From Candidatus Woesearchaeota archaeon (lineage in GTDB: Archaea > Nanobdellota > Nanobdellia > Woesearchaeales > UBA10216), in the NCBI GenBank assembly GCA_016188155.1, contig JACPIH010000016.1:1-48266 (forward strand): DNA of 48,266 nucleotides. Reading direction: 5' to 3'. The notes beneath the pieces were generated by a model that saw nothing but the letters and a program-made list of their open reading frames with translations, searched no databases and was not told the DNA's origin. How positions within the stretch are numbered: the stretch's first letter is position 1; each line of letters starts with the position of its first letter. The position numbers were made by a program, and so were the translations under genes. Shown here piece after piece: positions 1-48,266 of this stretch.

Positions 1-550
1 GCTTGTAAACAAAGTTAGGGCTTCTCCAGCCAAGGATGTGGTCTGCGCCTTCTGCAAGGACTCCTTCGTACCCCATCTTCTCAGCGAGTGCTGCAACCTC
101 ATTATTGTAGATTAGCTCTGTGTTCCTGAACACCTTTGGGCTTTTCCCGAACAGCTCCCTTATCAGCTTGCTGTGCAGCCTTACCTGCTCCATGAACTCC
201 GGCCTTGAGTAAACGAATGAGAGGCTGTGGTGGTATGTCTCGTCAAGAAGCTCCACCCTTCCCGTATCAACAAGCTCCTTGAACGAGTCTATGACTCTGG
301 GCTTGTGTTGCATGAGCTGCTCAAGCACTACGCCGCTTAATGAGTAGCTTGCCCTGAACTCAGGATGCTTGTCCAAAAGCTCGAGGATTATGCTGTTGGC
401 CGGAAGGTAGCACTTGTTCGATACCCTATCAAGTATTTCCCTGTTTTTCTGCTCGTCAAAATAGCTGCTGTGCCTTCCTATTTCAAACACAGTGTATGGC
501 CTCATTCTTAATGGCTGGTGTACTTGGAAATAAAAGCAGGTGCTAACCAT
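1..550 (-). CDS. GH57 family glycoside hydrolase (alpha-amylase type), partial
   Basis: The 183 visible codons are the N-terminus; the gene runs off the left edge of the window. The start reads MVSTCFYFQVHQPLRMRPY, with the HQP motif that opens GH57 catalytic domains, followed by YFDE and, near residue 170, FRNTELIYNN, all typical of archaeal GH57 alpha-amylases and glucanotransferases. It probably hydrolyses or rearranges alpha-1,4-glucan in the cytoplasm, since no signal peptide is seen. The ATG at 550 lies inside the last codons of the upstream glycosyltransferase (8-nt overlap), which suggests translational coupling. The catalytic nucleophile region is outside the window, so amylase versus 4-alpha-glucanotransferase activity cannot be decided. 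Confidence 0.88.
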   Translation of the reverse strand, partial: MVSTCFYFQVHQPLRMRPYTVFEIGRHSSYFDEQKNREILDRVSNKCYLPANSIILELLDKHPEFRASYSLSGVVLEQLMQHKPRVIDSFKELVDTGRVELLDETYHHSLSFVYSRPEFMEQVRLHSKLIRELFGKSPKVFRNTELIYNNEVAALAEKMGYEGVLAEGADHILGWRSPNFVYK

Positions 551-1775
551 GCGCCAGCCCTCCCAGCACGTTGCCGTAAACCTCTATGCATTTCTGGGCT
601 GACTTGCTCCAGCTCAGCCTGCTGGCTTCATCGTAGCCGCTTCTGCTTAGTTCTGAGTGCAGCTCCTTATACCGCAATGCTGCTACCATCTTGTTCGCCA
701 TCTGGTCCACATCCCAGAAGTCAACCTGGAGGCAGTTCTTCAGCACTTCTGTTACCCCTGACTGCTTGCTGACAAGCGCAGGGGTTTTGTTCATGACAGC
801 TTCAAGCGGCGTTATGCCAAACGGCTCTGACACAGACGGCAGCACGTAAAGGTCAGCCATCCTGTAAGCGTTATGTATCTCCTCATCCCTCAGGAATCCT
901 GCAAAGAGGACTCTGTGTGCTATGCCGAGATGAGCTGCCTGCTCTATTATCCTGGGTTCCATGTCTCCAGAGCCGGCAATGATGAACTTTATGTTCGGCT
1001 CTGCCTCAAGCGCTTTTTTAGCTGCGGCAATGAAATAGTCAGGGCCTTTCTGCAGGGTTATCCTTCCAAGGTAGAGGACAGTTTTCTCTCCCATGCTGTC
1101 GCTGCTGTTTTTGCCGAAACCTGTTTGTGGTATATCTTCCCTGTCAATGGCGTTGTGCACGACCTTTATCTTTCCTTCCGGTATGCCATAATTTTCAATG
1201 ACCTTTTGTTTTGTGTAGCCGCTGACAGTAATTACAATGTCTGCCTTTTCCATGCCTTCTTTTTCTATGCTGTAGACGTGCTCGTTCGCTCCAAGGCCTC
1301 CTGTCCTGTCAAACTCCGTGGCATGGACGTGGACAACAAGGGGCTTTCCTGATACCCTTTTGGCAGCCATTCCGGCTTTGTAAGTCATCCAGTCATGGGC
1401 GTGTATTATGTCAAAGTCCTCTTCCCTGGCGATTAGCTCTGCTTGTTTTGCGAACCGCTCCACTTCCTCAAAGAGGTTGCTGCCGTAAATGGACTTTTGC
1501 CCTTTCATTCTCAGCATGTACTGCTCGTAATCCGAGGGGTTCATGTACGCAACCATTGGTGATTTAACAGACTTTATTTTCACCTTTGATGTGTTGGCAT
1601 TCCTGATTTTAAGCAGCCCGGCCATTGAGCTGTGCAGGGCTGTTGCTGCCTGCGGAAGCACCAGTGTTATGCTTATGCCGTTCTGGACGAGCCCTTTCGT
1701 GAGCCCGTAGCATGCCGTTCCCAATCCCCCTGTATTCATTGGCGGGAATTCCCATCCGAACATGAGCACTTTCAT
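543..1775 (-). CDS. GT4/GT5-like glycosyltransferase (glycogen/starch synthase-like)
   Basis: This 410-residue protein begins MKVLMFGWEFPPMNTGGLG, the EFPPxxxGGLG signature of starch-synthase-like and GT4 glycosyltransferases. HAHDWMTY lies near residue 125, a YLGRITLQKGPDYFI nucleotide-sugar-binding segment in the C-terminal Rossmann domain, and an EPFGITPLEAV acceptor/donor motif near residue 315. It likely transfers glucose from an NDP-glucose donor to an alpha-glucan. It overlaps the upstream regulator by 4 nt (ATGA) and the downstream GH57 gene by 8 nt, so the three form one leftward operon. Sucrose- or trehalose-type synthases share this fold, so the exact acceptor is unproven. Confidence 0.85.
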   Translation of the reverse strand: MKVLMFGWEFPPMNTGGLGTACYGLTKGLVQNGISITLVLPQAATALHSSMAGLLKIRNANTSKVKIKSVKSPMVAYMNPSDYEQYMLRMKGQKSIYGSNLFEEVERFAKQAELIAREEDFDIIHAHDWMTYKAGMAAKRVSGKPLVVHVHATEFDRTGGLGANEHVYSIEKEGMEKADIVITVSGYTKQKVIENYGIPEGKIKVVHNAIDREDIPQTGFGKNSSDSMGEKTVLYLGRITLQKGPDYFIAAAKKALEAEPNIKFIIAGSGDMEPRIIEQAAHLGIAHRVLFAGFLRDEEIHNAYRMADLYVLPSVSEPFGITPLEAVMNKTPALVSKQSGVTEVLKNCLQVDFWDVDQMANKMVAALRYKELHSELSRSGYDEASRLSWSKSAQKCIEVYGNVLGGLAHG

Positions 1776-2092
1776 AGCTCTATCACTTCCTCTTTGGGTT
1801 TCTTTTCAGGAATGCTCGCAGCGGCTTTTTCTTTCTGCAGCAGCGAATTGGCCATTGCTTTGCCTTCTCCAGTCAACGCAAATATCCTGACATACTCAGA
1901 CTTCAGAACCTCGGTAACAAGCCCTTTCCCTATAAGGAATGTTAGGTGCGCCTCAACAGTCCGCCAGTTTATGCCTGTTTTGATAGAAATCTGGTTTGTT
2001 GTCTGCTGGCCGTGCGAAAGCGCTGCAAGAATTATGTGCCTTAGCTCAGTGAATGTCCTTTTCCTTCCGCCAGCTACTGCCCCAAACCCCAT
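1772..2092 (-). CDS. Winged-helix transcriptional regulator
   Basis: This 106-residue protein has a predicted winged helix-turn-helix at about residues 15-75: a helix around ELRHIILAALSHG, then TTNQISIKTGINWRTVEAHL as the recognition region, then a wing. A lysine/glutamate-rich tail follows. It is the first gene of the operon with the glycosyltransferase and GH57 genes (4-nt overlap with the next ORF). It is divergent from the glycogen synthase operon, so it is the natural candidate regulator of both. The inverted repeat at 2135-2152 overlaps its own TATA box and is a possible binding site. The family (ArsR/MarR-like) is inferred from predicted fold only. Confidence 0.75.
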   Translation of the reverse strand: MGFGAVAGGRKRTFTELRHIILAALSHGQQTTNQISIKTGINWRTVEAHLTFLIGKGLVTEVLKSEYVRIFALTGEGKAMANSLLQKEKAAASIPEKKPKEEVIEL

Positions 2093-2134
2093 ACTGCACC
2101 CTTTTTACACCCTTGTGCTAACTCCAGTCATTCA

Positions 2135-2152
2135 ATACGCTGTCTTGCGTAT
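2135..2152. promoter_or_regulatory. Perfect inverted repeat overlapping a TATA box (candidate operator)
   Basis: ATACGC and GCGTAT flank a 6-nt spacer. The right arm runs into TATAAAAAT at 2150-2158, which reads as a TATA box for the leftward operon. A protein bound here would block that promoter. The site lies in the 190-nt divergent region between the winged-helix regulator and the glycogen synthase. Confidence 0.45.
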
Positions 2153-2158
2153 AAAAAT
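2150..2158 (-). promoter_or_regulatory. Putative TATA box of the leftward GT4/GH57 operon
   Basis: On the minus strand this reads ATTTTTATA. A start site about 26 nt downstream, near 2128, would give a leader of roughly 35 nt before the regulator's ATG at 2092. Confidence 0.45.
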
Positions 2159-2232
2159 CTTTGTTTTAGTAAGAGGTTCATACTATAATGATATTAATTC
2201 AAACGATAATTACCAATGGTTTAAAGGGTAAG

Positions 2233-2240
2233 TTTAAAAA
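2233..2240 (+). promoter_or_regulatory. Putative TATA box of the glycogen synthase operon
   Basis: TTTAAAAA sits here, predicting a start site near 2263. The gap 2093-2281 otherwise holds only AT-rich divergent promoter sequence and the inverted repeat at 2135-2152. Confidence 0.5.
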
Positions 2241-2308
2241 GTCAGAAGCCATAAAGCACAAGTAAGCATAAGTGGCATCAGTTGACAAAAAAGAGGCACA
2301 GTTTGATT

Positions 2309-4099
2309 ATGAAACCGGCTGATTACTGTTTTGAGGTTTCCTGGGAAGTCTGCAACAAGGTAGGCGGCATTTATACTGTCCTGAAGAGCAAGGCTCCTGT
2401 GATGAAGGAGCAGTATGGCGATTCGTATTTTGCTGTTGGGCCTTACTTTGTCAGTAAGGTAAGTGGTGAGTTTAGCGAAAAGGTTCCTCCCGAGTGGCTC
2501 GGCAGCGTGTTCGAGAGGCTGAAAGGCGAAGGCTTAATCTGCCATTACGGCACCTGGCTCATTGAGTCAGAGCCCGATGCTGTCCTGATAGATTTCTCAA
2601 CATTTGCTGCGAGGAAAAATGACATAAAGAGAGAGTTGTGGGACAACTACAAGATTGACTCCCTCAATACGCAATACTTTGATTACGACGAGCCTGTGAT
2701 TTGGGCTTATGCTTCGGGAAAGTTTCTGGAGGCCGTTGCCGCTTTAAGCCATGACAAGAAAGTTGTCGCACATTTTCATGAGTGGCTTGCCGCAGCCGGT
2801 CTTCTTTACCTTCACAGCAGGAAAGCGAAGGTTGCAACTGTTTTCACTACCCACGCTACAACGCTTGGCAGGACGATGACTGGCTCCAGTAAGGACATTT
2901 ACGAGTGCGTCACGTGCATTGTTGACCCTGACCAGGAGGCTTACAGGCTTGGCGTTCACACGAAGCACCAGACAGAAGTAGCCGCCGCAAACGCTGCTGA
3001 TGTTTTTTCAACAGTCAGCGACATCACTGCAATGGAGGCAGAGCATTTCCTGAAAAAGGCCCCGGACATTATTTTGCATAATGGCCTTAACATGCGCAAC
3101 TTCCCGACATTTGAAGAGGCATCAGTAAGGCACAGGCAGCTGAAGAGGAAAATAAAGGAGTTTATGATTTATTATTTCTTCCCATACTACACCTTTGACC
3201 TTGAGGAGACGCTTTATTATTTCCTTTCTGCAAGGTATGAGTTACACAACAAAGGCATTGATGTCTTTATCAGGGCGTTGGGCGAGCTTAACAGTGCATT
3301 GAAGCAGTCAAGGTCGAAGAGGACTGTTGTTGCTTTCCTGTGGGTGCCTGCCAACATTCGCGGAATAAAGCGCGAGCTCCTGGAAAGCAGGACCTTTTAC
3401 CAGGATATCAGGGACAGCATTGTTGATAGTATTGAGATGGTTAAGGATAACCTGGTTATTGACGTTGTTGCCCAGCGAAAAGTGACAGATACAGACCTTC
3501 TCTCAGCGCAGACATTGTTTGAGCTTAAGAGAAAGGTGATTAAGTTCAAGAAAAGCGGAAACCCGCCTTTGTCTACCCATGACCTCTACAATTATGAATC
3601 TGACCCAATCCTGAACGCCTGCAGGGCAGCGGGCTTGGATAATTCTGCTGAGGACAGGGTTAAGGTCGTGTTTTACCCGATTTACCTTAACGGAGCTGAC
3701 GGCTTGCTTGACCTTAACTATTACGAGAGCATGCAGGGCGCCCATTTGGGGGTTTTCCCAAGCATTTACGAGCCATGGGGGTACACGCCCCTTGAGGCGG
3801 CAGCTTTGGGCGTTTGCTCTGTTACAACAGACCTCTCTGGCTTTGGCAAGTACATAGCTGCCCATTCTGCGCAGAAAAAGTTTCCTGGCGTTTTCATAGT
3901 CAGGCGCTCAGAAACCAACGATGATGATTTCACGAAAAGCCTTTCCAGCATACTGCTCACGTTTGCCAACTACTCGAATGAGGAGCGCATAAAGAACAAG
4001 ATTGAGGCCAAGCACGTCTCATCGCTTGCTGACTGGAGGTTCATGGTAAAGCAGTACATGGCAGCCCACCAGATTGCTGTCGGAAAGCGCTTCGGATAA
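2309..4099 (+). CDS. GT3 family glycogen synthase
   Basis: This 596-residue protein belongs to the eukaryotic/animal-type GT3 glycogen synthases, not the bacterial GT5 GlgA. Near the start it has FEVSWEVCNKVGGIYTVL, around residue 185 FTTHATTLGR, and near residue 490 FPSIYEPWGYTPLEAA; all are GT3 hallmarks. It elongates alpha-1,4-glucan from UDP- or ADP-glucose in the cytoplasm. ATG 2309 is chosen because GT3 N-termini start just before the FEVSWEV strand; an in-frame TTG at 2282 would add nine residues and cannot be excluded. It is first in an operon with GalT (17-nt gap) and the debranching enzyme, so synthesis and trimming of glycogen appear co-expressed. Confidence 0.92.
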   Translation: MKPADYCFEVSWEVCNKVGGIYTVLKSKAPVMKEQYGDSYFAVGPYFVSKVSGEFSEKVPPEWLGSVFERLKGEGLICHYGTWLIESEPDAVLIDFSTFAARKNDIKRELWDNYKIDSLNTQYFDYDEPVIWAYASGKFLEAVAALSHDKKVVAHFHEWLAAAGLLYLHSRKAKVATVFTTHATTLGRTMTGSSKDIYECVTCIVDPDQEAYRLGVHTKHQTEVAAANAADVFSTVSDITAMEAEHFLKKAPDIILHNGLNMRNFPTFEEASVRHRQLKRKIKEFMIYYFFPYYTFDLEETLYYFLSARYELHNKGIDVFIRALGELNSALKQSRSKRTVVAFLWVPANIRGIKRELLESRTFYQDIRDSIVDSIEMVKDNLVIDVVAQRKVTDTDLLSAQTLFELKRKVIKFKKSGNPPLSTHDLYNYESDPILNACRAAGLDNSAEDRVKVVFYPIYLNGADGLLDLNYYESMQGAHLGVFPSIYEPWGYTPLEAAALGVCSVTTDLSGFGKYIAAHSAQKKFPGVFIVRRSETNDDDFTKSLSSILLTFANYSNEERIKNKIEAKHVSSLADWRFMVKQYMAAHQIAVGKRFG

Positions 4100-4116
4100 A
4101 GTGGTGATTTTGTTTA

Positions 4117-5085
4117 ATGATTGAACTCAGGAAGGACTATGTGCTTGACCGCTGGGTTATTCTTGCCCCGTCAAGGAAGAAAAGGCCCAGGGATTTCGTC
4201 AGGCAGCCTGCAGCTGTTTCAGCTGGTTCCAATGTCTGCGCTTTCTGCAGGGGCAACGAGAAGCTTACCCCTCCCGAGATTGGCAGAATTAACAGCCCAG
4301 ACAGCAGCGGCGACTGGTCAATGCGCTGGTTCCCAAACCTCTTTCCGGCTGTTGAAGAATCAGGCCAGAGGGAAGTCAGAACTGACAACACGTTTTACAC
4401 CTTCTCTGCGGCATACGGCAGCCATGAGATTATTGTTGAGACGCCTTTCCATGACAGGCAACTTTGGGATTTTTCAGACAAAGAAGTAAGGCAACTGCTG
4501 CAAGTATACTGCGACAGGATAGCTGATTTGGGCAAAAGGAACAGCATAAAGTACGTTGCGGTTTTCAAGAACCACGGCATCGAGGGAGGTGCAAGCCTTG
4601 CACATTCTCATTCTCAGATTATGTCAACAAACATTCTTCCTTCCTTAATAAGGGAAGAAACGGCAGCCATGAAGAATTACAAGTCGTGCCCTTACTGCAG
4701 CATAATCAATTCGGAAAAGAACAGTTACAGGAGGTGCTTTGAGAACGACCACGCTGTTGCTTTTACGCCATATGCCTCAAGGTTTAATTTTGAAATCTGG
4801 ATTTTTCCGAAGCGGCATTTCAGGCAGCTATCTGGTGCTACACAAGAAGAGCTCGCAGGAATTTCGCGGCTGCTGCAGCAGGCACTGGCTAAATTAAAAG
4901 AGTTGAATGCGCCTTACAACTATGTCCTGCATTACCTTCCTGTTGCTGAGGACGGCGACTTCCATTTCCATATCGAAATGCAGCCAAGGTTCTCAATCTG
5001 GGCAGGCTTTGAGCTGACCACAGACATCATAATAAACTCTGTTGCCCCTGAAGACGCTGCCAAGTTTTACCGGGGCGAGGACTAG
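4117..5085 (+). CDS. galT: Galactose-1-phosphate uridylyltransferase (GalT family)
   Basis: This 322-residue HIT-superfamily nucleotidyl transferase has the GalT active-site motif HSHSQ (H163-S-H165-S-Q167), where H165 would carry the nucleotidyl-enzyme intermediate. Zinc ligands are C41 and C44 (CAFC), probably with H112 and H163; a second CPYC pair lies near residue 190. Canonically it exchanges UMP between UDP-glucose and galactose-1-phosphate. Between a glycogen synthase and a debranching enzyme it may instead balance NDP-glucose and glucose-1-phosphate for glycogen turnover. That substrate choice is inference. Confidence 0.88.
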   Translation: MIELRKDYVLDRWVILAPSRKKRPRDFVRQPAAVSAGSNVCAFCRGNEKLTPPEIGRINSPDSSGDWSMRWFPNLFPAVEESGQREVRTDNTFYTFSAAYGSHEIIVETPFHDRQLWDFSDKEVRQLLQVYCDRIADLGKRNSIKYVAVFKNHGIEGGASLAHSHSQIMSTNILPSLIREETAAMKNYKSCPYCSIINSEKNSYRRCFENDHAVAFTPYASRFNFEIWIFPKRHFRQLSGATQEELAGISRLLQQALAKLKELNAPYNYVLHYLPVAEDGDFHFHIEMQPRFSIWAGFELTTDIIINSVAPEDAAKFYRGED

Positions 5086-5097
5086 GCTGATGAAAGT

Positions 5098-6900
5098 ATG
5101 AAAGTCGTGCACGTTCTCAACAGCAAAGCGAGTGAGAAAGAAGTTCAAGGTAGTGAATTAAGCTTTTTCCTCTCCAGCGGCAACGGCGGATTTGCGCATT
5201 TTTCAACCGCACAGGAGCCAGCAAGCAAATACCAGGGATTCTTTGCAGAAATTGGCAACAGCCTGTTCAAAATTATAGAAGACATTAATCCGGTGTCGGA
5301 AGAAAAAGCGGCAGTTGCCGAAAACACCGGTTACTCCGCATTGTTTCACCACAGCACCTTTTACGAATCCTTCTTTATGCCACAGAGGAAGAACTCCCTT
5401 GCCTATGGGCTCAGCATGGAACTTCCAATCGAGCTTTTCCTTGACATAAGAAAAGCCAATGACTTCAGGCAGTGGGGCAGGCATTATGAGGTATCTGAAA
5501 AAAGTGGCAGCATTGTTGTTGAATTCACCAAAAAAACTGACATGAGAGAAGACGGCAGCGGCGGCAAAGAAGAATTTTCCATATTTGTTGCAGTCAGTCA
5601 TGACGGCTTCGTCAGCAGCAACAATGGCGAGTGGGTCAGGCGCAGCTACGGCCTTGATGCCAAGAGAAATTCGGCCGGCGAGAGATACGTTTACAAGGCA
5701 GCAAAGGTTGTTGCAAAAAAGTTGGTTATTTCAGTAGCAGAATCTGAGGCAGCGGCAATTAAAGAATCAGAAGCCGTGTTCAAATCTCTCAACAGGCTGA
5801 AAAAAGCAAGCAGATCACATTACAATGGCCTTTGCGGTAGCAATGCAAATGGAGAGCTTGCCTTCGCTGCCAATGCGGCAAGGATTGCCCTTGACAAATT
5901 AAAAACTAATGAGGGATTATATGCCGGCCTCCCGTGGTTTTCCCAAGAATGGACCAGGGACGAGCTAATCAGCTGCAATGCTTTTCCGGCTGCGGCAAAA
6001 AAGAAAATCATTCTCAGCTATCTTGATAAGATACTTGGCGACGGAAGGCTGCCAAGCATAATCAGCGGCGACTACAGGGATTCTCCGTTTGTCACTGCTG
6101 ACGGGATTGGCTGGCTTTTCAAGAGGGCTTCAGAACTAATTGAAGGTAAAAAGCTCACTGCTGCAGAAGTAAAAAGGGTGAAGGTGGCATTAAAAAAATC
6201 AATTGATTTGCTGCTGAAAAGCCACCACAAGAACGGCTTTATCACTAACGACAAGAACGAGACATGGATGGACACTGACTTTAACGATGACGGCAGAAAG
6301 GGCATTTGCATCGAAATCCAGGCTATGCAGCTGCAGATGTACAGCCTCATGCACAAATTATCACGGAACAAAACATACCTGCTGCTGGAAAATTCGCTTA
6401 GGCAAAACGTCAGAAAGTTTTTTTGGAACGGCATTGTTCTGGCTGACAGGCTCAGTGACTTCACGATAAGGCCTAATGTTTTCATTGCGGCTTACGTTTA
6501 CCCGCAGCTGCTATCCAAAAAGGAGTGGGAAACATGCATCAGTAATGCACTCCCAAGATTATGGCTTGGCTGGGGCGGCCTTGCAACAATAGACAAGAGC
6601 AATCCTAATTTTCGCGGCAGCTACACAGGTGAAACTAACGAGTCCTACCACCATGGAGACAGCTGGTTCTGGCTCAACAACCTAGCAGCAATTGTCATGG
6701 CAAAAATTAACAAAATAAAATTCAGACGTTACATAGAAAAAATCGTTGCGGCCAGCGCAAACGACGTTCTCTGGAAAGGCGCAATCGGATGCGGCAGCGA
6801 GTTAAGCTCGGCGAAGGAGCAAAGGGCGGAAGGCTCATTGAACCAGGCGTGGAGCAACGCAACGTTTATAGAGCTAATAAAAGCATTAAGACATAATTAA
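5098..6900 (+). CDS. Amylo-alpha-1,6-glucosidase / glycogen debranching enzyme
   Basis: This 600-residue protein has an N-terminal beta-rich domain (about 1-230) and a C-terminal (alpha/alpha)6 glucosidase domain of the GDE_C type. Visible motifs are PWFSQEWTRDEL near residue 280, ADGIGWLFKRA, TWMDTDFNDDGRKGICIEIQ near 390-405, and SYHHGDSWFWLNN near 520. It removes alpha-1,6 branch glucose residues from glycogen. There is no signal peptide, so it is cytoplasmic. The 12-nt gap after galT and shared strand place it in the glycogen operon. The family resemblance is strong; exact linkage specificity is inferred. Confidence 0.87.
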   Translation: MKVVHVLNSKASEKEVQGSELSFFLSSGNGGFAHFSTAQEPASKYQGFFAEIGNSLFKIIEDINPVSEEKAAVAENTGYSALFHHSTFYESFFMPQRKNSLAYGLSMELPIELFLDIRKANDFRQWGRHYEVSEKSGSIVVEFTKKTDMREDGSGGKEEFSIFVAVSHDGFVSSNNGEWVRRSYGLDAKRNSAGERYVYKAAKVVAKKLVISVAESEAAAIKESEAVFKSLNRLKKASRSHYNGLCGSNANGELAFAANAARIALDKLKTNEGLYAGLPWFSQEWTRDELISCNAFPAAAKKKIILSYLDKILGDGRLPSIISGDYRDSPFVTADGIGWLFKRASELIEGKKLTAAEVKRVKVALKKSIDLLLKSHHKNGFITNDKNETWMDTDFNDDGRKGICIEIQAMQLQMYSLMHKLSRNKTYLLLENSLRQNVRKFFWNGIVLADRLSDFTIRPNVFIAAYVYPQLLSKKEWETCISNALPRLWLGWGGLATIDKSNPNFRGSYTGETNESYHHGDSWFWLNNLAAIVMAKINKIKFRRYIEKIVAASANDVLWKGAIGCGSELSSAKEQRAEGSLNQAWSNATFIELIKALRHN

Positions 6901-6917
6901 GTATTTGAAGCATATTC

Positions 6918-7307
6918 TTACTGTGTTGGTTGCGGAAGACTCGCTTTTACTGCCGTCAGTAAATCATTAAGATCATATGGCTTATCAAGCGTTTTAGCAC
7001 CACGAGCTTCTATTTGTTCTCTATACTCTTCCATTCTTGCACTTAAAAGTATGTATTTTGTAGAAGGAGAAACATTTTGCCCTTCTATAAGAACATCAAT
7101 TCCCGACTTACCAGGCATATTAACATCGCTTACTACCAAATCCAAACCTTGCCCTGCCTGTTCAGAAATTATTCTCAAAGCTTCTGTTCCATCTGCTGCT
7201 TCAAGCGTTTGAATATCGTAGCCTTCGCTTTTGAGTAGCCCAAGGCACGCAGTTGCAAGCGATCTCAGTGACGGCTCATCATCTGCTACGAGTATTTTGT
7301 AGGCCAT
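6918..7307 (-). CDS. Stand-alone response regulator receiver domain
   Basis: This is a 129-residue CheY-like receiver with no output domain. The full phosphorylation pocket is present: acidic pair D9-D10, phosphoacceptor D61 in VVSDVNMPG, S89 in LLSA, and K109 in LDKP. It is the last gene of a leftward four-gene operon (degenerate receiver, GH15, unknown protein, this receiver). Its start overlaps the end of the unknown gene by 29 nt, implying coupled translation. No histidine kinase lies in the window, so its phosphodonor is unknown. Its position suggests a link to alpha-glucan mobilisation. Confidence 0.93.
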   Translation of the reverse strand: MAYKILVADDEPSLRSLATACLGLLKSEGYDIQTLEAADGTEALRIISEQAGQGLDLVVSDVNMPGKSGIDVLIEGQNVSPSTKYILLSARMEEYREQIEARGAKTLDKPYDLNDLLTAVKASLPQPTQ

Positions 7308-7836
7308 TTTTTACCCTCCTTTGTTTCTCTTCGTGAACAGCCAATTGAAGTTTAGCCAGTGCGTCATAATACTTAGAAAAGCTTAGCTCTTCAGGTACTT
7401 GCGTAAGCATATTCATGACAAAAATAGATTCTGTACCAACCACAAAATTGGAAGCTGAGAATCTTATTTCACAGTGTTCTATGGCCATGCTGCTTCCTTT
7501 TCCATTTCCATTCGTGTTCCCATCTTTTTGGCCAAAATCTCTAGGCAGGGCGACATACTCCATTCCTGGCTTAAGAACCATAACGGGGGGCTGTGCTGCT
7601 ATCGTTTCCAAGCTAGACGGCTCTACTTGACGGCGCGCCTTTAACCATTGTAAACGGTCACCATTGATCAAGCTTTTAACAGCCTGATTCTGTTGGAATT
7701 CCCAAACAGCGTATCCTGCACCATTATATGCGGATAGTATTGCGTCTAAATAAAGAAGCTGCGCTTCCACCTGGCTTACAAAGCCTCCGTAGTTCCTGTT
7801 TATCCCATTGCCACTATGCATAGCGATTGCCCCCAC
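7279..7836 (-). CDS. Protein of unknown function between GH15 and a receiver
   Basis: I do not recognise this 185-residue protein. It is soluble, without signal peptide or membrane segment. An N-terminal helical part (VEAQLLYLDAILSAYNG) is followed by a probable beta-rich middle, a low-complexity KDGNTNGNGKGSS loop near residue 110, and a C-terminal helix rich in charged residues. No histidine-kinase boxes, nucleotide-binding or DNA-binding motifs are seen. It overlaps GH15 upstream (37 nt from the first ATG; 22 nt from an alternative ATG at 7821) and the receiver downstream (29 nt). Such tight packing points to a shared function with the receiver, perhaps as partner or output protein; that is inference. 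Confidence 0.75.
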   Translation of the reverse strand: MGAIAMHSGNGINRNYGGFVSQVEAQLLYLDAILSAYNGAGYAVWEFQQNQAVKSLINGDRLQWLKARRQVEPSSLETIAAQPPVMVLKPGMEYVALPRDFGQKDGNTNGNGKGSSMAIEHCEIRFSASNFVVGTESIFVMNMLTQVPEELSFSKYYDALAKLQLAVHEEKQRRVKNGLQNTRSR

Positions 7837-8801
7837 GCCAGAGGCGTGTTTTCGTTGTGCTTGTCGGTGTTCCCGTAATAAAGCTCAGGCATTTCTCCCT
7901 TTTCATTCATTGCCTCAAGCGTTTTTCTTGTGAAATAGGCGTACTTTTCAGGGTTATTAAGCTGTTTGTAGATTATCGCAAGCCAAGGGAATCCAAATGT
8001 CCATTCTGCCTCAGAACCGTTGTTGTAGTATTTGTCACCAAGGTATCTTATTACGCCTTTGCTGCGAACAAGTTTATCCTCAATGCTTTTCAGTATAATC
8101 TTCCGCTGCTGCGGTGATACGATATTGTAAGGATAAATCAGCGACAACAGAGCCAAATCGGCTTCTTTAGTTTCAGACTCCTTTGGCAGCAATTGCTGGA
8201 GCACTTTTTCGCCGTTTTCTATTAGCTGCTGCGGAACACTACTCCCATCAACCTTGGCAATAGCCCTTAACCCTGCAACGCACGCCCCAACAGATGAGGC
8301 ATGGACCTCTTCCTTTTCCTCCCACATTCCATTGTCCTTGTCATGCCAGTAATGGATTGCTTCCAAATAATTAACCAGCTTTTGCAGTATCCGCAAATCG
8401 TTGCTACCACGAATAATCTTCATTCCCTTATTTTCCAATTCGCCAATCTTGAACAAAACAGCGCCAATGGCGTCGTTCTGCTTGTTGCCCCATTCCTCCC
8501 ATACTTCGCACATCTCAACAGGGTCATACCTTGCGTGGATGTACCTGAAAGGCACTTTCGGGTGCGGCTGGCTTATCATCCAGCCAATCTTGTTCTCATG
8601 CTTCAGGAAAAGGTCCAACAGGGCGTGGTATATCTTTTTCACTGCTGCAGTGTTTTTCACAGCCTCAAACCCCAAAGAAGCATAAACCGTATCCCTAATC
8701 CAGCAAAGGTTGTAGCCAGTCTTAATGTCCTTGCGGCTCGCGCTAAACAAGCCAGTCGGGTGCTGTAGTTCCTCAAGGATTTGTAGGCTTTTGGTTATCA
8801 T
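7800..8801 (-). CDS. GH15-like glucoamylase / glucodextranase
   Basis: This 333-residue all-alpha protein resembles the (alpha/alpha)6 catalytic domain of GH15 glucoamylases and the related phosphorylase-kinase alpha region. Motifs include YNLCWIRDTVYASLGF near residue 28, NKQNDAIGAVLF near 125, GMWEEKEEVHASSVG near 175 (candidate general acid in WEE), and the C-terminal ENTPLAWGQS typical of the family. It is much shorter than bacterial GH15 enzymes because the N-terminal beta-domain is missing. It probably releases glucose from alpha-glucan ends in the cytoplasm. It lies between response-regulator genes in one operon, so its expression or activity may be signal-controlled. Confidence 0.82.
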   Translation of the reverse strand: MITKSLQILEELQHPTGLFSASRKDIKTGYNLCWIRDTVYASLGFEAVKNTAAVKKIYHALLDLFLKHENKIGWMISQPHPKVPFRYIHARYDPVEMCEVWEEWGNKQNDAIGAVLFKIGELENKGMKIIRGSNDLRILQKLVNYLEAIHYWHDKDNGMWEEKEEVHASSVGACVAGLRAIAKVDGSSVPQQLIENGEKVLQQLLPKESETKEADLALLSLIYPYNIVSPQQRKIILKSIEDKLVRSKGVIRYLGDKYYNNGSEAEWTFGFPWLAIIYKQLNNPEKYAYFTRKTLEAMNEKGEMPELYYGNTDKHNENTPLAWGQSLCIVAMG

Positions 8802-8807
8802 GTTAAA

Positions 8808-9212
8808 TCACGCTTTAGTCTGCTTATCTAAGGCTGAACGGACTAATCCCAACAATGATTCAACACGTCCACCCTTTGGAAAATAAGCATAAGCGCCTTT
8901 TCCCACGAAGGTAGGGGCGTCGCTGATTGCATCGCCTCCTGATGTCATTATAATCGGTATTGAAGGATAGTTAGATGCGAGGTGTTCCAGTACACCAAGG
9001 CCGTCAACTTCAAGCGCTTTCAAGTCTACAATAGCCACGCCTACCCTGCCACCACCAGCTACTACATCGTCAATTGTCTTAATAGCTTCTTTCCCACTCA
9101 TAGTTGCGTAAACCTTACTTGGATCAAAGCCGCCTAGCTTTTCTAAAACATCTTGCTTGATGCCTTCTCTTATAGACTGGTAAGCAGATACAACCAAAAC
9201 ATCATAGTCCAT
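8808..9212 (-). CDS. Degenerate response regulator receiver protein
   Basis: This 134-residue receiver-fold protein starts at ATG 9212, preceded by a GGAGG Shine-Dalgarno about 10 nt upstream; a longer GTG start at 9242 is less likely. The putative phosphoacceptor D63 (AIVDLKALEVDG), T90 (IIMTSGG) and K113 (YFPKGG) are present, but the usual acidic metal-binding pair after beta-1 is replaced by S9-A10 (VLVVSAYQS). Mg2+-dependent phosphorylation should therefore be weak or lost. It is first in the operon, followed after 6 nt by GH15. It may act as a phosphorylation-independent or dominant partner of the intact receiver at 6918-7307. Confidence 0.82.
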   Translation of the reverse strand: MDYDVLVVSAYQSIREGIKQDVLEKLGGFDPSKVYATMSGKEAIKTIDDVVAGGGRVGVAIVDLKALEVDGLGVLEHLASNYPSIPIIMTSGGDAISDAPTFVGKGAYAYFPKGGRVESLLGLVRSALDKQTKA

Positions 9213-9251
9213 TTTTACCTTCCCTCCGTGCCAAATAAACACATCGCCGCC

Positions 9252-9262
9252 CTTTATAAATC
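9252..9262 (-). promoter_or_regulatory. Putative TATA box of the GH15/response-regulator operon
   Basis: The minus strand reads TTTATAAA around 9257, predicting a start near 9231 and a leader of about 19 nt that carries the GGAGG ribosome-binding site of the gene at 8808-9212. Confidence 0.5.
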
Positions 9263-9275
9263 TTTCTATTTTTAG

Positions 9276-9289
9276 CCACTAAATAGTGG
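9276..9289. promoter_or_regulatory. Perfect inverted repeat in a divergent promoter region
   Basis: CCACTA-AA-TAGTGG lies between the leftward receiver/GH15 operon and the rightward hydrolase gene, just upstream of the leftward TATA box. It is a candidate operator. Confidence 0.4.
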
Positions 9290-9370
9290 TTAAAACAGTA
9301 AGATTTATATACGTGGAGTTGCCTAATGAAAGCCTTGGTAAATCGGCACAGATTGTTGACTTATGAAAGT

Positions 9371-9378
9371 CATATAAG
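9371..9378 (+). promoter_or_regulatory. Putative TATA box, leaderless start of the hydrolase gene
   Basis: CATATAAG is centred about 26 nt before ATG 9402, so the transcript would begin at or next to the start codon. It is preceded by a small inverted repeat, GACTT-ATGA-AAGTC. A second AT-rich element, GATTTATATA, lies at about 9302. Confidence 0.45.
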
Positions 9379-9401
9379 AGAACAGCGACGAAGGTAAAAA
9401 C

Positions 9402-10322
9402 ATGGTGCGGGTTGAAAGGACTGTTTTCAAGGTTCCCGAAAGAAGGGGAAGCAGGAAGCTCATTTCGCTGGATGGGCAGGTGTTTAAGCCGGCTCACCCA
9501 GCTGGCACAATAATTTTCACAGAAGGCGTGGGAAAAAACAAGGATTTGGCTTACTACGCTAACGGGAGTTTGGATTACTACAGGCCTTTCCTGAAACGCC
9601 TTGCCAAAGTATTCACAGTGATTACCTTCAACCACAGGGGAAGAGGGTTATCTGAGGGCACGCTTACACCGAACGGAGGCTTGGACGCGGAAGGCATTTT
9701 GGCTAGCATCAAGGGAAAAGCAGCTTTGGTTGGGCACTCTGCTGGGGCTGCTTTTAGCTTGCAAGCTGCGCATGCCATGCCAGACCGTGTTTCTTCTGTT
9801 TATCTGATTAACCCTTACCTGGGAGCTGAGTTTCACCGTATAGCAGCCCTGATTCCAGATTTGGCTGTTCCTGCAGTAAAGGGTGCACTCAAGTTGGGAA
9901 GTGATTTTCACTTCACTTTTTTAACAGGATTGCAAAGGGCTTGCGAAACATTACTTGGACAAAAGCAGGACAGAAGCGCTTTGTTGAATAAAATTAAGCT
10001 TAACAGAAGGTTTGCTGAAGCTGCCGTAATAGGCGCCAAGGTTGGCGTATCGAATGGCAATTACAAAGTGCCTATTGCTTTTGCCCTGGCCTCTGATGAC
10101 GAGTTTCTCGGCACCCTTAACAACCCGGGAAGGCATGGCAGATTGGTTGCTGAAATAAGGAGAATACTGCCCAATGCGGAGGATTTTTCAGGTGTGCTGG
10201 CAGGCCTTAACCATTATTTGAACCGAGGATTTAGGAATTATGGCAACTTTTTTGCAGAGCAGGCGGACAATAGGATTTTTGACTCAATAACGAATTTTAC
10301 AAAAGCGAACATGGGCAAGTAA
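9402..10322 (+). CDS. Alpha/beta hydrolase
   Basis: This 306-residue protein has the alpha/beta hydrolase nucleophile elbow GHSAG near residue 112. It also has an HRGRG segment near residue 75, a candidate acid in ASDDEFLG and a candidate catalytic His in GLNHYLNRGF toward the C-terminus. There is no signal peptide. The substrate cannot be told; family members include esterases, lipases and peptidases. The ATG at 9402 sits where a TATA box at 9371-9378 predicts leaderless transcription. The stop is followed at once by the promoter of dph5, so the two are probably separate units. Confidence 0.82.
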   Translation: MVRVERTVFKVPERRGSRKLISLDGQVFKPAHPAGTIIFTEGVGKNKDLAYYANGSLDYYRPFLKRLAKVFTVITFNHRGRGLSEGTLTPNGGLDAEGILASIKGKAALVGHSAGAAFSLQAAHAMPDRVSSVYLINPYLGAEFHRIAALIPDLAVPAVKGALKLGSDFHFTFLTGLQRACETLLGQKQDRSALLNKIKLNRRFAEAAVIGAKVGVSNGNYKVPIAFALASDDEFLGTLNNPGRHGRLVAEIRRILPNAEDFSGVLAGLNHYLNRGFRNYGNFFAEQADNRIFDSITNFTKANMGK

Positions 10323-10328
10323 TTTAAA
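10323..10328 (+). promoter_or_regulatory. Putative TATA box of dph5
   Basis: TTTAAA immediately after the hydrolase stop codon lies 26 nt before ATG 10351, fitting a leaderless dph5 transcript. Confidence 0.5.
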
Positions 10329-10350
10329 CCAAGCATAAAACCCTCTTTCT

Positions 10351-11106
10351 ATGACCCTCTACCTCATCGGCATCGGCCTCAACGATGAAAAGGATATCTC
10401 TGTCCGCGGGTTGGAGATTATTAGCAGCTGCGATGCAATCTATTTGGAGAATTACAGCTCGCTTCTCAACTGCAGCATTCCTGATTTGGAAAAGTTCTAT
10501 GGAAAAAAGATAATTGCTGCTGACAGGAAACTGGTTGAGCAAAGCGAGGAAATAGTTTCGGCAGCCGCAAAGAAAAATGTTGCCTTATTGGTAATTGGCG
10601 ATCCATGGGGAGCAACGACTCATATTGACATAATGCTGAGGTGCAGGGCAAAAAACATACCTTTCAAAGTTATCAACAATGCTTCCATAATAACCGCTGT
10701 TGGGATTACCGGCCTTCAAATCTACAAGTTCGGCAAAACAACATCTGTTCCTTACCCTGACAAGAACTTCAGGCCCGAAACTGCTTATGAAGTCATCAAC
10801 CAGAACCGCATGCTGGGCCTGCACACGCTGCTGCTTCTTGACATCAGGCCTGACCTTGGAAAGTTCATGACAGTGGCTGAAGCCATAGACGTTTTGCTGG
10901 AGATTGAGTCAAGGAAAAAGCAGGGCGCATTCACTCCTGACACACTCTGCGTGGGCTGCGCGAGAATTGGCAGCAAGGATTTTGTGATAAAAGCAGCAAC
11001 AGCCAAAGGACTAAAAAACTTTAATTTTGGGAAGCAGCCGCACTGCCTGATTGTTCCAGGCGAGCTGCATTTCGTTGAGGAAGAGGCATTGAGGCAGTTG
11101 AAATAG
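10351..11106 (+). CDS. dph5: Diphthine synthase
   Basis: This 251-residue SAM-dependent methyltransferase of the tetrapyrrole-methylase fold matches Dph5/DphB. It opens MTLYLIGIGLNDEKDISVRG and contains YLENYSSLL, a LVIGDPWGATTHID loop near residue 85, and NNASIITAVGITGLQIYKFG near residue 110. It methylates the modified histidine of elongation factor 2 in diphthamide synthesis, a pathway confined to archaea and eukaryotes, so it fixes the domain of the organism. Length is normal for the archaeal family. Confidence 0.96.
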   Translation: MTLYLIGIGLNDEKDISVRGLEIISSCDAIYLENYSSLLNCSIPDLEKFYGKKIIAADRKLVEQSEEIVSAAAKKNVALLVIGDPWGATTHIDIMLRCRAKNIPFKVINNASIITAVGITGLQIYKFGKTTSVPYPDKNFRPETAYEVINQNRMLGLHTLLLLDIRPDLGKFMTVAEAIDVLLEIESRKKQGAFTPDTLCVGCARIGSKDFVIKAATAKGLKNFNFGKQPHCLIVPGELHFVEEEALRQLK

Positions 11107-11236
11107 GAACTGTGCATTTCTTTTCCGTCGACAAAATCCCGAAAATCAAAACATTTAAATATATGTCTCAAAATAGAGTTTCAAGTTATTATTAGGGTTT
11201 TGTTGGTTTGTTTGGCAGGTAGGGGGTATTAAGTTG

Positions 11237-11506
11237 ATGCAGAACAAGGAGATATTCAATGTTTTTTTCAGGGAAAAGCCTGCGATGATGCTTCTTGGCC
11301 TGAAAAACGCAAAGACAAGCGTTTATGCCTCTTCCCTTGCAAAGTCTATTGACTGCACTTACTCCCATGTTGTCAAGATTCTTCAGCAGATGCAGAAGTC
11401 AGGGCTGGTTAATTTTGAGAAGCAGGGCCGCCTGAAGCTTCTTACGCTGACAAAGAACGGCGCCGAGGTTGCCGAACACATAGAGATTACCAGGAACCTG
11501 CTGTGA
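11237..11506 (+). CDS. Small winged-helix regulator
   Basis: This 89-residue protein is essentially one winged helix-turn-helix: helices at KPAMMLLGLKNA and YASSLAKSIDCTYSHVVKIL, then a wing near LVNFEKQGRLKLLTLT. It resembles single-domain MarR/ArsR-like archaeal regulators. A TATA-like CATTTAAATATATG at 11150-11163 and a GGTAGGGGG ribosome-binding stretch lie upstream. TTG 11234 is an alternative start one codon earlier. No linked target gene is obvious; the next gene is convergent. Confidence 0.75.
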   Translation: MQNKEIFNVFFREKPAMMLLGLKNAKTSVYASSLAKSIDCTYSHVVKILQQMQKSGLVNFEKQGRLKLLTLTKNGAEVAEHIEITRNLL

Positions 11507-11546
11507 TTGGGTAAATAGTTCTAATTATTAGAAAGAGAATTTTATG

Positions 11547-11798
11547 CTATGGCAGCACTAGCTCGTCAAGGCCGCTTTCTACTTCGTCAAGGTCAGATGC
11601 GCCGATTTCCTGCACTGTCTGCTCTGCCTGTGCTATTTCGGGCACTTCAGCCGCGGCTGGTGGCAAAGGCTGTCCTGCTGCCTCTGGTGCTGAAGGCGCT
11701 GCCGCTGGCTGCTCAGCAGTTTTTGGAGCGCATGCCGCAACCAAGAGCATTGCTAAAGCTAGAATTGCTGCGATTGCCAAAGTTGGTGTGTTTCTCAT
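11547..11798 (-). CDS. Small secreted lipoprotein
   Basis: The 83-residue protein starts MRNTPTLAIAAILALAMLL and has a lipobox LVAAC with C23 as the probable lipidated cysteine. It is followed by an Ala/Pro/Glu-rich, apparently disordered acidic tail. ATG 11798 is preferred to longer in-frame starts because GGAG lies 9 nt upstream and the signal peptide begins there. It follows the coiled-coil protein by 13 nt and is probably co-transcribed. Function is unknown; the gene pair looks like a cell-surface module. Confidence 0.75.
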   Translation of the reverse strand: MRNTPTLAIAAILALAMLLVAACAPKTAEQPAAAPSAPEAAGQPLPPAAAEVPEIAQAEQTVQEIGASDLDEVESGLDELVLP

Positions 11799-11811
11799 TT
11801 TGACTTTCTCC

Positions 11812-13140
11812 TTAAGTTGTAGTTGGTGTCTCGGCAGAGGCACTTGTCTCAGGCGCTTCATTTTCTTCAACTGTTATCTCCTGCTCTTCCTCGCAAGGCT
11901 TTCCGCCAAGCTCCCTAATGTCCTTCCGTATGTCTTCTAGCAGCCTGTGGGCTTCCTGAACCAAATCGCGTGCTTCCCTCACAAGCGTTTTGCCTTCTGC
12001 GATTTTTGTCTCGTTGTCGCTACCAAGAAGCTCCTTTGCCGCGTTGAGCTTTTCCCGTGCAGCACCCATCTTGCTGCTGAATTCTGCAATCTTGGCATCA
12101 ATAGCTGATGTGTCTGTGCCGTTGGCTTCCAGGCTATCTAGTGCGCAGTCAAGCTTCTTTTCTGCTACCTCTGCCCTGTGGATTACGCCGTTTATCTCTG
12201 CCCTTAACAGGCCTTGTGAATGGGCTTCGCTTGCGCGCTTTACCTTCTTTACAGCATCTTTAAGCTCTTTTACTGCAGCATTTATCTCCTCTTTAGTTGT
12301 TGCGGCTGATATTTTCTGCTTTATGGCATCAACCTCCGATAGGAGGGCATCAATCTTTGCAATCCTTTCAGCAGCCTCAGCCTCTGGGATGTTCTCTGAG
12401 CTTTGCAGTTTTTCCTTCAATTTCTGAAGATGAGTTACCAGCCTGTCAACAGCTTTCAGCGCTGCTTCCTTTGCCCTTTCAACTGCCCCGGTTCTTGCCT
12501 TTGCACAATCATCTGATTGTGTTTCGTTGCCGCAGTTTCTAAGCCTTTCCTTTGCTTCCTTGAGGCTGTCAAGCCTTTCCTTGTACCCTTCCTTGAGCGT
12601 TTTCTCGTCTTCTTTGAGCCTTTCAAATGCTTTCTTTCTGGCTTCTTTTGCAGCTTCTGCGATTGGCCTTACCTTGAAGTTCTCGTCTGCCTTTACAACC
12701 TTGAGTTTCGCAAGCCTTTCCTTGGCCTGTTCAGGGTTCAAATCAGCGATTTCCTTGAGCCTTGCCCTGTCAAGTGCCTTGACTTTGCCAGCATTTGCGT
12801 CTGCCACTTTTGTCCTGAGCGTCTCCCTCTTATCCTTCAGGACTTCACGGCTGTGTTCCCTTTTTTCCTGGACCCTTTCTTTTGACGCCTCTCTTTTTTC
12901 CTGTGCTGCCTCTCTTACATTCTCCTTCTTTTCTCCAACTTTTTCTGCAACCTTCTCTTTTACTGCTTCGCGTATTTCCAGCGTCTTTTCCTGCACTACA
13001 GCCCTCTTTTCCTGGGCAAGCTCTTTGAGCGTTTCTCTTTTTTCCTGCGCAAGTGCTGCAGGAGCGATTAGAAGAACTGCAATTGCAGCAGCAATCACCA
13101 GAAATGGAACAAGACTGGCCAACCGCACACCTTTTTCCAT
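11812..13140 (-). CDS. Secreted coiled-coil protein with charged repeats
   Basis: This 442-residue protein has an N-terminal signal peptide (hydrophobic about 11-31, ending AALA before QEKRET). A long, highly charged helical region is dominated by repeated EKR/QEKR/KEK units at 32-110. Further coiled coil extends to about 410, with two cysteines near 205-217. The tail is acidic and Thr/Ser-rich. There is no C-terminal anchor. It resembles LEA-like or surface rod proteins in composition, but no family is recognised. The TATA box at 13163-13170 is 26 nt before ATG 13140, supporting this start. It is probably co-transcribed with the lipoprotein downstream. Confidence 0.8.
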   Translation of the reverse strand: MEKGVRLASLVPFLVIAAAIAVLLIAPAALAQEKRETLKELAQEKRAVVQEKTLEIREAVKEKVAEKVGEKKENVREAAQEKREASKERVQEKREHSREVLKDKRETLRTKVADANAGKVKALDRARLKEIADLNPEQAKERLAKLKVVKADENFKVRPIAEAAKEARKKAFERLKEDEKTLKEGYKERLDSLKEAKERLRNCGNETQSDDCAKARTGAVERAKEAALKAVDRLVTHLQKLKEKLQSSENIPEAEAAERIAKIDALLSEVDAIKQKISAATTKEEINAAVKELKDAVKKVKRASEAHSQGLLRAEINGVIHRAEVAEKKLDCALDSLEANGTDTSAIDAKIAEFSSKMGAAREKLNAAKELLGSDNETKIAEGKTLVREARDLVQEAHRLLEDIRKDIRELGGKPCEEEQEITVEENEAPETSASAETPTTT

Positions 13141-13162
13141 GCACTAGACTTTATTGGAGTGT

Positions 13163-13170
13163 TATAAATA
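13163..13170 (-). promoter_or_regulatory. Putative TATA box of the coiled-coil protein gene
   Basis: The minus strand reads TATTTATA, centred 26 nt upstream of the ATG at 13140, so the transcript is predicted to be leaderless. Confidence 0.55.
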
Positions 13171-13248
13171 GTTTTCGGTTCCAATTCTACGTCAGCTGCG
13201 AAAGCCTTAAATAATAGTTACAATTTATTTTTGAATGGTGATTGTAAA

Positions 13249-14172
13249 ATGTTTTTAGTGGACCGCAACAAGGAAGGCTTCCTGTCTTTGCCTGCCCAGG
13301 AGATTAAGCCAGAGGATGCAAAGAACCTCAGCTCTGACCTTGCTGTAAGGATACTCAAGCTTCTTGCTGCAAGGCCCATGTATCCCATTGAGCTTGCGAA
13401 GGAGCTGAAGGTGCATGAGCAGAAGGTTTACTACCATATAAGAAACCTGGAGAAGGCAGGCGTTATCAGGGTTGTTAAGCAGGAGGGCAGGCAGGGGGCG
13501 GTTGCAAAATATTATGCTATGGAAAAGCCTGCTGTTGCTGTCCGCTTCAGGGAAATGGAAGAAGCCCACAAGCTGTTCAATGTGAAGAGCGGCTCTGCTT
13601 TCCTTGAGCCGTTCATTAAGGACGGCCAGCTTAACGCCTTGATTGTTGTGGGAAGCCCTGACCCTCACGGCCCTGAAAAAGCCAGGTCAAAGGACGGCTA
13701 TTACGGCATGGACCTGGCCTTGTTCCTGGGAACGTTCCTCAGCTATGTGCCAAAGTTTTATGTCAAGCTTGATACGGATGCGAGGGAGGAGGACCTGAAG
13801 AATAACAACCTCATCCTGATTGGAGGCCCGGTTGTTAACAGGGTTACCTGGCAGGTGAACCCCAAGCTGCCCGTAAGGTTTGACAAGGACCAGCACTGGG
13901 CGATTCACTCCACCATTAGCGACAACAACTATCCAACTGACGAGTCCGGGCTTATCGTGAAGGCACGGAGCCCATTTAATCCTGACAAGAGCGTGTTAGT
14001 GGTTGCAGGCAAGAGGTATTTCGGCACAAGGGCTGCAATCATCGCTTTCCTGAAGCACTTTGACGAGCTTTCCGCAGGCAATGTGCATGACAGAAGCGTT
14101 AAGGCAAAGGTTGTTGAGGGCGTTGACATGGACTCTGATGGCCTGATTGACGAGGCAGAGTTCAGGGAGTGA
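13249..14172 (+). CDS. Winged-helix protein with S-layer-like domain and EF-hand loop
   Basis: This 307-residue protein is modular. Residues about 30-100 form an ArsR-like winged helix (PIELAKELKVHEQKVYYHIRN, then a wing at VVKQEGRQGAVAKYYAM). Residues about 125-275 resemble a domain found in archaeal S-layer proteins (LNALIVVGSPDPHG ... NNLILIGGPVVNRVT ... KSVLVVAGKRYFGTRAAI). The extreme C-terminus is a textbook EF-hand calcium loop, DMDSDGLIDEAE. There is no signal peptide or membrane segment, so it should be cytoplasmic and DNA-binding despite the S-layer-like domain. ATG 13249 is chosen for the GGTGAT site 7 nt upstream. It overlaps the convergent DHH gene by 11 nt. Confidence 0.82.
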   Translation: MFLVDRNKEGFLSLPAQEIKPEDAKNLSSDLAVRILKLLAARPMYPIELAKELKVHEQKVYYHIRNLEKAGVIRVVKQEGRQGAVAKYYAMEKPAVAVRFREMEEAHKLFNVKSGSAFLEPFIKDGQLNALIVVGSPDPHGPEKARSKDGYYGMDLALFLGTFLSYVPKFYVKLDTDAREEDLKNNNLILIGGPVVNRVTWQVNPKLPVRFDKDQHWAIHSTISDNNYPTDESGLIVKARSPFNPDKSVLVVAGKRYFGTRAAIIAFLKHFDELSAGNVHDRSVKAKVVEGVDMDSDGLIDEAEFRE

Positions 14173-15670
14173 GCTTCTCCTCAATCCTTTTCTCGGCAAG
14201 GTGGTGTTTCGCTGCGGCTATGAATTCTTCCTCTTTTTCAGTCCTTATTATTGCCCCTGCTGCCTCATGGTGGCCCCCGGCCTGGCCCCCGACCTTTTCT
14301 GCTATGGCTGTGAGGATTTCCATGAGGTTGAATTCGCCCTTGACTGATTTCTCCCCTGCCAGCCGCAGGCTGATTTTTGTGAAGTTGTCCTCTGCCCTTG
14401 CAAGTGAAAGGACAAAAGTCCCGGGGTTGAAGCTGCTTGATTTTGCAACTATTGACGCAAGGGTTCCTATCATTGTTGGCATGATGTTGTCTTCGGCGTT
14501 TATTATCACAAAGCCATTTTCAAGCGTTATGCTTTTTTTCTCGCTGCTGCCGTTCAGCTTGAGCGTTTTCTCATACCAGCTCAACGAATTTGATATTTGC
14601 TGCTTGTAATCACCCAGTACCTGCAGCGCTTCCTCCTTGAGTTTTGTGTTGCCAAGGCAGGCTCCTATGCCCACAGAGGCTTTCCCAAGCCTTCCACACG
14701 CATTAAGGAGCGTGGCAAACTCCCGCGCATCTCTCAGTGGAGAGCCGTCAGCCTCTTGCTTGAGTATGTAAACAGGGCCTATTATCGCCTCGGGGCTTTC
14801 CACCCCTATCCTTTGCAGCACAACCCCAGTTGCCAACCTTACAAGGTCCTCATCGCTCAGGTCTGTCAGTTTTCTCCAGCTGTTGCCGTCCTTCGGGTTT
14901 ATTCCAAGCTGCAGCAGGAACTGTATGGCTGCGCTTTCGCTTCCTGTTATTCCCGGGATTGGGAACTCGCTGCTGTACTCCAGGACCTTGTGCAGCGGCT
15001 TTGTCTGCACCCCGAACAGCCTTAGCCCTGTTATTACCTTAAGTGCGCCTGCCGCCTTTGCGTCCTGAAGTATTTCCTTGTTCAGGCCTGAAAAACCGCA
15101 GTCTTCCTGCATGTCCCCAATAGCACCAATCAGCGCGAGGTGGGCAAGGTCTTTGTTTTTTTCATTCAGCGCTTTCGAGAACAGGTAAGCGACTCCAGCT
15201 CCGGATATCTCCCTTGATGACTCTATTCCGGCAAGGTGGGGATTCACATGCACGATGTTTTCGGCTTGGTACTCGCCCTGCACGTGATGGTGGTCAAGCA
15301 CGAACACCGTTTTCCCGGCTGCTGCCAGGTGCTTTTTCAGGATGCTGAACTGCCCTGTGCCCAAATCCGTGAAGATGTAGTGGTTGTAGCCCTCTGCCGC
15401 AAGCTGCACAGCTACGTCTTCTGTCAGCTGCGGGACAACGGAAAGGCAGTATTTCCTGTTCTCCCTGAGCAGGGTTTTTATTACAACCGCAGCTGAGCTC
15501 AGCCCGTCAGCGTCCAGATGCGATATCAGCCGTATTGTTTCTGACCTGTCAACCTTGCCGAATTTCTCGGCCGCCTCCCTTATCATCAGCCTGAAAGCCT
15601 CCATCTTCGCAGCAACATCGGCATCAGAAGCAGCAATTTTCTCTTTTTTCCCAGGAATCTCAGAATCCAT
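14162..15670 (-). CDS. DHH family phosphoesterase (archaeal RecJ-like nuclease)
   Basis: This 502-residue protein carries the DHH superfamily motifs in order: SHLDADGLSSAAV (motif I), FTDLGTGQ (motif II), VLDHHHVQGE (the DHH motif), a conserved GAIGDMQED, and a C-terminal DHHA1 glycine-rich motif GGQAGGHHEAAGA. Archaeal relatives (GAN and other RecJ homologues) are single-strand exonucleases, some bound to the replisome. ATG 15670 is preferred over upstream codons because a TATA box at 15694-15701 lies 26 nt before it. Alternatives in the same superfamily include nanoRNases; length and DHHA1 favour RecJ-like. Confidence 0.88.
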   Translation of the reverse strand: MDSEIPGKKEKIAASDADVAAKMEAFRLMIREAAEKFGKVDRSETIRLISHLDADGLSSAAVVIKTLLRENRKYCLSVVPQLTEDVAVQLAAEGYNHYIFTDLGTGQFSILKKHLAAAGKTVFVLDHHHVQGEYQAENIVHVNPHLAGIESSREISGAGVAYLFSKALNEKNKDLAHLALIGAIGDMQEDCGFSGLNKEILQDAKAAGALKVITGLRLFGVQTKPLHKVLEYSSEFPIPGITGSESAAIQFLLQLGINPKDGNSWRKLTDLSDEDLVRLATGVVLQRIGVESPEAIIGPVYILKQEADGSPLRDAREFATLLNACGRLGKASVGIGACLGNTKLKEEALQVLGDYKQQISNSLSWYEKTLKLNGSSEKKSITLENGFVIINAEDNIMPTMIGTLASIVAKSSSFNPGTFVLSLARAEDNFTKISLRLAGEKSVKGEFNLMEILTAIAEKVGGQAGGHHEAAGAIIRTEKEEEFIAAAKHHLAEKRIEEKLTP

Positions 15671-15693
15671 GCCCTTTTTTTCCTTGTTACGGG

Positions 15694-15701
15694 TTTTTAA
15701 A
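15694..15701 (-). promoter_or_regulatory. Putative TATA box of the DHH phosphoesterase gene
   Basis: The minus strand reads TTTAAAAA. The 26-nt distance to ATG 15670 predicts a leaderless transcript. Confidence 0.5.
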
Positions 15702-15808
15702 GTTTGTTGCCACAATCGAGAATTGCTGTTAGTGTGATCTTTTACTGTTACAGTTGTTATTACGCAACTGCAAAAGATTTTAAAATTAAATGTTAAAATC
15801 AGAAAGAA

Positions 15809-16264
15809 TCATCCTATGATGAGCTTGACTTTTTCAGGGTCATAGCTCCAGTCCTGCGGGAGCACGCTCTCGCGCTTGTAGTATTTCACAAGCCTTCTTA
15901 TCTTTGAGTCGGTGAGCCCAATCCCCCTTACAGCGGTCATGTCGTGCTTTTGCCCTTCAAGGTGCTTCTTTATGGTAACGCTTCTCTTTATGAGCGCCAT
16001 GAGGTCTTCAGGGATTTGCGGAAGCAGGTTTTTCTCCTTCATTATGGCTGTTGCATTTTTCCCTGCGATTTTCTTGATGTCAGGAACCCCGTAGCTGTCC
16101 CTAAGCACTACCCCAATCTGTGAAGGTGTTTTTCCTTCCTTGGCAACCTTGGCGACAAGCAATTCCACTTCTTTTGCCTGGTACCTTACCCATGCCGGCG
16201 CTGCCTTTTTAATCGGCTTTTTAGAGCCGGCATTTCCCTTCTTGCGAGAGTGCATCCTGGCCAT
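15809..16264 (-). CDS. rps15: 30S ribosomal protein S15 (archaeal S15P/S13e)
   Basis: The 151-residue protein begins MARMHSRKKG and contains PAWVRYQAKEVELLVAKVAK, GKTPSQIGVVLRDSYGVPD and the C-terminal LVKYYKRESVLPQDWSYDPE, all typical of archaeal/eukaryotic S15 (S13e). It binds 16S rRNA in the 30S platform. The archaeal form has an N-terminal extension not found in the roughly 90-residue bacterial protein. ATG 16264 is chosen; a TTG at 16273 would add three residues. A TATA box (TTTATAAG on the minus strand) at about 16293-16301 predicts a start near 16271. It is a single gene here, not in a ribosomal operon. Confidence 0.97.
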   Translation of the reverse strand: MARMHSRKKGNAGSKKPIKKAAPAWVRYQAKEVELLVAKVAKEGKTPSQIGVVLRDSYGVPDIKKIAGKNATAIMKEKNLLPQIPEDLMALIKRSVTIKKHLEGQKHDMTAVRGIGLTDSKIRRLVKYYKRESVLPQDWSYDPEKVKLIIG

Positions 16265-16293
16265 TTTAGTCAACGGGGGTGCTTTTAGGGCGC

Positions 16294-17079
16294 TTATAAA
16301 GGTTGCTGTTTGGCTCGCAGCTGCCGTGTAGCAAGCAACCTGCCTTCCTTGAATAACGTAGTGGTAATCCAGAGTGAGAGTTCCCTGACTGCAAAGCCAT
16401 GACGGTGCAGGAACCTGGTAAGCCCGTGCCTATTGTGGCCGTGGTTGAGGTGGTCGTGGAATTCCATTATTATGGTTTGAACCTTCCTTAGGTCTGCGGG
16501 CTGCGCGTTCAGCAGGATATCATATTCTGCCCCCTCAACATCAATTTTCAGAATGTCAATCCTCTTAAGGTTGTTTCCTTTTATTACTTCATGCAGGCTG
16601 ATTGATGGGACAAGGGTTTTGTTTGGAAATGAGTTGTCTGGATAAATTGAGCTTAGTATTGTTCCCTCGGAGTCTGTGTGGAGAGTTATTTTGCCATTCC
16701 TTGAGCTGACTGCAGCGTTGTATGCCTTGATTGATTTGCAGTCGTTGGCCTTGATGTTTTTCACTAGGAGCTCATATGTTTTTGGCATTGCCTCATATGC
16801 TATAACACGGGCTTTGCGTTTAGCTGCAAGAATAGCGTAGCCGCCTATGTGGGCGCCGATGTCGAGCACTATGTAACCCGGTTTTATTGCTGCGTTGCTA
16901 TAGGAGTTGTAGCGCCAGATTTCCTGCAGGGCAAATGCGTCCAAGGTGTTGTGCCGCGCATAAAACTTCACATCGCCGAAGTGAAAAACAGATAATGTGC
17001 CTGTCCGTGGCTTGCCTAAGTAATAAACGCGTGCGAAAAACTTCAGAAACTGGTTAAGCGCTCCTGTAACGAACCACAT
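16294..17079 (-). CDS. FkbM family SAM-dependent methyltransferase
   Basis: This 261-residue protein has a class I SAM-binding motif VLDIGAHIGGYAILAA near residue 85, an acidic ribose-binding position in VIAYEAMP near 105, and the FkbM signature ILKIDVEGAEYDIL near 175. An N-terminal hydrophobic stretch (FLKFFARVYYLG) is short and may not be a membrane anchor. FkbM enzymes O-methylate sugars, polyketides or other hydroxyls. Next to two glycosyltransferase genes it may methylate surface glycans, which is inference. The TATA box at 17102-17108 lies 26 nt before ATG 17079. Confidence 0.88.
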   Translation of the reverse strand: MWFVTGALNQFLKFFARVYYLGKPRTGTLSVFHFGDVKFYARHNTLDAFALQEIWRYNSYSNAAIKPGYIVLDIGAHIGGYAILAAKRKARVIAYEAMPKTYELLVKNIKANDCKSIKAYNAAVSSRNGKITLHTDSEGTILSSIYPDNSFPNKTLVPSISLHEVIKGNNLKRIDILKIDVEGAEYDILLNAQPADLRKVQTIIMEFHDHLNHGHNRHGLTRFLHRHGFAVRELSLWITTTLFKEGRLLATRQLRAKQQPL

Positions 17080-17101
17080 GGAAGTGCTGTTGTTGCGCTG
17101 C

Positions 17102-17135
17102 TTTTAAACGTGTCGCTTGGCACAAAGTTTAAATT
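17102..17135. promoter_or_regulatory. Divergent TATA boxes, FkbM and GT4 genes
   Basis: TTTTAAA at 17102-17108 serves the leftward FkbM gene and TTTAAATT at 17128-17135 the rightward glycosyltransferase. Each is centred about 26 nt from its ATG (17079 and 17158), so both transcripts look leaderless and the promoters are only about 27 nt apart. Confidence 0.55.
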
Positions 17136-17157
17136 GGCGTTGCTGTACTTTTATGCC

Positions 17158-18318
17158 ATGAGAATAGCGTTTTTTACTGATACATTTCTGCCGCAGATTA
17201 ATGGCGTGGTGGTATACGTAACCGAAATAGCCAGGCACCTTGCTGACAGGGGTCACCACATTTATATTATCGCCCCAAAATCGGCCAGGACAGGTACGTT
17301 TGTTTATCCGAATGTGACCGTGCTGCGCAGGATGTCTGTTCCTGCGCCGTTCTATGGTGGTTTTAAGTTTACACTGCCTTTCGACCCTTTTCTTCTGAAG
17401 TTTGCTATAGACAAAAAGATAGATGTCATTCATTTCCATACACCTCTGATGCTGGGGATGCAGGCTTTCATAATTGCCAGAATCCTCAATCTTCCCCTTA
17501 TTGGAACGTTTCACACATTCTTTGCGCATCCTCACTATCTTAAGCATATCAGGATGAACAATTGGATTATGGAAAAATTGGCGTGGAAATGGTCCAATAC
17601 TTATTATAACCGGTGCGACCTGGTGATATGTCCTTCGGAGGGCACGAAAGCCGAGCTCATCGCAAAGGGGTGCAAAAGGCCGCTCAGGGTCATTTACAAC
17701 GGTGTTGATTCCTCTGTTTTTGACAACTCAAAATCCTCAGCTGTTAGGAAGGCCCTGAATCAGGGTGGTAAATTGGTATTGTTTGTCGGGAGGCTTGCCC
17801 ACGAAAAGAACATCTCCTACCTGCTCGACTGCTTCGCCATGGTGCTCAGGAAGGTGCCTTCAGCAAAGCTTGTGATTGTGGGGGATGGCCCCCAAGAGGC
17901 TGACATTCGGGCAAGAATCAGGCTGCAAGGCGTCGGCAAAAGTGTGGTTCTCATGGGCAAGATTGAGCATGAAAAGCTGGTGAAGTCGGGCATTTTCGGT
18001 GCATGCGATGTTTTTGTTAATGCGTCAACAACAGAAACAGGCCCTTTGACTGTTATTGAGGCACAGGCAAACGGCCTTGTGTGCGTTAGCGTAAGGGGCA
18101 AGGGCATGAGCTTGATTAAGGACAATGTCAACGGGTATCTGGCTAAAAGCAAGAAGGAGTTTGCTGATGCTGTCGTGAAGCTGTTGACTGAAGAAAAAAC
18201 ATATGCGCGAATGAGGCGGGCAACGCTTCGCGAAGTGAGGATGTATGAGCTTTCGCGGACTGTTGCAGAGCTGGAAAAGGCTTATCACGACGTGCAGGCA
18301 GGGGTAAAAGATGAGTAA
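17158..18318 (+). CDS. GT4 family glycosyltransferase
   Basis: This 386-residue protein starts MRIAFFTDTFLPQINGVV, the N-terminal motif of GT4 enzymes of the diacylglycerol/mannosyl transferase type. It has HFHTPLMLG near residue 95 (acceptor side), a donor-binding LVLFVGRLAHEKNISYLLD near residue 205, and a C-terminal NASTTETGPLTVIEAQANG with the EX7E-type motif. It probably adds hexose to a lipid or glycan carrier at the membrane face. The upstream TATA box fixes the start. It overlaps the next glycosyltransferase gene by 8 nt, so they are co-translated and likely act in one glycan pathway. Confidence 0.9.
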   Translation: MRIAFFTDTFLPQINGVVVYVTEIARHLADRGHHIYIIAPKSARTGTFVYPNVTVLRRMSVPAPFYGGFKFTLPFDPFLLKFAIDKKIDVIHFHTPLMLGMQAFIIARILNLPLIGTFHTFFAHPHYLKHIRMNNWIMEKLAWKWSNTYYNRCDLVICPSEGTKAELIAKGCKRPLRVIYNGVDSSVFDNSKSSAVRKALNQGGKLVLFVGRLAHEKNISYLLDCFAMVLRKVPSAKLVIVGDGPQEADIRARIRLQGVGKSVVLMGKIEHEKLVKSGIFGACDVFVNASTTETGPLTVIEAQANGLVCVSVRGKGMSLIKDNVNGYLAKSKKEFADAVVKLLTEEKTYARMRRATLREVRMYELSRTVAELEKAYHDVQAGVKDE

Positions 18319-19024
18319 AAAACGAGCAGTCTCCATTATCATACCAACCTACAACGAGGAAAAATACCTCCCCGGACTTCTTGAGTCAATCACGCGGCAG
18401 GATTTCAAGGATTTTGAAGTAATTGTGGCTGACAAGCCGTCAAATGACGGGACCAAAGAGGTCGCGAAAAAATTTGGGTGCGTGGTAGTTGCCGGGGGCG
18501 TGCCAAGCAGGGCAAGGAATGAAGGTGCCAAGCTTGCAAAAGCGGACGTATTGCTTTTCCTTGACGCAGACATTATACTCCCCAAGAACTTTATCTCCGA
18601 CATGCTTCACAAGTTCAGAAGCGGCGGCTACGCCTGCGCAACAGTCCATTACAGGCCACTCAGCAATCACGTCGCAGATAAAGCTGCGTTTTTCTGTGCG
18701 AATTTTATGTGCCGGCAGATGCAGAAAATAAGGCCACATGCTGCAGGGTGGTGCATAATGATAAAAAAAGAGTTATTTGAAGAAATAGGTGGCTTTAACA
18801 TTACTCATCGCATATGCGAGGATCATGACCTTGTCAGGAGGGCCGCTGAAAGGGGAAAGTTCGGAGTTATGAGGACACCTTTTGTTTGGGTCTCAACGAG
18901 GCGGCTAAAGAAGGAAGGAAGGATTAAGTATGGCTTAAAAGTAGCAGCATCTTTCGTTCTTTACAACACAGTTGGCATAGAAAGGACTCAAAAGATAATC
19001 AATTATGAGTTCGGAAAATTCTAG
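18311..19024 (+). CDS. GT2 family glycosyltransferase
   Basis: This 237-residue GT-A fold protein begins with SIIIPTYNEEKYLPGLL, followed by FEVIVADKPSNDGT and the metal-binding DXD motif in LLFLDADIILP near residue 80. A later GGFNITHRICEDHDLVRRA supplies the ED acceptor/base motif. It has no clear membrane domain beyond a hydrophobic C-terminal helix (KVAASFVLYNTVG). It probably transfers a sugar from a nucleotide donor to a surface glycan or lipid carrier together with the overlapping GT4. The 130-nt stretch after it (19025-19153) holds only the promoter of the next gene. Confidence 0.9.
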   Translation: MSKKRAVSIIIPTYNEEKYLPGLLESITRQDFKDFEVIVADKPSNDGTKEVAKKFGCVVVAGGVPSRARNEGAKLAKADVLLFLDADIILPKNFISDMLHKFRSGGYACATVHYRPLSNHVADKAAFFCANFMCRQMQKIRPHAAGWCIMIKKELFEEIGGFNITHRICEDHDLVRRAAERGKFGVMRTPFVWVSTRRLKKEGRIKYGLKVAASFVLYNTVGIERTQKIINYEFGKF

Positions 19025-19123
19025 ACCACACCGCAGTTTCACTATAGCATCTGTCACAGCTAAGACCCTCTACGGCAACTAAGACAGCTAGGACTACCCG
19101 CACAGCTTAGGAAAAGCGCAAAC

Positions 19124-19131
19124 TTTATATA
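19124..19131 (+). promoter_or_regulatory. Putative TATA box of the second hydrolase gene
   Basis: TTTATATA is centred 26 nt before ATG 19154, predicting leaderless transcription and supporting that ATG over the GTG six bases upstream. Confidence 0.55.
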
Positions 19132-19153
19132 TGGTTACTACTAAAGAGTGACT

Positions 19154-20056
19154 ATGATACCGGCTGAGCTGAAGGGGAAAAAGCTGAATGTAGAAGGGGT
19201 ACAGATTTATTACGAAATACTTAATCGAGACCCTGTCTTGATATATTTGCACGGCAATTCAACAAACCATACCGTCTTTAGTCACCAAAGGGGCAATTTC
19301 CACAGCCTCGGGGCAGGCTCGCTGGCTCCTGACCTGAGGGGGGAGGGGAGATCCGCGCACCTGCCAGATGCCGGGTCCTACGCTCTTGATTCTCATGTTA
19401 GCGATCTTGAAAAGCTCGTCCAGGCCGAGGGCATTGGGAATGCAACAATAGTCGCGCACTCAAGGGGAACAATGGTGGCGCAGGCTTATGCTGCGAAGCA
19501 CCCCGAAAATGTAGATGCTCTTGTCTTGATATCAGCGTCTTATGATTTTCTGGAAACATTCAGGAAGCACGGACCTGCGTGGATGCTTAGCTTGAAGTTT
19601 CTGGCAGGACCTTTGGGAGTGGCTTATAACCGGCTTGCAGGATTGGCTCACCACAACAGGGAGGATTACTATCCTGATTTCAGCAGTGAAAAATTCAGGA
19701 AAATTAGCGACTTGAGCTTTGCTCTGGAGATTTACGGAAGAGTGTCTCCTTCCTACGTGAGATCAATAAATGCCATTGGCAAAGCTGTCGATATGTGGAA
19801 TATGGAAAGCACAGCACCGCTTATTAAGTCACCTACCCTGCTGATTCACGGGGGCGCTGATTGGCTTGTGCCGCCAAGGGCTGCATACGAACTTCAGGAA
19901 ATGATTCCCGGAGCAAAAGGAATTCCTCCTGTCATTGTTCCAAATGCCAGGCATGGCGTCCATTTTCAGGCTCCGGAGCAGGTAACAGCTGCAATGGAAA
20001 AGTTCTTAGTTGGTGAAATCTATCAGGGTCGCTTACGTCCTCCCCTTCCCAAGTAA
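19154..20056 (+). CDS. Alpha/beta hydrolase
   Basis: This 300-residue alpha/beta hydrolase has the oxyanion segment LHGNST, a nucleophile elbow AHSRG near residue 100 (VAHSRGTMVAQ), a candidate acid in HGGADWLVPPRAA near residue 238, and the catalytic histidine in NARHGVHFQAPE. The arginine after the nucleophile serine is less common than Gly-His-Ser-X-Gly forms but occurs in lactonase/esterase-like members. No secretion signal is seen. The substrate is unknown. It is followed after 36 nt by a phosphoribosyltransferase gene that has its own TATA box. Confidence 0.85.
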   Translation: MIPAELKGKKLNVEGVQIYYEILNRDPVLIYLHGNSTNHTVFSHQRGNFHSLGAGSLAPDLRGEGRSAHLPDAGSYALDSHVSDLEKLVQAEGIGNATIVAHSRGTMVAQAYAAKHPENVDALVLISASYDFLETFRKHGPAWMLSLKFLAGPLGVAYNRLAGLAHHNREDYYPDFSSEKFRKISDLSFALEIYGRVSPSYVRSINAIGKAVDMWNMESTAPLIKSPTLLIHGGADWLVPPRAAYELQEMIPGAKGIPPVIVPNARHGVHFQAPEQVTAAMEKFLVGEIYQGRLRPPLPK

Positions 20057-20060
20057 ATAG

Positions 20061-20068
20061 TTTTATAT
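20061..20068 (+). promoter_or_regulatory. Putative TATA box of the phosphoribosyltransferase gene
   Basis: TTTTATAT lies about 28 nt before ATG 20093, giving a leaderless or nearly leaderless transcript. Confidence 0.5.
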
Positions 20069-20092
20069 CCAAACAAGGCTAAGAAGCGCCAT

Positions 20093-20731
20093 ATGTTCCA
20101 GGACCGCATTGATGCAGGAAGGCAGCTTGCCGCAAAGTTGTCAAAATACAAAGGCCGTAAAGACGCTGTAGTTCTGGGCATTCCAAGAGGCGGTGTTGAG
20201 ATTGCCTATGCGATTGCGAAAGAGCTGAAGGTTAAGCTGGGCATTGCAGTTTCCAAGAAGCTGCCTTTTCCCGGCAATCCTGAACTGGCTGTGGGGGCTG
20301 TTGCCTTTGGCGGTGTTGTGAGCTTGGACGACAGCTTTGTTCTGCAGCACGGCGTCGGCAAGGATTACGTAGAGGCGGAAAAGAAGAAATTGGCGGCAGA
20401 AATCAAAAGGCGCTATCTGGCTTACGGCATTAAGTTTCCAAACGTCAAAGGCAAGACAACTGTTGTTGCTGACGACGGAATGGCAACAGGGCACACCGTC
20501 CTGGCAGCGGTGAGAGCATTAAGGAAGGGCAAGCCAAAGAGAATCGTTGTTGCAGTCCCTGTCTCTTCACAGCAGGCAGCAGAGCTGTTGAGAGCAGAGG
20601 CTGACGAGGTGATCTGCCTTGACACACCGGAGTTCTTCATGGCCGTCGGCGAGTTCTACAGGAGCTTTTCCCAGCTTACAGACGAGGACGTCATTAATTA
20701 TCTTAAATTAGCAAAAGCTGCCGCAAAATAG
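20093..20731 (+). CDS. Phosphoribosyltransferase family protein
   Basis: This 212-residue protein begins MFQDRIDAGRQLAAKLSKY and has VVLGIPRGGVEIAYAIAKEL near residue 25, typical of a predicted PRTase family often found beside or fused to hydrolases. The PRPP-binding loop is VVADDGMATGHTVLAAV near residue 123. It keeps the two acidic residues and the T/G loop needed to bind PRPP. The true substrate of this family is not established. The preceding alpha/beta hydrolase may be a functional partner, though each gene has its own promoter. Confidence 0.85.
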   Translation: MFQDRIDAGRQLAAKLSKYKGRKDAVVLGIPRGGVEIAYAIAKELKVKLGIAVSKKLPFPGNPELAVGAVAFGGVVSLDDSFVLQHGVGKDYVEAEKKKLAAEIKRRYLAYGIKFPNVKGKTTVVADDGMATGHTVLAAVRALRKGKPKRIVVAVPVSSQQAAELLRAEADEVICLDTPEFFMAVGEFYRSFSQLTDEDVINYLKLAKAAAK

Positions 20732-20745
20732 TTTCAAAAGCGGAC

Positions 20746-20916
20746 CTATCCTTCGCCATACTTGCTGTACAACGCTAGGTCCAGCGCTCCGAGAAGCAGG
20801 AAAAATGTGGCAACTGCAATTCTGATGCTGTTGAAGCCGTAAATAAAGCCAGCCGCAGCAAAGATAAAGCCCGCTATCAGTGAAAACCTGCCAAATCCCT
20901 TGTAACTTTTGCACAT
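20746..20916 (-). CDS. Small membrane protein, unknown
   Basis: The 56-residue protein starting MCKSYKGFGRFSLIAGF has two hydrophobic segments, about 11-27 and 32-48, and a short charged tail. ATG 20916 is chosen because it follows the stop of the zinc-finger gene by 7 nt; longer in-frame starts would overlap that gene. It is probably the second gene of a two-gene operon. No family is recognised. Confidence 0.5.
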   Translation of the reverse strand: MCKSYKGFGRFSLIAGFIFAAAGFIYGFNSIRIAVATFFLLLGALDLALYSKYGEG

Positions 20917-20923
20917 CAGCGGC

Positions 20924-21277
20924 TTATTTTTTTGGCTTCTTTGCTTTAGGTTTTGGCTTTTTGGTTTTTTCATCAGCACTTTCCTCTTTTTTAGGAGCTG
21001 CCAGCTCTGCAGCCACTTTCTTGAACATCTCTACCTGCCTGTCTGACAGCGAGCCGAACCTCAGGTAGTTGTATTTTATGCTTCTCAGGAAAGATGATTG
21101 CTCGTACAGCTTCTGGTCAATGCCAAACATCGCCTTGAATTTTTCGTCTTCAATTGGCTGGTTGATCTGCTTCATTGAGCAGGCAGTGCAGATTGGGAAC
21201 TGTCCCCTTGAGATTATCAGCACGTGGCTTTTCTTGCATATTGCGCACAGCTGCTTGTATTTCGGTCGCCATCCCAT
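20924..21277 (-). CDS. Zinc-finger protein with lysine-rich tail
   Basis: The 117-residue protein has one zinc-binding module near its N-terminus, CAIC and CTAC pairs separated by about 16 residues. A helical middle (MFGIDQKLYEQSSFLRSIKYN) and a Lys/Pro-rich basic tail (KTKKPKPKAKKPKK) follow, consistent with nucleic-acid binding. ATG 21277 (MGWRPKYK) is preferred over 21283, because a TATA-like TTAATATA at 21301-21308 on the minus strand predicts a start near 21279. The function is unknown; similar small treble-clef or ribbon proteins are common in archaea. Confidence 0.68.
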   Translation of the reverse strand: MGWRPKYKQLCAICKKSHVLIISRGQFPICTACSMKQINQPIEDEKFKAMFGIDQKLYEQSSFLRSIKYNYLRFGSLSDRQVEMFKKVAAELAAPKKEESADEKTKKPKPKAKKPKK

Positions 21278-21350
21278 TGCCAAACCGGTTTGGCAGCACC
21301 TATATTAACTTAGTGGCTTTTTGCAAGCAAGTTAAGCGGAAGACAGCAAA

Positions 21351-21360
21351 TTATTTATAT
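21351..21360 (+). promoter_or_regulatory. Putative TATA box and ribosome-binding site of sodN
   Basis: TTATTTATAT predicts a start near 21382. The short leader then carries GGGGTGA at 21383-21389, 5 nt before ATG 21394, so this gene seems to use a Shine-Dalgarno unlike many of its leaderless neighbours. Confidence 0.5.
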
Positions 21361-21393
21361 TTACCAGCCTCAGCAGCCGAAGGGGTGATTTGC

Positions 21394-21837
21394 ATGAAAA
21401 CGGTAACGGGCTTATTCGCTGCTTTGATGAGGAAGTCAGAAAAGTTGCTGGAGCCCTCTCTGGTCTATGCGCATTGCGACATTCCCTGCGGCATTTACGA
21501 GACCAACAGTATGACAACCGCCGCTGATACTGTTGCAAAAATGGTTGAGAAGATTTTGGACCTGAAGGGGATGGAGCTCGTGGACAGGAACAATTTTGTA
21601 AGGATGGTTCACGTCAAGGAAGAGCATGCCCAGAAGTGTAAGCAGGAGCTTCTCATTTTGTGGACTGACTACTTCAAGGATGAGCACCTTGCGAAGTTCC
21701 CGGACCTCCATACAAAGGTTTGGAAGGCAACAAAGCTTTGCTCCCAGGCCAAAAGGACGGTTGACTTAAAGGTTGCCCAGCAGCTGAAGGAAGCCGTTGC
21801 GGACATTGCAAGGATTTTCGCTGAAACGAAGAAGTAG
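21394..21837 (+). CDS. sodN: Nickel superoxide dismutase precursor (SodN)
   Basis: The 147-residue precursor has a 26-residue leader ending SLVYA, followed by HCDIPCGIYE, the nickel hook of Ni-SOD (canonical HCDLPCGVY). After cleavage the mature N-terminus would be H27-C28, with the amino group, H27 imidazole, and C28 and C32 thiolates as nickel ligands. The mature part (121 residues) has the family's helical length of about 117. It dismutates superoxide to oxygen and peroxide. The maturation peptidase gene lies 22 nt downstream. ATG 21394 is chosen for the leader length and the ribosome-binding site; an upstream in-frame extension to 21175 would run through the divergent gene and is rejected. 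Confidence 0.94.
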   Translation: MKTVTGLFAALMRKSEKLLEPSLVYAHCDIPCGIYETNSMTTAADTVAKMVEKILDLKGMELVDRNNFVRMVHVKEEHAQKCKQELLILWTDYFKDEHLAKFPDLHTKVWKATKLCSQAKRTVDLKVAQQLKEAVADIARIFAETKK

Positions 21838-21859
21838 CTTCATTGCAGCGGCGACGAAT

Positions 21860-22156
21860 ATGTTTTCCCGCATTTTCCCTTTTTCCATGCATATTGTCAG
21901 GGGCCACAGCATGCAGCCCAACATCAAGGATGGTGATAGGGTTATTGTTTTCAACTGGGCTTACTTGTTCTCGCGGCCAAAGATCGGAGATGTTGTCGTT
22001 TTCAGCGGCAGCGATGGGAAGGAATATGTAAAAAGAATAACGGCTGCAGCAGCCAAAAACGAATTTGTTGTTGAAGGCGATAACAAGGAGGACAGCAGGA
22101 AAATGCCTCCGGTCAAGAAGAGCGCTATAATTGGCAGAGTCATTGCAAGGTACTAG
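21860..22156 (+). CDS. sodX: Nickel SOD maturation protease (SodX-like S26 peptidase)
   Basis: This 98-residue S26-family serine protease has the nucleophile S17 in GHSMQP and the general base K58 in EYVKRI. GDVVVF and the closing VEGDN motif of the signal-peptidase fold are present. It matches the small peptidases encoded next to Ni-SOD that remove the leader to expose His-Cys. No transmembrane anchor is present except a weak hydrophobic N-terminus (IFPFSMHIV). The start at 21860 avoids the 41-nt overlap with sodN implied by ATG 21797. Placement right after sodN makes the assignment firm. Confidence 0.9.
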   Translation: MFSRIFPFSMHIVRGHSMQPNIKDGDRVIVFNWAYLFSRPKIGDVVVFSGSDGKEYVKRITAAAAKNEFVVEGDNKEDSRKMPPVKKSAIIGRVIARY

Positions 22157-22224
22157 CGTCGAACGATGGATGCCAGACTTTTGGCTCAGTGTAAAACGTT
22201 ATCGTCGAATTCAACCAGGCATCA

Positions 22225-22270
22225 TGGTTTCTAACGAAACCACTTAAATTATTAAAAAACCATAAGGTTT
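22225..22270. promoter_or_regulatory. Two GGTTT/AAACC inverted repeats upstream of the MNT-HEPN pair
   Basis: TGGTTTC-TAAC-GAAACCA at 22225-22242 and AAACC-ATAA-GGTTT at 22257-22270 lie just upstream of the TATA box at 22279-22286. They are candidate operators for the winged-helix part of the antitoxin. The remaining intergenic sequence (22157-22224) shows nothing clear. Confidence 0.45.
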
Positions 22271-22278
22271 CAGAAAAG

Positions 22279-22286
22279 TTTAAATA
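22279..22286 (+). promoter_or_regulatory. Putative TATA box of the MNT-HEPN operon
   Basis: TTTAAATA is centred 26 nt before ATG 22309, predicting a leaderless transcript and favouring ATG 22309 over TTG 22303. Confidence 0.55.
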
Positions 22287-22308
22287 GTACTGGATAAAAC
22301 CGTTGGTT

Positions 22309-22893
22309 ATGAAGAAAGTAACAAGATTGAAAGGCGTATCGCCAGAAGAAGAACTAGTGGCTTATCACAAAGTGGTTTCTTGGTTCTTTGCTTACCCCAG
22401 GGAAGAGTTTACGTTAAATGAGCTTTGCTCACAAGTTGGAATGTCAAAGACTACAGGCAAGATGGTAGTAATGCGATTAATTGCCCAGATGTTCCTGAAA
22501 TTTAATGTCATAGGAAGATTATGGAGGATAAGTGCGAATCAGAGCCACAGTTATTTTACAACGAGAAAAATTGCAGAGAATCTCAGGCTTGTTTATGAGT
22601 CCGGAGTGTTGGAAGAGGTAAATGAGCGTTATCCTCAAGCGCTTGCTGTTGTTCTTTTTGGAAGTTACAGGAAGGGAGATGACGTTAGGGAAAGTGATTT
22701 AGATTTGGCCATAGAGGTTTTGGGGAATGAAGAGCTTCAAATTATTGAGTTGGGAATTATAACAAAGCTCGGGTATCGGGAAAACGTCAAAGTAAATGTT
22801 CACGTTTTCACAAGAAATAAAATTGACATCAACTTATTCACTAATGTAGCTAACGGCATTTTGCTGCGGGGGCTTTTGGAGGCAAGGCCATGA
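22309..22893 (+). CDS. wHTH-fused minimal nucleotidyltransferase (MNT antitoxin-like)
   Basis: This 194-residue protein has a winged helix at about residues 30-75 (FTLNELCSQVGMSKTTGKMVV). A minimal nucleotidyltransferase domain follows with the catalytic motif FGSYRKGDDVRESDLDLAI near residue 115 (GS...SDLD), and a third candidate acidic site lies further on. MNT proteins paired with HEPN RNases act as antitoxins, some by AMPylating the HEPN partner. It overlaps the HEPN gene by 4 nt. The fused winged helix suggests it also represses its own operon through the palindromes upstream. Confidence 0.85.
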   Translation: MKKVTRLKGVSPEEELVAYHKVVSWFFAYPREEFTLNELCSQVGMSKTTGKMVVMRLIAQMFLKFNVIGRLWRISANQSHSYFTTRKIAENLRLVYESGVLEEVNERYPQALAVVLFGSYRKGDDVRESDLDLAIEVLGNEELQIIELGIITKLGYRENVKVNVHVFTRNKIDINLFTNVANGILLRGLLEARP

Positions 22894-23297
22894 TTAGAAG
22901 CAGGGTGCCAGATAAGGTAAAGGCAAGAAGCATGCTAACAGCTGCTGTGACTGATATGCGGTTTGTAGAAAAGCTTCCAGTCACTTCAGAATCAACATTA
23001 TCAATAATTCGCGGAGTATACGAGGATTTCAGAATGCTCGGAGACGCTTTGCTTACCGCAGGAGGGAGTGAGGCTGAGGGAATTGACCATCACTTCGAGA
23101 TGATTAATGCGCTCATGAAGCTTCAGACAAAAGCGCCACGTTCATTGCTTGTTCTGCACGAATTAAGAAAACTCAGGCACAAAATAAATTATCAGGGCTA
23201 CATCCCTACTGAAGATGAAGCGAAATACGCGCTCTCAATCAAGGAAGCTTTGTGGCTCCCGTTACTCGAGGAAGTGAAAAAGAGTATAGAGAAATAG
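22890..23297 (+). CDS. HEPN domain protein (toxin-like partner of MNT)
   Basis: This 135-residue all-helical protein resembles HEPN proteins. The conserved C-terminal motif is LRKLRHKINYQGY, with R-x3-H rather than the classical R-x4-6-H of active HEPN RNases. The paired, 4-nt overlapping MNT gene supports a toxin-antitoxin role. Because the active motif is atypical, RNase activity is uncertain. It ends 2 nt from the 3' end of the convergent tRNA-Gln gene. Confidence 0.75.
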   Translation: MIRSRVPDKVKARSMLTAAVTDMRFVEKLPVTSESTLSIIRGVYEDFRMLGDALLTAGGSEAEGIDHHFEMINALMKLQTKAPRSLLVLHELRKLRHKINYQGYIPTEDEAKYALSIKEALWLPLLEEVKKSIEK

Positions 23298-23299
23298 AG

Positions 23300-23425
23300 T
23301 AGCCCCGCCCGGATTCGAACCGGGGTTCCCAGCTCTCTTCATGTGGATTTCTTGGTTGAGCTTCTTTGCTTGCCAAAGAAGGTCATGCCAAAGGCTGGTG
23401 TGTTTGACCGCTACACAACGGGGCT
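23300..23425 (-). tRNA. tRNA-Gln(UUG) with a 53-nt intron at 37/38
   Basis: On the minus strand the gene reads AGCCCCG (acceptor), a D-arm GTGTAGCGGTCAAACAC, anticodon stem CCAGC, then C-T-TTG-G. After the intron come A, GCTGG, a GAAC variable loop, T-arm CCCGG-TTCGAAT-CCGGG, acceptor CGGGGCT and discriminator A. The anticodon TTG reads Gln. The mature tRNA is 73 nt without CCA. The 53-nt intron lies at 23335-23387 after position 37, the canonical archaeal site. Confidence 0.93.
23335..23387 (-). other. tRNA-Gln intron with canonical bulge-helix-bulge
   Basis: The splice site folds as a standard BHB. Exon CTTT (32-35) pairs with intron GAAG, the bulges are GG^C and AG^A, and the flanking helix ATG pairs with CAT. 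This fixes the ends of the intron exactly. Confidence 0.85.
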
Positions 23426-23478
23426 ATGTTGCTTTTGTAGCTGCCGCTTGTTTTAAAAGGTTGTTGTTCACACCGTTT

Positions 23479-23567
23479 CCCAAGTCGGCAGCAGCCGACT
23501 GGGCCCAATCGAGCTTTGCTCGATTTGGGTTCCGGGGGCGCTTTTGTGAGCATTGGCGAGCAAAAGG
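23479..23567. repeat. Cluster of three tandem inverted repeats
   Basis: The first hairpin (23479-23503) pairs AGTCGGC with GCCGACT around AGCA, closed by CCC/GGG. The second (23504-23529) pairs AATCGAGC with GCTCGATT around TTT, again closed by CCC/GGG. The third (about 23540-23567) has CTTTTG/CAAAAG arms and on the minus strand matches 24 of 29 positions of the tRNA-Val intron. This is the gap between tRNA-Gln and nre (23426-23632). It may be a small RNA or a repeat element. Confidence 0.5.
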
Positions 23568-23603
23568 GTCCACTGGACACTGGACATCCCTCCGGCAAAA
23601 GCA

Positions 23604-23611
23604 TTAAAATA
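23604..23611 (+). promoter_or_regulatory. Putative TATA box of nre
   Basis: TTAAAATA is centred 26 nt before ATG 23633, supporting a leaderless nre transcript that begins downstream of the hairpin cluster. Confidence 0.5.
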
Positions 23612-23632
23612 GCAGCACCTAGTGTAACGGTG

Positions 23633-24814
23633 ATGATAAGAGGCAAAGCCAGCTATCTCAGCCGCCTGTATTCCAGAATGAACTTCAAGACAGTGGAGTA
23701 TTCTGAGAAGGTTGAGGGCTCCTCGCCCCCCTCTGTTTTCATTGGAAGGTATGGCTATCCCAAGGTTGCTGTTGGGCCTCTTCTCGCTGCCACCCAGGAA
23801 GATACAGCTATTCTTGACATGCCCGAGGAGTGGCTGCCTGCCGGAAAAGAAACAGCTGACATTGCTGACTTCAGGATGCAGCTTATCAGGGGGAAGCAGA
23901 CTGTCAACATCAAAAACGGGGTTGATGGCAGCAGGATCGTCAGCCAGCTTCAGGAGATTGCCCTTGCGAAAAATCCTTTAGACGTTGATGTAGAATTCAA
24001 AAAAAAGCCCAAAGGGCTTTTTTTCCATGAGGAGATGCAGCCTTTTGGGCCTAGCGCGCCTTTGAAGGAGGTTACCCTTGGCAATAGCAGATTCAACCCG
24101 CAGCTTGAGAAGGCGCATTACGATACCGACCTGAAGGCAAAGGATGCTGTTATCCAGCTTTACGAGAAGGGCGTGCTTTTTTCCTCAATCCAGAAGGCGT
24201 TCAGCACCGGCGCTTTTGGCTTGGAAAGGAACAGGAAGCTGGTTCCCACTCGCTGGTCGATTACTGCTGTTGACAGCACGATTTCGCAAGAGCTGCTGCA
24301 GGAAATAAAGGCGTACGGCGCAATAGATGATTACAGGGTTTATGAGTCCTTCAGCCTTAACAACCGCTTCATAATAATGATGCTTCCTACTCCCTGGCGG
24401 TACGAGTGGATTGAGGCTTTTTATCCCAGCATTGTTGGCGAGAAGCTTGAAATTTTTGGCGATTACGAGCGCTTTGAGAGAAAGACAGAATATTCGCCTG
24501 TTGGAGGATGCTATTATTCTGCAAGGCTGGCTGTTGCTGAGAAGCTCCGTGATGAGAAAAAGCAGGCAGGCATCATAATTTTGAGGGAGGCATATCCCGG
24601 ATACATTCCGCTTGGAGTGTGGAATGTGAGGGAGAACATGAGGGTGGCTATGCGCCTTGGCTACAAGAGCTTTGGCAGCTTTGGCGAGGCGTACTCTTAC
24701 GCTGCTTCGCGCTTGAAAATTTCAATGGGCACGTGGCTGCAGCACAGCACGCTGTTCAGGGAGGAGTTCGTGCAGAAGCGTTTGACTGATTTTGCTAGGC
24801 CGCGGGTGGTGTGA
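23633..24814 (+). CDS. Nre family DNA repair protein, lacking the N-terminal zinc motif
   Basis: The 393-residue protein has the archaeal Nre signatures SPPSVFIGRYGYPKV near residue 31, LVPTRWSITAVDSTI near 209, and a long C-terminal domain (VGGCYYSARLAVAEKL). A PIP-like PCNA-binding motif QKRLTDF lies within 15 residues of the end. Nre proteins are linked to repair of DNA crosslink or UV damage through PCNA. Most start with a cysteine cluster; here the in-frame sequence upstream (to TTG 23516) has none. The start is placed at ATG 23633 because of the TATA box; GTG 23630 is possible. Confidence 0.85.
   Translation: MIRGKASYLSRLYSRMNFKTVEYSEKVEGSSPPSVFIGRYGYPKVAVGPLLAATQEDTAILDMPEEWLPAGKETADIADFRMQLIRGKQTVNIKNGVDGSRIVSQLQEIALAKNPLDVDVEFKKKPKGLFFHEEMQPFGPSAPLKEVTLGNSRFNPQLEKAHYDTDLKAKDAVIQLYEKGVLFSSIQKAFSTGAFGLERNRKLVPTRWSITAVDSTISQELLQEIKAYGAIDDYRVYESFSLNNRFIIMMLPTPWRYEWIEAFYPSIVGEKLEIFGDYERFERKTEYSPVGGCYYSARLAVAEKLRDEKKQAGIIILREAYPGYIPLGVWNVRENMRVAMRLGYKSFGSFGEAYSYAASRLKISMGTWLQHSTLFREEFVQKRLTDFARPRVV
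23999..24024. other. Terminator-like perfect hairpin inside nre
   Basis: A run of eight A, then GCCC-AAA-GGGC, then seven T, forms a perfect inverted repeat of 11 bp that reads as an intrinsic terminator on either strand. It encodes the segment KKKPKGLFF in nre. Confidence 0.5.
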
Positions 24815-24820
24815 GGAAAG

Positions 24821-24830
24821 GTTTATAAAA
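24821..24830 (+). promoter_or_regulatory. Putative TATA box of the giant surface protein gene
   Basis: GTTTATAAAA predicts a start near 24852. The resulting 13-nt leader holds AGGTG just before the TTG start codon at 24865. Confidence 0.5.
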
Positions 24831-24864
24831 TACGAAGGAAGAAATTGCCTTTTAGGTGTGCTAG

Positions 24865-27800
24865 TTGGGTAAAAAGAGGCATTTACTGGTATTACTGGCG
24901 CTGTTTCTGCTTCTTGCATCTATGAATGTTTACGCTGTAACCTATGTTGCAAGGGTGCAGGCTTCGCTGGATAAGTCGCTTTACGGCCCTAATGAGGAGA
25001 TGCACCTGAGCGGCAGTGTTTCATTAAGCAACTTATCAGCCAACGATACGGGCTTTTTTGCTGTTGCTAACAGAAACGCCTCCATAAACTTCACGTTGGA
25101 AAACGCTTCTGGCGTTCAGGTTCAGCACCTTCTTAACACATCCGGTGACGGCAGCTTCAAGTCAAGAAGCGACAACTTCCCTGCCGGCATCCAGATCAAT
25201 GCGCCTGTTGCAGAAGGCTATTACAATTTCACTGTTGTTTATACCGACCTGAACGGTGACTTGTGGAAGGTAGGCGGTGTTGTGCGCGTTTTTGGCACTT
25301 CCATTGACTACATCTCAATAAGCCCAGAGTCAGCAAGGTATTACGCAGGTGATACTGTGCCCATTAACTTGAGGGCTTTGAGGGAAGTTGGCGACAGGAA
25401 GGTTGCCCTTGCCAACGTTAGCATTAACGGCTCTATTCGTTACACAAACCGCACTGCGATTTCAACCTTTTCCTGCATCACTAATGCCGGGGGTGTTTGC
25501 GTTGCAAGGGTAACTGCGCCTTCAAGGGCAGGCACTTACATTCTTGAGGTGAACAATTTTCTCAGCACATCCTCTTTCGTTGTTGTGCCTTTTGAGGCGT
25601 TTGTTTACGTGAAGGACTCGACAGGTGAGAGCTTTAAGGAGATTTTTAAGGCTAATGAAATCGCGACTATTGAGGCCAAGGCCTTGTTTAATGGCACTAA
25701 TCCTGACGGGGAGTTTGTTTTCAACGGCACAATAACCGATGCCGGCAGCAATGTTGTGGCAAATATTACTTCCACCAGCCTCAACAGCAATAACTCTTAC
25801 ACCAACAGGTTTTCATTTACAATCTCGAACGTGTTCACCAACGGGGTATACTATGTTTCCGTTACTGTTTATAAGACAGGAGGCGGCAAAGTTTCCGCAT
25901 CTACCTCTTTTCAGGTGAGGTCGTGGACTTTGTCAGTCAACAAGGCATCGAAGGACTCTGGCTTTGAGTACGAGTACACGGCTTTCGCGAACAAGAATGT
26001 TTCTTTTGAAATTTTTCCGAAGGAGTCTGAAAACGGCACGGTTATCACAGGCCTTAACAGCACCCAGTTTAACATAACGCTTAGCGGCAAGACCGGAGAC
26101 GTGCTTGCAGTGGGCAATGCTAGCTGGAATGCCTCGTGCAGCAGCTCAGGCTGCTACACCTTTGGCATGTCAATGCCCACAGCTGCTGGAAGGTACGTCT
26201 TGGCTGTTGCGCTTAATTACACCAGCGATGTGCAGACTGTTCACAGGCTTATCAGCGTGACAACGACCTCGCTCTCGGCAACTCCAACAAGCCAGGATGG
26301 CCAGCTTAAGGAGGTCTTTGGCACCACAGAGTTTGTTTACGTCAGCCTTACTGCTAAAAACCAGACCTCTTCGGTTAATATAAGTGACGTTCTAATTGAG
26401 TCTGTTGCTTATGAGAACGGGACAAAGTTCAGCTTCAGTGAGCTCTCTTCGTGGAGCGATATTAACTCTAGCAATTCCGCTTTGGAGTGGGCTTGGAACG
26501 GCTCGGCCCAGCGCATAAAGCTTGACGCCCCTAAGGTTGGCGGGAATTATCTTATCACTGTTTTTGCCAGCAACAGGTCTGCCGCGGCAAGCACGAAGTT
26601 TGGCATTAACCCGTACTCTGTGTGCGGCGCAGCCAAAAGCACAGCAGGCAGCGTTGATAGCTCAAGCAGCTTTTACGTCTGGCAGTACAAGACAACAGAC
26701 ACAGTCTACTTTGAGCTTAAGGTCTCACAGGCCCAAAATGGTCTTGGAAGGGCGGCTGCTTCTGGGAACGGCACTTTCAACAGTGCCAATTACGGCATGG
26801 GCAGCGCCTGCCAGCTTGACACAACAAAATCGCAGGCGATAACGAACGCCACAATTACGGTAGAAAGTGTCGTGAACCTGCAGAGTGGGGCAAAGATTGC
26901 CCTTAACACCTCCGCATCCACTTGTTCTGCAGACGACAACTCAGGAACTTACACATGCACTGTTAAGCCGGAAACAAAGTGGGATGGCGGCAGGTACTCG
27001 GTTAAGATTCAGGTTACAGGGCCTGATGGCGAGACAAAGGACAAGGCTGAAAGCATATTTGAGGCAAGGGCTTTCTACCTGTGGGCTTACACCAATTCCT
27101 GGACCAACAAGCCGGACAGCAACATAACCTTCAATTTGCAATTGTACGAGGCCGGAACCAATTGGTGGAGCAACTACGGCAGCAACAGCGGCGGCATCAC
27201 AGGAGAAGTAGCCATACAGAAGGTTGAGTACAACGGCAAGGAGGGCGAATGGCTCTGGCCCCCGATTGACATAGGCTATAACACAACCGGCCTTAATGCC
27301 TCCAATGTCACGAGTGGCAGGGGCTCTTTTACGCTTTCAACCGCCCGGCTCCCGAAAGGAAGGTGGGAGCCGGGCTATTACATTGCAACCATTAAGGGCA
27401 CAAACACGGCTACTGGCGAGAGCGATTACGGGACTGCGTGGTTTGGCATAAAGCAGTGGGACGCTTACTCTACGCCAGTTGAGCAGTCAGGCAGCTCTTA
27501 CGCCTACAAGAACTCTTTCAGCATCAAGGAGAACGTCTCGCTCTACATCCGCATAACAAACGCCGGTGACTATAACGATAACGGCGGCACAAACCTGGCT
27601 GGCGGGGGGAACATTGTTGTTGGCATCAAGAAGCTGCAGTACTACACAACGTGGCCTCCTACCGAGCTTAACACAAGCGCTTACACTGTTGGCAAGATTA
27701 ACGTAAGCACCTCAAGCCCGTGGTATTCCAACGCCAACCCCCCAGCCACGTATGCAAAATACATTATGAATATCAGCCCGACAAGCGGGAGGTGGAACGG

Positions 27801-28212
27801 CGGCTACTACAATGTTATCCTTGACATCAACGGAACTGAAACCGGGTATGGCTGGTTCAACGTTATTGCTTTTAACGTCAACACCCAGCCAATGAATGCC
27901 AGCGGAACTTACACTTACACCAGCAAGGGCAACGGCCCCGTGTACTTTAACGTTACAACAACGAAGAATCAGAAATCCAGTTACAGCTATTACAGCTCTG
28001 GCGACTACATAAACACGACAGTTAAGGATGTTGTCCTGAGGACGTGGCTGGAAAGCACCTGGCAGACCGTTGAGTATAACTATCCTGAAGACCTGAACGT
28101 CTCGCCTTTGCAGGTCAACGGCACTGCCCTTCTCCAAGTTAACAAGACAGGCAACTGGCAAGGCAGCCGGACTGGTCGAATAACAACCTTGTTCTCGGGA
28201 ACTACACAGTAA
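24865..28212 (+). CDS. Giant secreted surface protein, N-terminal part (frameshifted)
   Basis: The 1,115 codons start with a signal peptide (KKRHLLVLLALFLLLASMNVYA) from a TTG start preceded by AGGTG. The rest is a series of beta-sandwich-like domains, very rich in N-X-S/T sequons, Ser and Thr, without enzyme motifs. Recurrent patterns include segments like GRYVLAVALNYT, GGNYLITVFAS and GYYIATIKG at the end of each domain. It is probably a cell-surface or S-layer-associated glycoprotein. The reading frame stops at 28212, but coding-like sequence continues without a break in the -1 frame from at least 28143. The two ORFs look like one protein of roughly 1,885 residues. Confidence 0.82.
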   Translation: MGKKRHLLVLLALFLLLASMNVYAVTYVARVQASLDKSLYGPNEEMHLSGSVSLSNLSANDTGFFAVANRNASINFTLENASGVQVQHLLNTSGDGSFKSRSDNFPAGIQINAPVAEGYYNFTVVYTDLNGDLWKVGGVVRVFGTSIDYISISPESARYYAGDTVPINLRALREVGDRKVALANVSINGSIRYTNRTAISTFSCITNAGGVCVARVTAPSRAGTYILEVNNFLSTSSFVVVPFEAFVYVKDSTGESFKEIFKANEIATIEAKALFNGTNPDGEFVFNGTITDAGSNVVANITSTSLNSNNSYTNRFSFTISNVFTNGVYYVSVTVYKTGGGKVSASTSFQVRSWTLSVNKASKDSGFEYEYTAFANKNVSFEIFPKESENGTVITGLNSTQFNITLSGKTGDVLAVGNASWNASCSSSGCYTFGMSMPTAAGRYVLAVALNYTSDVQTVHRLISVTTTSLSATPTSQDGQLKEVFGTTEFVYVSLTAKNQTSSVNISDVLIESVAYENGTKFSFSELSSWSDINSSNSALEWAWNGSAQRIKLDAPKVGGNYLITVFASNRSAAASTKFGINPYSVCGAAKSTAGSVDSSSSFYVWQYKTTDTVYFELKVSQAQNGLGRAAASGNGTFNSANYGMGSACQLDTTKSQAITNATITVESVVNLQSGAKIALNTSASTCSADDNSGTYTCTVKPETKWDGGRYSVKIQVTGPDGETKDKAESIFEARAFYLWAYTNSWTNKPDSNITFNLQLYEAGTNWWSNYGSNSGGITGEVAIQKVEYNGKEGEWLWPPIDIGYNTTGLNASNVTSGRGSFTLSTARLPKGRWEPGYYIATIKGTNTATGESDYGTAWFGIKQWDAYSTPVEQSGSSYAYKNSFSIKENVSLYIRITNAGDYNDNGGTNLAGGGNIVVGIKKLQYYTTWPPTELNTSAYTVGKINVSTSSPWYSNANPPATYAKYIMNISPTSGRWNGGYYNVILDINGTETGYGWFNVIAFNVNTQPMNASGTYTYTSKGNGPVYFNVTTTKNQKSSYSYYSSGDYINTTVKDVVLRTWLESTWQTVEYNYPEDLNVSPLQVNGTALLQVNKTGNWQGSRTGRITTLFSGTTQ

Positions 28213-30524
28213 CGCAGGTGTACGAGGACATATGGTCAGGCTCAGGAAGGAGCAGAACCTCGTACACAAACTACCGCCCAAGTAGCAATGAATGGTTTAA
28301 CGCCACAACAAAGCTTAACATAACGCCTTCGGGCACGTGGAACTCTGCCAATAACGGTTACCACTACCTGAACATTGTTGTGAGGGACAACAACGACAAC
28401 ACCACCCAGAACGGCTGGGTGTCTTTCAGGAGCGTTCCTTACTCAATCAGCATTGGAAGCGTGCAAAGCCAGAACTCTGTTTCGCAAACCAGCAACGCCA
28501 CAGTGCCTGTTACTGTTACCAAGGCCACCTCTGGCGTGCCAACTCCAGCCAACCTTTCCAGAGCTTTCGAGTGGACTTACCCAACGCAGACAGAATACGG
28601 CTTTGCAGTTGGAAACTGCACATCGGCTGTCAACGGAACAGCTTGCCAGGTTAGCGGCGCGCAGAACGTTACCCTCATTCCCCCATCAGGAGGCTGGCCA
28701 AGCGGCTACCACTACATCTACCTTGAATTTGTGTCGCCAAGCGGCGCCAACAAGGTGCAGGCTGACAACAGCGCATGGTTCAATGCTGTGCAGGCATACG
28801 ACGGCTACTTCAGCAATTGGGACGAGGGTGGCCAGTGGAAGTACTACTTCGGCTTTAATGAAAACATAACTATACTGATTTACGTGCGCAATTCCAACTA
28901 CATTCCGCAAAATGTTAATATAACAAAAGTTGAAATGTCCGAAGACGGTGACAACTGCTGGTCAGAGTACTGCAGGGTCTACTCCAACTATTCCTACCAG
29001 GTTCTGAATGGCAGCGGCGGTACTGGTATCGCGGGAAACGGCACGATAAGGATAGTAAAGCCTGCTGCTCAGTGGAAGCGCGGCCAGCACTCTATCAAGG
29101 CAACAATACAGGGCAGCGCAGGGAATGCAGTTATAAAAACGGGCTACGTCTACGTAAAGGACACCGCACTTCCAAACGTTACGATAGTTTCACCGCAAAA
29201 CGGGCAGGTGATAAATACAAGCACGTTCCTGTTTAACGCAACCACTAATGAGGATGCTAGATGCGGCGCAATACTGACGAATTACGACCAATTCTTAAGC
29301 AGCTTCTGCGGGGGGGGCAGCAACATAACAACAGGGCAGGCGTGCAACAGCACAAGGTTCAACGGAAGCACATACTATTACTTGTTTGTAGACTATCCTC
29401 CATTCGGTGGCATGAGCACTGGAGGAAGGGTGCACCACTACAGCTTCAACACTGCTGGCCTTGTTAATCAGGATTACGGAATAAAGGCTAACTGCTATGA
29501 TGTGGACTGGAATTACGCTGCAACATTGGTAGCGTTTACGCTTAACGTTTCAACAACGAATGTTCAGGTTAAAGTAAATCTCTCAAGCCCGGCAAACAAC
29601 TCTGTTGTTAACACGAGCACCGTAACTTTCGATTACAATGCAACAGGACCATCATACTCAAACCTTAACTGCACAGTATACATCAACGTGAGCAGCACCT
29701 TGGCAGCCAATACAAGCAGAAACGTAGCGCTTATCAACTCAACCAACATCACCACCGCAATAAACGTTACTGGCTTTAACAACGGCACGTACATCTGGAA
29801 CACATACTGCTCCGAGACTACGAACGCAACCAACAATGCTTGGGCGCCATCAAACTTTACATTTTCAGTAGCCATAAATTCAACATCGAACAGCAGTAAT
29901 ACAACCCTTACAGCTGTGGGTGTGAACCTTTCAAGCCCGGCAAACAACGCTGTAATGAACTCTTCACCGGTAAATTTCACTTACAACGCTAGCGGACCTG
30001 CATCCATGAGCTGCTCGTTGTGGAGCAACTCGACAGGCGTTTGGAAGGCGAACAGTACAAACACATCAGCAACTCCGGGAGTGCAAAACGTAACACACAA
30101 CTTCGTGAACGGCGCATACGTTTGGAATTCCAGATGCGAGGACAACAGCAACAGCAGCAACTACGCTTTCGCTGCTTTAAACTTCACACTCACTGTAACA
30201 AACCTCACAGGCACCAGCACCACTAGCACAAACATTAGCGTAAACCTCTCAAGCCCAGCAAACGTTTCAACCATTTCAGCAGCGGCCAGTTTCGTTTACA
30301 ACGCAACAGGCGCAGCTTCGCTTGACTGCACAGTCTGGGGAAACTTCACAGGGAGCTGGGCAGCCAACGTGACAAACAACTCGGTCAGTGCTGGCGTAAT
30401 TAGGCATGCGCAGACTGTGAACGTAAGCGGAGGCGTTTACCTCTGGAACGCACAATGCATCAATGCTACCGACAGCACAATATACGGCTGGGGCATATCA
30501 AACTGGACATTCACGAGGTCATGA
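28143..30524 (+). CDS. Giant surface protein, continuation after frameshift
   Basis: This frame is open from 28143 and reads WSNNNLVLGNYTVTQVYEDIW over the stretch where the first ORF gives atypical residues, so it continues the same protein. The C-terminal third has three Ig-like repeats, each beginning VNLSSPAN followed by a YNATG or YNASG strand (about 29575, 29925 and 30240). Sequons are dense. It ends ISNWTFTRS with no membrane anchor or sorting signal. The stop overlaps the start of the next gene as ATGA. An independent start inside this ORF (GTG 28218) is unlikely, as there is no promoter or signal peptide. Confidence 0.78.
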   Translation, partial: QDRQLARQPDWSNNNLVLGNYTVTQVYEDIWSGSGRSRTSYTNYRPSSNEWFNATTKLNITPSGTWNSANNGYHYLNIVVRDNNDNTTQNGWVSFRSVPYSISIGSVQSQNSVSQTSNATVPVTVTKATSGVPTPANLSRAFEWTYPTQTEYGFAVGNCTSAVNGTACQVSGAQNVTLIPPSGGWPSGYHYIYLEFVSPSGANKVQADNSAWFNAVQAYDGYFSNWDEGGQWKYYFGFNENITILIYVRNSNYIPQNVNITKVEMSEDGDNCWSEYCRVYSNYSYQVLNGSGGTGIAGNGTIRIVKPAAQWKRGQHSIKATIQGSAGNAVIKTGYVYVKDTALPNVTIVSPQNGQVINTSTFLFNATTNEDARCGAILTNYDQFLSSFCGGGSNITTGQACNSTRFNGSTYYYLFVDYPPFGGMSTGGRVHHYSFNTAGLVNQDYGIKANCYDVDWNYAATLVAFTLNVSTTNVQVKVNLSSPANNSVVNTSTVTFDYNATGPSYSNLNCTVYINVSSTLAANTSRNVALINSTNITTAINVTGFNNGTYIWNTYCSETTNATNNAWAPSNFTFSVAINSTSNSSNTTLTAVGVNLSSPANNAVMNSSPVNFTYNASGPASMSCSLWSNSTGVWKANSTNTSATPGVQNVTHNFVNGAYVWNSRCEDNSNSSNYAFAALNFTLTVTNLTGTSTTSTNISVNLSSPANVSTISAAASFVYNATGAASLDCTVWGNFTGSWAANVTNNSVSAGVIRHAQTVNVSGGVYLWNAQCINATDSTIYGWGISNWTFTRS

Positions 30525-32098
30525 AAATGAAAAACAAAACTCATAGGGCTTTAATCATACTGGCTGCCGCGATTTTTGCCACTTTAGCGTTTATTCCCCA
30601 GGCACTGGCTTCCCTGCAAGTGACAGGCTTTTCCTGCAACGGCGAAACCGGCACAGTTAATGTGCCAAATAATGTTGCGTTCACCTGCAGCGCCACAATC
30701 AATAACCCTGACGATTCAACTGCCTCGCTTAGCTCTGCCAAGCTGTACATTGATGGAAGCTGGGCCACTCAGTCGTATGACGCTTCAGGGTTCAGCACCT
30801 CTCTTGCGACAGGCGCTTCCTCAACGGCAACCTTTACTGACATAACTTCAACAACCCCGGGCAGCCACAAGTTCTCGTACATCCTGCTTGATGGCGTTTC
30901 AGACACATTTGTTGCTGACACTGTTGTCAATGTCATGGACATCAGGATAGCAAAGGTAAGGACAAACACAACATCAGCAGGGCAGAACGCACCCTTTAAC
31001 GTTATTGCAGAGGTCTCCGCAGGAGGTGCAATGTCAGTTACCACAACCATAGACGTTTCTGACTGCGCTTTGGCAACTGGCGAGCAGGCGTCAAAAACTA
31101 TTGGCTCTTTGACAGAAGGCGCGCAGACCAGCGTTTCCTGGAAGCTTATCATGGGAGCCAACGACTGCAGCTACACGGTGAGCGTGACAGGCACAGGCTC
31201 TGGCAGGGTTAGTGACGATGTTTCAGGCTCTGTCACATCAACAGGAGGAGGCGGAAGCTCTGGCGGCAGCAGCAGTAGCACAGGAGGAGGCGGTGGTGGC
31301 GGAGGCGGAGGAGGCGGTGCAGCTCTTGTTGATGAAAGCGTGCTGCTAAGCTCGATACCTGCTGGAAGCATCGGAACCTTCGCGTTCACCAAGTCAAAGG
31401 ACTTCGCTGTTTACGAAGTGGCGTTCACAGCCAATGTCAATCTGGAAAACGCCAAGCTCATAGTAAAGGAGGCGAGGCTTGCAAGCTCAGCTCCAAGCGC
31501 TTCTGAAAGCGCCAAGGAAGCTGTTTACAAGTATTTCTCAGTGAACAGGGAGAAGGTTAAGAACGAGGAGATAAGTGATGCTAAAATCAGGTTTAAGGTG
31601 CCCAACAGCTACCTTGAGGATGAAAATGTCATCCCCGAAAGCATTGTGCTGAAGAAGCTTGTTAACAACAGCTGGGTTTCAAACCCCACAACGCTGCTTG
31701 GAAGGAGCGGCAGCTTTACCGGCTATGAGGCCAGCGTTTCAGGACTGTCCACATTCGCCATTGTTGGCGAGAAGAAGGCAGGAGCTGTTGTGAAGAAGGT
31801 TGAGCAAAAGGAGGAGGAAACAGCAGCTGAAAAAGCCGCTGCTGAAAGGGCTGCTGAGGAAGCTGCCAGAAAAGCTGCGGAGCAGCAGACACTGGCAGAG
31901 GGGAAAGGCACTGCAAATGCATTACTGGAAAAAGTTGGCGGCTTCAGCTTCGCTGCCAAGGTTGTCTGGACGCTTGTCCTGCTCATTACAGGGGTCTTAA
32001 TAGCTGTTGAGACAATGCATTTCATGCACAGGAAAATGCCGCCTCTAAAGCTGCCAAAGATTCCCCCGCCGCCAACAATGGAAAGGAAGCAAAAGTAG
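30521..32098 (+). CDS. Membrane-anchored PGF-pre-PGF domain protein
   Basis: The 525-residue protein has a signal peptide (HRALIILAAAIFATLAFIPQALA), two predicted beta domains, a Ser/Gly linker at about 235-265 coded by a GGN-rich repeat, and a PGF-pre-PGF domain. The latter runs from IPAGSIGTFAFTKSKDFAVY through VYKYFSVNREKV and IRFKVPNSYLEDENVI to SGLSTFAIVGEK. An Ala/Glu-rich coiled coil then leads to a transmembrane helix (WTLVLLITGVLIAVETMHF) and a Pro-rich cytoplasmic tail. In other archaea this domain precedes an archaeosortase PGF tail; here a plain membrane helix replaces it. ATGA overlap with the giant protein implies a joint surface assembly. Confidence 0.87.
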   Translation: MKMKNKTHRALIILAAAIFATLAFIPQALASLQVTGFSCNGETGTVNVPNNVAFTCSATINNPDDSTASLSSAKLYIDGSWATQSYDASGFSTSLATGASSTATFTDITSTTPGSHKFSYILLDGVSDTFVADTVVNVMDIRIAKVRTNTTSAGQNAPFNVIAEVSAGGAMSVTTTIDVSDCALATGEQASKTIGSLTEGAQTSVSWKLIMGANDCSYTVSVTGTGSGRVSDDVSGSVTSTGGGGSSGGSSSSTGGGGGGGGGGGGAALVDESVLLSSIPAGSIGTFAFTKSKDFAVYEVAFTANVNLENAKLIVKEARLASSAPSASESAKEAVYKYFSVNREKVKNEEISDAKIRFKVPNSYLEDENVIPESIVLKKLVNNSWVSNPTTLLGRSGSFTGYEASVSGLSTFAIVGEKKAGAVVKKVEQKEEETAAEKAAAERAAEEAARKAAEQQTLAEGKGTANALLEKVGGFSFAAKVVWTLVLLITGVLIAVETMHFMHRKMPPLKLPKIPPPPTMERKQK

Positions 32099-32150
32099 CG
32101 GTAGCAACAGCCGCAGCCAAAAAAAATAAAAATAAGAAAAAGCAGAAGGA

Positions 32151-32927
32151 TTACTCTGCCTTTTCCTTTGCGACATCAACAATGTCGTTTGGCGTCAGAA
32201 GGGCGACTCCGGCTTCTTTTCCGATGATCTCTACCTGCACAATCTTTTGGGGATTGTCCAGGTCGACGTTTTTCCTCTCAACAACATCGGTCAGCTTTAT
32301 GATGAGCTTGACTCCTTCAAGCTTGTCCCAGTGCCTTTTGTTCAGGCCCATCTTCCACTTCTCGCTGTTGCCAATCCCGCCAGACGCTGCCTTTATGGCT
32401 TTCTGCATCGCTGCAACCTCTGACTGGCACCACTGGTCTATTGGCGTGAAGTGGTGCGTTACAGCAAAAAGGTTGGGGTTGCTGCTGCACAGCCCTCTTA
32501 TCTTCGCAGCTGCCTTTCTCGCGTCAGAAACAGCAATCTTGAACAGCCCTTCAACCTCTGTTTGCCCTATCTGGGGCTTTTCACCAGCTTGCTTGAGCAC
32601 TTCCCTGAGCTCGAGCTCGGCTGTTCCCCTGTGATTCGGGTCAAACGTGACAATCATGTTGGCCTGCCCTTTAAGCGGTGTGGAGCCAAGCGGCGCTGGC
32701 TTAGCTGCTGCTTTTCTTGCCGGCTTCCTGGCTGCTTTGGTCTTCTTTGCAGCCTTTGGCCTTGCCCTGGCTTTCTTAGCTGCCTTCGGCTTTGCCTTTG
32801 CCCTTTTTGAGGCAGTTCGCTTAACTGACCTTCGGGCAGGCCTTCGTGCCGATGCCTTTTTCCTGCCGGATTTGCCAGACCTGCCAGACTTAGACTTTTT
32901 AGACTTGCCTTTTCCTTTTTTAGCCAT
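32151..32927 (-). CDS. THUMP-domain protein with histone-H1-like basic tail
   Basis: The 258-residue protein begins with about 80 residues of Lys/Ala/Arg/Pro-rich repeats (PKAAKKARARPKAAKKTKAA) resembling histone H1 or bacterial Hc1 tails. Residues about 90-250 form a THUMP-type RNA-binding domain with the order seen in Tan1-like proteins: MIVTFDPNHRGTAELELREVL, VEGLFKIAVSDARKAAAKI, then HFTPIDQWCQSE and GLNKRHWDKLEGVKLIIKLTDVV. Tan1 helps acetylate tRNA cytidine 12. ATG 32927 is preferred to 32933 from the spacing to GGGGGTG. The tail probably tethers the protein to RNA or DNA. Confidence 0.85.
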   Translation of the reverse strand: MAKKGKGKSKKSKSGRSGKSGRKKASARRPARRSVKRTASKRAKAKPKAAKKARARPKAAKKTKAARKPARKAAAKPAPLGSTPLKGQANMIVTFDPNHRGTAELELREVLKQAGEKPQIGQTEVEGLFKIAVSDARKAAAKIRGLCSSNPNLFAVTHHFTPIDQWCQSEVAAMQKAIKAASGGIGNSEKWKMGLNKRHWDKLEGVKLIIKLTDVVERKNVDLDNPQKIVQVEIIGKEAGVALLTPNDIVDVAKEKAE

Positions 32928-32975
32928 GAACATTCACCCCCTCAACTAAGGTTGCTCCCAAGCTATTCCCTTATA

Positions 32976-35519
32976 TTAATGTTTCGGTTTCTCGGCGACA
33001 GTTTTAAGTTCGCTTAGGAACCTTGTTATAGTCTTTGTTACGTTTTCTGGCTGCGTTCTTAGAATTTCAACGACCTTTGCCAGAATATCACCTTCGTATT
33101 TAGTTGCTGAAGTAAGCTGCGCATCAACAGCTTTTCCCTTCTTGACCGCGTCTTTCCAATTTTCAAACAGCTCTTCAACCCTTCCCGGCAGCTGATTTGG
33201 CTCGCAGTTCAGCAGCTTTGCAGCCTCTGCGACTATTTTTTCTTTTTCGGCGGCAGCGGATGATTCGGCTTTGCCTGCAACGTATTCCAAACGGACAATC
33301 ACGTCCTGTATCTTGCTGCTTCTGAGGATTTTTATCCTGCCAACCTCTCCTGTGTGGTTGAGGTGTGTTCCTCCACAGGCCTCAACATCAAGCCCTTCTA
33401 CGTCAACAATCCTAAGAAGTTTTCCAGGAACTACCCCTCCTTGGTATATTGAAAAGCCGTATTTCTGCTCTGCTTCTGTCCTCGGCACAAATGACTTGTG
33501 CACAGGCACGTCAGCAGCAATAATTTTGTTTGCCTCTTCCTCAATCTGTTGCAGCTGTTGCTCGCTTAGCTGCTCATAATGGGTAATGTCTATTCTGGCT
33601 TTGTCAACAAACTTTGCAGCACCAGCCTGCCAAACGTGATTTCCCAGCATTTTTCGGCAGACGCCATTCAAGACATGAGTTGCTGTGTGGTGCTGGGCGA
33701 GCTGCTGCCGCCTTTCCCAATTGATTTGGCAATCTACCTTTTGCCCTGCTTTTAATCCGCGGTTATTGTCCCTGAGGACATGCACTACGACATTGCCCTG
33801 CTTGAACACGTCAGTTACATCACAGCCAGCCATTTCGCCAGCATCATGCTCCTGCCCTCCTGATGTTGGGTAAAAGTACGTCTGGTCAAGCACAACGTAT
33901 TTGTCATCAATTATTTTCAGTATTGTCGCTGAAAATTTGACAACGGTGTAGTCGCCGTAGTATAGGACTTTTGTTGCTGGCACTCCTTCCAGGTCTAGTT
34001 TAATTTCTTTGGTTGTCGCTGTCGTTTGCTGCTGCTTGGATTTTTCGTGCCTCTCGGCAACCATTGCGTAGAAGTTATCAGGCACAGCAACTGCCTTTCC
34101 AAGTTTTCGCGCTTCTTCCTTTATCAGGTCAGGGCTTATGCCGTTGCTGTCGTAAAGCTGAACCAGCTTCTCGCTGCCTATTTCTTCATTCTTCTTAAGT
34201 ATCTGCTCAACGATTTGGGCGCTTCTCTTTTTCGTTTCGGCAAATTTTCTCTTCTCAACACCTAGTATATCTGCCACTTCACTCAGGTTTTCGCTGAGTT
34301 CTGGAAACTGAGGCTTCAGGTAAGTAGCGTGAAGCTCGAACAGCTTTGCCATATCAACCTGCCATCCGTAGCTGTCAATAAACGACAGAGCTCTCCTAAG
34401 AATGACCCTCAGGTTGTAGCCGCCTGCCACGTTGCTCGGCAGCACCCCATCGCTTAGAGCAACAAGCAGGCTTCTTGAGTGCTCTGCAACAGAATAAAGC
34501 GCTGACAGGGGCAATATTGTTTTTTTCAATTCGGCAGCAGAAATCCCTCCTACCTTACCTGCAACATTCTCCCATGCCTTGTCTATGTTTTCAACTTCGT
34601 CAACGTTCAAGTATGAGCTGTATGGCAGAAACTTTTGCAGTAGCCCGGGCTCTACTGAAACGCCGGTTATTTCCTGCAGCTTTTTGACAACAGTCGGGAA
34701 GGTAGTTTCGTAGCTGGTTGGGGCAGCTCCAGTGAACCAAGCGTTTCTTTCCTGGCCCATTCCCATATCAAGGACTTTTAGTTTTAGTTCTTTATAGCCG
34801 TGAGGAGTTGTTTCATACGTCATATAAACCTGATTCCCAAGTTCTAAGCCGCGGCTGAAGAATTCCATGCAAGGGCCCATGTTGCCCCCTCCGGCCCAGG
34901 CGTCTTCGTGGTATGTTATCTCTTCGTTTGGAAGCCCAAGACCATCACTAAGCCATGAGTGGATATCCCTGAAATAGTCTGATTGCTTCCACTTCTCTGG
35001 AGGCATAAACGCGTGCTGGCCTATCATCACAAATCCTGTGTAGTGGGCTCCTGTTATGCCAACGTTGTCTATGTCATTAAACCTTAAGCAGAACTGTGGC
35101 ACGACCAATGGATTGGCTGGCGGCTCTACCTCTCCGGAAACGACGTAAGGCTGGAAGTCGTAGATTGATGCCTGCACAAAATCAGTGTCATCCCTCCATC
35201 TTGCGGCTACAGGGTATCTTCTGATTGGCGTATACCCTAGTTTTTGAAATTGGCTTGCAAACTCCTTCCATACTTCGATGTAGTCGAGTTTTTTCCTGGC
35301 CGGGGAGCCATTGATGAACCGGAATCCGCCGCTGCATGCCGGGTCGCCGCACACTCTAGAATCGGTATGAACAGTCCAGTAATAGCGGCCGCAGTTGCCG
35401 CACTTTTTCCGCAAGAAGCCCTCTTCCTTTAGGACAGAGGTAGCGTAGTATTTGTCCGGTTCAAGCGATGCCTTTTTCCTGAACTCCAGCTTTATCTCCT
35501 TGTCTCCTGGCATGGTCAT
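32976..35519 (-). CDS. alaS: Alanyl-tRNA synthetase (archaeal type)
   Basis: The 847-residue enzyme has the archaeal N-terminal insertion with zinc cysteines (CGNC near residue 42, then CGDPAC). The class II catalytic core includes YPVAARWRDDTDFVQASIYDF and EITYHEDAWAGGGNMGPCMEFF. The editing domain carries HHTATH near residue 610 and CGGTH near 714 as zinc ligands. A short C-terminal coiled region follows. It charges tRNA-Ala and edits Ser/Gly mischarging. The TATA box at 35539-35547 fits a leaderless start at ATG 35519; a second ATG lies two codons on. Confidence 0.97.
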   Translation of the reverse strand: MTMPGDKEIKLEFRKKASLEPDKYYATSVLKEEGFLRKKCGNCGRYYWTVHTDSRVCGDPACSGGFRFINGSPARKKLDYIEVWKEFASQFQKLGYTPIRRYPVAARWRDDTDFVQASIYDFQPYVVSGEVEPPANPLVVPQFCLRFNDIDNVGITGAHYTGFVMIGQHAFMPPEKWKQSDYFRDIHSWLSDGLGLPNEEITYHEDAWAGGGNMGPCMEFFSRGLELGNQVYMTYETTPHGYKELKLKVLDMGMGQERNAWFTGAAPTSYETTFPTVVKKLQEITGVSVEPGLLQKFLPYSSYLNVDEVENIDKAWENVAGKVGGISAAELKKTILPLSALYSVAEHSRSLLVALSDGVLPSNVAGGYNLRVILRRALSFIDSYGWQVDMAKLFELHATYLKPQFPELSENLSEVADILGVEKRKFAETKKRSAQIVEQILKKNEEIGSEKLVQLYDSNGISPDLIKEEARKLGKAVAVPDNFYAMVAERHEKSKQQQTTATTKEIKLDLEGVPATKVLYYGDYTVVKFSATILKIIDDKYVVLDQTYFYPTSGGQEHDAGEMAGCDVTDVFKQGNVVVHVLRDNNRGLKAGQKVDCQINWERRQQLAQHHTATHVLNGVCRKMLGNHVWQAGAAKFVDKARIDITHYEQLSEQQLQQIEEEANKIIAADVPVHKSFVPRTEAEQKYGFSIYQGGVVPGKLLRIVDVEGLDVEACGGTHLNHTGEVGRIKILRSSKIQDVIVRLEYVAGKAESSAAAEKEKIVAEAAKLLNCEPNQLPGRVEELFENWKDAVKKGKAVDAQLTSATKYEGDILAKVVEILRTQPENVTKTITRFLSELKTVAEKPKH

Positions 35520-35538
35520 TGAGAAGTCCTTTAGCGTC

Positions 35539-35547
35539 TTTTAAATG
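35539..35547 (-). promoter_or_regulatory. Putative TATA box of alaS
   Basis: The minus strand reads ATTTAAAAG, centred about 26 nt before ATG 35519. The 126-nt divergent region also holds TTTGTGAGCCG at about 35550-35560, similar to part of the element at 23540 and in the tRNA-Val intron, and a CTGCTGG/CCAGCAG inverted repeat near 35571-35597. Confidence 0.45.
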
Positions 35548-35645
35548 TTTTGTGAGCCGTGCCCCGGGCTTCTGCTGGTGCGTGGCAGTGCCAGCAGTAT
35601 CGCAAAATTTTTAAACACCCAAACGGCATTAAATGCTGTTGCTTT

Positions 35646-36638
35646 ATGGATTACATTACCCTTAGAAAAGAGGTTATTGATGCGGGCCTTCTGGACAGGC
35701 AGTACGGCTACTATGCGTTTAAGATTGTTTCTTCCCTGTTAATGGTTATTGTGCCAGGCTTTCTCTTCCTGGCTGTATCAAGCTTCTGGATGCAGCTGCT
35801 TCTCATATTTGGCATTACGGTTGGTATTTTGCAGTTCGCTTTCCTGGGGCATGACGCCGGCCACAAGGCAATTTTCAAGAGCGACAGGTGTAACAACTTT
35901 TTTGGCCACATCTTTTTTGAGTTTTTCGGGGGGGTTGGCTACAATTACTGGGTTACCAGGCATAACGAGCATCACGCCAGCCCGAACCACGAGGACGAGG
36001 ACCCTGACATGATTTTTGTCCAGTCTGAGGGCATGATGGCAAGGAAGAAGGGTCTCGGCCTGTTCCTTGCAAGGAGGCAGCACTGGCTTTACTTTCCGGC
36101 CCTAAGCATGTACGCGCTTGTGTTTCAGGTCAGGAGCACCATCCATAATATAAAGCTGAAGAATTCTTTTGATAAATGGGCTGAGCTGGTGCTGTTGACG
36201 TCCCATTTGGCTGTTTTCTGGATGTTGCCTTTTTTCTTTATGGCATGGTGGAAGGCGCTTCTGTTTGTTCCGCTGCTCAGGATACTTGAGGGGCTTTACT
36301 TTGGCTCTGTCTCTGCAACCAACCACAAGGGCATGAGGGTGGTGAAGAAGGGCGAGCAGCTTGACTTTGTTGAGAAGCAGGTTCTTACTGCCAGAAATTT
36401 GAGGAGCGGCATAGTTGTTGACTTTGTTTATGGCGGCCTGAACTACCAGATAGAGCACCACCTCTTTCCAACAATGCCCAGAAACAACTTCAAGAAGTGC
36501 AAGCCCGTTGTGATGCAATTCTGTAAGGAAAGGGGCCTTCCGTACGTTGAAACGGGCGTTTTCAGGTCTTACAGGATTATCCTTGGAGAGCTAAGGAAGG
36601 TCGCTAAGTCTAGGCCTGCAAGGACAATGGCAATTTAG
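35646..36638 (+). CDS. Fatty acid desaturase-like membrane enzyme
   Basis: The 330-residue integral membrane protein has the three histidine boxes of the fatty acid desaturase superfamily: GHDAGH near residue 70, RHNEHHASPNH near 105, and NYQIEHHLFP near 270. The QIEHH form is typical of front-end and acyl-lipid desaturases. Hydrophobic spans lie between them (about 28-75 and 175-215). These residues bind a di-iron centre that uses O2. Archaeal membranes are isoprenoid, so the substrate is unclear: host-derived fatty acids, carotenoid-like or isoprenoid lipids. ATG 35646 is chosen over 35559 because the TATA-like TTTTTAAA at 35608-35615 lies between them. Confidence 0.85.
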   Translation: MDYITLRKEVIDAGLLDRQYGYYAFKIVSSLLMVIVPGFLFLAVSSFWMQLLLIFGITVGILQFAFLGHDAGHKAIFKSDRCNNFFGHIFFEFFGGVGYNYWVTRHNEHHASPNHEDEDPDMIFVQSEGMMARKKGLGLFLARRQHWLYFPALSMYALVFQVRSTIHNIKLKNSFDKWAELVLLTSHLAVFWMLPFFFMAWWKALLFVPLLRILEGLYFGSVSATNHKGMRVVKKGEQLDFVEKQVLTARNLRSGIVVDFVYGGLNYQIEHHLFPTMPRNNFKKCKPVVMQFCKERGLPYVETGVFRSYRIILGELRKVAKSRPARTMAI

Positions 36639-36976
36639 CCAGAGTGCATCAGGTCCATTACTTCCTTGCCTGCCACGAAGGCGCCCAGCGCAGCCAGAAG
36701 CAGCGGAGGCAGGACAGTTCCGGCTATTGCGAGAACGACAACAACTATTCCTGTTCCTACCCCAACCAGGTTCATGAGCGAAGTATAGTGCATCATATCC
36801 ATGAGCTCCTTTATTGTCATGAAAAGGCCTACAAGGAGGAGTATTATCGGCCACAGCGTGTTGCCTTGAATGCCCCGCAGGAAAAGCCAGACACCAATTC
36901 CGATGCCTATCAACGTTAGCGACCTGTATAGGCCAAGCCCAAGTATCTCTGCCGGGACTGTGTGCAGAAACTTCAT
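36635..36976 (-). CDS. Small polytopic membrane protein, unknown
   Basis: The 113-residue protein is nearly all hydrophobic, with about four membrane segments (YRSLTLIGIGIGVWLFL, LWPIILLLVGLFMTI, LVGVGTGIVVVVLAIAG, LPPLLLAALGAFVAG). Two similar motifs, IKELMDMMHY and GKEVMDLMHSG, mark an internal duplication of a two-helix unit. The TATA-like AAATTTATAAAT at 36997-37008 is centred 26 nt upstream of the ATG, so the start is well supported. It overlaps the desaturase stop by 4 nt on the opposite strand. No family is recognised. Confidence 0.75.
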   Translation of the reverse strand: MKFLHTVPAEILGLGLYRSLTLIGIGIGVWLFLRGIQGNTLWPIILLLVGLFMTIKELMDMMHYTSLMNLVGVGTGIVVVVLAIAGTVLPPLLLAALGAFVAGKEVMDLMHSG

Positions 36977-36996
36977 GCCAAGGCGTTCACTATGGT

Positions 36997-37028
36997 AAAT
37001 TTATAAATTTTATGGTAAGTTATTTATA
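36997..37028. promoter_or_regulatory. Divergent TATA boxes of two membrane protein genes
   Basis: AAATTTATAAAT at 36997-37008 serves the leftward gene and TATTTATA at 37021-37028 the rightward gene. Two copies of TATGGTAA (36991 and 37011) lie in the same stretch and could be a shared operator. Confidence 0.5.
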
Positions 37029-37065
37029 TCGTTGCTGAAGTATGTTGTAAAAAAGATGGTGCTTC

Positions 37066-37806
37066 ATGGTTGACTTTTCGGGTTTTCTTCCGGTGGTTGG
37101 AGGGGCGTTTGTTGACTGGCTGCGGATGTTTGTAGCGCCGCTGGAAAACCTTGAGATGTTGTGGATTATAATCCCTATTTGGGGCGTTTGGGTATTTTCA
37201 GAGTTCTTTCAGGAGAAGAAGGGCACGAGCTTCGGCAATGCCATCACCAACGGCGCAACTCTGGTTTTCGTTGGGATTGACTGGACCAGGTATGTTGTGA
37301 GGCAGATGAGCGCTGGCAGCCTTTCATTTGGCACAGAATCAGCCAGTAAGTTCGCTGTTGCCGCAGCGATAATTGTTTTCGGTTTGCTGATAATAATCAT
37401 GGGGATAAAGGGCCGCGGCCTTGTAAGGCTGCTTGGCAGGGTCAGGGAGACTACTTACGTCATGCTTACGTTCAGCCCTGTCGTTTACGGCGTTATCGAC
37501 TTCAGCCTGCGCAACCTCGCCATAATCCTCGCTTTTTTCCCGCTGTTTTACATCCTGGTTGAGATACTTGACAGGGTGCTGCCAACCCCGCACATGTTTG
37601 AGCTTGAAGAGGAGGAAATGCTAGACAAGGAAATCGGCTCTGGAAAAGGTGCGGCTGGCGCAGGGGGTGCTGGCTTGGGCGGCTTGGGCAGCGACTTCGG
37701 CCAGGACGTTTTTAGCCAGTCTAGCCAGTTTCCGCAGCCTCCTCTGCAGCCAATGCGGCAACAGCAGCAATGGCAACAGCAACAGAAAGGCAGGAAGCCG
37801 TTCTAG
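37066..37806 (+). CDS. Polytopic membrane protein with Gln-rich tail, unknown
   Basis: The 246-residue protein has about four to five hydrophobic segments within residues 1-175 (for example LWIIIPIWGVWVFSEFF, FAVAAAIIVFGLLIIIMG, YVMLTFSPVVYGVIDF, AIILAFFPLFYILVEIL). An acidic patch (MFELEEEEMLDKEI) follows, then a Gly/Ala-rich linker and a Gln/Pro-rich C-terminus coded by CAG/CAA repeats. A TATA box predicts a start near 37051, leaving a 15-nt leader. No catalytic motif or known transporter signature is visible. Confidence 0.78.
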   Translation: MVDFSGFLPVVGGAFVDWLRMFVAPLENLEMLWIIIPIWGVWVFSEFFQEKKGTSFGNAITNGATLVFVGIDWTRYVVRQMSAGSLSFGTESASKFAVAAAIIVFGLLIIIMGIKGRGLVRLLGRVRETTYVMLTFSPVVYGVIDFSLRNLAIILAFFPLFYILVEILDRVLPTPHMFELEEEEMLDKEIGSGKGAAGAGGAGLGGLGSDFGQDVFSQSSQFPQPPLQPMRQQQQWQQQQKGRKPF

Positions 37807-37828
37807 AGGTTCTAGAATTATCTCAGTT

Positions 37829-39301
37829 TTAGCGCAACGACTGTTTGAATCTTTTGAAGCCTTCGCTGCCTTGTATCCTCTGCTGCAGCTGCTTGTCAAC
37901 AAGCCCGGGCTCGGTCATTGCCTTGGCGTCAAGGATTTTACTTAAGTCTTTCTCTTCCAGTATTTTGCTTTCCAGAATCACTTGCGGCAGTGGTTTATTG
38001 TCGCGGAGCGCTATCTTGACAATCTCAGCCGCAACCTCATACCCTATGTAAGGGTTAAGTGCAGTAACCATGCTTAAGCCCTTTTCCAAAAGCTGCTGTG
38101 TTCTTTCCGCGTTAACAGTCATTCCACTAACACAAAATTCGTCAAGCATCTTTAGCATGTTCGTCATCAGCTTTATTGACCACAGCAAATCAAATGCTAT
38201 AAGGGGAGTCATTACGTTGAGCTCCATCTGCCCGGATTTTGCTGCTTCGGCAACAGCATAATCGTTACCAAGAACTTGGTAGCACGTCATTATTGCACAT
38301 TCCGGAATTGAAGGGTTGACTTTACCAGGCATTATCGACGAGCCGGGTTCAACCTCTGGCAGCACAATCTCAGCAATGGCTGTTTTGGGACCTGAATTCA
38401 GCAGCATAAGGTCATTGCAAATCTTCACTACTTCGGCAGCAAGCAGCCGCAGGGAATTTGAAGCCTCAAGGAAAGCAGAAGCGCTCCACGTTGCCAGTAC
38501 ATAATCAGCAGCAACAGAAAAATTGAGTCCTGCATATTCGCTCAGTTTCGCAACAACAAGTTGTTTGAATCTTGGATGCGTATTTATTCCCGTTCCAACA
38601 GCTGTGCCACCGATTCCAAGCTGCAGCAACGAATCCTCAGCAGCCTTTATTTTTCTTGCACAGTCATCCAAGGCTTTTGCGTAGCTGTTGAACACCTGGC
38701 CAAACCTTATCGGGACAGCATCCTCAAGGTGCGTTCTTCCGGTCTTTACAACAGCTTTGTACTCTTCTGCTTTTTTCCTGAATCCTCCAGCCAGCTTTCC
38801 AATTTCAGACATCAGTGGCTGCAGCGAGAACAAAGTGGAAATCCTTATTGCCGTGGGAATCACGTCATTGGAGGACTGCGCCATGTTAACGTGGTTGTTC
38901 GGATGGACAAGTGAGTAATCGCCTTTGCTGCCGCCTAGCTTTTCAATCGCTAAGTTGGCAATGACCTCGTTGCAGTTCATGTTAAAAGGTGTCCCTGCCC
39001 CAGCCTGAAACACGTCAAGCGGGAACTGCTCATCCCATTTCCCTTCCGCAACCTCTTCAGAAGCCGCAACTATTGCATCTCCAATGCTTTTATCCAGAAG
39101 CCACAGTTCCGTATTCGCCGCGGCAGCTGCTTTCTTTATCAAAGCCAAAGCTTTTATGAAATTCCTTTCTGCCCTAATGCCAGAAATCTGGAAATTTCTC
39201 CTTGCCCTTTCAGTGAATATGCCGTAATAAGCTTCAGCGGGCACGTCCATACTGCCGAGGCTGTCCCTCTCTACTCTTACGCCGGTTTCACGTCCCTCCA
39301 T
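37829..39301 (-). CDS. aspA: Aspartate ammonia-lyase
   Basis: This 490-residue member of the aspartase/fumarase superfamily has MDVPAEAYYGIFTERARRNF near the N-terminus, VHPNNHVNMAQSSNDVIPTA near residue 135, GRTHLEDAVPIRFGQ, and the signature GSSIMPGKVNP near residue 320 that holds the catalytic serine loop. GQMELNVMTPLI and the C-terminal form fit aspartase better than fumarase C. It would convert aspartate to fumarate and ammonia. It starts 6 nt after the alanine dehydrogenase stop, so both are one operon for amino-acid deamination. Fumarase activity remains the main alternative. Confidence 0.86.
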   Translation of the reverse strand: MEGRETGVRVERDSLGSMDVPAEAYYGIFTERARRNFQISGIRAERNFIKALALIKKAAAAANTELWLLDKSIGDAIVAASEEVAEGKWDEQFPLDVFQAGAGTPFNMNCNEVIANLAIEKLGGSKGDYSLVHPNNHVNMAQSSNDVIPTAIRISTLFSLQPLMSEIGKLAGGFRKKAEEYKAVVKTGRTHLEDAVPIRFGQVFNSYAKALDDCARKIKAAEDSLLQLGIGGTAVGTGINTHPRFKQLVVAKLSEYAGLNFSVAADYVLATWSASAFLEASNSLRLLAAEVVKICNDLMLLNSGPKTAIAEIVLPEVEPGSSIMPGKVNPSIPECAIMTCYQVLGNDYAVAEAAKSGQMELNVMTPLIAFDLLWSIKLMTNMLKMLDEFCVSGMTVNAERTQQLLEKGLSMVTALNPYIGYEVAAEIVKIALRDNKPLPQVILESKILEEKDLSKILDAKAMTEPGLVDKQLQQRIQGSEGFKRFKQSLR

Positions 39302-39307
39302 TGTTAC

Positions 39308-40414
39308 TCACAACTGCAACGGCTCGTACTTCAGCTTCAGGGCTTCTGCCACAGCTTCATTGGTCAATTTGCCCTGATACGTATTTATTCCGTTAGCCAA
39401 AGCGGCGTCCTTCTTCGCAGCAGCAACCAGACCCATATTAGCTATTTTAAGGGCATAAGGCAGGGTTGCGTTAGTCAAAGCGTGAGTTGACGTGTTGGGC
39501 ACTGCACCAGGCATGTTTGTTACGCAGTAATGTATTACCCCTTCCTCAACATATACTGGGTTTGCGTGGCTTGTTGGTCTTGAGGTTTCAAAACTTCCAC
39601 CTTGGTCTATGCTTACATCTACAACTACGGATCCAGGTCTCATTTTTCTAATCATATCACGTGTAACAAGCTTTGGAGCCGCTGCTCCTGTTATTGCCAC
39701 TCCACCAACAACAAGGTCGCTCTGCACAACAGCATTTTCTATGTTGTGCGGATTGGAAGCCAGGGTTATTACCTGCCCGCCAAAGATGTCATCAATCCTC
39801 CGCAATTCGTTAAGGTTGCGGCCCATGATTATCGTCTTTGCCCCAAGCCCATGAGCCATCTTTGCAGCATTTATACCCACAACACCTGAGCCGATAATGG
39901 TCACGGTCGCAGGCATTACGCCAGGAACACCGGCAAGCAGCTTTCCAGAGCCGCCGTAAGTTCTTTCCAAGTAGTGCATTCCAACCTGCACAGCCATCCT
40001 TCCGGCAACCTCGCTCATTGGCGTCAGCAAAGGCAGGCTCCCGTCTTCAAGTTCTACAGTCTCATAAGCCACTCCGGCAACTTTTCGCTGCAGCAGCTGC
40101 CTAGTTACCTCTGGCTCTGCCGCCAGGTGCAGGTATGTAAACAGAATAAGGCCTTCCCGCAAATGCTCAAACTCCGGCTGCAATGGCTCCTTTACTTTAA
40201 TGACCATATCAGCTTTTTTCCAAACATCTGCAGCTGTTAAAACAAGTTGGGCACCTTGTTTCGCATATTCCTCGTCACTGAATCCAGAATTCCTGCCAGC
40301 CCCTGCTTCAACCAGGACAGTATGCCCGTTTTTAACAAGCACACCCGCGCCGGCAGGCGTTAAGCCAACCCTGTTCTCGCCTGTCTTTATCTCCTTAACC
40401 GTGCCTATTATCAT
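39308..40414 (-). CDS. ald: Alanine dehydrogenase
   Basis: The 368-residue NAD-dependent enzyme starts MIIGTVKEIKTGENRVGLTP. It contains VIKVKEPL (substrate lysine) and LFTYLHLAAE (catalytic His near residue 95), the NAD-binding TIIGSGVVGINAAKMAHGLG near residue 170, and VSIDQGGSFETSRPTSH near residue 265. It interconverts alanine with pyruvate and ammonia. ATG 40414 follows a strong GGTGGGTGGG; GTG 40420 is an alternative two codons upstream. Together with the downstream aspartase it links Ala and Asp catabolism to pyruvate and fumarate. Confidence 0.95.
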   Translation of the reverse strand: MIIGTVKEIKTGENRVGLTPAGAGVLVKNGHTVLVEAGAGRNSGFSDEEYAKQGAQLVLTAADVWKKADMVIKVKEPLQPEFEHLREGLILFTYLHLAAEPEVTRQLLQRKVAGVAYETVELEDGSLPLLTPMSEVAGRMAVQVGMHYLERTYGGSGKLLAGVPGVMPATVTIIGSGVVGINAAKMAHGLGAKTIIMGRNLNELRRIDDIFGGQVITLASNPHNIENAVVQSDLVVGGVAITGAAAPKLVTRDMIRKMRPGSVVVDVSIDQGGSFETSRPTSHANPVYVEEGVIHYCVTNMPGAVPNTSTHALTNATLPYALKIANMGLVAAAKKDAALANGINTYQGKLTNEAVAEALKLKYEPLQL

Positions 40415-40523
40415 TCCCACCCACCTCAGCCAAAACTTTTTGCTAGATTCAAAAACAGAAAATTGGTGATAAAAGAGTCGTATTTAATTGTTGTTATTGC
40501 CTTCGCTGCTTTCGGCTATAACT

Positions 40524-41183
40524 TTAAACGACAGCTGCTAACATTAGCATTCCGTAAGCAACACTCACAATCCCTGTAACCAGTGTTATTGCCTTGTAAA
40601 CTGCGTCGCTTTTTGACTTTAGCAGCGGGTAAGAGAACAGCAGCGCGAAAAGCACCATCCCCGCAACAACCCCGAGGCTAAACACGGCAACCCCGAGCAG
40701 TACGTTGCCCAATGTTGTCAACCCCAGCGATGCCGTGAACAGGATTAGAAGCTCGTCGTTGCTTGCCAGGCCATGGATTACTCCTATGCCGAGCATGTGC
40801 TTGTGGATGTGACCCTTAAAATCTTGCACATGGTGGTGTGGATGCTCATGCCTTAAGCCTTCGTGTTCGTGGACGTGGCTATGAAGGCCGAAGAGGTCTT
40901 TAAGGCTGAAAAGGCCCAGCAGTATTAGCATAACACCAACGATTTTTTCGAAGCTAGCAAGAAATGCTGTCAATAGCGACTCCCTGAAAACGTAAAGAAT
41001 TGTTGTGACGATGGCCGCGGTTATCATGTGGCCAAGGGCCCAGCTTGCGCTCATCTTCAAGGCAGACTTCAGCGTTTGCGTCTTCCTGAGAAGATTAGCT
41101 ACTGCTATGAGATGGTCTGCATCGTAGCTGTGCTTGAATCCAAGCAGCAATGCAAGCCCTGCAAAAGGCGCAAGTTCAAACAT
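40524..41183 (-). CDS. Nickel/cobalt transporter (NiCoT/HupE-like)
   Basis: The 219-residue membrane protein has GFKHSYDADHLIAV near residue 15, matching the HX4DH signature of NiCoT permeases. A histidine-rich loop follows at about residues 108-135 (HVHEHEGLRHEHPHHH), as in metal-binding loops of this group, and about six membrane spans. HGLASNDELLIL forms a second conserved site. It would import Ni2+ or Co2+. Upstream codons in the same frame run to 41453 but overlap the divergent gene; the TATA-like element at 41208-41217 is about 29 nt before ATG 41183. Metal choice is not decidable, but the Ni-SOD gene nearby favours nickel. Confidence 0.83.
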   Translation of the reverse strand: MFELAPFAGLALLLGFKHSYDADHLIAVANLLRKTQTLKSALKMSASWALGHMITAAIVTTILYVFRESLLTAFLASFEKIVGVMLILLGLFSLKDLFGLHSHVHEHEGLRHEHPHHHVQDFKGHIHKHMLGIGVIHGLASNDELLILFTASLGLTTLGNVLLGVAVFSLGVVAGMVLFALLFSYPLLKSKSDAVYKAITLVTGIVSVAYGMLMLAAVV

Positions 41184-41207
41184 ACACTTGCTTTCCTTCC
41201 TCACGGC

Positions 41208-41250
41208 GTTTATAATGTTTATTCCAGCAATTTTTAACCAACTTTTAAAT
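41208..41250. promoter_or_regulatory. Divergent TATA boxes, nickel transporter and pseudouridine synthase
   Basis: On the minus strand CATTATAAAC at 41208-41217 serves the transporter. On the plus strand TTTTAAAT at 41243-41250 lies about 30 nt before ATG 41277, where GGTGAT at 41271-41276 directly precedes the start. Confidence 0.45.
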
Positions 41251-41276
41251 ACACGGCTGTAAAAGCCGCCGGTGAT

Positions 41277-42050
41277 ATGAAACTGCGCCTTCACCAGTTT
41301 TTGAGCAGGACAGGTGCCTTTACAAGCAAGAAGGACGTAGTCAGCAGCGTTAGAAACGGTGAGGTCAGCATAGCAGGTGAAGTCGTTGTTAACCCTGAAT
41401 TTATTTTTGATGCTACAAAGTGCAGGGTGTTCTGGAAGGGCAGGCTGCTGCAAAGAGTAAAGGGGAGCGTTTACGTCATAATCAACAAGCCAGAGGGCTA
41501 TCTTTCATCCAGGCTTAGTTCAAACGACAGGAAGCTTGGCAAGAGGAGCGTTTTCGAGCTTGTTGAGAAGGACAAAAGTATTGGTGAGGCAACAATGAAG
41601 GCGTTGTTTTGTGTCGGAAGGCTGGACGAGGACACTTCCGGCCTCCTTCTCATGACAAACGACGGGAAGCTTGGGAGCAGGCTTACTGACCCAAAGTACG
41701 GGATTAAAAAGACTTATCTTGCTGAGCTGCAAAAGCCGATTAGCGGCAAGGCTGTTGTAGAGCTGGAAAAAGGCGTTGTGATAGGGCTGGAAGAAAACGG
41801 CAGGATAGCTGATTATAAGACCAAAGGCTGCAGGATTGAAGTGACCGCAGCGGATATGAAAAAACTCAAAGTGACCGTTACTGAAGGCAGGAAGCGCGAA
41901 GTCAGGAGAATTTTTGAAGCTGTTGGGAACAAAGTGCTGCGGCTGCAGCGCGTTGCCCTTGGCAGTCTAAAGCTTGAAGACCTTAACCTTAAGAAAGGCA
42001 AATACCTTATCGCAGACAGAAAGCTGATTGAGAATGCTACTCTCCTTTGA
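41277..42050 (+). CDS. RsuA/RluB-type pseudouridine synthase
   Basis: The 257-residue protein has an N-terminal S4 RNA-binding domain (LHQFLSRTGAFTSKKDVVSS) and a catalytic domain with YVIINKPEGYLSS near residue 65 and the RsuA-family motif CVGRLDEDTSGLLLMTNDG near residue 110, where the first Asp is the nucleophile. KTYLAELQKPISG and GRKREVRRIFEAVGNKVLRL complete the family pattern. It isomerises uridine to pseudouridine in rRNA. RsuA/RluB enzymes are mainly bacterial, so this may be acquired. It overlaps the convergent PIN gene by 14 nt. Confidence 0.92.
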   Translation: MKLRLHQFLSRTGAFTSKKDVVSSVRNGEVSIAGEVVVNPEFIFDATKCRVFWKGRLLQRVKGSVYVIINKPEGYLSSRLSSNDRKLGKRSVFELVEKDKSIGEATMKALFCVGRLDEDTSGLLLMTNDGKLGSRLTDPKYGIKKTYLAELQKPISGKAVVELEKGVVIGLEENGRIADYKTKGCRIEVTAADMKKLKVTVTEGRKREVRRIFEAVGNKVLRLQRVALGSLKLEDLNLKKGKYLIADRKLIENATLL

Positions 42051-42612
42051 CATGGCTGTAAAAGGAATCAATGTCAGCGCATCTTACGCCCAGCTCCTCG
42101 GCAGCCTTTACAAGGCCCTGGTCTGAGGTCATTATCGCCGCGTTAAGCTCCTTTGCCAGCATCAGGACTTCAAAGTCCTCCTCGCTGTCCAGTATGCCTT
42201 CACGAAGCACCTCCTTGTACTGAACTCGGAGCTTGTGGAGCTTTTCGTCCATAGGCGTTTTCTCGTCCTTCACGAATTTCTCGCTTACCCTGAGACCAGC
42301 ATTCACCCTGCTTCTTACCTCATCAATGAATTTGTACATCAGGATTGCAGGCACCTTAAGCTCATAAAGCGATGGTGATTTTGTTACTATGATGTTTTTG
42401 AAGCTTGGCAGCTCTTTCTGGGCAAAGTATTTCAGCTCTTTCTGCACTGAAGGCGTCATGTAGAAGCGCAATTTTCTTTGTTTCACTACCAATGAGAGGA
42501 AGCCGCTTATGGCTTCGTCTACAGTGTTGCCGAAGTGCCTCCTTGAGTCCGGGTTTACAAACAGGCTTGTGTCAAGCACATAGCTGTCCGCAAGTTTCTT
42601 CCTGAATAGCAT
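42037..42612 (-). CDS. PIN-domain protein, RNA ligase partner family
   Basis: This 191-residue protein fits the archaeal RNA-ligase-partner/UPF0278 PIN family: YVLDTSLFVNPDSRRHFG at the start, FYMTPSVQKELKYF near residue 55, and the C-terminal DFEVLMLAKELNAAIMTSDQGLVKAAEELGV with the acidic PIN residues. It may be an RNase acting with an RNA ligase. ATG 42612 is preferred because the TATA-like element at 42637-42643 predicts a start near 42614; ATG 42618 is just upstream. No RNA ligase gene is nearby in this window. Confidence 0.85.
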   Translation of the reverse strand: MLFRKKLADSYVLDTSLFVNPDSRRHFGNTVDEAISGFLSLVVKQRKLRFYMTPSVQKELKYFAQKELPSFKNIIVTKSPSLYELKVPAILMYKFIDEVRSRVNAGLRVSEKFVKDEKTPMDEKLHKLRVQYKEVLREGILDSEEDFEVLMLAKELNAAIMTSDQGLVKAAEELGVRCADIDSFYSHVKGE

Positions 42613-42648
42613 ATTCATGCTTGTTTTCGCAGCAGCTTTAAAAGGTTT

Positions 42649-42656
42649 TTTAAATA
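42649..42656 (+). promoter_or_regulatory. Putative TATA box of the O-methyltransferase gene
   Basis: TTTAAATA is centred about 25 nt before ATG 42677, which argues for that start and against the longer ORF from 42617. Confidence 0.55.
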
Positions 42657-42676
42657 TAAAGCGCCAAGTCCTGATT

Positions 42677-43288
42677 ATGGCTGCAACAATGATGGATGCA
42701 AGAATCACTACAGATAAAACTGGGGCAACAGAAAAAACCGAAAAAGTGCTGGCACATATTGAGGAGCTTGCTAACAAGCGCTTTTTGCACATTGTCAGCA
42801 GCCAGAAGGCAGAGCTGCTGGAAAGGCTCGTGAGAAAAAACAAGCCGGCATTTGCAGTTGAAACCGGCACCCTCATTGGATATTCGGCAATAAGGATAGC
42901 TAGGAATCTCCCGGTTAACAGCAAGCTTGTCAGCATAGAGATAAATAAATTCAGGGCAGCTGAAGCGAGGAAAAACATTTCCGAAGCCGGCTTGGCAGAT
43001 AAGGCTGAGGTTGTGGTTGGAGAAGCGGCAAATGTTATGGGCAGCCTAAGGGCAAAAGCAGGCTTCGTGTTTTTTGACGTCGCAGACTACCTTGCCTGCC
43101 TGAAGGCCTTGGAAAGCAACGGCTGCATCGGAAAAGGCTGCACAATTGTTGCCAATAACGTGATGTGGTTTGCCGACAAGCTTGCGCCTTACCTTGCTTA
43201 TGTCAGGAAAAGCGGCCCGTACAGTAGCGTTTACTACGATTTTGGTTTTGACGGCATGGAGGTTAGCATAAGAAATGAAAAATCCTGA
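42677..43288 (+). CDS. SAM-dependent O-methyltransferase (class I)
   Basis: The 203-residue protein has a Rossmann SAM-binding motif FAVETGTLIGYSAIRIA near residue 70, an acidic residue after beta-2 (LVSIEINKFRAAEARKN), and FVFFDVADYLACLKAL near residue 135, as in catechol-O-methyltransferase-like enzymes. GCTIVANNVMWFADKLAPY follows. The substrate is unknown; relatives methylate small phenolics or CoA-linked catechols. Transcription appears leaderless from the TATA box at 42649. It overlaps polX by 14 nt, so the two genes are probably co-expressed. Confidence 0.82.
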   Translation: MAATMMDARITTDKTGATEKTEKVLAHIEELANKRFLHIVSSQKAELLERLVRKNKPAFAVETGTLIGYSAIRIARNLPVNSKLVSIEINKFRAAEARKNISEAGLADKAEVVVGEAANVMGSLRAKAGFVFFDVADYLACLKALESNGCIGKGCTIVANNVMWFADKLAPYLAYVRKSGPYSSVYYDFGFDGMEVSIRNEKS

Positions 43289-45014
43289 AGTTGCCCAGTT
43301 GCTTTACGACATCGCAGACATGCTGGAGATGCAGAACGTCTCTTTCAAGCCCGCTGCCTACAGGAAGGCTGCCAGAAGCGTCGAAACCCTTTCTGAGGAC
43401 ATCGCAGAGGTTTTCAGCAGCGGAGGCAGGAAAAAACTGATGGCCTTGCCAGGCATTGGAGAAAGCATTGCCGAGAAGATTGAAGAGTTTCTCACCACAG
43501 GAAAGCTGAAGTATTACGACGACCTTAAGAAAAAGTTTCCGCAGCACATTACCGAGCTCATGAACGTCCCAGGAATCGGGCCTAAAAGGATTAAGCTTCT
43601 GCACGACAAACTCGGCATTAAGACGGTGAAGCAGCTTGAAGCCGCGGCAAAAGCCCATAAGATTTCCAAGCTGCCAGGCTTTGGCGAGAAATCCGAGGGG
43701 GAAATTCTCAAGGGCGTAGGCATTTTCCAGAAGGGGCAGGAAAGGATGCTTCTTGGCTATGCGTTGCCAATTGCTCAGGAGATTGAAGGCAGGCTCAAAG
43801 GCCTTAAAGGAGTAGTCAGGGCATCATTAGCCGGCTCCCTTCGCAGAAAGAAAGAAACAATTGGTGACGTTGACCTGCTCGTAAGCTGCAAAGGCGGGAA
43901 AGCTGCCGCAAAGATAATGAATTTCTTTACAATGATGCCAGATGTAAATAGAATTCTGGCAAAAGGCGAAACGAAGTCCAGCATTGTCCTTAAGACAGGG
44001 CTGCAGGTTGACCTGAGGGTGGTTGATGATGACAGCTTCGGAGCTGCCCTTCAATATTTTACAGGCAGCAAGGAGCACAACGTCGTTGCCCGCGAATTGG
44101 CAATAAGGAAGGGCCTGAAGCTTAACGAGTACGGCGTTTTCAGGAAAAGCAGCAACAGTAGAATTGCAGGAAAGACAGAGGAAGAAGTCTACAAAGCCAT
44201 TGGCCTGCACTGCATGGAGCCTGAAATCCGTGAAAACTCTGGCGAAATCGAAGCAGCAGCCAAAAACAAGCTCCCGAATCTCATAGAATACGGTAGCATA
44301 AAGGGCGATTTCCATTGCCATACTGTAAAGAGCGATGGCGGCAACAGCCTCGGTGACATGGTGGCCGCTGCAAAGCAGCTTGGCTACGAGTACATCGCAA
44401 TTACCGACCACAGCAAGAGCGAGAGGATAGCACACGGGCTTTCCATTGAGGATATGGAGAAATGGCTGAAGGAGATAAGGGCTGCATCCGCAAAAATCAA
44501 AGGCATCAAAGTCCTTGCCGGCTCTGAAGTGGACATCCTCCCAAACGGCGAGCTTGACTTTCCTGATGACCTTCTGAAGAAGATGGATGTTGTTGTCGGC
44601 TCGGTGCATTCAAGGTTCAAATCAACAAAAGAAGAGATGACAAAAAGAATCCTCACAGCATTGGACAACAGGCATCTTGACATCCTTGGCCATCCTACAG
44701 GCAGGATGATTGGTAAAAGGGAGCCTTACGAAGTGGATTTGAAGAGGATTTTCGCTGCCGCAGCCGAAAAAAAAATCTTGCTTGAAATAAACGCCCATCC
44801 TGACAGGACTGACTTGAAGGACGTGCACGCAAGGGAGGCGAAGGGCTTTGGCTGCAAATTCGTGATTAACACTGACTCGCACAGCACCGAGAATCTCAAA
44901 TTCATGGACTTGGGCGTTGCAATTGCAAGGAGGGCGTGGCTCTCTGCTGAAGACGTTGTCAACACTAGGCCGCTGAGGGAGCTGCCGAAGTTTTTCAGGA
45001 GGATAAAGTTGTAG
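43275..45014 (+). CDS. polX: DNA polymerase X family with PHP domain
   Basis: The 579-residue PolX starts with the 8-kDa helix-hairpin-helix region (LMALPGIGESIAEKIEEFL, LMNVPGIGPKRIKLLH). The nucleotidyltransferase motif GSLRRKKETIGDVDLL lies near residue 183, with later metal site VDLRVVDDDSFG. A C-terminal PHP domain (FHCHTVKSDGG near residue 343, VGSVHSRF, ILGHPTGR, EINAHPDR, NTDSHST) keeps all the metal-binding His/Asp residues, so a 3'-5' exonuclease or AP-endonuclease activity is expected. It fills short gaps in base-excision repair. Start overlaps the methyltransferase end. Confidence 0.95.
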   Translation: MKNPEVAQLLYDIADMLEMQNVSFKPAAYRKAARSVETLSEDIAEVFSSGGRKKLMALPGIGESIAEKIEEFLTTGKLKYYDDLKKKFPQHITELMNVPGIGPKRIKLLHDKLGIKTVKQLEAAAKAHKISKLPGFGEKSEGEILKGVGIFQKGQERMLLGYALPIAQEIEGRLKGLKGVVRASLAGSLRRKKETIGDVDLLVSCKGGKAAAKIMNFFTMMPDVNRILAKGETKSSIVLKTGLQVDLRVVDDDSFGAALQYFTGSKEHNVVARELAIRKGLKLNEYGVFRKSSNSRIAGKTEEEVYKAIGLHCMEPEIRENSGEIEAAAKNKLPNLIEYGSIKGDFHCHTVKSDGGNSLGDMVAAAKQLGYEYIAITDHSKSERIAHGLSIEDMEKWLKEIRAASAKIKGIKVLAGSEVDILPNGELDFPDDLLKKMDVVVGSVHSRFKSTKEEMTKRILTALDNRHLDILGHPTGRMIGKREPYEVDLKRIFAAAAEKKILLEINAHPDRTDLKDVHAREAKGFGCKFVINTDSHSTENLKFMDLGVAIARRAWLSAEDVVNTRPLRELPKFFRRIKL

Positions 45015-45029
45015 TTGGGTGAGATTGCA

Positions 45030-45707
45030 ATGAAAAAGATTGCTATTACTGGCGCAAAGGGCACTATCGGCACAGCGCTAAAGAGAGGGTTAACAGAGTA
45101 CGAAATAACTCCGATAGACCTGCCCGAGCTAGACGTGAGAGACCATGAAAAGCTTTTGGATGCAGTTAGTGGTCATTCCGTTGTAATTCATTTGGCTTGG
45201 GATGCGAAGGCAGAAAATTTCCGGAATGGCGGGCTTAATCCAGACAACTTTTTAATGGCACACAACGTTTACAGGGCGGCTTTGGAGGTAAAGATTCCCC
45301 GTGTCATTATGGCCAGTTCTGTGCATGCTGACAACTTTTACGGCTGGAAAGATCTGGGGTTGCTTTCTCCAGACAGGGTTCCAGTGCCAGATAGCCCTTA
45401 CGGAGCAAGCAAAGTTTTTATAGAAGCCCTTGGAAGATGTTATGCGACTAAGGGACTGGAGGTTGTTTGCATAAGATTTGGTGGCGTTAACGCAGCCAAT
45501 AAGCCTCCTCTGGACGATTACTACGAGAAGGCCGTATGGCTAAGCCATGACGACTGTATTGGGCTGGTTAGAAGTTGTATAGAGGGTAAGAGTATACCAA
45601 ACAATTATTTAATTGTGTACGGTGTATCTGACAACGAAAACAGAATTCATGATTTTTTGAATCCTTTAGGCTGGATGCCTAAAAGGGGAGAAAGCGTTAG
45701 ACGGTGA
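45030..45707 (+). CDS. NAD-dependent epimerase/dehydratase family protein
   Basis: The 225-residue SDR protein begins KKIAITGAKGTIGTALKRGL with the GxxGxxG nucleotide-binding motif. It has a second-strand LPELDVRDHEKLLDAVSG, the catalytic YGASK near residue 130 and MASSVHADNFYG near residue 95. It is shorter than UDP-sugar epimerases and resembles uronate dehydrogenase-like members. Its substrate is unknown. It lies 15 nt after polX with ATG 45030 just downstream of GGTGAG, and a YdcF-like gene follows after 7 nt, suggesting one operon. Confidence 0.8.
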   Translation: MKKIAITGAKGTIGTALKRGLTEYEITPIDLPELDVRDHEKLLDAVSGHSVVIHLAWDAKAENFRNGGLNPDNFLMAHNVYRAALEVKIPRVIMASSVHADNFYGWKDLGLLSPDRVPVPDSPYGASKVFIEALGRCYATKGLEVVCIRFGGVNAANKPPLDDYYEKAVWLSHDDCIGLVRSCIEGKSIPNNYLIVYGVSDNENRIHDFLNPLGWMPKRGESVRR

Positions 45708-45714
45708 GATTTTT

Positions 45715-46278
45715 ATGGCTGATAAAGAATTTGACGCTATAGTTGTTCTTGGCGCAGGAATCACTGCGAAGGGCAACATCACAAGAGTTGCAAAATCAAG
45801 AATGGACAGGGCAATCGAGCTTTACAGGAAAGGGGCTGCCCAGAGAATAATTGTGACAGGCAAAAACGAAGCCAGTGTAATGAGGCATTACGCTATTAGG
45901 AAAGGCGTCAAAGCAGCTGACGTGCTGGTGGAATCCAAAGCAAGGGACACAATAGGCAATGCGTTCTTCACTTGCAAGAAGTTTTTGCTCGCCAACAGCT
46001 GGCGAAGAATCGTTGTTGTGACGTCCATATTCCACATTTCTCGAGCAAAGCTTGTTTTCAAGAAGGTGCTCGGCAAGTCTTACGATGTCCGGTTTGTGCC
46101 TTCTGTGCGCGTTTTATCCGAAAAGGCTTTTAGGGAAAAGCTTAAGCTTGAGAAAGGGCTCCTGTTGCTTATGAAATTCCTTAGCACCTTAATTGCTGAT
46201 GGCGACTTGGAAGCCATTGAGAACTTTTTAAGAAACAGCCCAATTTACAAAGTTCACGAAGGAGCTTCTGGGCACTAA
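45715..46278 (+). CDS. YdcF-like DUF218 family protein
   Basis: The 187-residue protein has the DUF218/YdcF pattern: DAIVVLGAGITAKGN at the N-terminus, a helix with SRMDRAIELYRKGAAQRIIVTGK, ESKARDTIGNAFF near residue 78 and VVVTSIFHISRAKLVFKKVL near residue 102, where the conserved His/Arg lie. Bacterial members (YdcF, ElyC) act in envelope or vancomycin-type functions, but their activities are poorly known. No transmembrane segment is seen here. The gene follows the epimerase by 7 nt, and its stop overlaps the convergent endonuclease V gene by 4 nt. Confidence 0.82.
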   Translation: MADKEFDAIVVLGAGITAKGNITRVAKSRMDRAIELYRKGAAQRIIVTGKNEASVMRHYAIRKGVKAADVLVESKARDTIGNAFFTCKKFLLANSWRRIVVVTSIFHISRAKLVFKKVLGKSYDVRFVPSVRVLSEKAFREKLKLEKGLLLLMKFLSTLIADGDLEAIENFLRNSPIYKVHEGASGH

Positions 46279-46928
46279 GCTTTTTCGTTAACCTTTCTCG
46301 CCGCCTTCTCCATCTCCTTCCTCGCCTTGTCAGCTAATCTGTGAGCAAGGTGCAGCGGTTCAGGAAGCTTGTGAGGCGGCTTTGTTGTTTTCTGCACCAC
46401 TTCCATGGCTGTCTCAAGGCTTACCCTGTGGCCGACAGAAATGTAAATAGGCTTGGCATGCTCCTTTGCCTTGAACTCTGCCCCAATTATATCCTTCCCG
46501 ACTTTTATGTTGCCTGCCTCGTCTTCCTCCCCCAGCAGCCGCGTCTTAGCCACTCCGATTGTTGGCTGGTCAAGCTCAACTCCCAGCTGCGAAGCTAAGC
46601 CGCACCTGAGCGGATGAAGTATGCCATTCCCGTCAACAAGTAAAACGTCAGGCTTGTTTTTCAGCTTTGAGAATGCTTCTTTTATTGCTTTACCCTCGCG
46701 GTAATACAGGAGCCCGGGCATGTAGGGAAAGTCGTTCTCAACAGCAATCGTTTGTTTCTCTATAATTTTGAATTTATCGTCACAAACTACAATTGCAGCA
46801 ATAACTGTATTGTTGACGTAAGCACAGTCGCAGCCGCCAAAAGTCTTTAGCTCGCCATGCTCATCTGTTGTAATGACCTTGCGCGCTGCTGCCAGCTGCT
46901 CCTCTTTTAGCCGTTCAATGTCCATCAT
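46275..46928 (-). CDS. nfi: Endonuclease V
   Basis: The 217-residue enzyme has the family motifs GGCDCAYVNNTVIAAIVV (metal Asp), FPYMPGLLYYREGKAI, PDVLLVDGNGILHPLRCG near residue 105 (catalytic Asp), TIGVAKTRLLG and VGHRVSLETA. It nicks DNA (or RNA) at inosine to start repair of deaminated adenine. ATG 46928 lies only 3 nt after the discriminator base of tRNA-Val. An in-frame extension upstream to 47162 exists but would translate the tRNA gene and is rejected. tRNA and nfi are probably one transcript. Confidence 0.93.
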   Translation of the reverse strand: MMDIERLKEEQLAAARKVITTDEHGELKTFGGCDCAYVNNTVIAAIVVCDDKFKIIEKQTIAVENDFPYMPGLLYYREGKAIKEAFSKLKNKPDVLLVDGNGILHPLRCGLASQLGVELDQPTIGVAKTRLLGEEDEAGNIKVGKDIIGAEFKAKEHAKPIYISVGHRVSLETAMEVVQKTTKPPHKLPEPLHLAHRLADKARKEMEKAARKVNEKA

Positions 46929-46931
46929 GAG

Positions 46932-47059
46932 TGGGCCCGGCCAGACTTTCGTAGCCTTTTCCCCCAGGGCTTTTGTGAGCCGCTGCGAACAAAAGGGCTG
47001 TTCGAACTGGCGACATCTACCCTGTGAAGGTAGCGTCATAACCACTAGACCACAGGCCC
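46932..47059 (-). tRNA. tRNA-Val(CAC) interrupted in the T-loop
   Basis: On the minus strand: acceptor GGGCCTG, D-arm GTCTAGTGGTTATGAC, anticodon stem CTACC/GGTAG with loop TTCACAG (anticodon CAC, Val), variable ATGTC, T-stem GCCAG, then TTCGAA. A 55-nt insertion separates this from T, CTGGC and the 3' acceptor CGGGCCC plus A. The acceptor pairs fully (one G-U) and the T-stem pairs fully, so the split halves belong together. The mature tRNA is 73 nt without CCA. The 3' end lies 3 nt before the endonuclease V start codon. Confidence 0.9.
46946..47000 (-). other. tRNA-Val intron at position 59/60 (T-loop)
   Basis: The 55-nt insertion has a bulge-helix-bulge at its ends. Exon TTCG (54-57) pairs with intron CGAA, the bulges are AA^C and AG^T, and AGCC-C-TTTT pairs with AAAAGGCT as the inner helix with one extra A. 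Its core, CCCTTTTG-T-TCGC-N4-GCTCACAAAAGC, resembles the minus strand at about 23539-23567. Confidence 0.85.
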
Positions 47060-47145
47060 GTAGCGGCATGGCTGCGGCTGCAAATTTAAAAAAGTTTCTG
47101 CGGCATATCTGTTGATGGCTATTGTAGTCCCAAATCATAGAAACA

Positions 47146-47153
47146 TTTAAATA
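47146..47153 (+). promoter_or_regulatory. Putative TATA box of the Fic gene
   Basis: TTTAAATA is centred about 27 nt before ATG 47177. The first copy of the 16-bp repeat (47153-47168) sits between TATA and the predicted start site, a position where a bound repressor would block transcription. Confidence 0.55.
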
Positions 47154-47168
47154 TGTAGTCACCTAAAC
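47153..47168 (+). repeat. 16-bp direct repeat, left copy
   Basis: ATGTAGTCACCTAAAC, which recurs with one change at 48128-48143. A shorter relative, TGTAGTCCC, lies at 47123-47131. Confidence 0.7.
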
Positions 47169-47176
47169 ATATTTTC

Positions 47177-48133
47177 ATGCATGTGGAAAAGAGAAAGCTG
47201 GGAGGGAAGACAAAATACTACCTTGCACACTCGTTCAGGGAGGGAAAGAAGGTATACAAGGCAAGGAAGTATCTTGGAGCAGACCTGACAACCAAGCTGC
47301 TTGAGGAAAGAAAAAACATCGCAAAAGCTCTTATGGAGGGAGAGATAAGAAGGTATAGGGTGATAAGGGATCCGCTGAGCTTCGAGTTGTCAGCAAGGGA
47401 AATCGCCTGGGTTAAGGGCATCCAGGCAAGGATACCAGTAAAAATCAGCCATTTGTCGGAAGCTCAGTGGCAAATGTTCTCAAGAATTTTCACTTACAAC
47501 ACAAATGCAATAGAAGGGAGCACTCTCAGCAGCAGGGAAGTAAACGAAATCCTGAAGCAGGACAAATGGCCTGAAAAGCCAAAAGGGGATATAGCGGAGG
47601 CATACGGGGTAAACGAGGCAGTGAGCTTCATAAGAAAAACTGATGAGCACTTATCAATAGGACTGATAAAAGAGCTTCACAGGATTGTTTTCAGGAATTC
47701 TAAGCCTTTTGCAGGGCAGCTTAGAAAGTCGGGGGAAGAAGTGGCGGTTGTTGATAACTTGGGTAATGTTGTGCATCAAGGAGCTCCGCAGTCAAGAATC
47801 AAATACCTCTTAAATGAGCTTATTAGCTGGTACAGGGCTAACATAAAAAAGTATCCGGGCTTTATACTTGCTGCGGTAGTCCATACCCAGTTTGAGAATA
47901 TCCACCCGTTCAGGGACGGAAACGGCAGGGTCGGGCGGCTGCTTCTGAACAATATTCTCATAAAGCACCGGCTTCCTCCGGTAAACATAGGACTGAACAA
48001 CAGGATGGGATACTACGCATCGCTTCAGGCTTATGAGAATAGCCATGACCTGAAGCCTACTATTGAGCTTTTCCTGAAAGAATACAAAGCTACTGAAAAG
48101 GCAATGGGTGACTACAGTAGAAGTAAAATGTAG
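47177..48133 (+). CDS. fic: Fic family protein (AMPylator), class II
   Basis: The 318-residue protein has the full Fic active site HPFRDGNGRVGR near residue 243 (catalytic His). The inhibitory-helix motif TNAIEG at residues 109-114, N-terminal to the Fic core, makes it a class II, self-inhibited Fic. A basic N-terminal domain (KRKLGGKTKYYLAHSF) precedes it. Fic proteins transfer AMP to hydroxyl side chains of target proteins. Transcription looks leaderless. 16-bp direct repeats bracket the gene. The target is unknown. Confidence 0.92.
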   Translation: MHVEKRKLGGKTKYYLAHSFREGKKVYKARKYLGADLTTKLLEERKNIAKALMEGEIRRYRVIRDPLSFELSAREIAWVKGIQARIPVKISHLSEAQWQMFSRIFTYNTNAIEGSTLSSREVNEILKQDKWPEKPKGDIAEAYGVNEAVSFIRKTDEHLSIGLIKELHRIVFRNSKPFAGQLRKSGEEVAVVDNLGNVVHQGAPQSRIKYLLNELISWYRANIKKYPGFILAAVVHTQFENIHPFRDGNGRVGRLLLNNILIKHRLPPVNIGLNNRMGYYASLQAYENSHDLKPTIELFLKEYKATEKAMGDYSRSKM

Positions 48134-48143
48134 TCACCTGAAC
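48128..48143 (+). repeat. 16-bp direct repeat, right copy
   Basis: ATGTAGTCACCTGAAC overlaps the last codon and stop of the Fic gene and matches 15 of 16 bases of the copy at 47153-47168. Confidence 0.7.
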
Positions 48144-48214
48144 CGAAAGAAGCTTGGGCAGGGTTTTAGCAAAACGACAAGCAATAAAAAGCATCAAGGT
48201 ATCGCGCTAGACGC

Positions 48215-48266
48215 ATGCGCATACGACAATTAGCAGAGGGAGTTGAAGCTGCAGCAAATGCTTTGA
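48215..48266 (+). CDS. Possible start of the next gene, partial
   Basis: An open frame MRIRQLAEGVEAAANAL runs into the right edge. AATAAAAA at 48183-48190 is a possible TATA box about 28 nt upstream. Seventeen codons are too few to name a product. Confidence 0.3.
   Translation, partial: MRIRQLAEGVEAAANAL

Follow-up and report, generated by a model that had tools for sequence, protein, structure and literature searches.

A probably functional cassette for nickel superoxide dismutase in a DPANN archaeon of Woesearchaeota type, and its likely ancestry in a sequence pool of CPR bacteria and DPANN archaea

How did a gene for a nickel superoxide dismutase (Ni-SOD), followed directly by one for a putative maturation protease, come to lie in the genome of an archaeon, and could the pair work there? 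The question is raised by a stretch of 48,266 nucleotides, hereafter the window, from the draft genome of a Woesearchaeota-type DPANN archaeon (1.08 Mb in 41 contigs, 88.7% complete, 3.86% contamination). Our analysis indicates that the window very probably carries a working Ni-SOD cassette with ancestry in a pool of CPR and DPANN sequences, and that SodN was exchanged later in some relatives; the activity, the cleavage of the precursor, the nickel binding, and the direction of transfer are what we infer from sequence. The features of the cassette are the following.

21354-21360, plus strand: TATA box of the cassette, TTTATAT, roughly 40 nt ahead of the start codon of sodN (read from the sequence and its relatives)
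21382-21389, plus strand: archaeal-type ribosome-binding site of sodN, GGGGTGAT (read from the sequence)
21394-21837, plus strand: sodN, nickel superoxide dismutase precursor of 147 aa (TIGR02753, Sod_Ni, PDB match, AlphaFold model)
21394-21471, plus strand: 26-residue leader ending in VYA, with predicted cleavage before His27 (His27 aligns with the first residue of mature 1q0d)
21472-21498, plus strand: nickel hook HCDIPCGIY, residues 27-35 (invariant positions in relatives)
21860-22156, plus strand: sodX, S26-family Ser/Lys protease of 98 aa with no membrane helix (Peptidase_S26, TIGR02754, fold, position)
21908-21910, plus strand: codon of the catalytic Ser17 of sodX, in GHSMQP (invariant in 29 aligned relatives)
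22031-22033, plus strand: codon of the catalytic Lys58 of sodX, in YVKR (invariant in 29 aligned relatives)

The product of sodN, which starts with ATG, passes both the curated sodN equivalog model TIGR02753 (148.9 bits, cut-off 90) and Pfam Sod_Ni (PF09055; 145 bits, cut-off 25). Its closest solved structures are the Ni-SODs of Streptomyces (E 5e-20), with an alignment that begins at His1 of the mature protein. It resembles Streptomyces SodN (1q0d, 1t6u) in having a leader followed by HCDxPCGxY and a four-helix bundle, and it aligns over the whole mature length at about 34-37% identity, but the loop between helices 1 and 2 is longer in the archaeal protein and Glu17 of Streptomyces is not conserved, its place being taken by Ala. 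The AlphaFold model, which averages a pLDDT of 89 and places the free hook poorly, superposes on the Ni-SOD 1t6u with a TM score of 0.88 by target length; the top 16 Foldseek matches are all Ni-SODs, nothing but Ni-SOD structures reaches significant E-values, and the predicted subunit is the right-handed four-helix bundle characteristic of the family. Among 22 relatives, hook residues 27, 28, 29, 31, 32, 33, and 35 are invariant, as is the Ala at position -1 of the leader. In Ni-SODs, which are hexamers, the metal is bound via Cys28 and Cys32 (numbering used here) together with His27 and the amine at the N-terminus. The SodN sequence holds every residue that this established mechanism needs, and sodN, as judged from its sequence and predicted structure, encodes a genuine and complete Ni-SOD precursor, with the coordinates, leader length, and full hook that the initial annotation had given it. 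SodX is described as an activator of Ni-SOD that acts by cleavage of the preprotein (PMC8346466). Here the soluble Ser/Lys protease would cut the precursor after VYA (Ala26) and turn His27 into the N-terminus, the freed His-Cys-X-X-Pro-Cys hook would bind nickel, and the assembled enzyme would dismutate superoxide to O2 and H2O2.

Where such a protein came from is a matter of its nearest relatives. In a search of a genome collection, the closest named relatives were Woesearchaeota genomes from groundwater, and the nearest non-archaeal ones among the best 80 matches were CPR bacteria at 49-63% identity, namely Terrybacteria, Daviesbacteria, Levybacteria, Roizmanbacteria, Saccharibacteria, and Peregrinibacteria. 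The CPR systems (Saccharibacteria, Peregrinibacteria, and Microgenomates groups), which give the highest bacterial identities, also have co-directional sodN and sodX and a short soluble SodX; they differ in host domain and neighbouring genes, and the archaeal loci have archaeal TATA boxes. A tree of 91 of the most similar sequences (131 columns, covering the nearest neighbourhood) places the SodN of the window in a clade with Saccharibacteria and Peregrinibacteria (support 100/95), inside which DPANN of the same family, a family of the same order, and one Aenigmatarchaeota genome group with Peregrinibacteria (98/86). A second archaeal type, here called the DPH type, forms a separate clade (99/99) with members of the same class and a Heimdallarchaeota sequence; G009, G017, and G018 of the window's own family carry it. 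Proteins of the DPH type have the same hook and, in these three genomes, an adjacent SodX, but their mature parts are only 38-50% identical to that of the window and end in an extra 20-residue C-terminal tail.

Tree tests reject a single clade for the SodN of the window's family (p 5e-39), and with it a single vertical lineage of Ni-SOD within that family. A single clade of all archaeal SodN is marginally rejected (p 0.048, in a test chosen after the tree was seen). For the window's clade, the tests do not reject archaeal exclusivity (p 0.18); the nesting of Peregrinibacteria among Archaea, although present in the tree, is not significant by the same test and we do not claim it. The trees are consistent with a SodN ancestry common to CPR bacteria and DPANN archaea and involving lateral transfer, which may have gone in either direction. 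The lateral transfer proposed in the initial annotation is borne out as a bacterial connection, but the nearest bacteria are CPR/Patescibacteria and not the actinobacteria or cyanobacteria that had been named. Enzyme and protease would both have a bacterial-type ancestry within the sequence pool common to the two groups, and the cassette would have entered the archaeal family long enough ago to have acquired expression signals of archaeal kind and a fixed place in the chromosome. As to vehicles, a plasmid was discarded, with just two distant matches in a plasmid collection, and so was a virus, the two predicted viral contigs with sodN (49-50% identity) having, as far as the check went, no relation to the archaeal clade. 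One predicted viral contig, IMGVR_UViG_3300038520_001840, has a complete SodN precursor adjoining a nuclease-like gene (L137, 1239-1667), a possible case of virus-borne Ni-SOD.

The histories of the two genes part within the family. In genera g7 and g3, the genomes G013, G018, and G009 have the flanks of the cassette in common on both sides, at 62-91% identity (L134, 12892-13586, against L114, L115, and L120), and G017, whose contig starts at sodN, has one flank in common with them. The SodX proteins of these four genomes form one clade (99/99). Their SodN proteins do not: the G013 protein belongs to the type seen in the window and is 38-43% identical to those of G018, G017, and G009, which are 72-78% identical to one another, and a clade of all four is rejected (p 8e-4). 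The window's genus has the same discord between SodN and SodX in a milder form, as read from identities and trees. Mature SodN of G004 and G007 is 93% and 92% identical to that of the window, with 87-88% for the neighbouring phosphoribosyltransferase, whereas G001 and G006 have 62% and 55% for SodN and 75% for the phosphoribosyltransferase; the SodX tree unites the genus (95/89) and a single clade of its SodN is disfavoured (p 0.025). The simplest reading of these sequences, and a well-supported one, is that mature SodN was replaced at a fixed locus in some relatives, with SodX and the promoter kept in place. Intact flanks to either side, and the recurrence of the pattern in two genomes from a different genus, make a chimeric assembly an unlikely source of it.

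The main rival to such a replacement is an old duplication, after which the two types of SodN were lost differentially. Paralogy can mimic transfer, and both types do occur within one family and even one genus. However, no family genome carries a second sodN copy, and the bacterial relatives of the two types are distant. The variable SodN, moreover, occupies one and the same locus, with an unchanged SodX and unchanged flanks next to it, an arrangement that the loss of one tandem copy would have had to recreate repeatedly. We regard duplication and loss as unlikely. Replacement of SodN at the locus may have spared the leader too: that of G013 is 55-60% identical to those of its genus-mates against 23-36% on the side of the SodN donors, and the DNA of its leader and of the TATA box before it can be aligned with that of the genus-mates, a hint, from about 20 residues, that the leader was retained. 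A more elaborate model, which we offer tentatively and to which we give somewhat less than an even chance, is that promoter, leader, and SodX form a host-inherited 'socket', in which mature Ni-SOD domains from a cross-domain DPANN-CPR pool were swapped at the conserved hook. Within this model, the retention of the leader, the hook as crossover point, and a pool open in both directions are less well supported than the swap of SodN itself.

The second gene, sodX, begins 22 bp downstream of sodN and its product scores 60.7 bits against Peptidase_S26. Against the Ni-SOD protease model TIGR02754 it scores 50.3 bits, under the cut-off of 63.25, and we therefore call it SodX-like by position, dyad, and fold. 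The Ser/Lys dyad of the initial annotation was recovered, Ser17 and Lys58 being the residues invariant in the relatives, with the caveat of that sub-threshold score. The predicted fold matches the bacterial signal peptidases SpsB and SipA, and LexA. Could it be a general or unrelated S26 protease, with another peptidase maturing SodN? The signal peptidase I model TIGR02227 outscores TIGR02754, and some members of the class have their S26 gene 238-1009 bp away from sodN or have none found nearby, which fits such a view, but TIGR02227 covers only 62 of its 162 positions whereas TIGR02754 is matched end to end (positions 3-89 of 90), and all 29 relatives match it at E 0.001 or better. Furthermore, sodX lies immediately 3' of sodN in 14 of the 14 family genomes with sodN, the window's genome counted. 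On another contig the genome encodes its housekeeping archaeal signal peptidase, distinct from SodX in having a Ser/His dyad (SDSM...IHRAV) and a membrane helix, so SodX would be an additional protease of bacterial type; its score against the archaeal signal peptidase I model TIGR02228 (28.3 bits, cut-off 51.85) and its Lys in place of His set it outside that group. An unrelated protease strikes us as distinctly improbable, more so than the duplication considered above.

Beyond the family, the arrangement of the two genes varies. In the class-mate loci L020, L021, and L025, a gap of 238-1009 bp separates sodN and the SodX-like gene, as opposed to the tight pair of the window's family, and in L023 a SodX-like gene was not found within about 1.4 kb downstream of sodN. 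In L052, L060, L065, L075, and other Chloroflexota (SAR202 and related), the S26 gene is upstream of sodN on the opposite strand, and the protease has a longer signal-peptidase-like insert in its sequence.

The setting of the cassette is archaeal. Archaeal genes flank it on either side within the 48 kb contig, on which profile searches identified an archaeal Nre protein and an archaeal alanyl-tRNA synthetase (879.7 bits, far over the model cut-off). Four further genomes of the genus (G001, G004, G006, and G007) preserve the arrangement phosphoribosyltransferase, zinc-finger-like gene, sodN, sodX, and in two of them (G001 and G007) Nre lies beyond the block. Expression signals agree with this setting across 16 archaeal loci: in most of them a T-rich TATA element, often AGCAAATTTTTTATAT, lies 37-54 nt ahead of the start, and nearly all have GGTGAT or a close variant before the start. 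The initial annotation had placed an Ni-SOD and protease pair in an archaeal context, and these neighbours and the synteny uphold it; it had also named a break in coverage or composition as a sign of bacterial contamination, and we found no GC break at the two genes relative to the rest of the window, the GC content and codon use of both falling within the window's own range. Although the host assembly is a draft (41 contigs, 3.86% contamination) and bacteria are the nearest non-archaeal relatives of the cassette, bacterial DNA binned or co-assembled with the archaeal genome is a very unlikely source, since the expression signals are archaeal and the same neighbours recur in the four independently assembled genomes of the genus, and we set it aside on synteny, archaeal neighbours on both sides of the 48 kb contig, ordinary composition, and archaeal expression signals.

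The gene is common in the family and sparse around it: sodN is present in 13 of the 18 other genomes of the family, in none of 40 genomes sampled outside the family but within the order, and in 18 of 371 genomes drawn from the phylum, among them one further family belonging to the order and several members of the same class. In two genomes of the family, G003 and G005, sodN was not found, but the contig of G005 ends about 50 bp past the zinc-finger-like gene, where sodN would begin, and G003 has no match to the phosphoribosyltransferase either, and we dropped the idea that they prove loss.

Searches suggested in the initial annotation found neither Fe/Mn-SOD (PF02777) nor superoxide reductase (PF01880) in the host genome (88.7% complete) or in the 11 family-mates searched, and the same host genome yielded no Cu/Zn-SOD (PF00080), catalase, rubrerythrin, or haem-copper oxidase. 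Since no other SOD or superoxide reductase was found, Ni-SOD is probably the host's only SOD and its sole superoxide-removing enzyme, with absences that are provisional in a draft of this completeness. A reduced and probably symbiotic archaeon would then rely on nickel alone for the removal of superoxide. The initial annotation also proposed that the host is exposed to oxygen, which the cassette may indicate; against it can be set the haem-copper oxidase that the searches did not find. Five AhpC-TSA matches were considered as peroxide defence and rejected: four are thioredoxin-like, three of them with a WCxxC motif, and one is an unassigned redoxin. Elsewhere in the genome, two CcdA-like genes (L125 and L126) each adjoin a lipoprotein-like thioredoxin, an extracytoplasmic thiol pathway that this reduced genome has in duplicate.

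The rarity of archaeal Ni-SOD that the initial annotation implied does not hold, as the enzyme has been published in marine group II (MGII), where it was attributed to transfer from bacteria (PMC10783094), in Lutacidiplasmatales (PMC9287336), in heterotrophic marine Nitrososphaerota (HMN), by transfer from bacteria (PMC13374868), and as scattered sequences in Nanoarchaeota, Aenigmarchaeota, and Woesearchaeota (PMC10783094, PMC9287336, PMC13374868). The MGII enzyme was reported as sister to Cyanobacteria (PMC10783094), whereas the window's clade groups with CPR bacteria in a tree that leaves MGII sequences out. What is new here is the CPR affinity of this SodN and the history of its swaps; the cassette is otherwise an ordinary Ni-SOD system, of a kind already recorded sporadically in its archaeal lineage, and archaeal Ni-SOD itself was already known. 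The literature searched, with most subscription papers outside its scope, gave no account of Ni-SOD shared between CPR and DPANN or of a swap with a retained SodX. There is a precedent in RuBisCO, for which lateral transfer between CPR and DPANN is described (Jaffe et al. 2019, as cited in PMC9875498), and the superoxide defence of DPANN archaea may be tied to that of CPR bacteria in the same manner. As a natural experiment, the swap of SodN beside a conserved protease may also tell whether it is the leader or hook, and not the body of the enzyme, that SodX recognises.

Other genes of the window deserve mention. Between sodX and Nre, at 22303-23297, there is a pair made of a nucleotidyltransferase and a helical protein, MNT/HEPN-like and with a weak match to the MntA antitoxin, which looks recently inserted because its GC content (0.40) is the lowest of the annotated genes of the window and because it is absent at the same place in G007. 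A membrane protein resembling fatty-acid desaturases and hydroxylases (35559-36638) is weakly matched by models for desaturase and for carotenoid hydroxylase; the family normally uses O2, and the host is an archaeon without fatty-acid membranes. Finally, three large, secreted, repeat-rich proteins are encoded in tandem at 24865-32098; they occupy the same place in G007, at 63-70% identity, and are probably surface proteins.

Follow-up and report, generated by a model that had tools for sequence, protein, structure and literature searches.

Introduction

Archaeal tRNA introns bounded by a bulge-helix-bulge (BHB) motif occur at noncanonical positions, including the site between nucleotides 59 and 60 of the T-loop, and have been reviewed (PMC4090602; PMC6379350). 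The tRNA-Val(CAC) gene described here agrees with these cases in intron position, in the BHB motif, in the requirement for the endonuclease EndA and in the co-existence of other introns in one tRNA; it differs in that the host is a groundwater member of the Woesearchaeota and that half of the 59/60 introns share a single core. Transposed tRNA introns have been reported in the Thermoproteales by Fujishima et al. 2010, as that work is cited in PMC4090602 and PMC4033280. The arrangement is alike in that similar introns occupy different tRNAs of related genomes and are patchily present. The lineage is unrelated, and in the present case a dispersed repeat of the same layout also lies outside tRNA genes. 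For the best-studied case of tRNA intron transposition the mechanism is described as unknown (PMC4090602). In Caldiarchaeum, the gain of a tRNA intron has been ascribed to a mobile element (PMC3293823), and a mobile element is likewise proposed below, but that case concerns a single tRNA and an insertion of 1.9 kb that carries a recombinase-like gene, whereas hairpins of ~50 nt are found at many tRNAs here.

The dispersed hairpins resemble REP/MITE-type elements in being imperfect palindromes of 33–50 nt that are mostly intergenic, present in many copies and restricted to a genus. They differ by a strong link to tRNA genes, by a splice-competent subfamily and by the failure to find a Y1 (REP) transposase in the host genome. 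Eukaryotic introner elements are repeat families whose copies act as introns; they are spliceosomal and reside in mRNA genes, and the likeness, repeat copies serving as introns, is an analogy only. If a mobile hairpin does generate the tRNA introns described below, archaea would have their own equivalent of introner elements, and their gain of tRNA introns would have a concrete source.

The intron in tRNA-Val(CAC) is itself of a known kind, while its tie to a dispersed repeat appears to be new. This tie bears on how archaeal tRNA introns spread and hints at where they come from. In the literature searched on tRNA introns and palindromic repeats of Woesearchaeota and DPANN archaea, no paper treats this tie, and none combines a genus-wide DPANN family of T-loop introns with a dispersed hairpin that shares its layout; the original Thermoproteales description, outside that literature, may contain a similar remark.

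An intron in the T-loop of tRNA-Val(CAC)

The window, meaning the whole stretch of DNA that was analysed (48,266 nucleotides, contig JACPIH010000016.1), derives from an uncultured archaeon. The tRNA-Val(CAC) gene lies on the minus strand at 47059–46932, nucleotide 1 of the tRNA being 47059, and reads GGGCCTG...GCCAGTTCGAA[55 nt]TCTGGCCGGGCCCA. Exon 1 (47001–47059, 59 nt) supplies positions 1–59, with the CAC anticodon at 47026–47024, both as located by ARAGORN on the spliced sequence. Exon 2 (46933–46945) supplies position 60, the 3′ T-stem and the 3′ acceptor strand and is followed by the discriminator A at 46932. The 55-nt intron occupies 46946–47000, between positions 59 and 60, and the exons form a complete tRNA only after its removal.

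A sequence-only reading of the window had placed a 55-nt insert at this site, and its coordinates were right: excision of 47000–46946 yields a 72-mer that ARAGORN calls as tRNA-Val(cac), and the uncut 127-mer precursor gives no tRNA call. That reading had also warned that the tRNA is lost when the intron is missed, which was borne out by ARAGORN and by Rfam at its gathering score, neither of which reported any tRNA in the whole window. The Rfam tRNA model reached 27.4 bits on the uncut locus, against a gathering score of 29, and did so by forcing the acceptor stem onto intron bases. A catalytic intron was considered and rejected, as cmscan at E values up to 10 returned no match to group I or group II models and only the tRNA model. 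When the mature tRNA was used as a query against the genome, only this gene and an intact Val(GAC) matched; no second Val(CAC) was found in this metagenome-assembled genome, which is 88.7% complete. Common tRNA callers thus overlook tRNA genes in these archaea; gene counts may be skewed as a result, and neighbouring genes mis-called.

Structure of the splice junction and the splicing machinery

The BHB motif spans 46940–47011 on the minus strand. In the minimum-free-energy fold of the precursor, the T-stem is followed by a 3-nt AGU bulge, a 4-bp UUCG/CGAA helix, an AAC opposite one A, and an AGCC/GGCU helix; the fold has z = −2.92, and none of 200 shuffled sequences was as stable. Cuts are predicted at TTCGAA^C and AAAG^T. 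The motif had been described as near-ideal, with a TTCG/CGAA helix and two 3-nt bulges. The 4-bp helix and the AGU bulge hold, but the AAC side is really a 3x1 internal loop, with AAC opposite a single A, so that the motif is near-canonical and not perfect.

Genomes were scanned for T-stems that are split at 59/60 and could form a BHB, and ARAGORN was then applied to the spliced sequences. With the demand for the BHB helix dropped, all four pairs were still present in 48 of the 59 tRNA-confirmed candidates, compared with ~2% by chance; four of the candidates without a helix proved to be intact tRNAs in which a second T-stem had arisen by chance, and these were discarded. Across 38 distinct junctions, position 57 and its intron partner formed A-U in 24, G-C in 10 and other combinations in 4, and the covariation score exceeded that of 500 out of 500 shuffles and of all slid controls. 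Helix retention and covariation together support the BHB as a real, selected splice motif. The CGAA present at both intron ends was also considered as a target-site duplication; this was ruled out because tRNAs with TTCA end their introns with TGAA, so that the two ends are complementary and not repeated.

A single EndA gene encoding 198 amino acids was identified in the host genome, with matches to the catalytic-domain and N-terminal families, and it is of the alpha type. A second EndA structural subunit was not detected in the host genome, where a divergent beta subunit could escape detection, and one strong PF01974 gene was present in 11 of the 12 genomes searched. The best solved match is the alpha subunit of the broad-specificity Nanoarchaeum equitans enzyme (3iey_A). 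Relaxed splice motifs are associated with (alpha-beta)2 and epsilon2 enzymes and canonical motifs with alpha4 enzymes (PMC6379350; PMC4033280). Since the Val junction is near canonical, an alpha4 enzyme could suffice. The sequence-only reading had proposed that an endonuclease of broad specificity is needed, which may not be the case for this junction. It had also pointed to the EndA subunit architecture; the single alpha-type gene has a subunit of a broad-specificity enzyme as its nearest solved relative, and more than one architecture may fit. The shorter introns of class II tRNAs have weaker helices than the Val junction.

A gene for the RNA ligase RtcB is present in the host genome. As a separate observation, RtcB matches on contig C15 of G000 (2594–3918) fall in two pieces 32 nt apart, and model positions 1–25 lie in a different open frame from the rest, a candidate frameshift or insertion.

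A tRNA intron family particular to one genus

The Val intron belongs to a family of tRNA introns that is peculiar to this genus of Woesearchaeota. This family, and its resemblance to a dispersed hairpin repeat, is the main point of the analysis and was absent from the sequence-only reading, which had set such introns chiefly among hyperthermophilic Crenarchaeota; the host is instead, as judged by its closest named relatives, a groundwater woesearchaeote of the DPANN group. All genomes compared are incomplete metagenome-assembled genomes.

Ten tRNAs with predicted 59/60 introns were found in the 1.08-Mb host genome. ARAGORN labels them Tyr, His, Pro, Ala(GGC), Trp and Val(CAC), plus four class II or odd calls (Leu or Ile), the class II identities being uncertain. 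Loci fetched from relatives contributed 41 further distinct cases. The same scan with ARAGORN gave no case in the reversed or the complemented genome, with 304 candidates each.

About half of the 59/60 introns, the Val intron included, have a common core, CAGCCCTTTT-hairpin-AAAAGCCCTGGGGGAAAACGGCT, with the layout CAG-CCC-TTTT-loop-AAAA-GCC-CTG-GGGG-AAAACG. A core pattern assigned 26 of the 51 introns to class 3 and 6 to class 2. In the Val intron the class 3 element, CAGCCCTTTT-hairpin-AAAAGCCCTGGGGGAAAAGG, occupies 46955–47000 on the minus strand and scores 60.3 bits (E 5e-12) with covariance model R2, this copy being itself among the 12 training rows. The arms of the core covary (CAG/CTG, CAA/TTG and AAG/CTT; GCC with GGGG and GCG with GCGG).

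The Val intron has long identical stretches in common with introns of other tRNAs in the same genome, and near-identical introns in tRNAs of different identity were seen when the comparison was extended across the genus. With one mismatch allowed, the 16-mer GCCCTGGGGGAAAACG occurred 14 times in five of the eight genomes of the genus, almost always in T-loops of different tRNAs, and was absent from 11 other genomes of the family and from the reversed control. Core copies were found in T-loops of Val, Tyr, Ala, Lys, Ser, His, Trp, Asn, Gln, Pro and other tRNAs. In one tRNA of G005 (Pro by eye) the anticodon loop contains a core copy, and a variant of the core is present at 59/60; one class 3 copy (C14) is found immediately beside, and not within, an intact tRNA-Gly. 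The longer introns (Trp and Pro in the host genome, Lys and Ser in G004) resemble two elements joined tail to tail.

Considering the exons, the junction and the family together, we regard tRNA-Val(CAC) as a functional gene carrying a 59/60 BHB intron that belongs to this family, with a probability of roughly 0.8. The intron is presumably spliced in vivo.

Some further copies were noted in passing. Tandem arrays of the element tail (GGCTGGCGGAAAAC / GACTGGTGGGAAAC repeats) adjoin a class 3 hairpin at L221 and L222, and the class 3 copy at L205 has the direct repeat GAAGAATAGCA on both sides, perhaps a duplication. In G029, from another family of the order, weaker matches to the intron-core model occur at L192, L199, L206 and L213, at least one of them apparently outside a tRNA.

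A dispersed hairpin repeat with the same layout

A compact repeat with the layout NRA-CC(C)-TTTT-loop-AAAA-GG(G)-TYN-ATC(C)-AAAAACG was found at 63 loci in the host genome; a plain-pattern search gave 78 matches, some overlapping, compared with 5 in each control. Its arms covary as well (TGA/TCA, CAA/TTG, CGA/TCG, AAA/TTT, TAA/TTA, GAA/TTC and AGA/TCT). Covariance model R1 gave 8–128 matches in every genome of the genus and none in four genomes from other genera of the family; of eight genomes that represent other families of the order, two had a few matches. Hairpins of classes 1 and 2 lie between genes, beside tRNAs and also within tRNA introns. In the host genome, 21 of the 63 loci overlap a tRNA gene or lie no more than 120 nt from one, compared with 4.4 expected from intergenic space (P ~1e-9), where the tRNA list was found in part through the elements and a few R1 training copies lie in tRNA introns.

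Class 2 hairpins, with GC for GG and an ACC tail, link the compact form to the intron core. On the basis of layout and these intermediate classes, and not of high identity, we read the core as a putative member of the same hairpin superfamily, which would imply common descent of core and repeat. From the distribution of the copies we infer that the repeat is mobile and that machinery for its movement exists. REP/RAYT elements were considered as an identity for the repeat: the hairpins fit, but no Y1 transposase (PF01797) gene was found in the host genome, as far as it is complete (88.7%). No consistent target-site duplication was seen by eye at the repeat copies.

Comparison of the tRNA-Val locus among relatives

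The syntenic partner of tRNA-Val(CAC) is an endonuclease V gene (46275–46928, minus strand; Pfam PF04493, E 3e-55). Its open reading frame, 46275–47162, extends through the tRNA, and the suspicion that endonuclease V is over-called there was well founded: judged from the domain match and from relatives, the true start is most likely the ATG at 46928. This start is 3 nt after the discriminator base, so that 3′ processing of the tRNA would yield an almost leaderless mRNA.

The tRNA lies directly upstream of endonuclease V in the host genome, G001, G005, G007, G008 and G010. The family intron is present at this locus in the host genome and in G007, and is absent from G001, G005 and G008. Val(CAC) of G002 also lacks the family intron, its endonuclease V neighbour being out of view, and G010, from another genus, has an unrelated 27-nt intron at 59/60 of Val(CAC). 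A single-gene EndA tree groups the host genome with G007 and G001; with this grouping, the pattern could be accounted for either by a single gain in the common ancestor of the host genome and G007 or by loss of the intron from G001.

The orthologous intron of G007 differs in length and keeps the same splice ends, which argues against the idea that the Val locus is a dead tRNA gene broken by a repeat insertion. In favour of that idea, the insert does contain a repeat-like element, and another valine tRNA, Val(GAC), is intact. The exons, however, show no defect, the precursor forms a BHB that covaries among family members, no other Val(CAC) was found, and ten tRNAs of the genome have the same arrangement; we consider a dead gene very improbable.

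A compact hairpin lies between tRNA-Val and endonuclease V in G005 (L117) and G001 (L127), both without the intron, and is missing from the host genome (46929–46932 of the window) and from G007. The 3′ flank of tRNA-Val is thus a filled/empty pair for the dispersed element. Presence or absence at one and the same flank speaks against the hairpins being transcription terminators or RNA-processing signals around tRNA genes that the introns merely resemble. Such a role would account for the clustering of copies beside tRNA genes and for the T-runs they hold, but the hairpins vary in orientation and in distance with respect to the genes on either side and are sharply restricted to the genus within its family, and we judge a signal function unlikely.

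Proposed origin of the intron family

Our preferred account, put forward tentatively, is that a genus-specific mobile hairpin repeat generates the tRNA introns. Hairpin elements would most likely insert into tRNA genes or next to them, and those copies that reach a T-loop or an anticodon loop would persist as BHB introns, because a 3′ end matched to the exon forms the BHB and allows the copy to be spliced out with little harm. The folded precursor would be cut by EndA at the two predicted sites, and RtcB would join the tRNA halves and probably circularise the intron. That core and repeat are linked through layout and intermediate classes, and not through high identity, counts against a repeat origin, as do the failure to find a Y1 transposase and the lack of a clear target-site duplication.

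The near confinement of class 3 copies to tRNA genes, at BHB-compatible sites, also fits copying from tRNA to tRNA without a dispersed repeat. The excised intron could then have been reverse-spliced into another tRNA, reverse-transcribed and recombined into the genome, or the conserved T-arms could have exchanged introns by gene conversion; the dispersed hairpins would either have no relation to the introns or have inserted secondarily into older ones. As this reading would have it, the BHB 3′ end is matched to the T-loop of its host, and similar introns are found across diverse tRNAs in Thermoproteales, by a mechanism that is unknown (PMC4090602; PMC4033280). Hairpins of the same layout (classes 1 and 2) nevertheless occur between genes, beside tRNAs and inside tRNA introns, the class 3 copy next to tRNA-Gly lies outside the gene, and intermediate sequence classes exist. 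We therefore hold spread among tRNAs as a credible second choice after generation by the mobile hairpin. With the same intron in different tRNAs, a filled/empty locus and a possible source repeat, the spread is testable by strain comparison.

Additional tRNA introns in the window and in relatives

The window contains a second intron-bearing tRNA at 23300–23425 on the minus strand, read as tRNA-Gln(TTG) with an anticodon-loop intron and missed in the default ARAGORN run. Within this intron, the dispersed element is represented by a class 2 copy at 23344–23388 (model R1, E 0.006), with the hairpin TGACCTTCTTTGGCAAGCAAAGAAGCTCAACCAAGAAATCC. A further intron near the D-arm (about position 24–26) is apparent in tRNA-Val(CAC) of G007, G001 and G002 (L172, L127 and L126) and is absent from that of the host genome. 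On contig C19 of G000, positions 1560–1745 (L042) comprise a T-arm and a 3′ acceptor-like half, together with a class 3 element and, in inverted orientation, a compact one, with no recognisable 5′ tRNA half, and may represent a split tRNA or a remnant.
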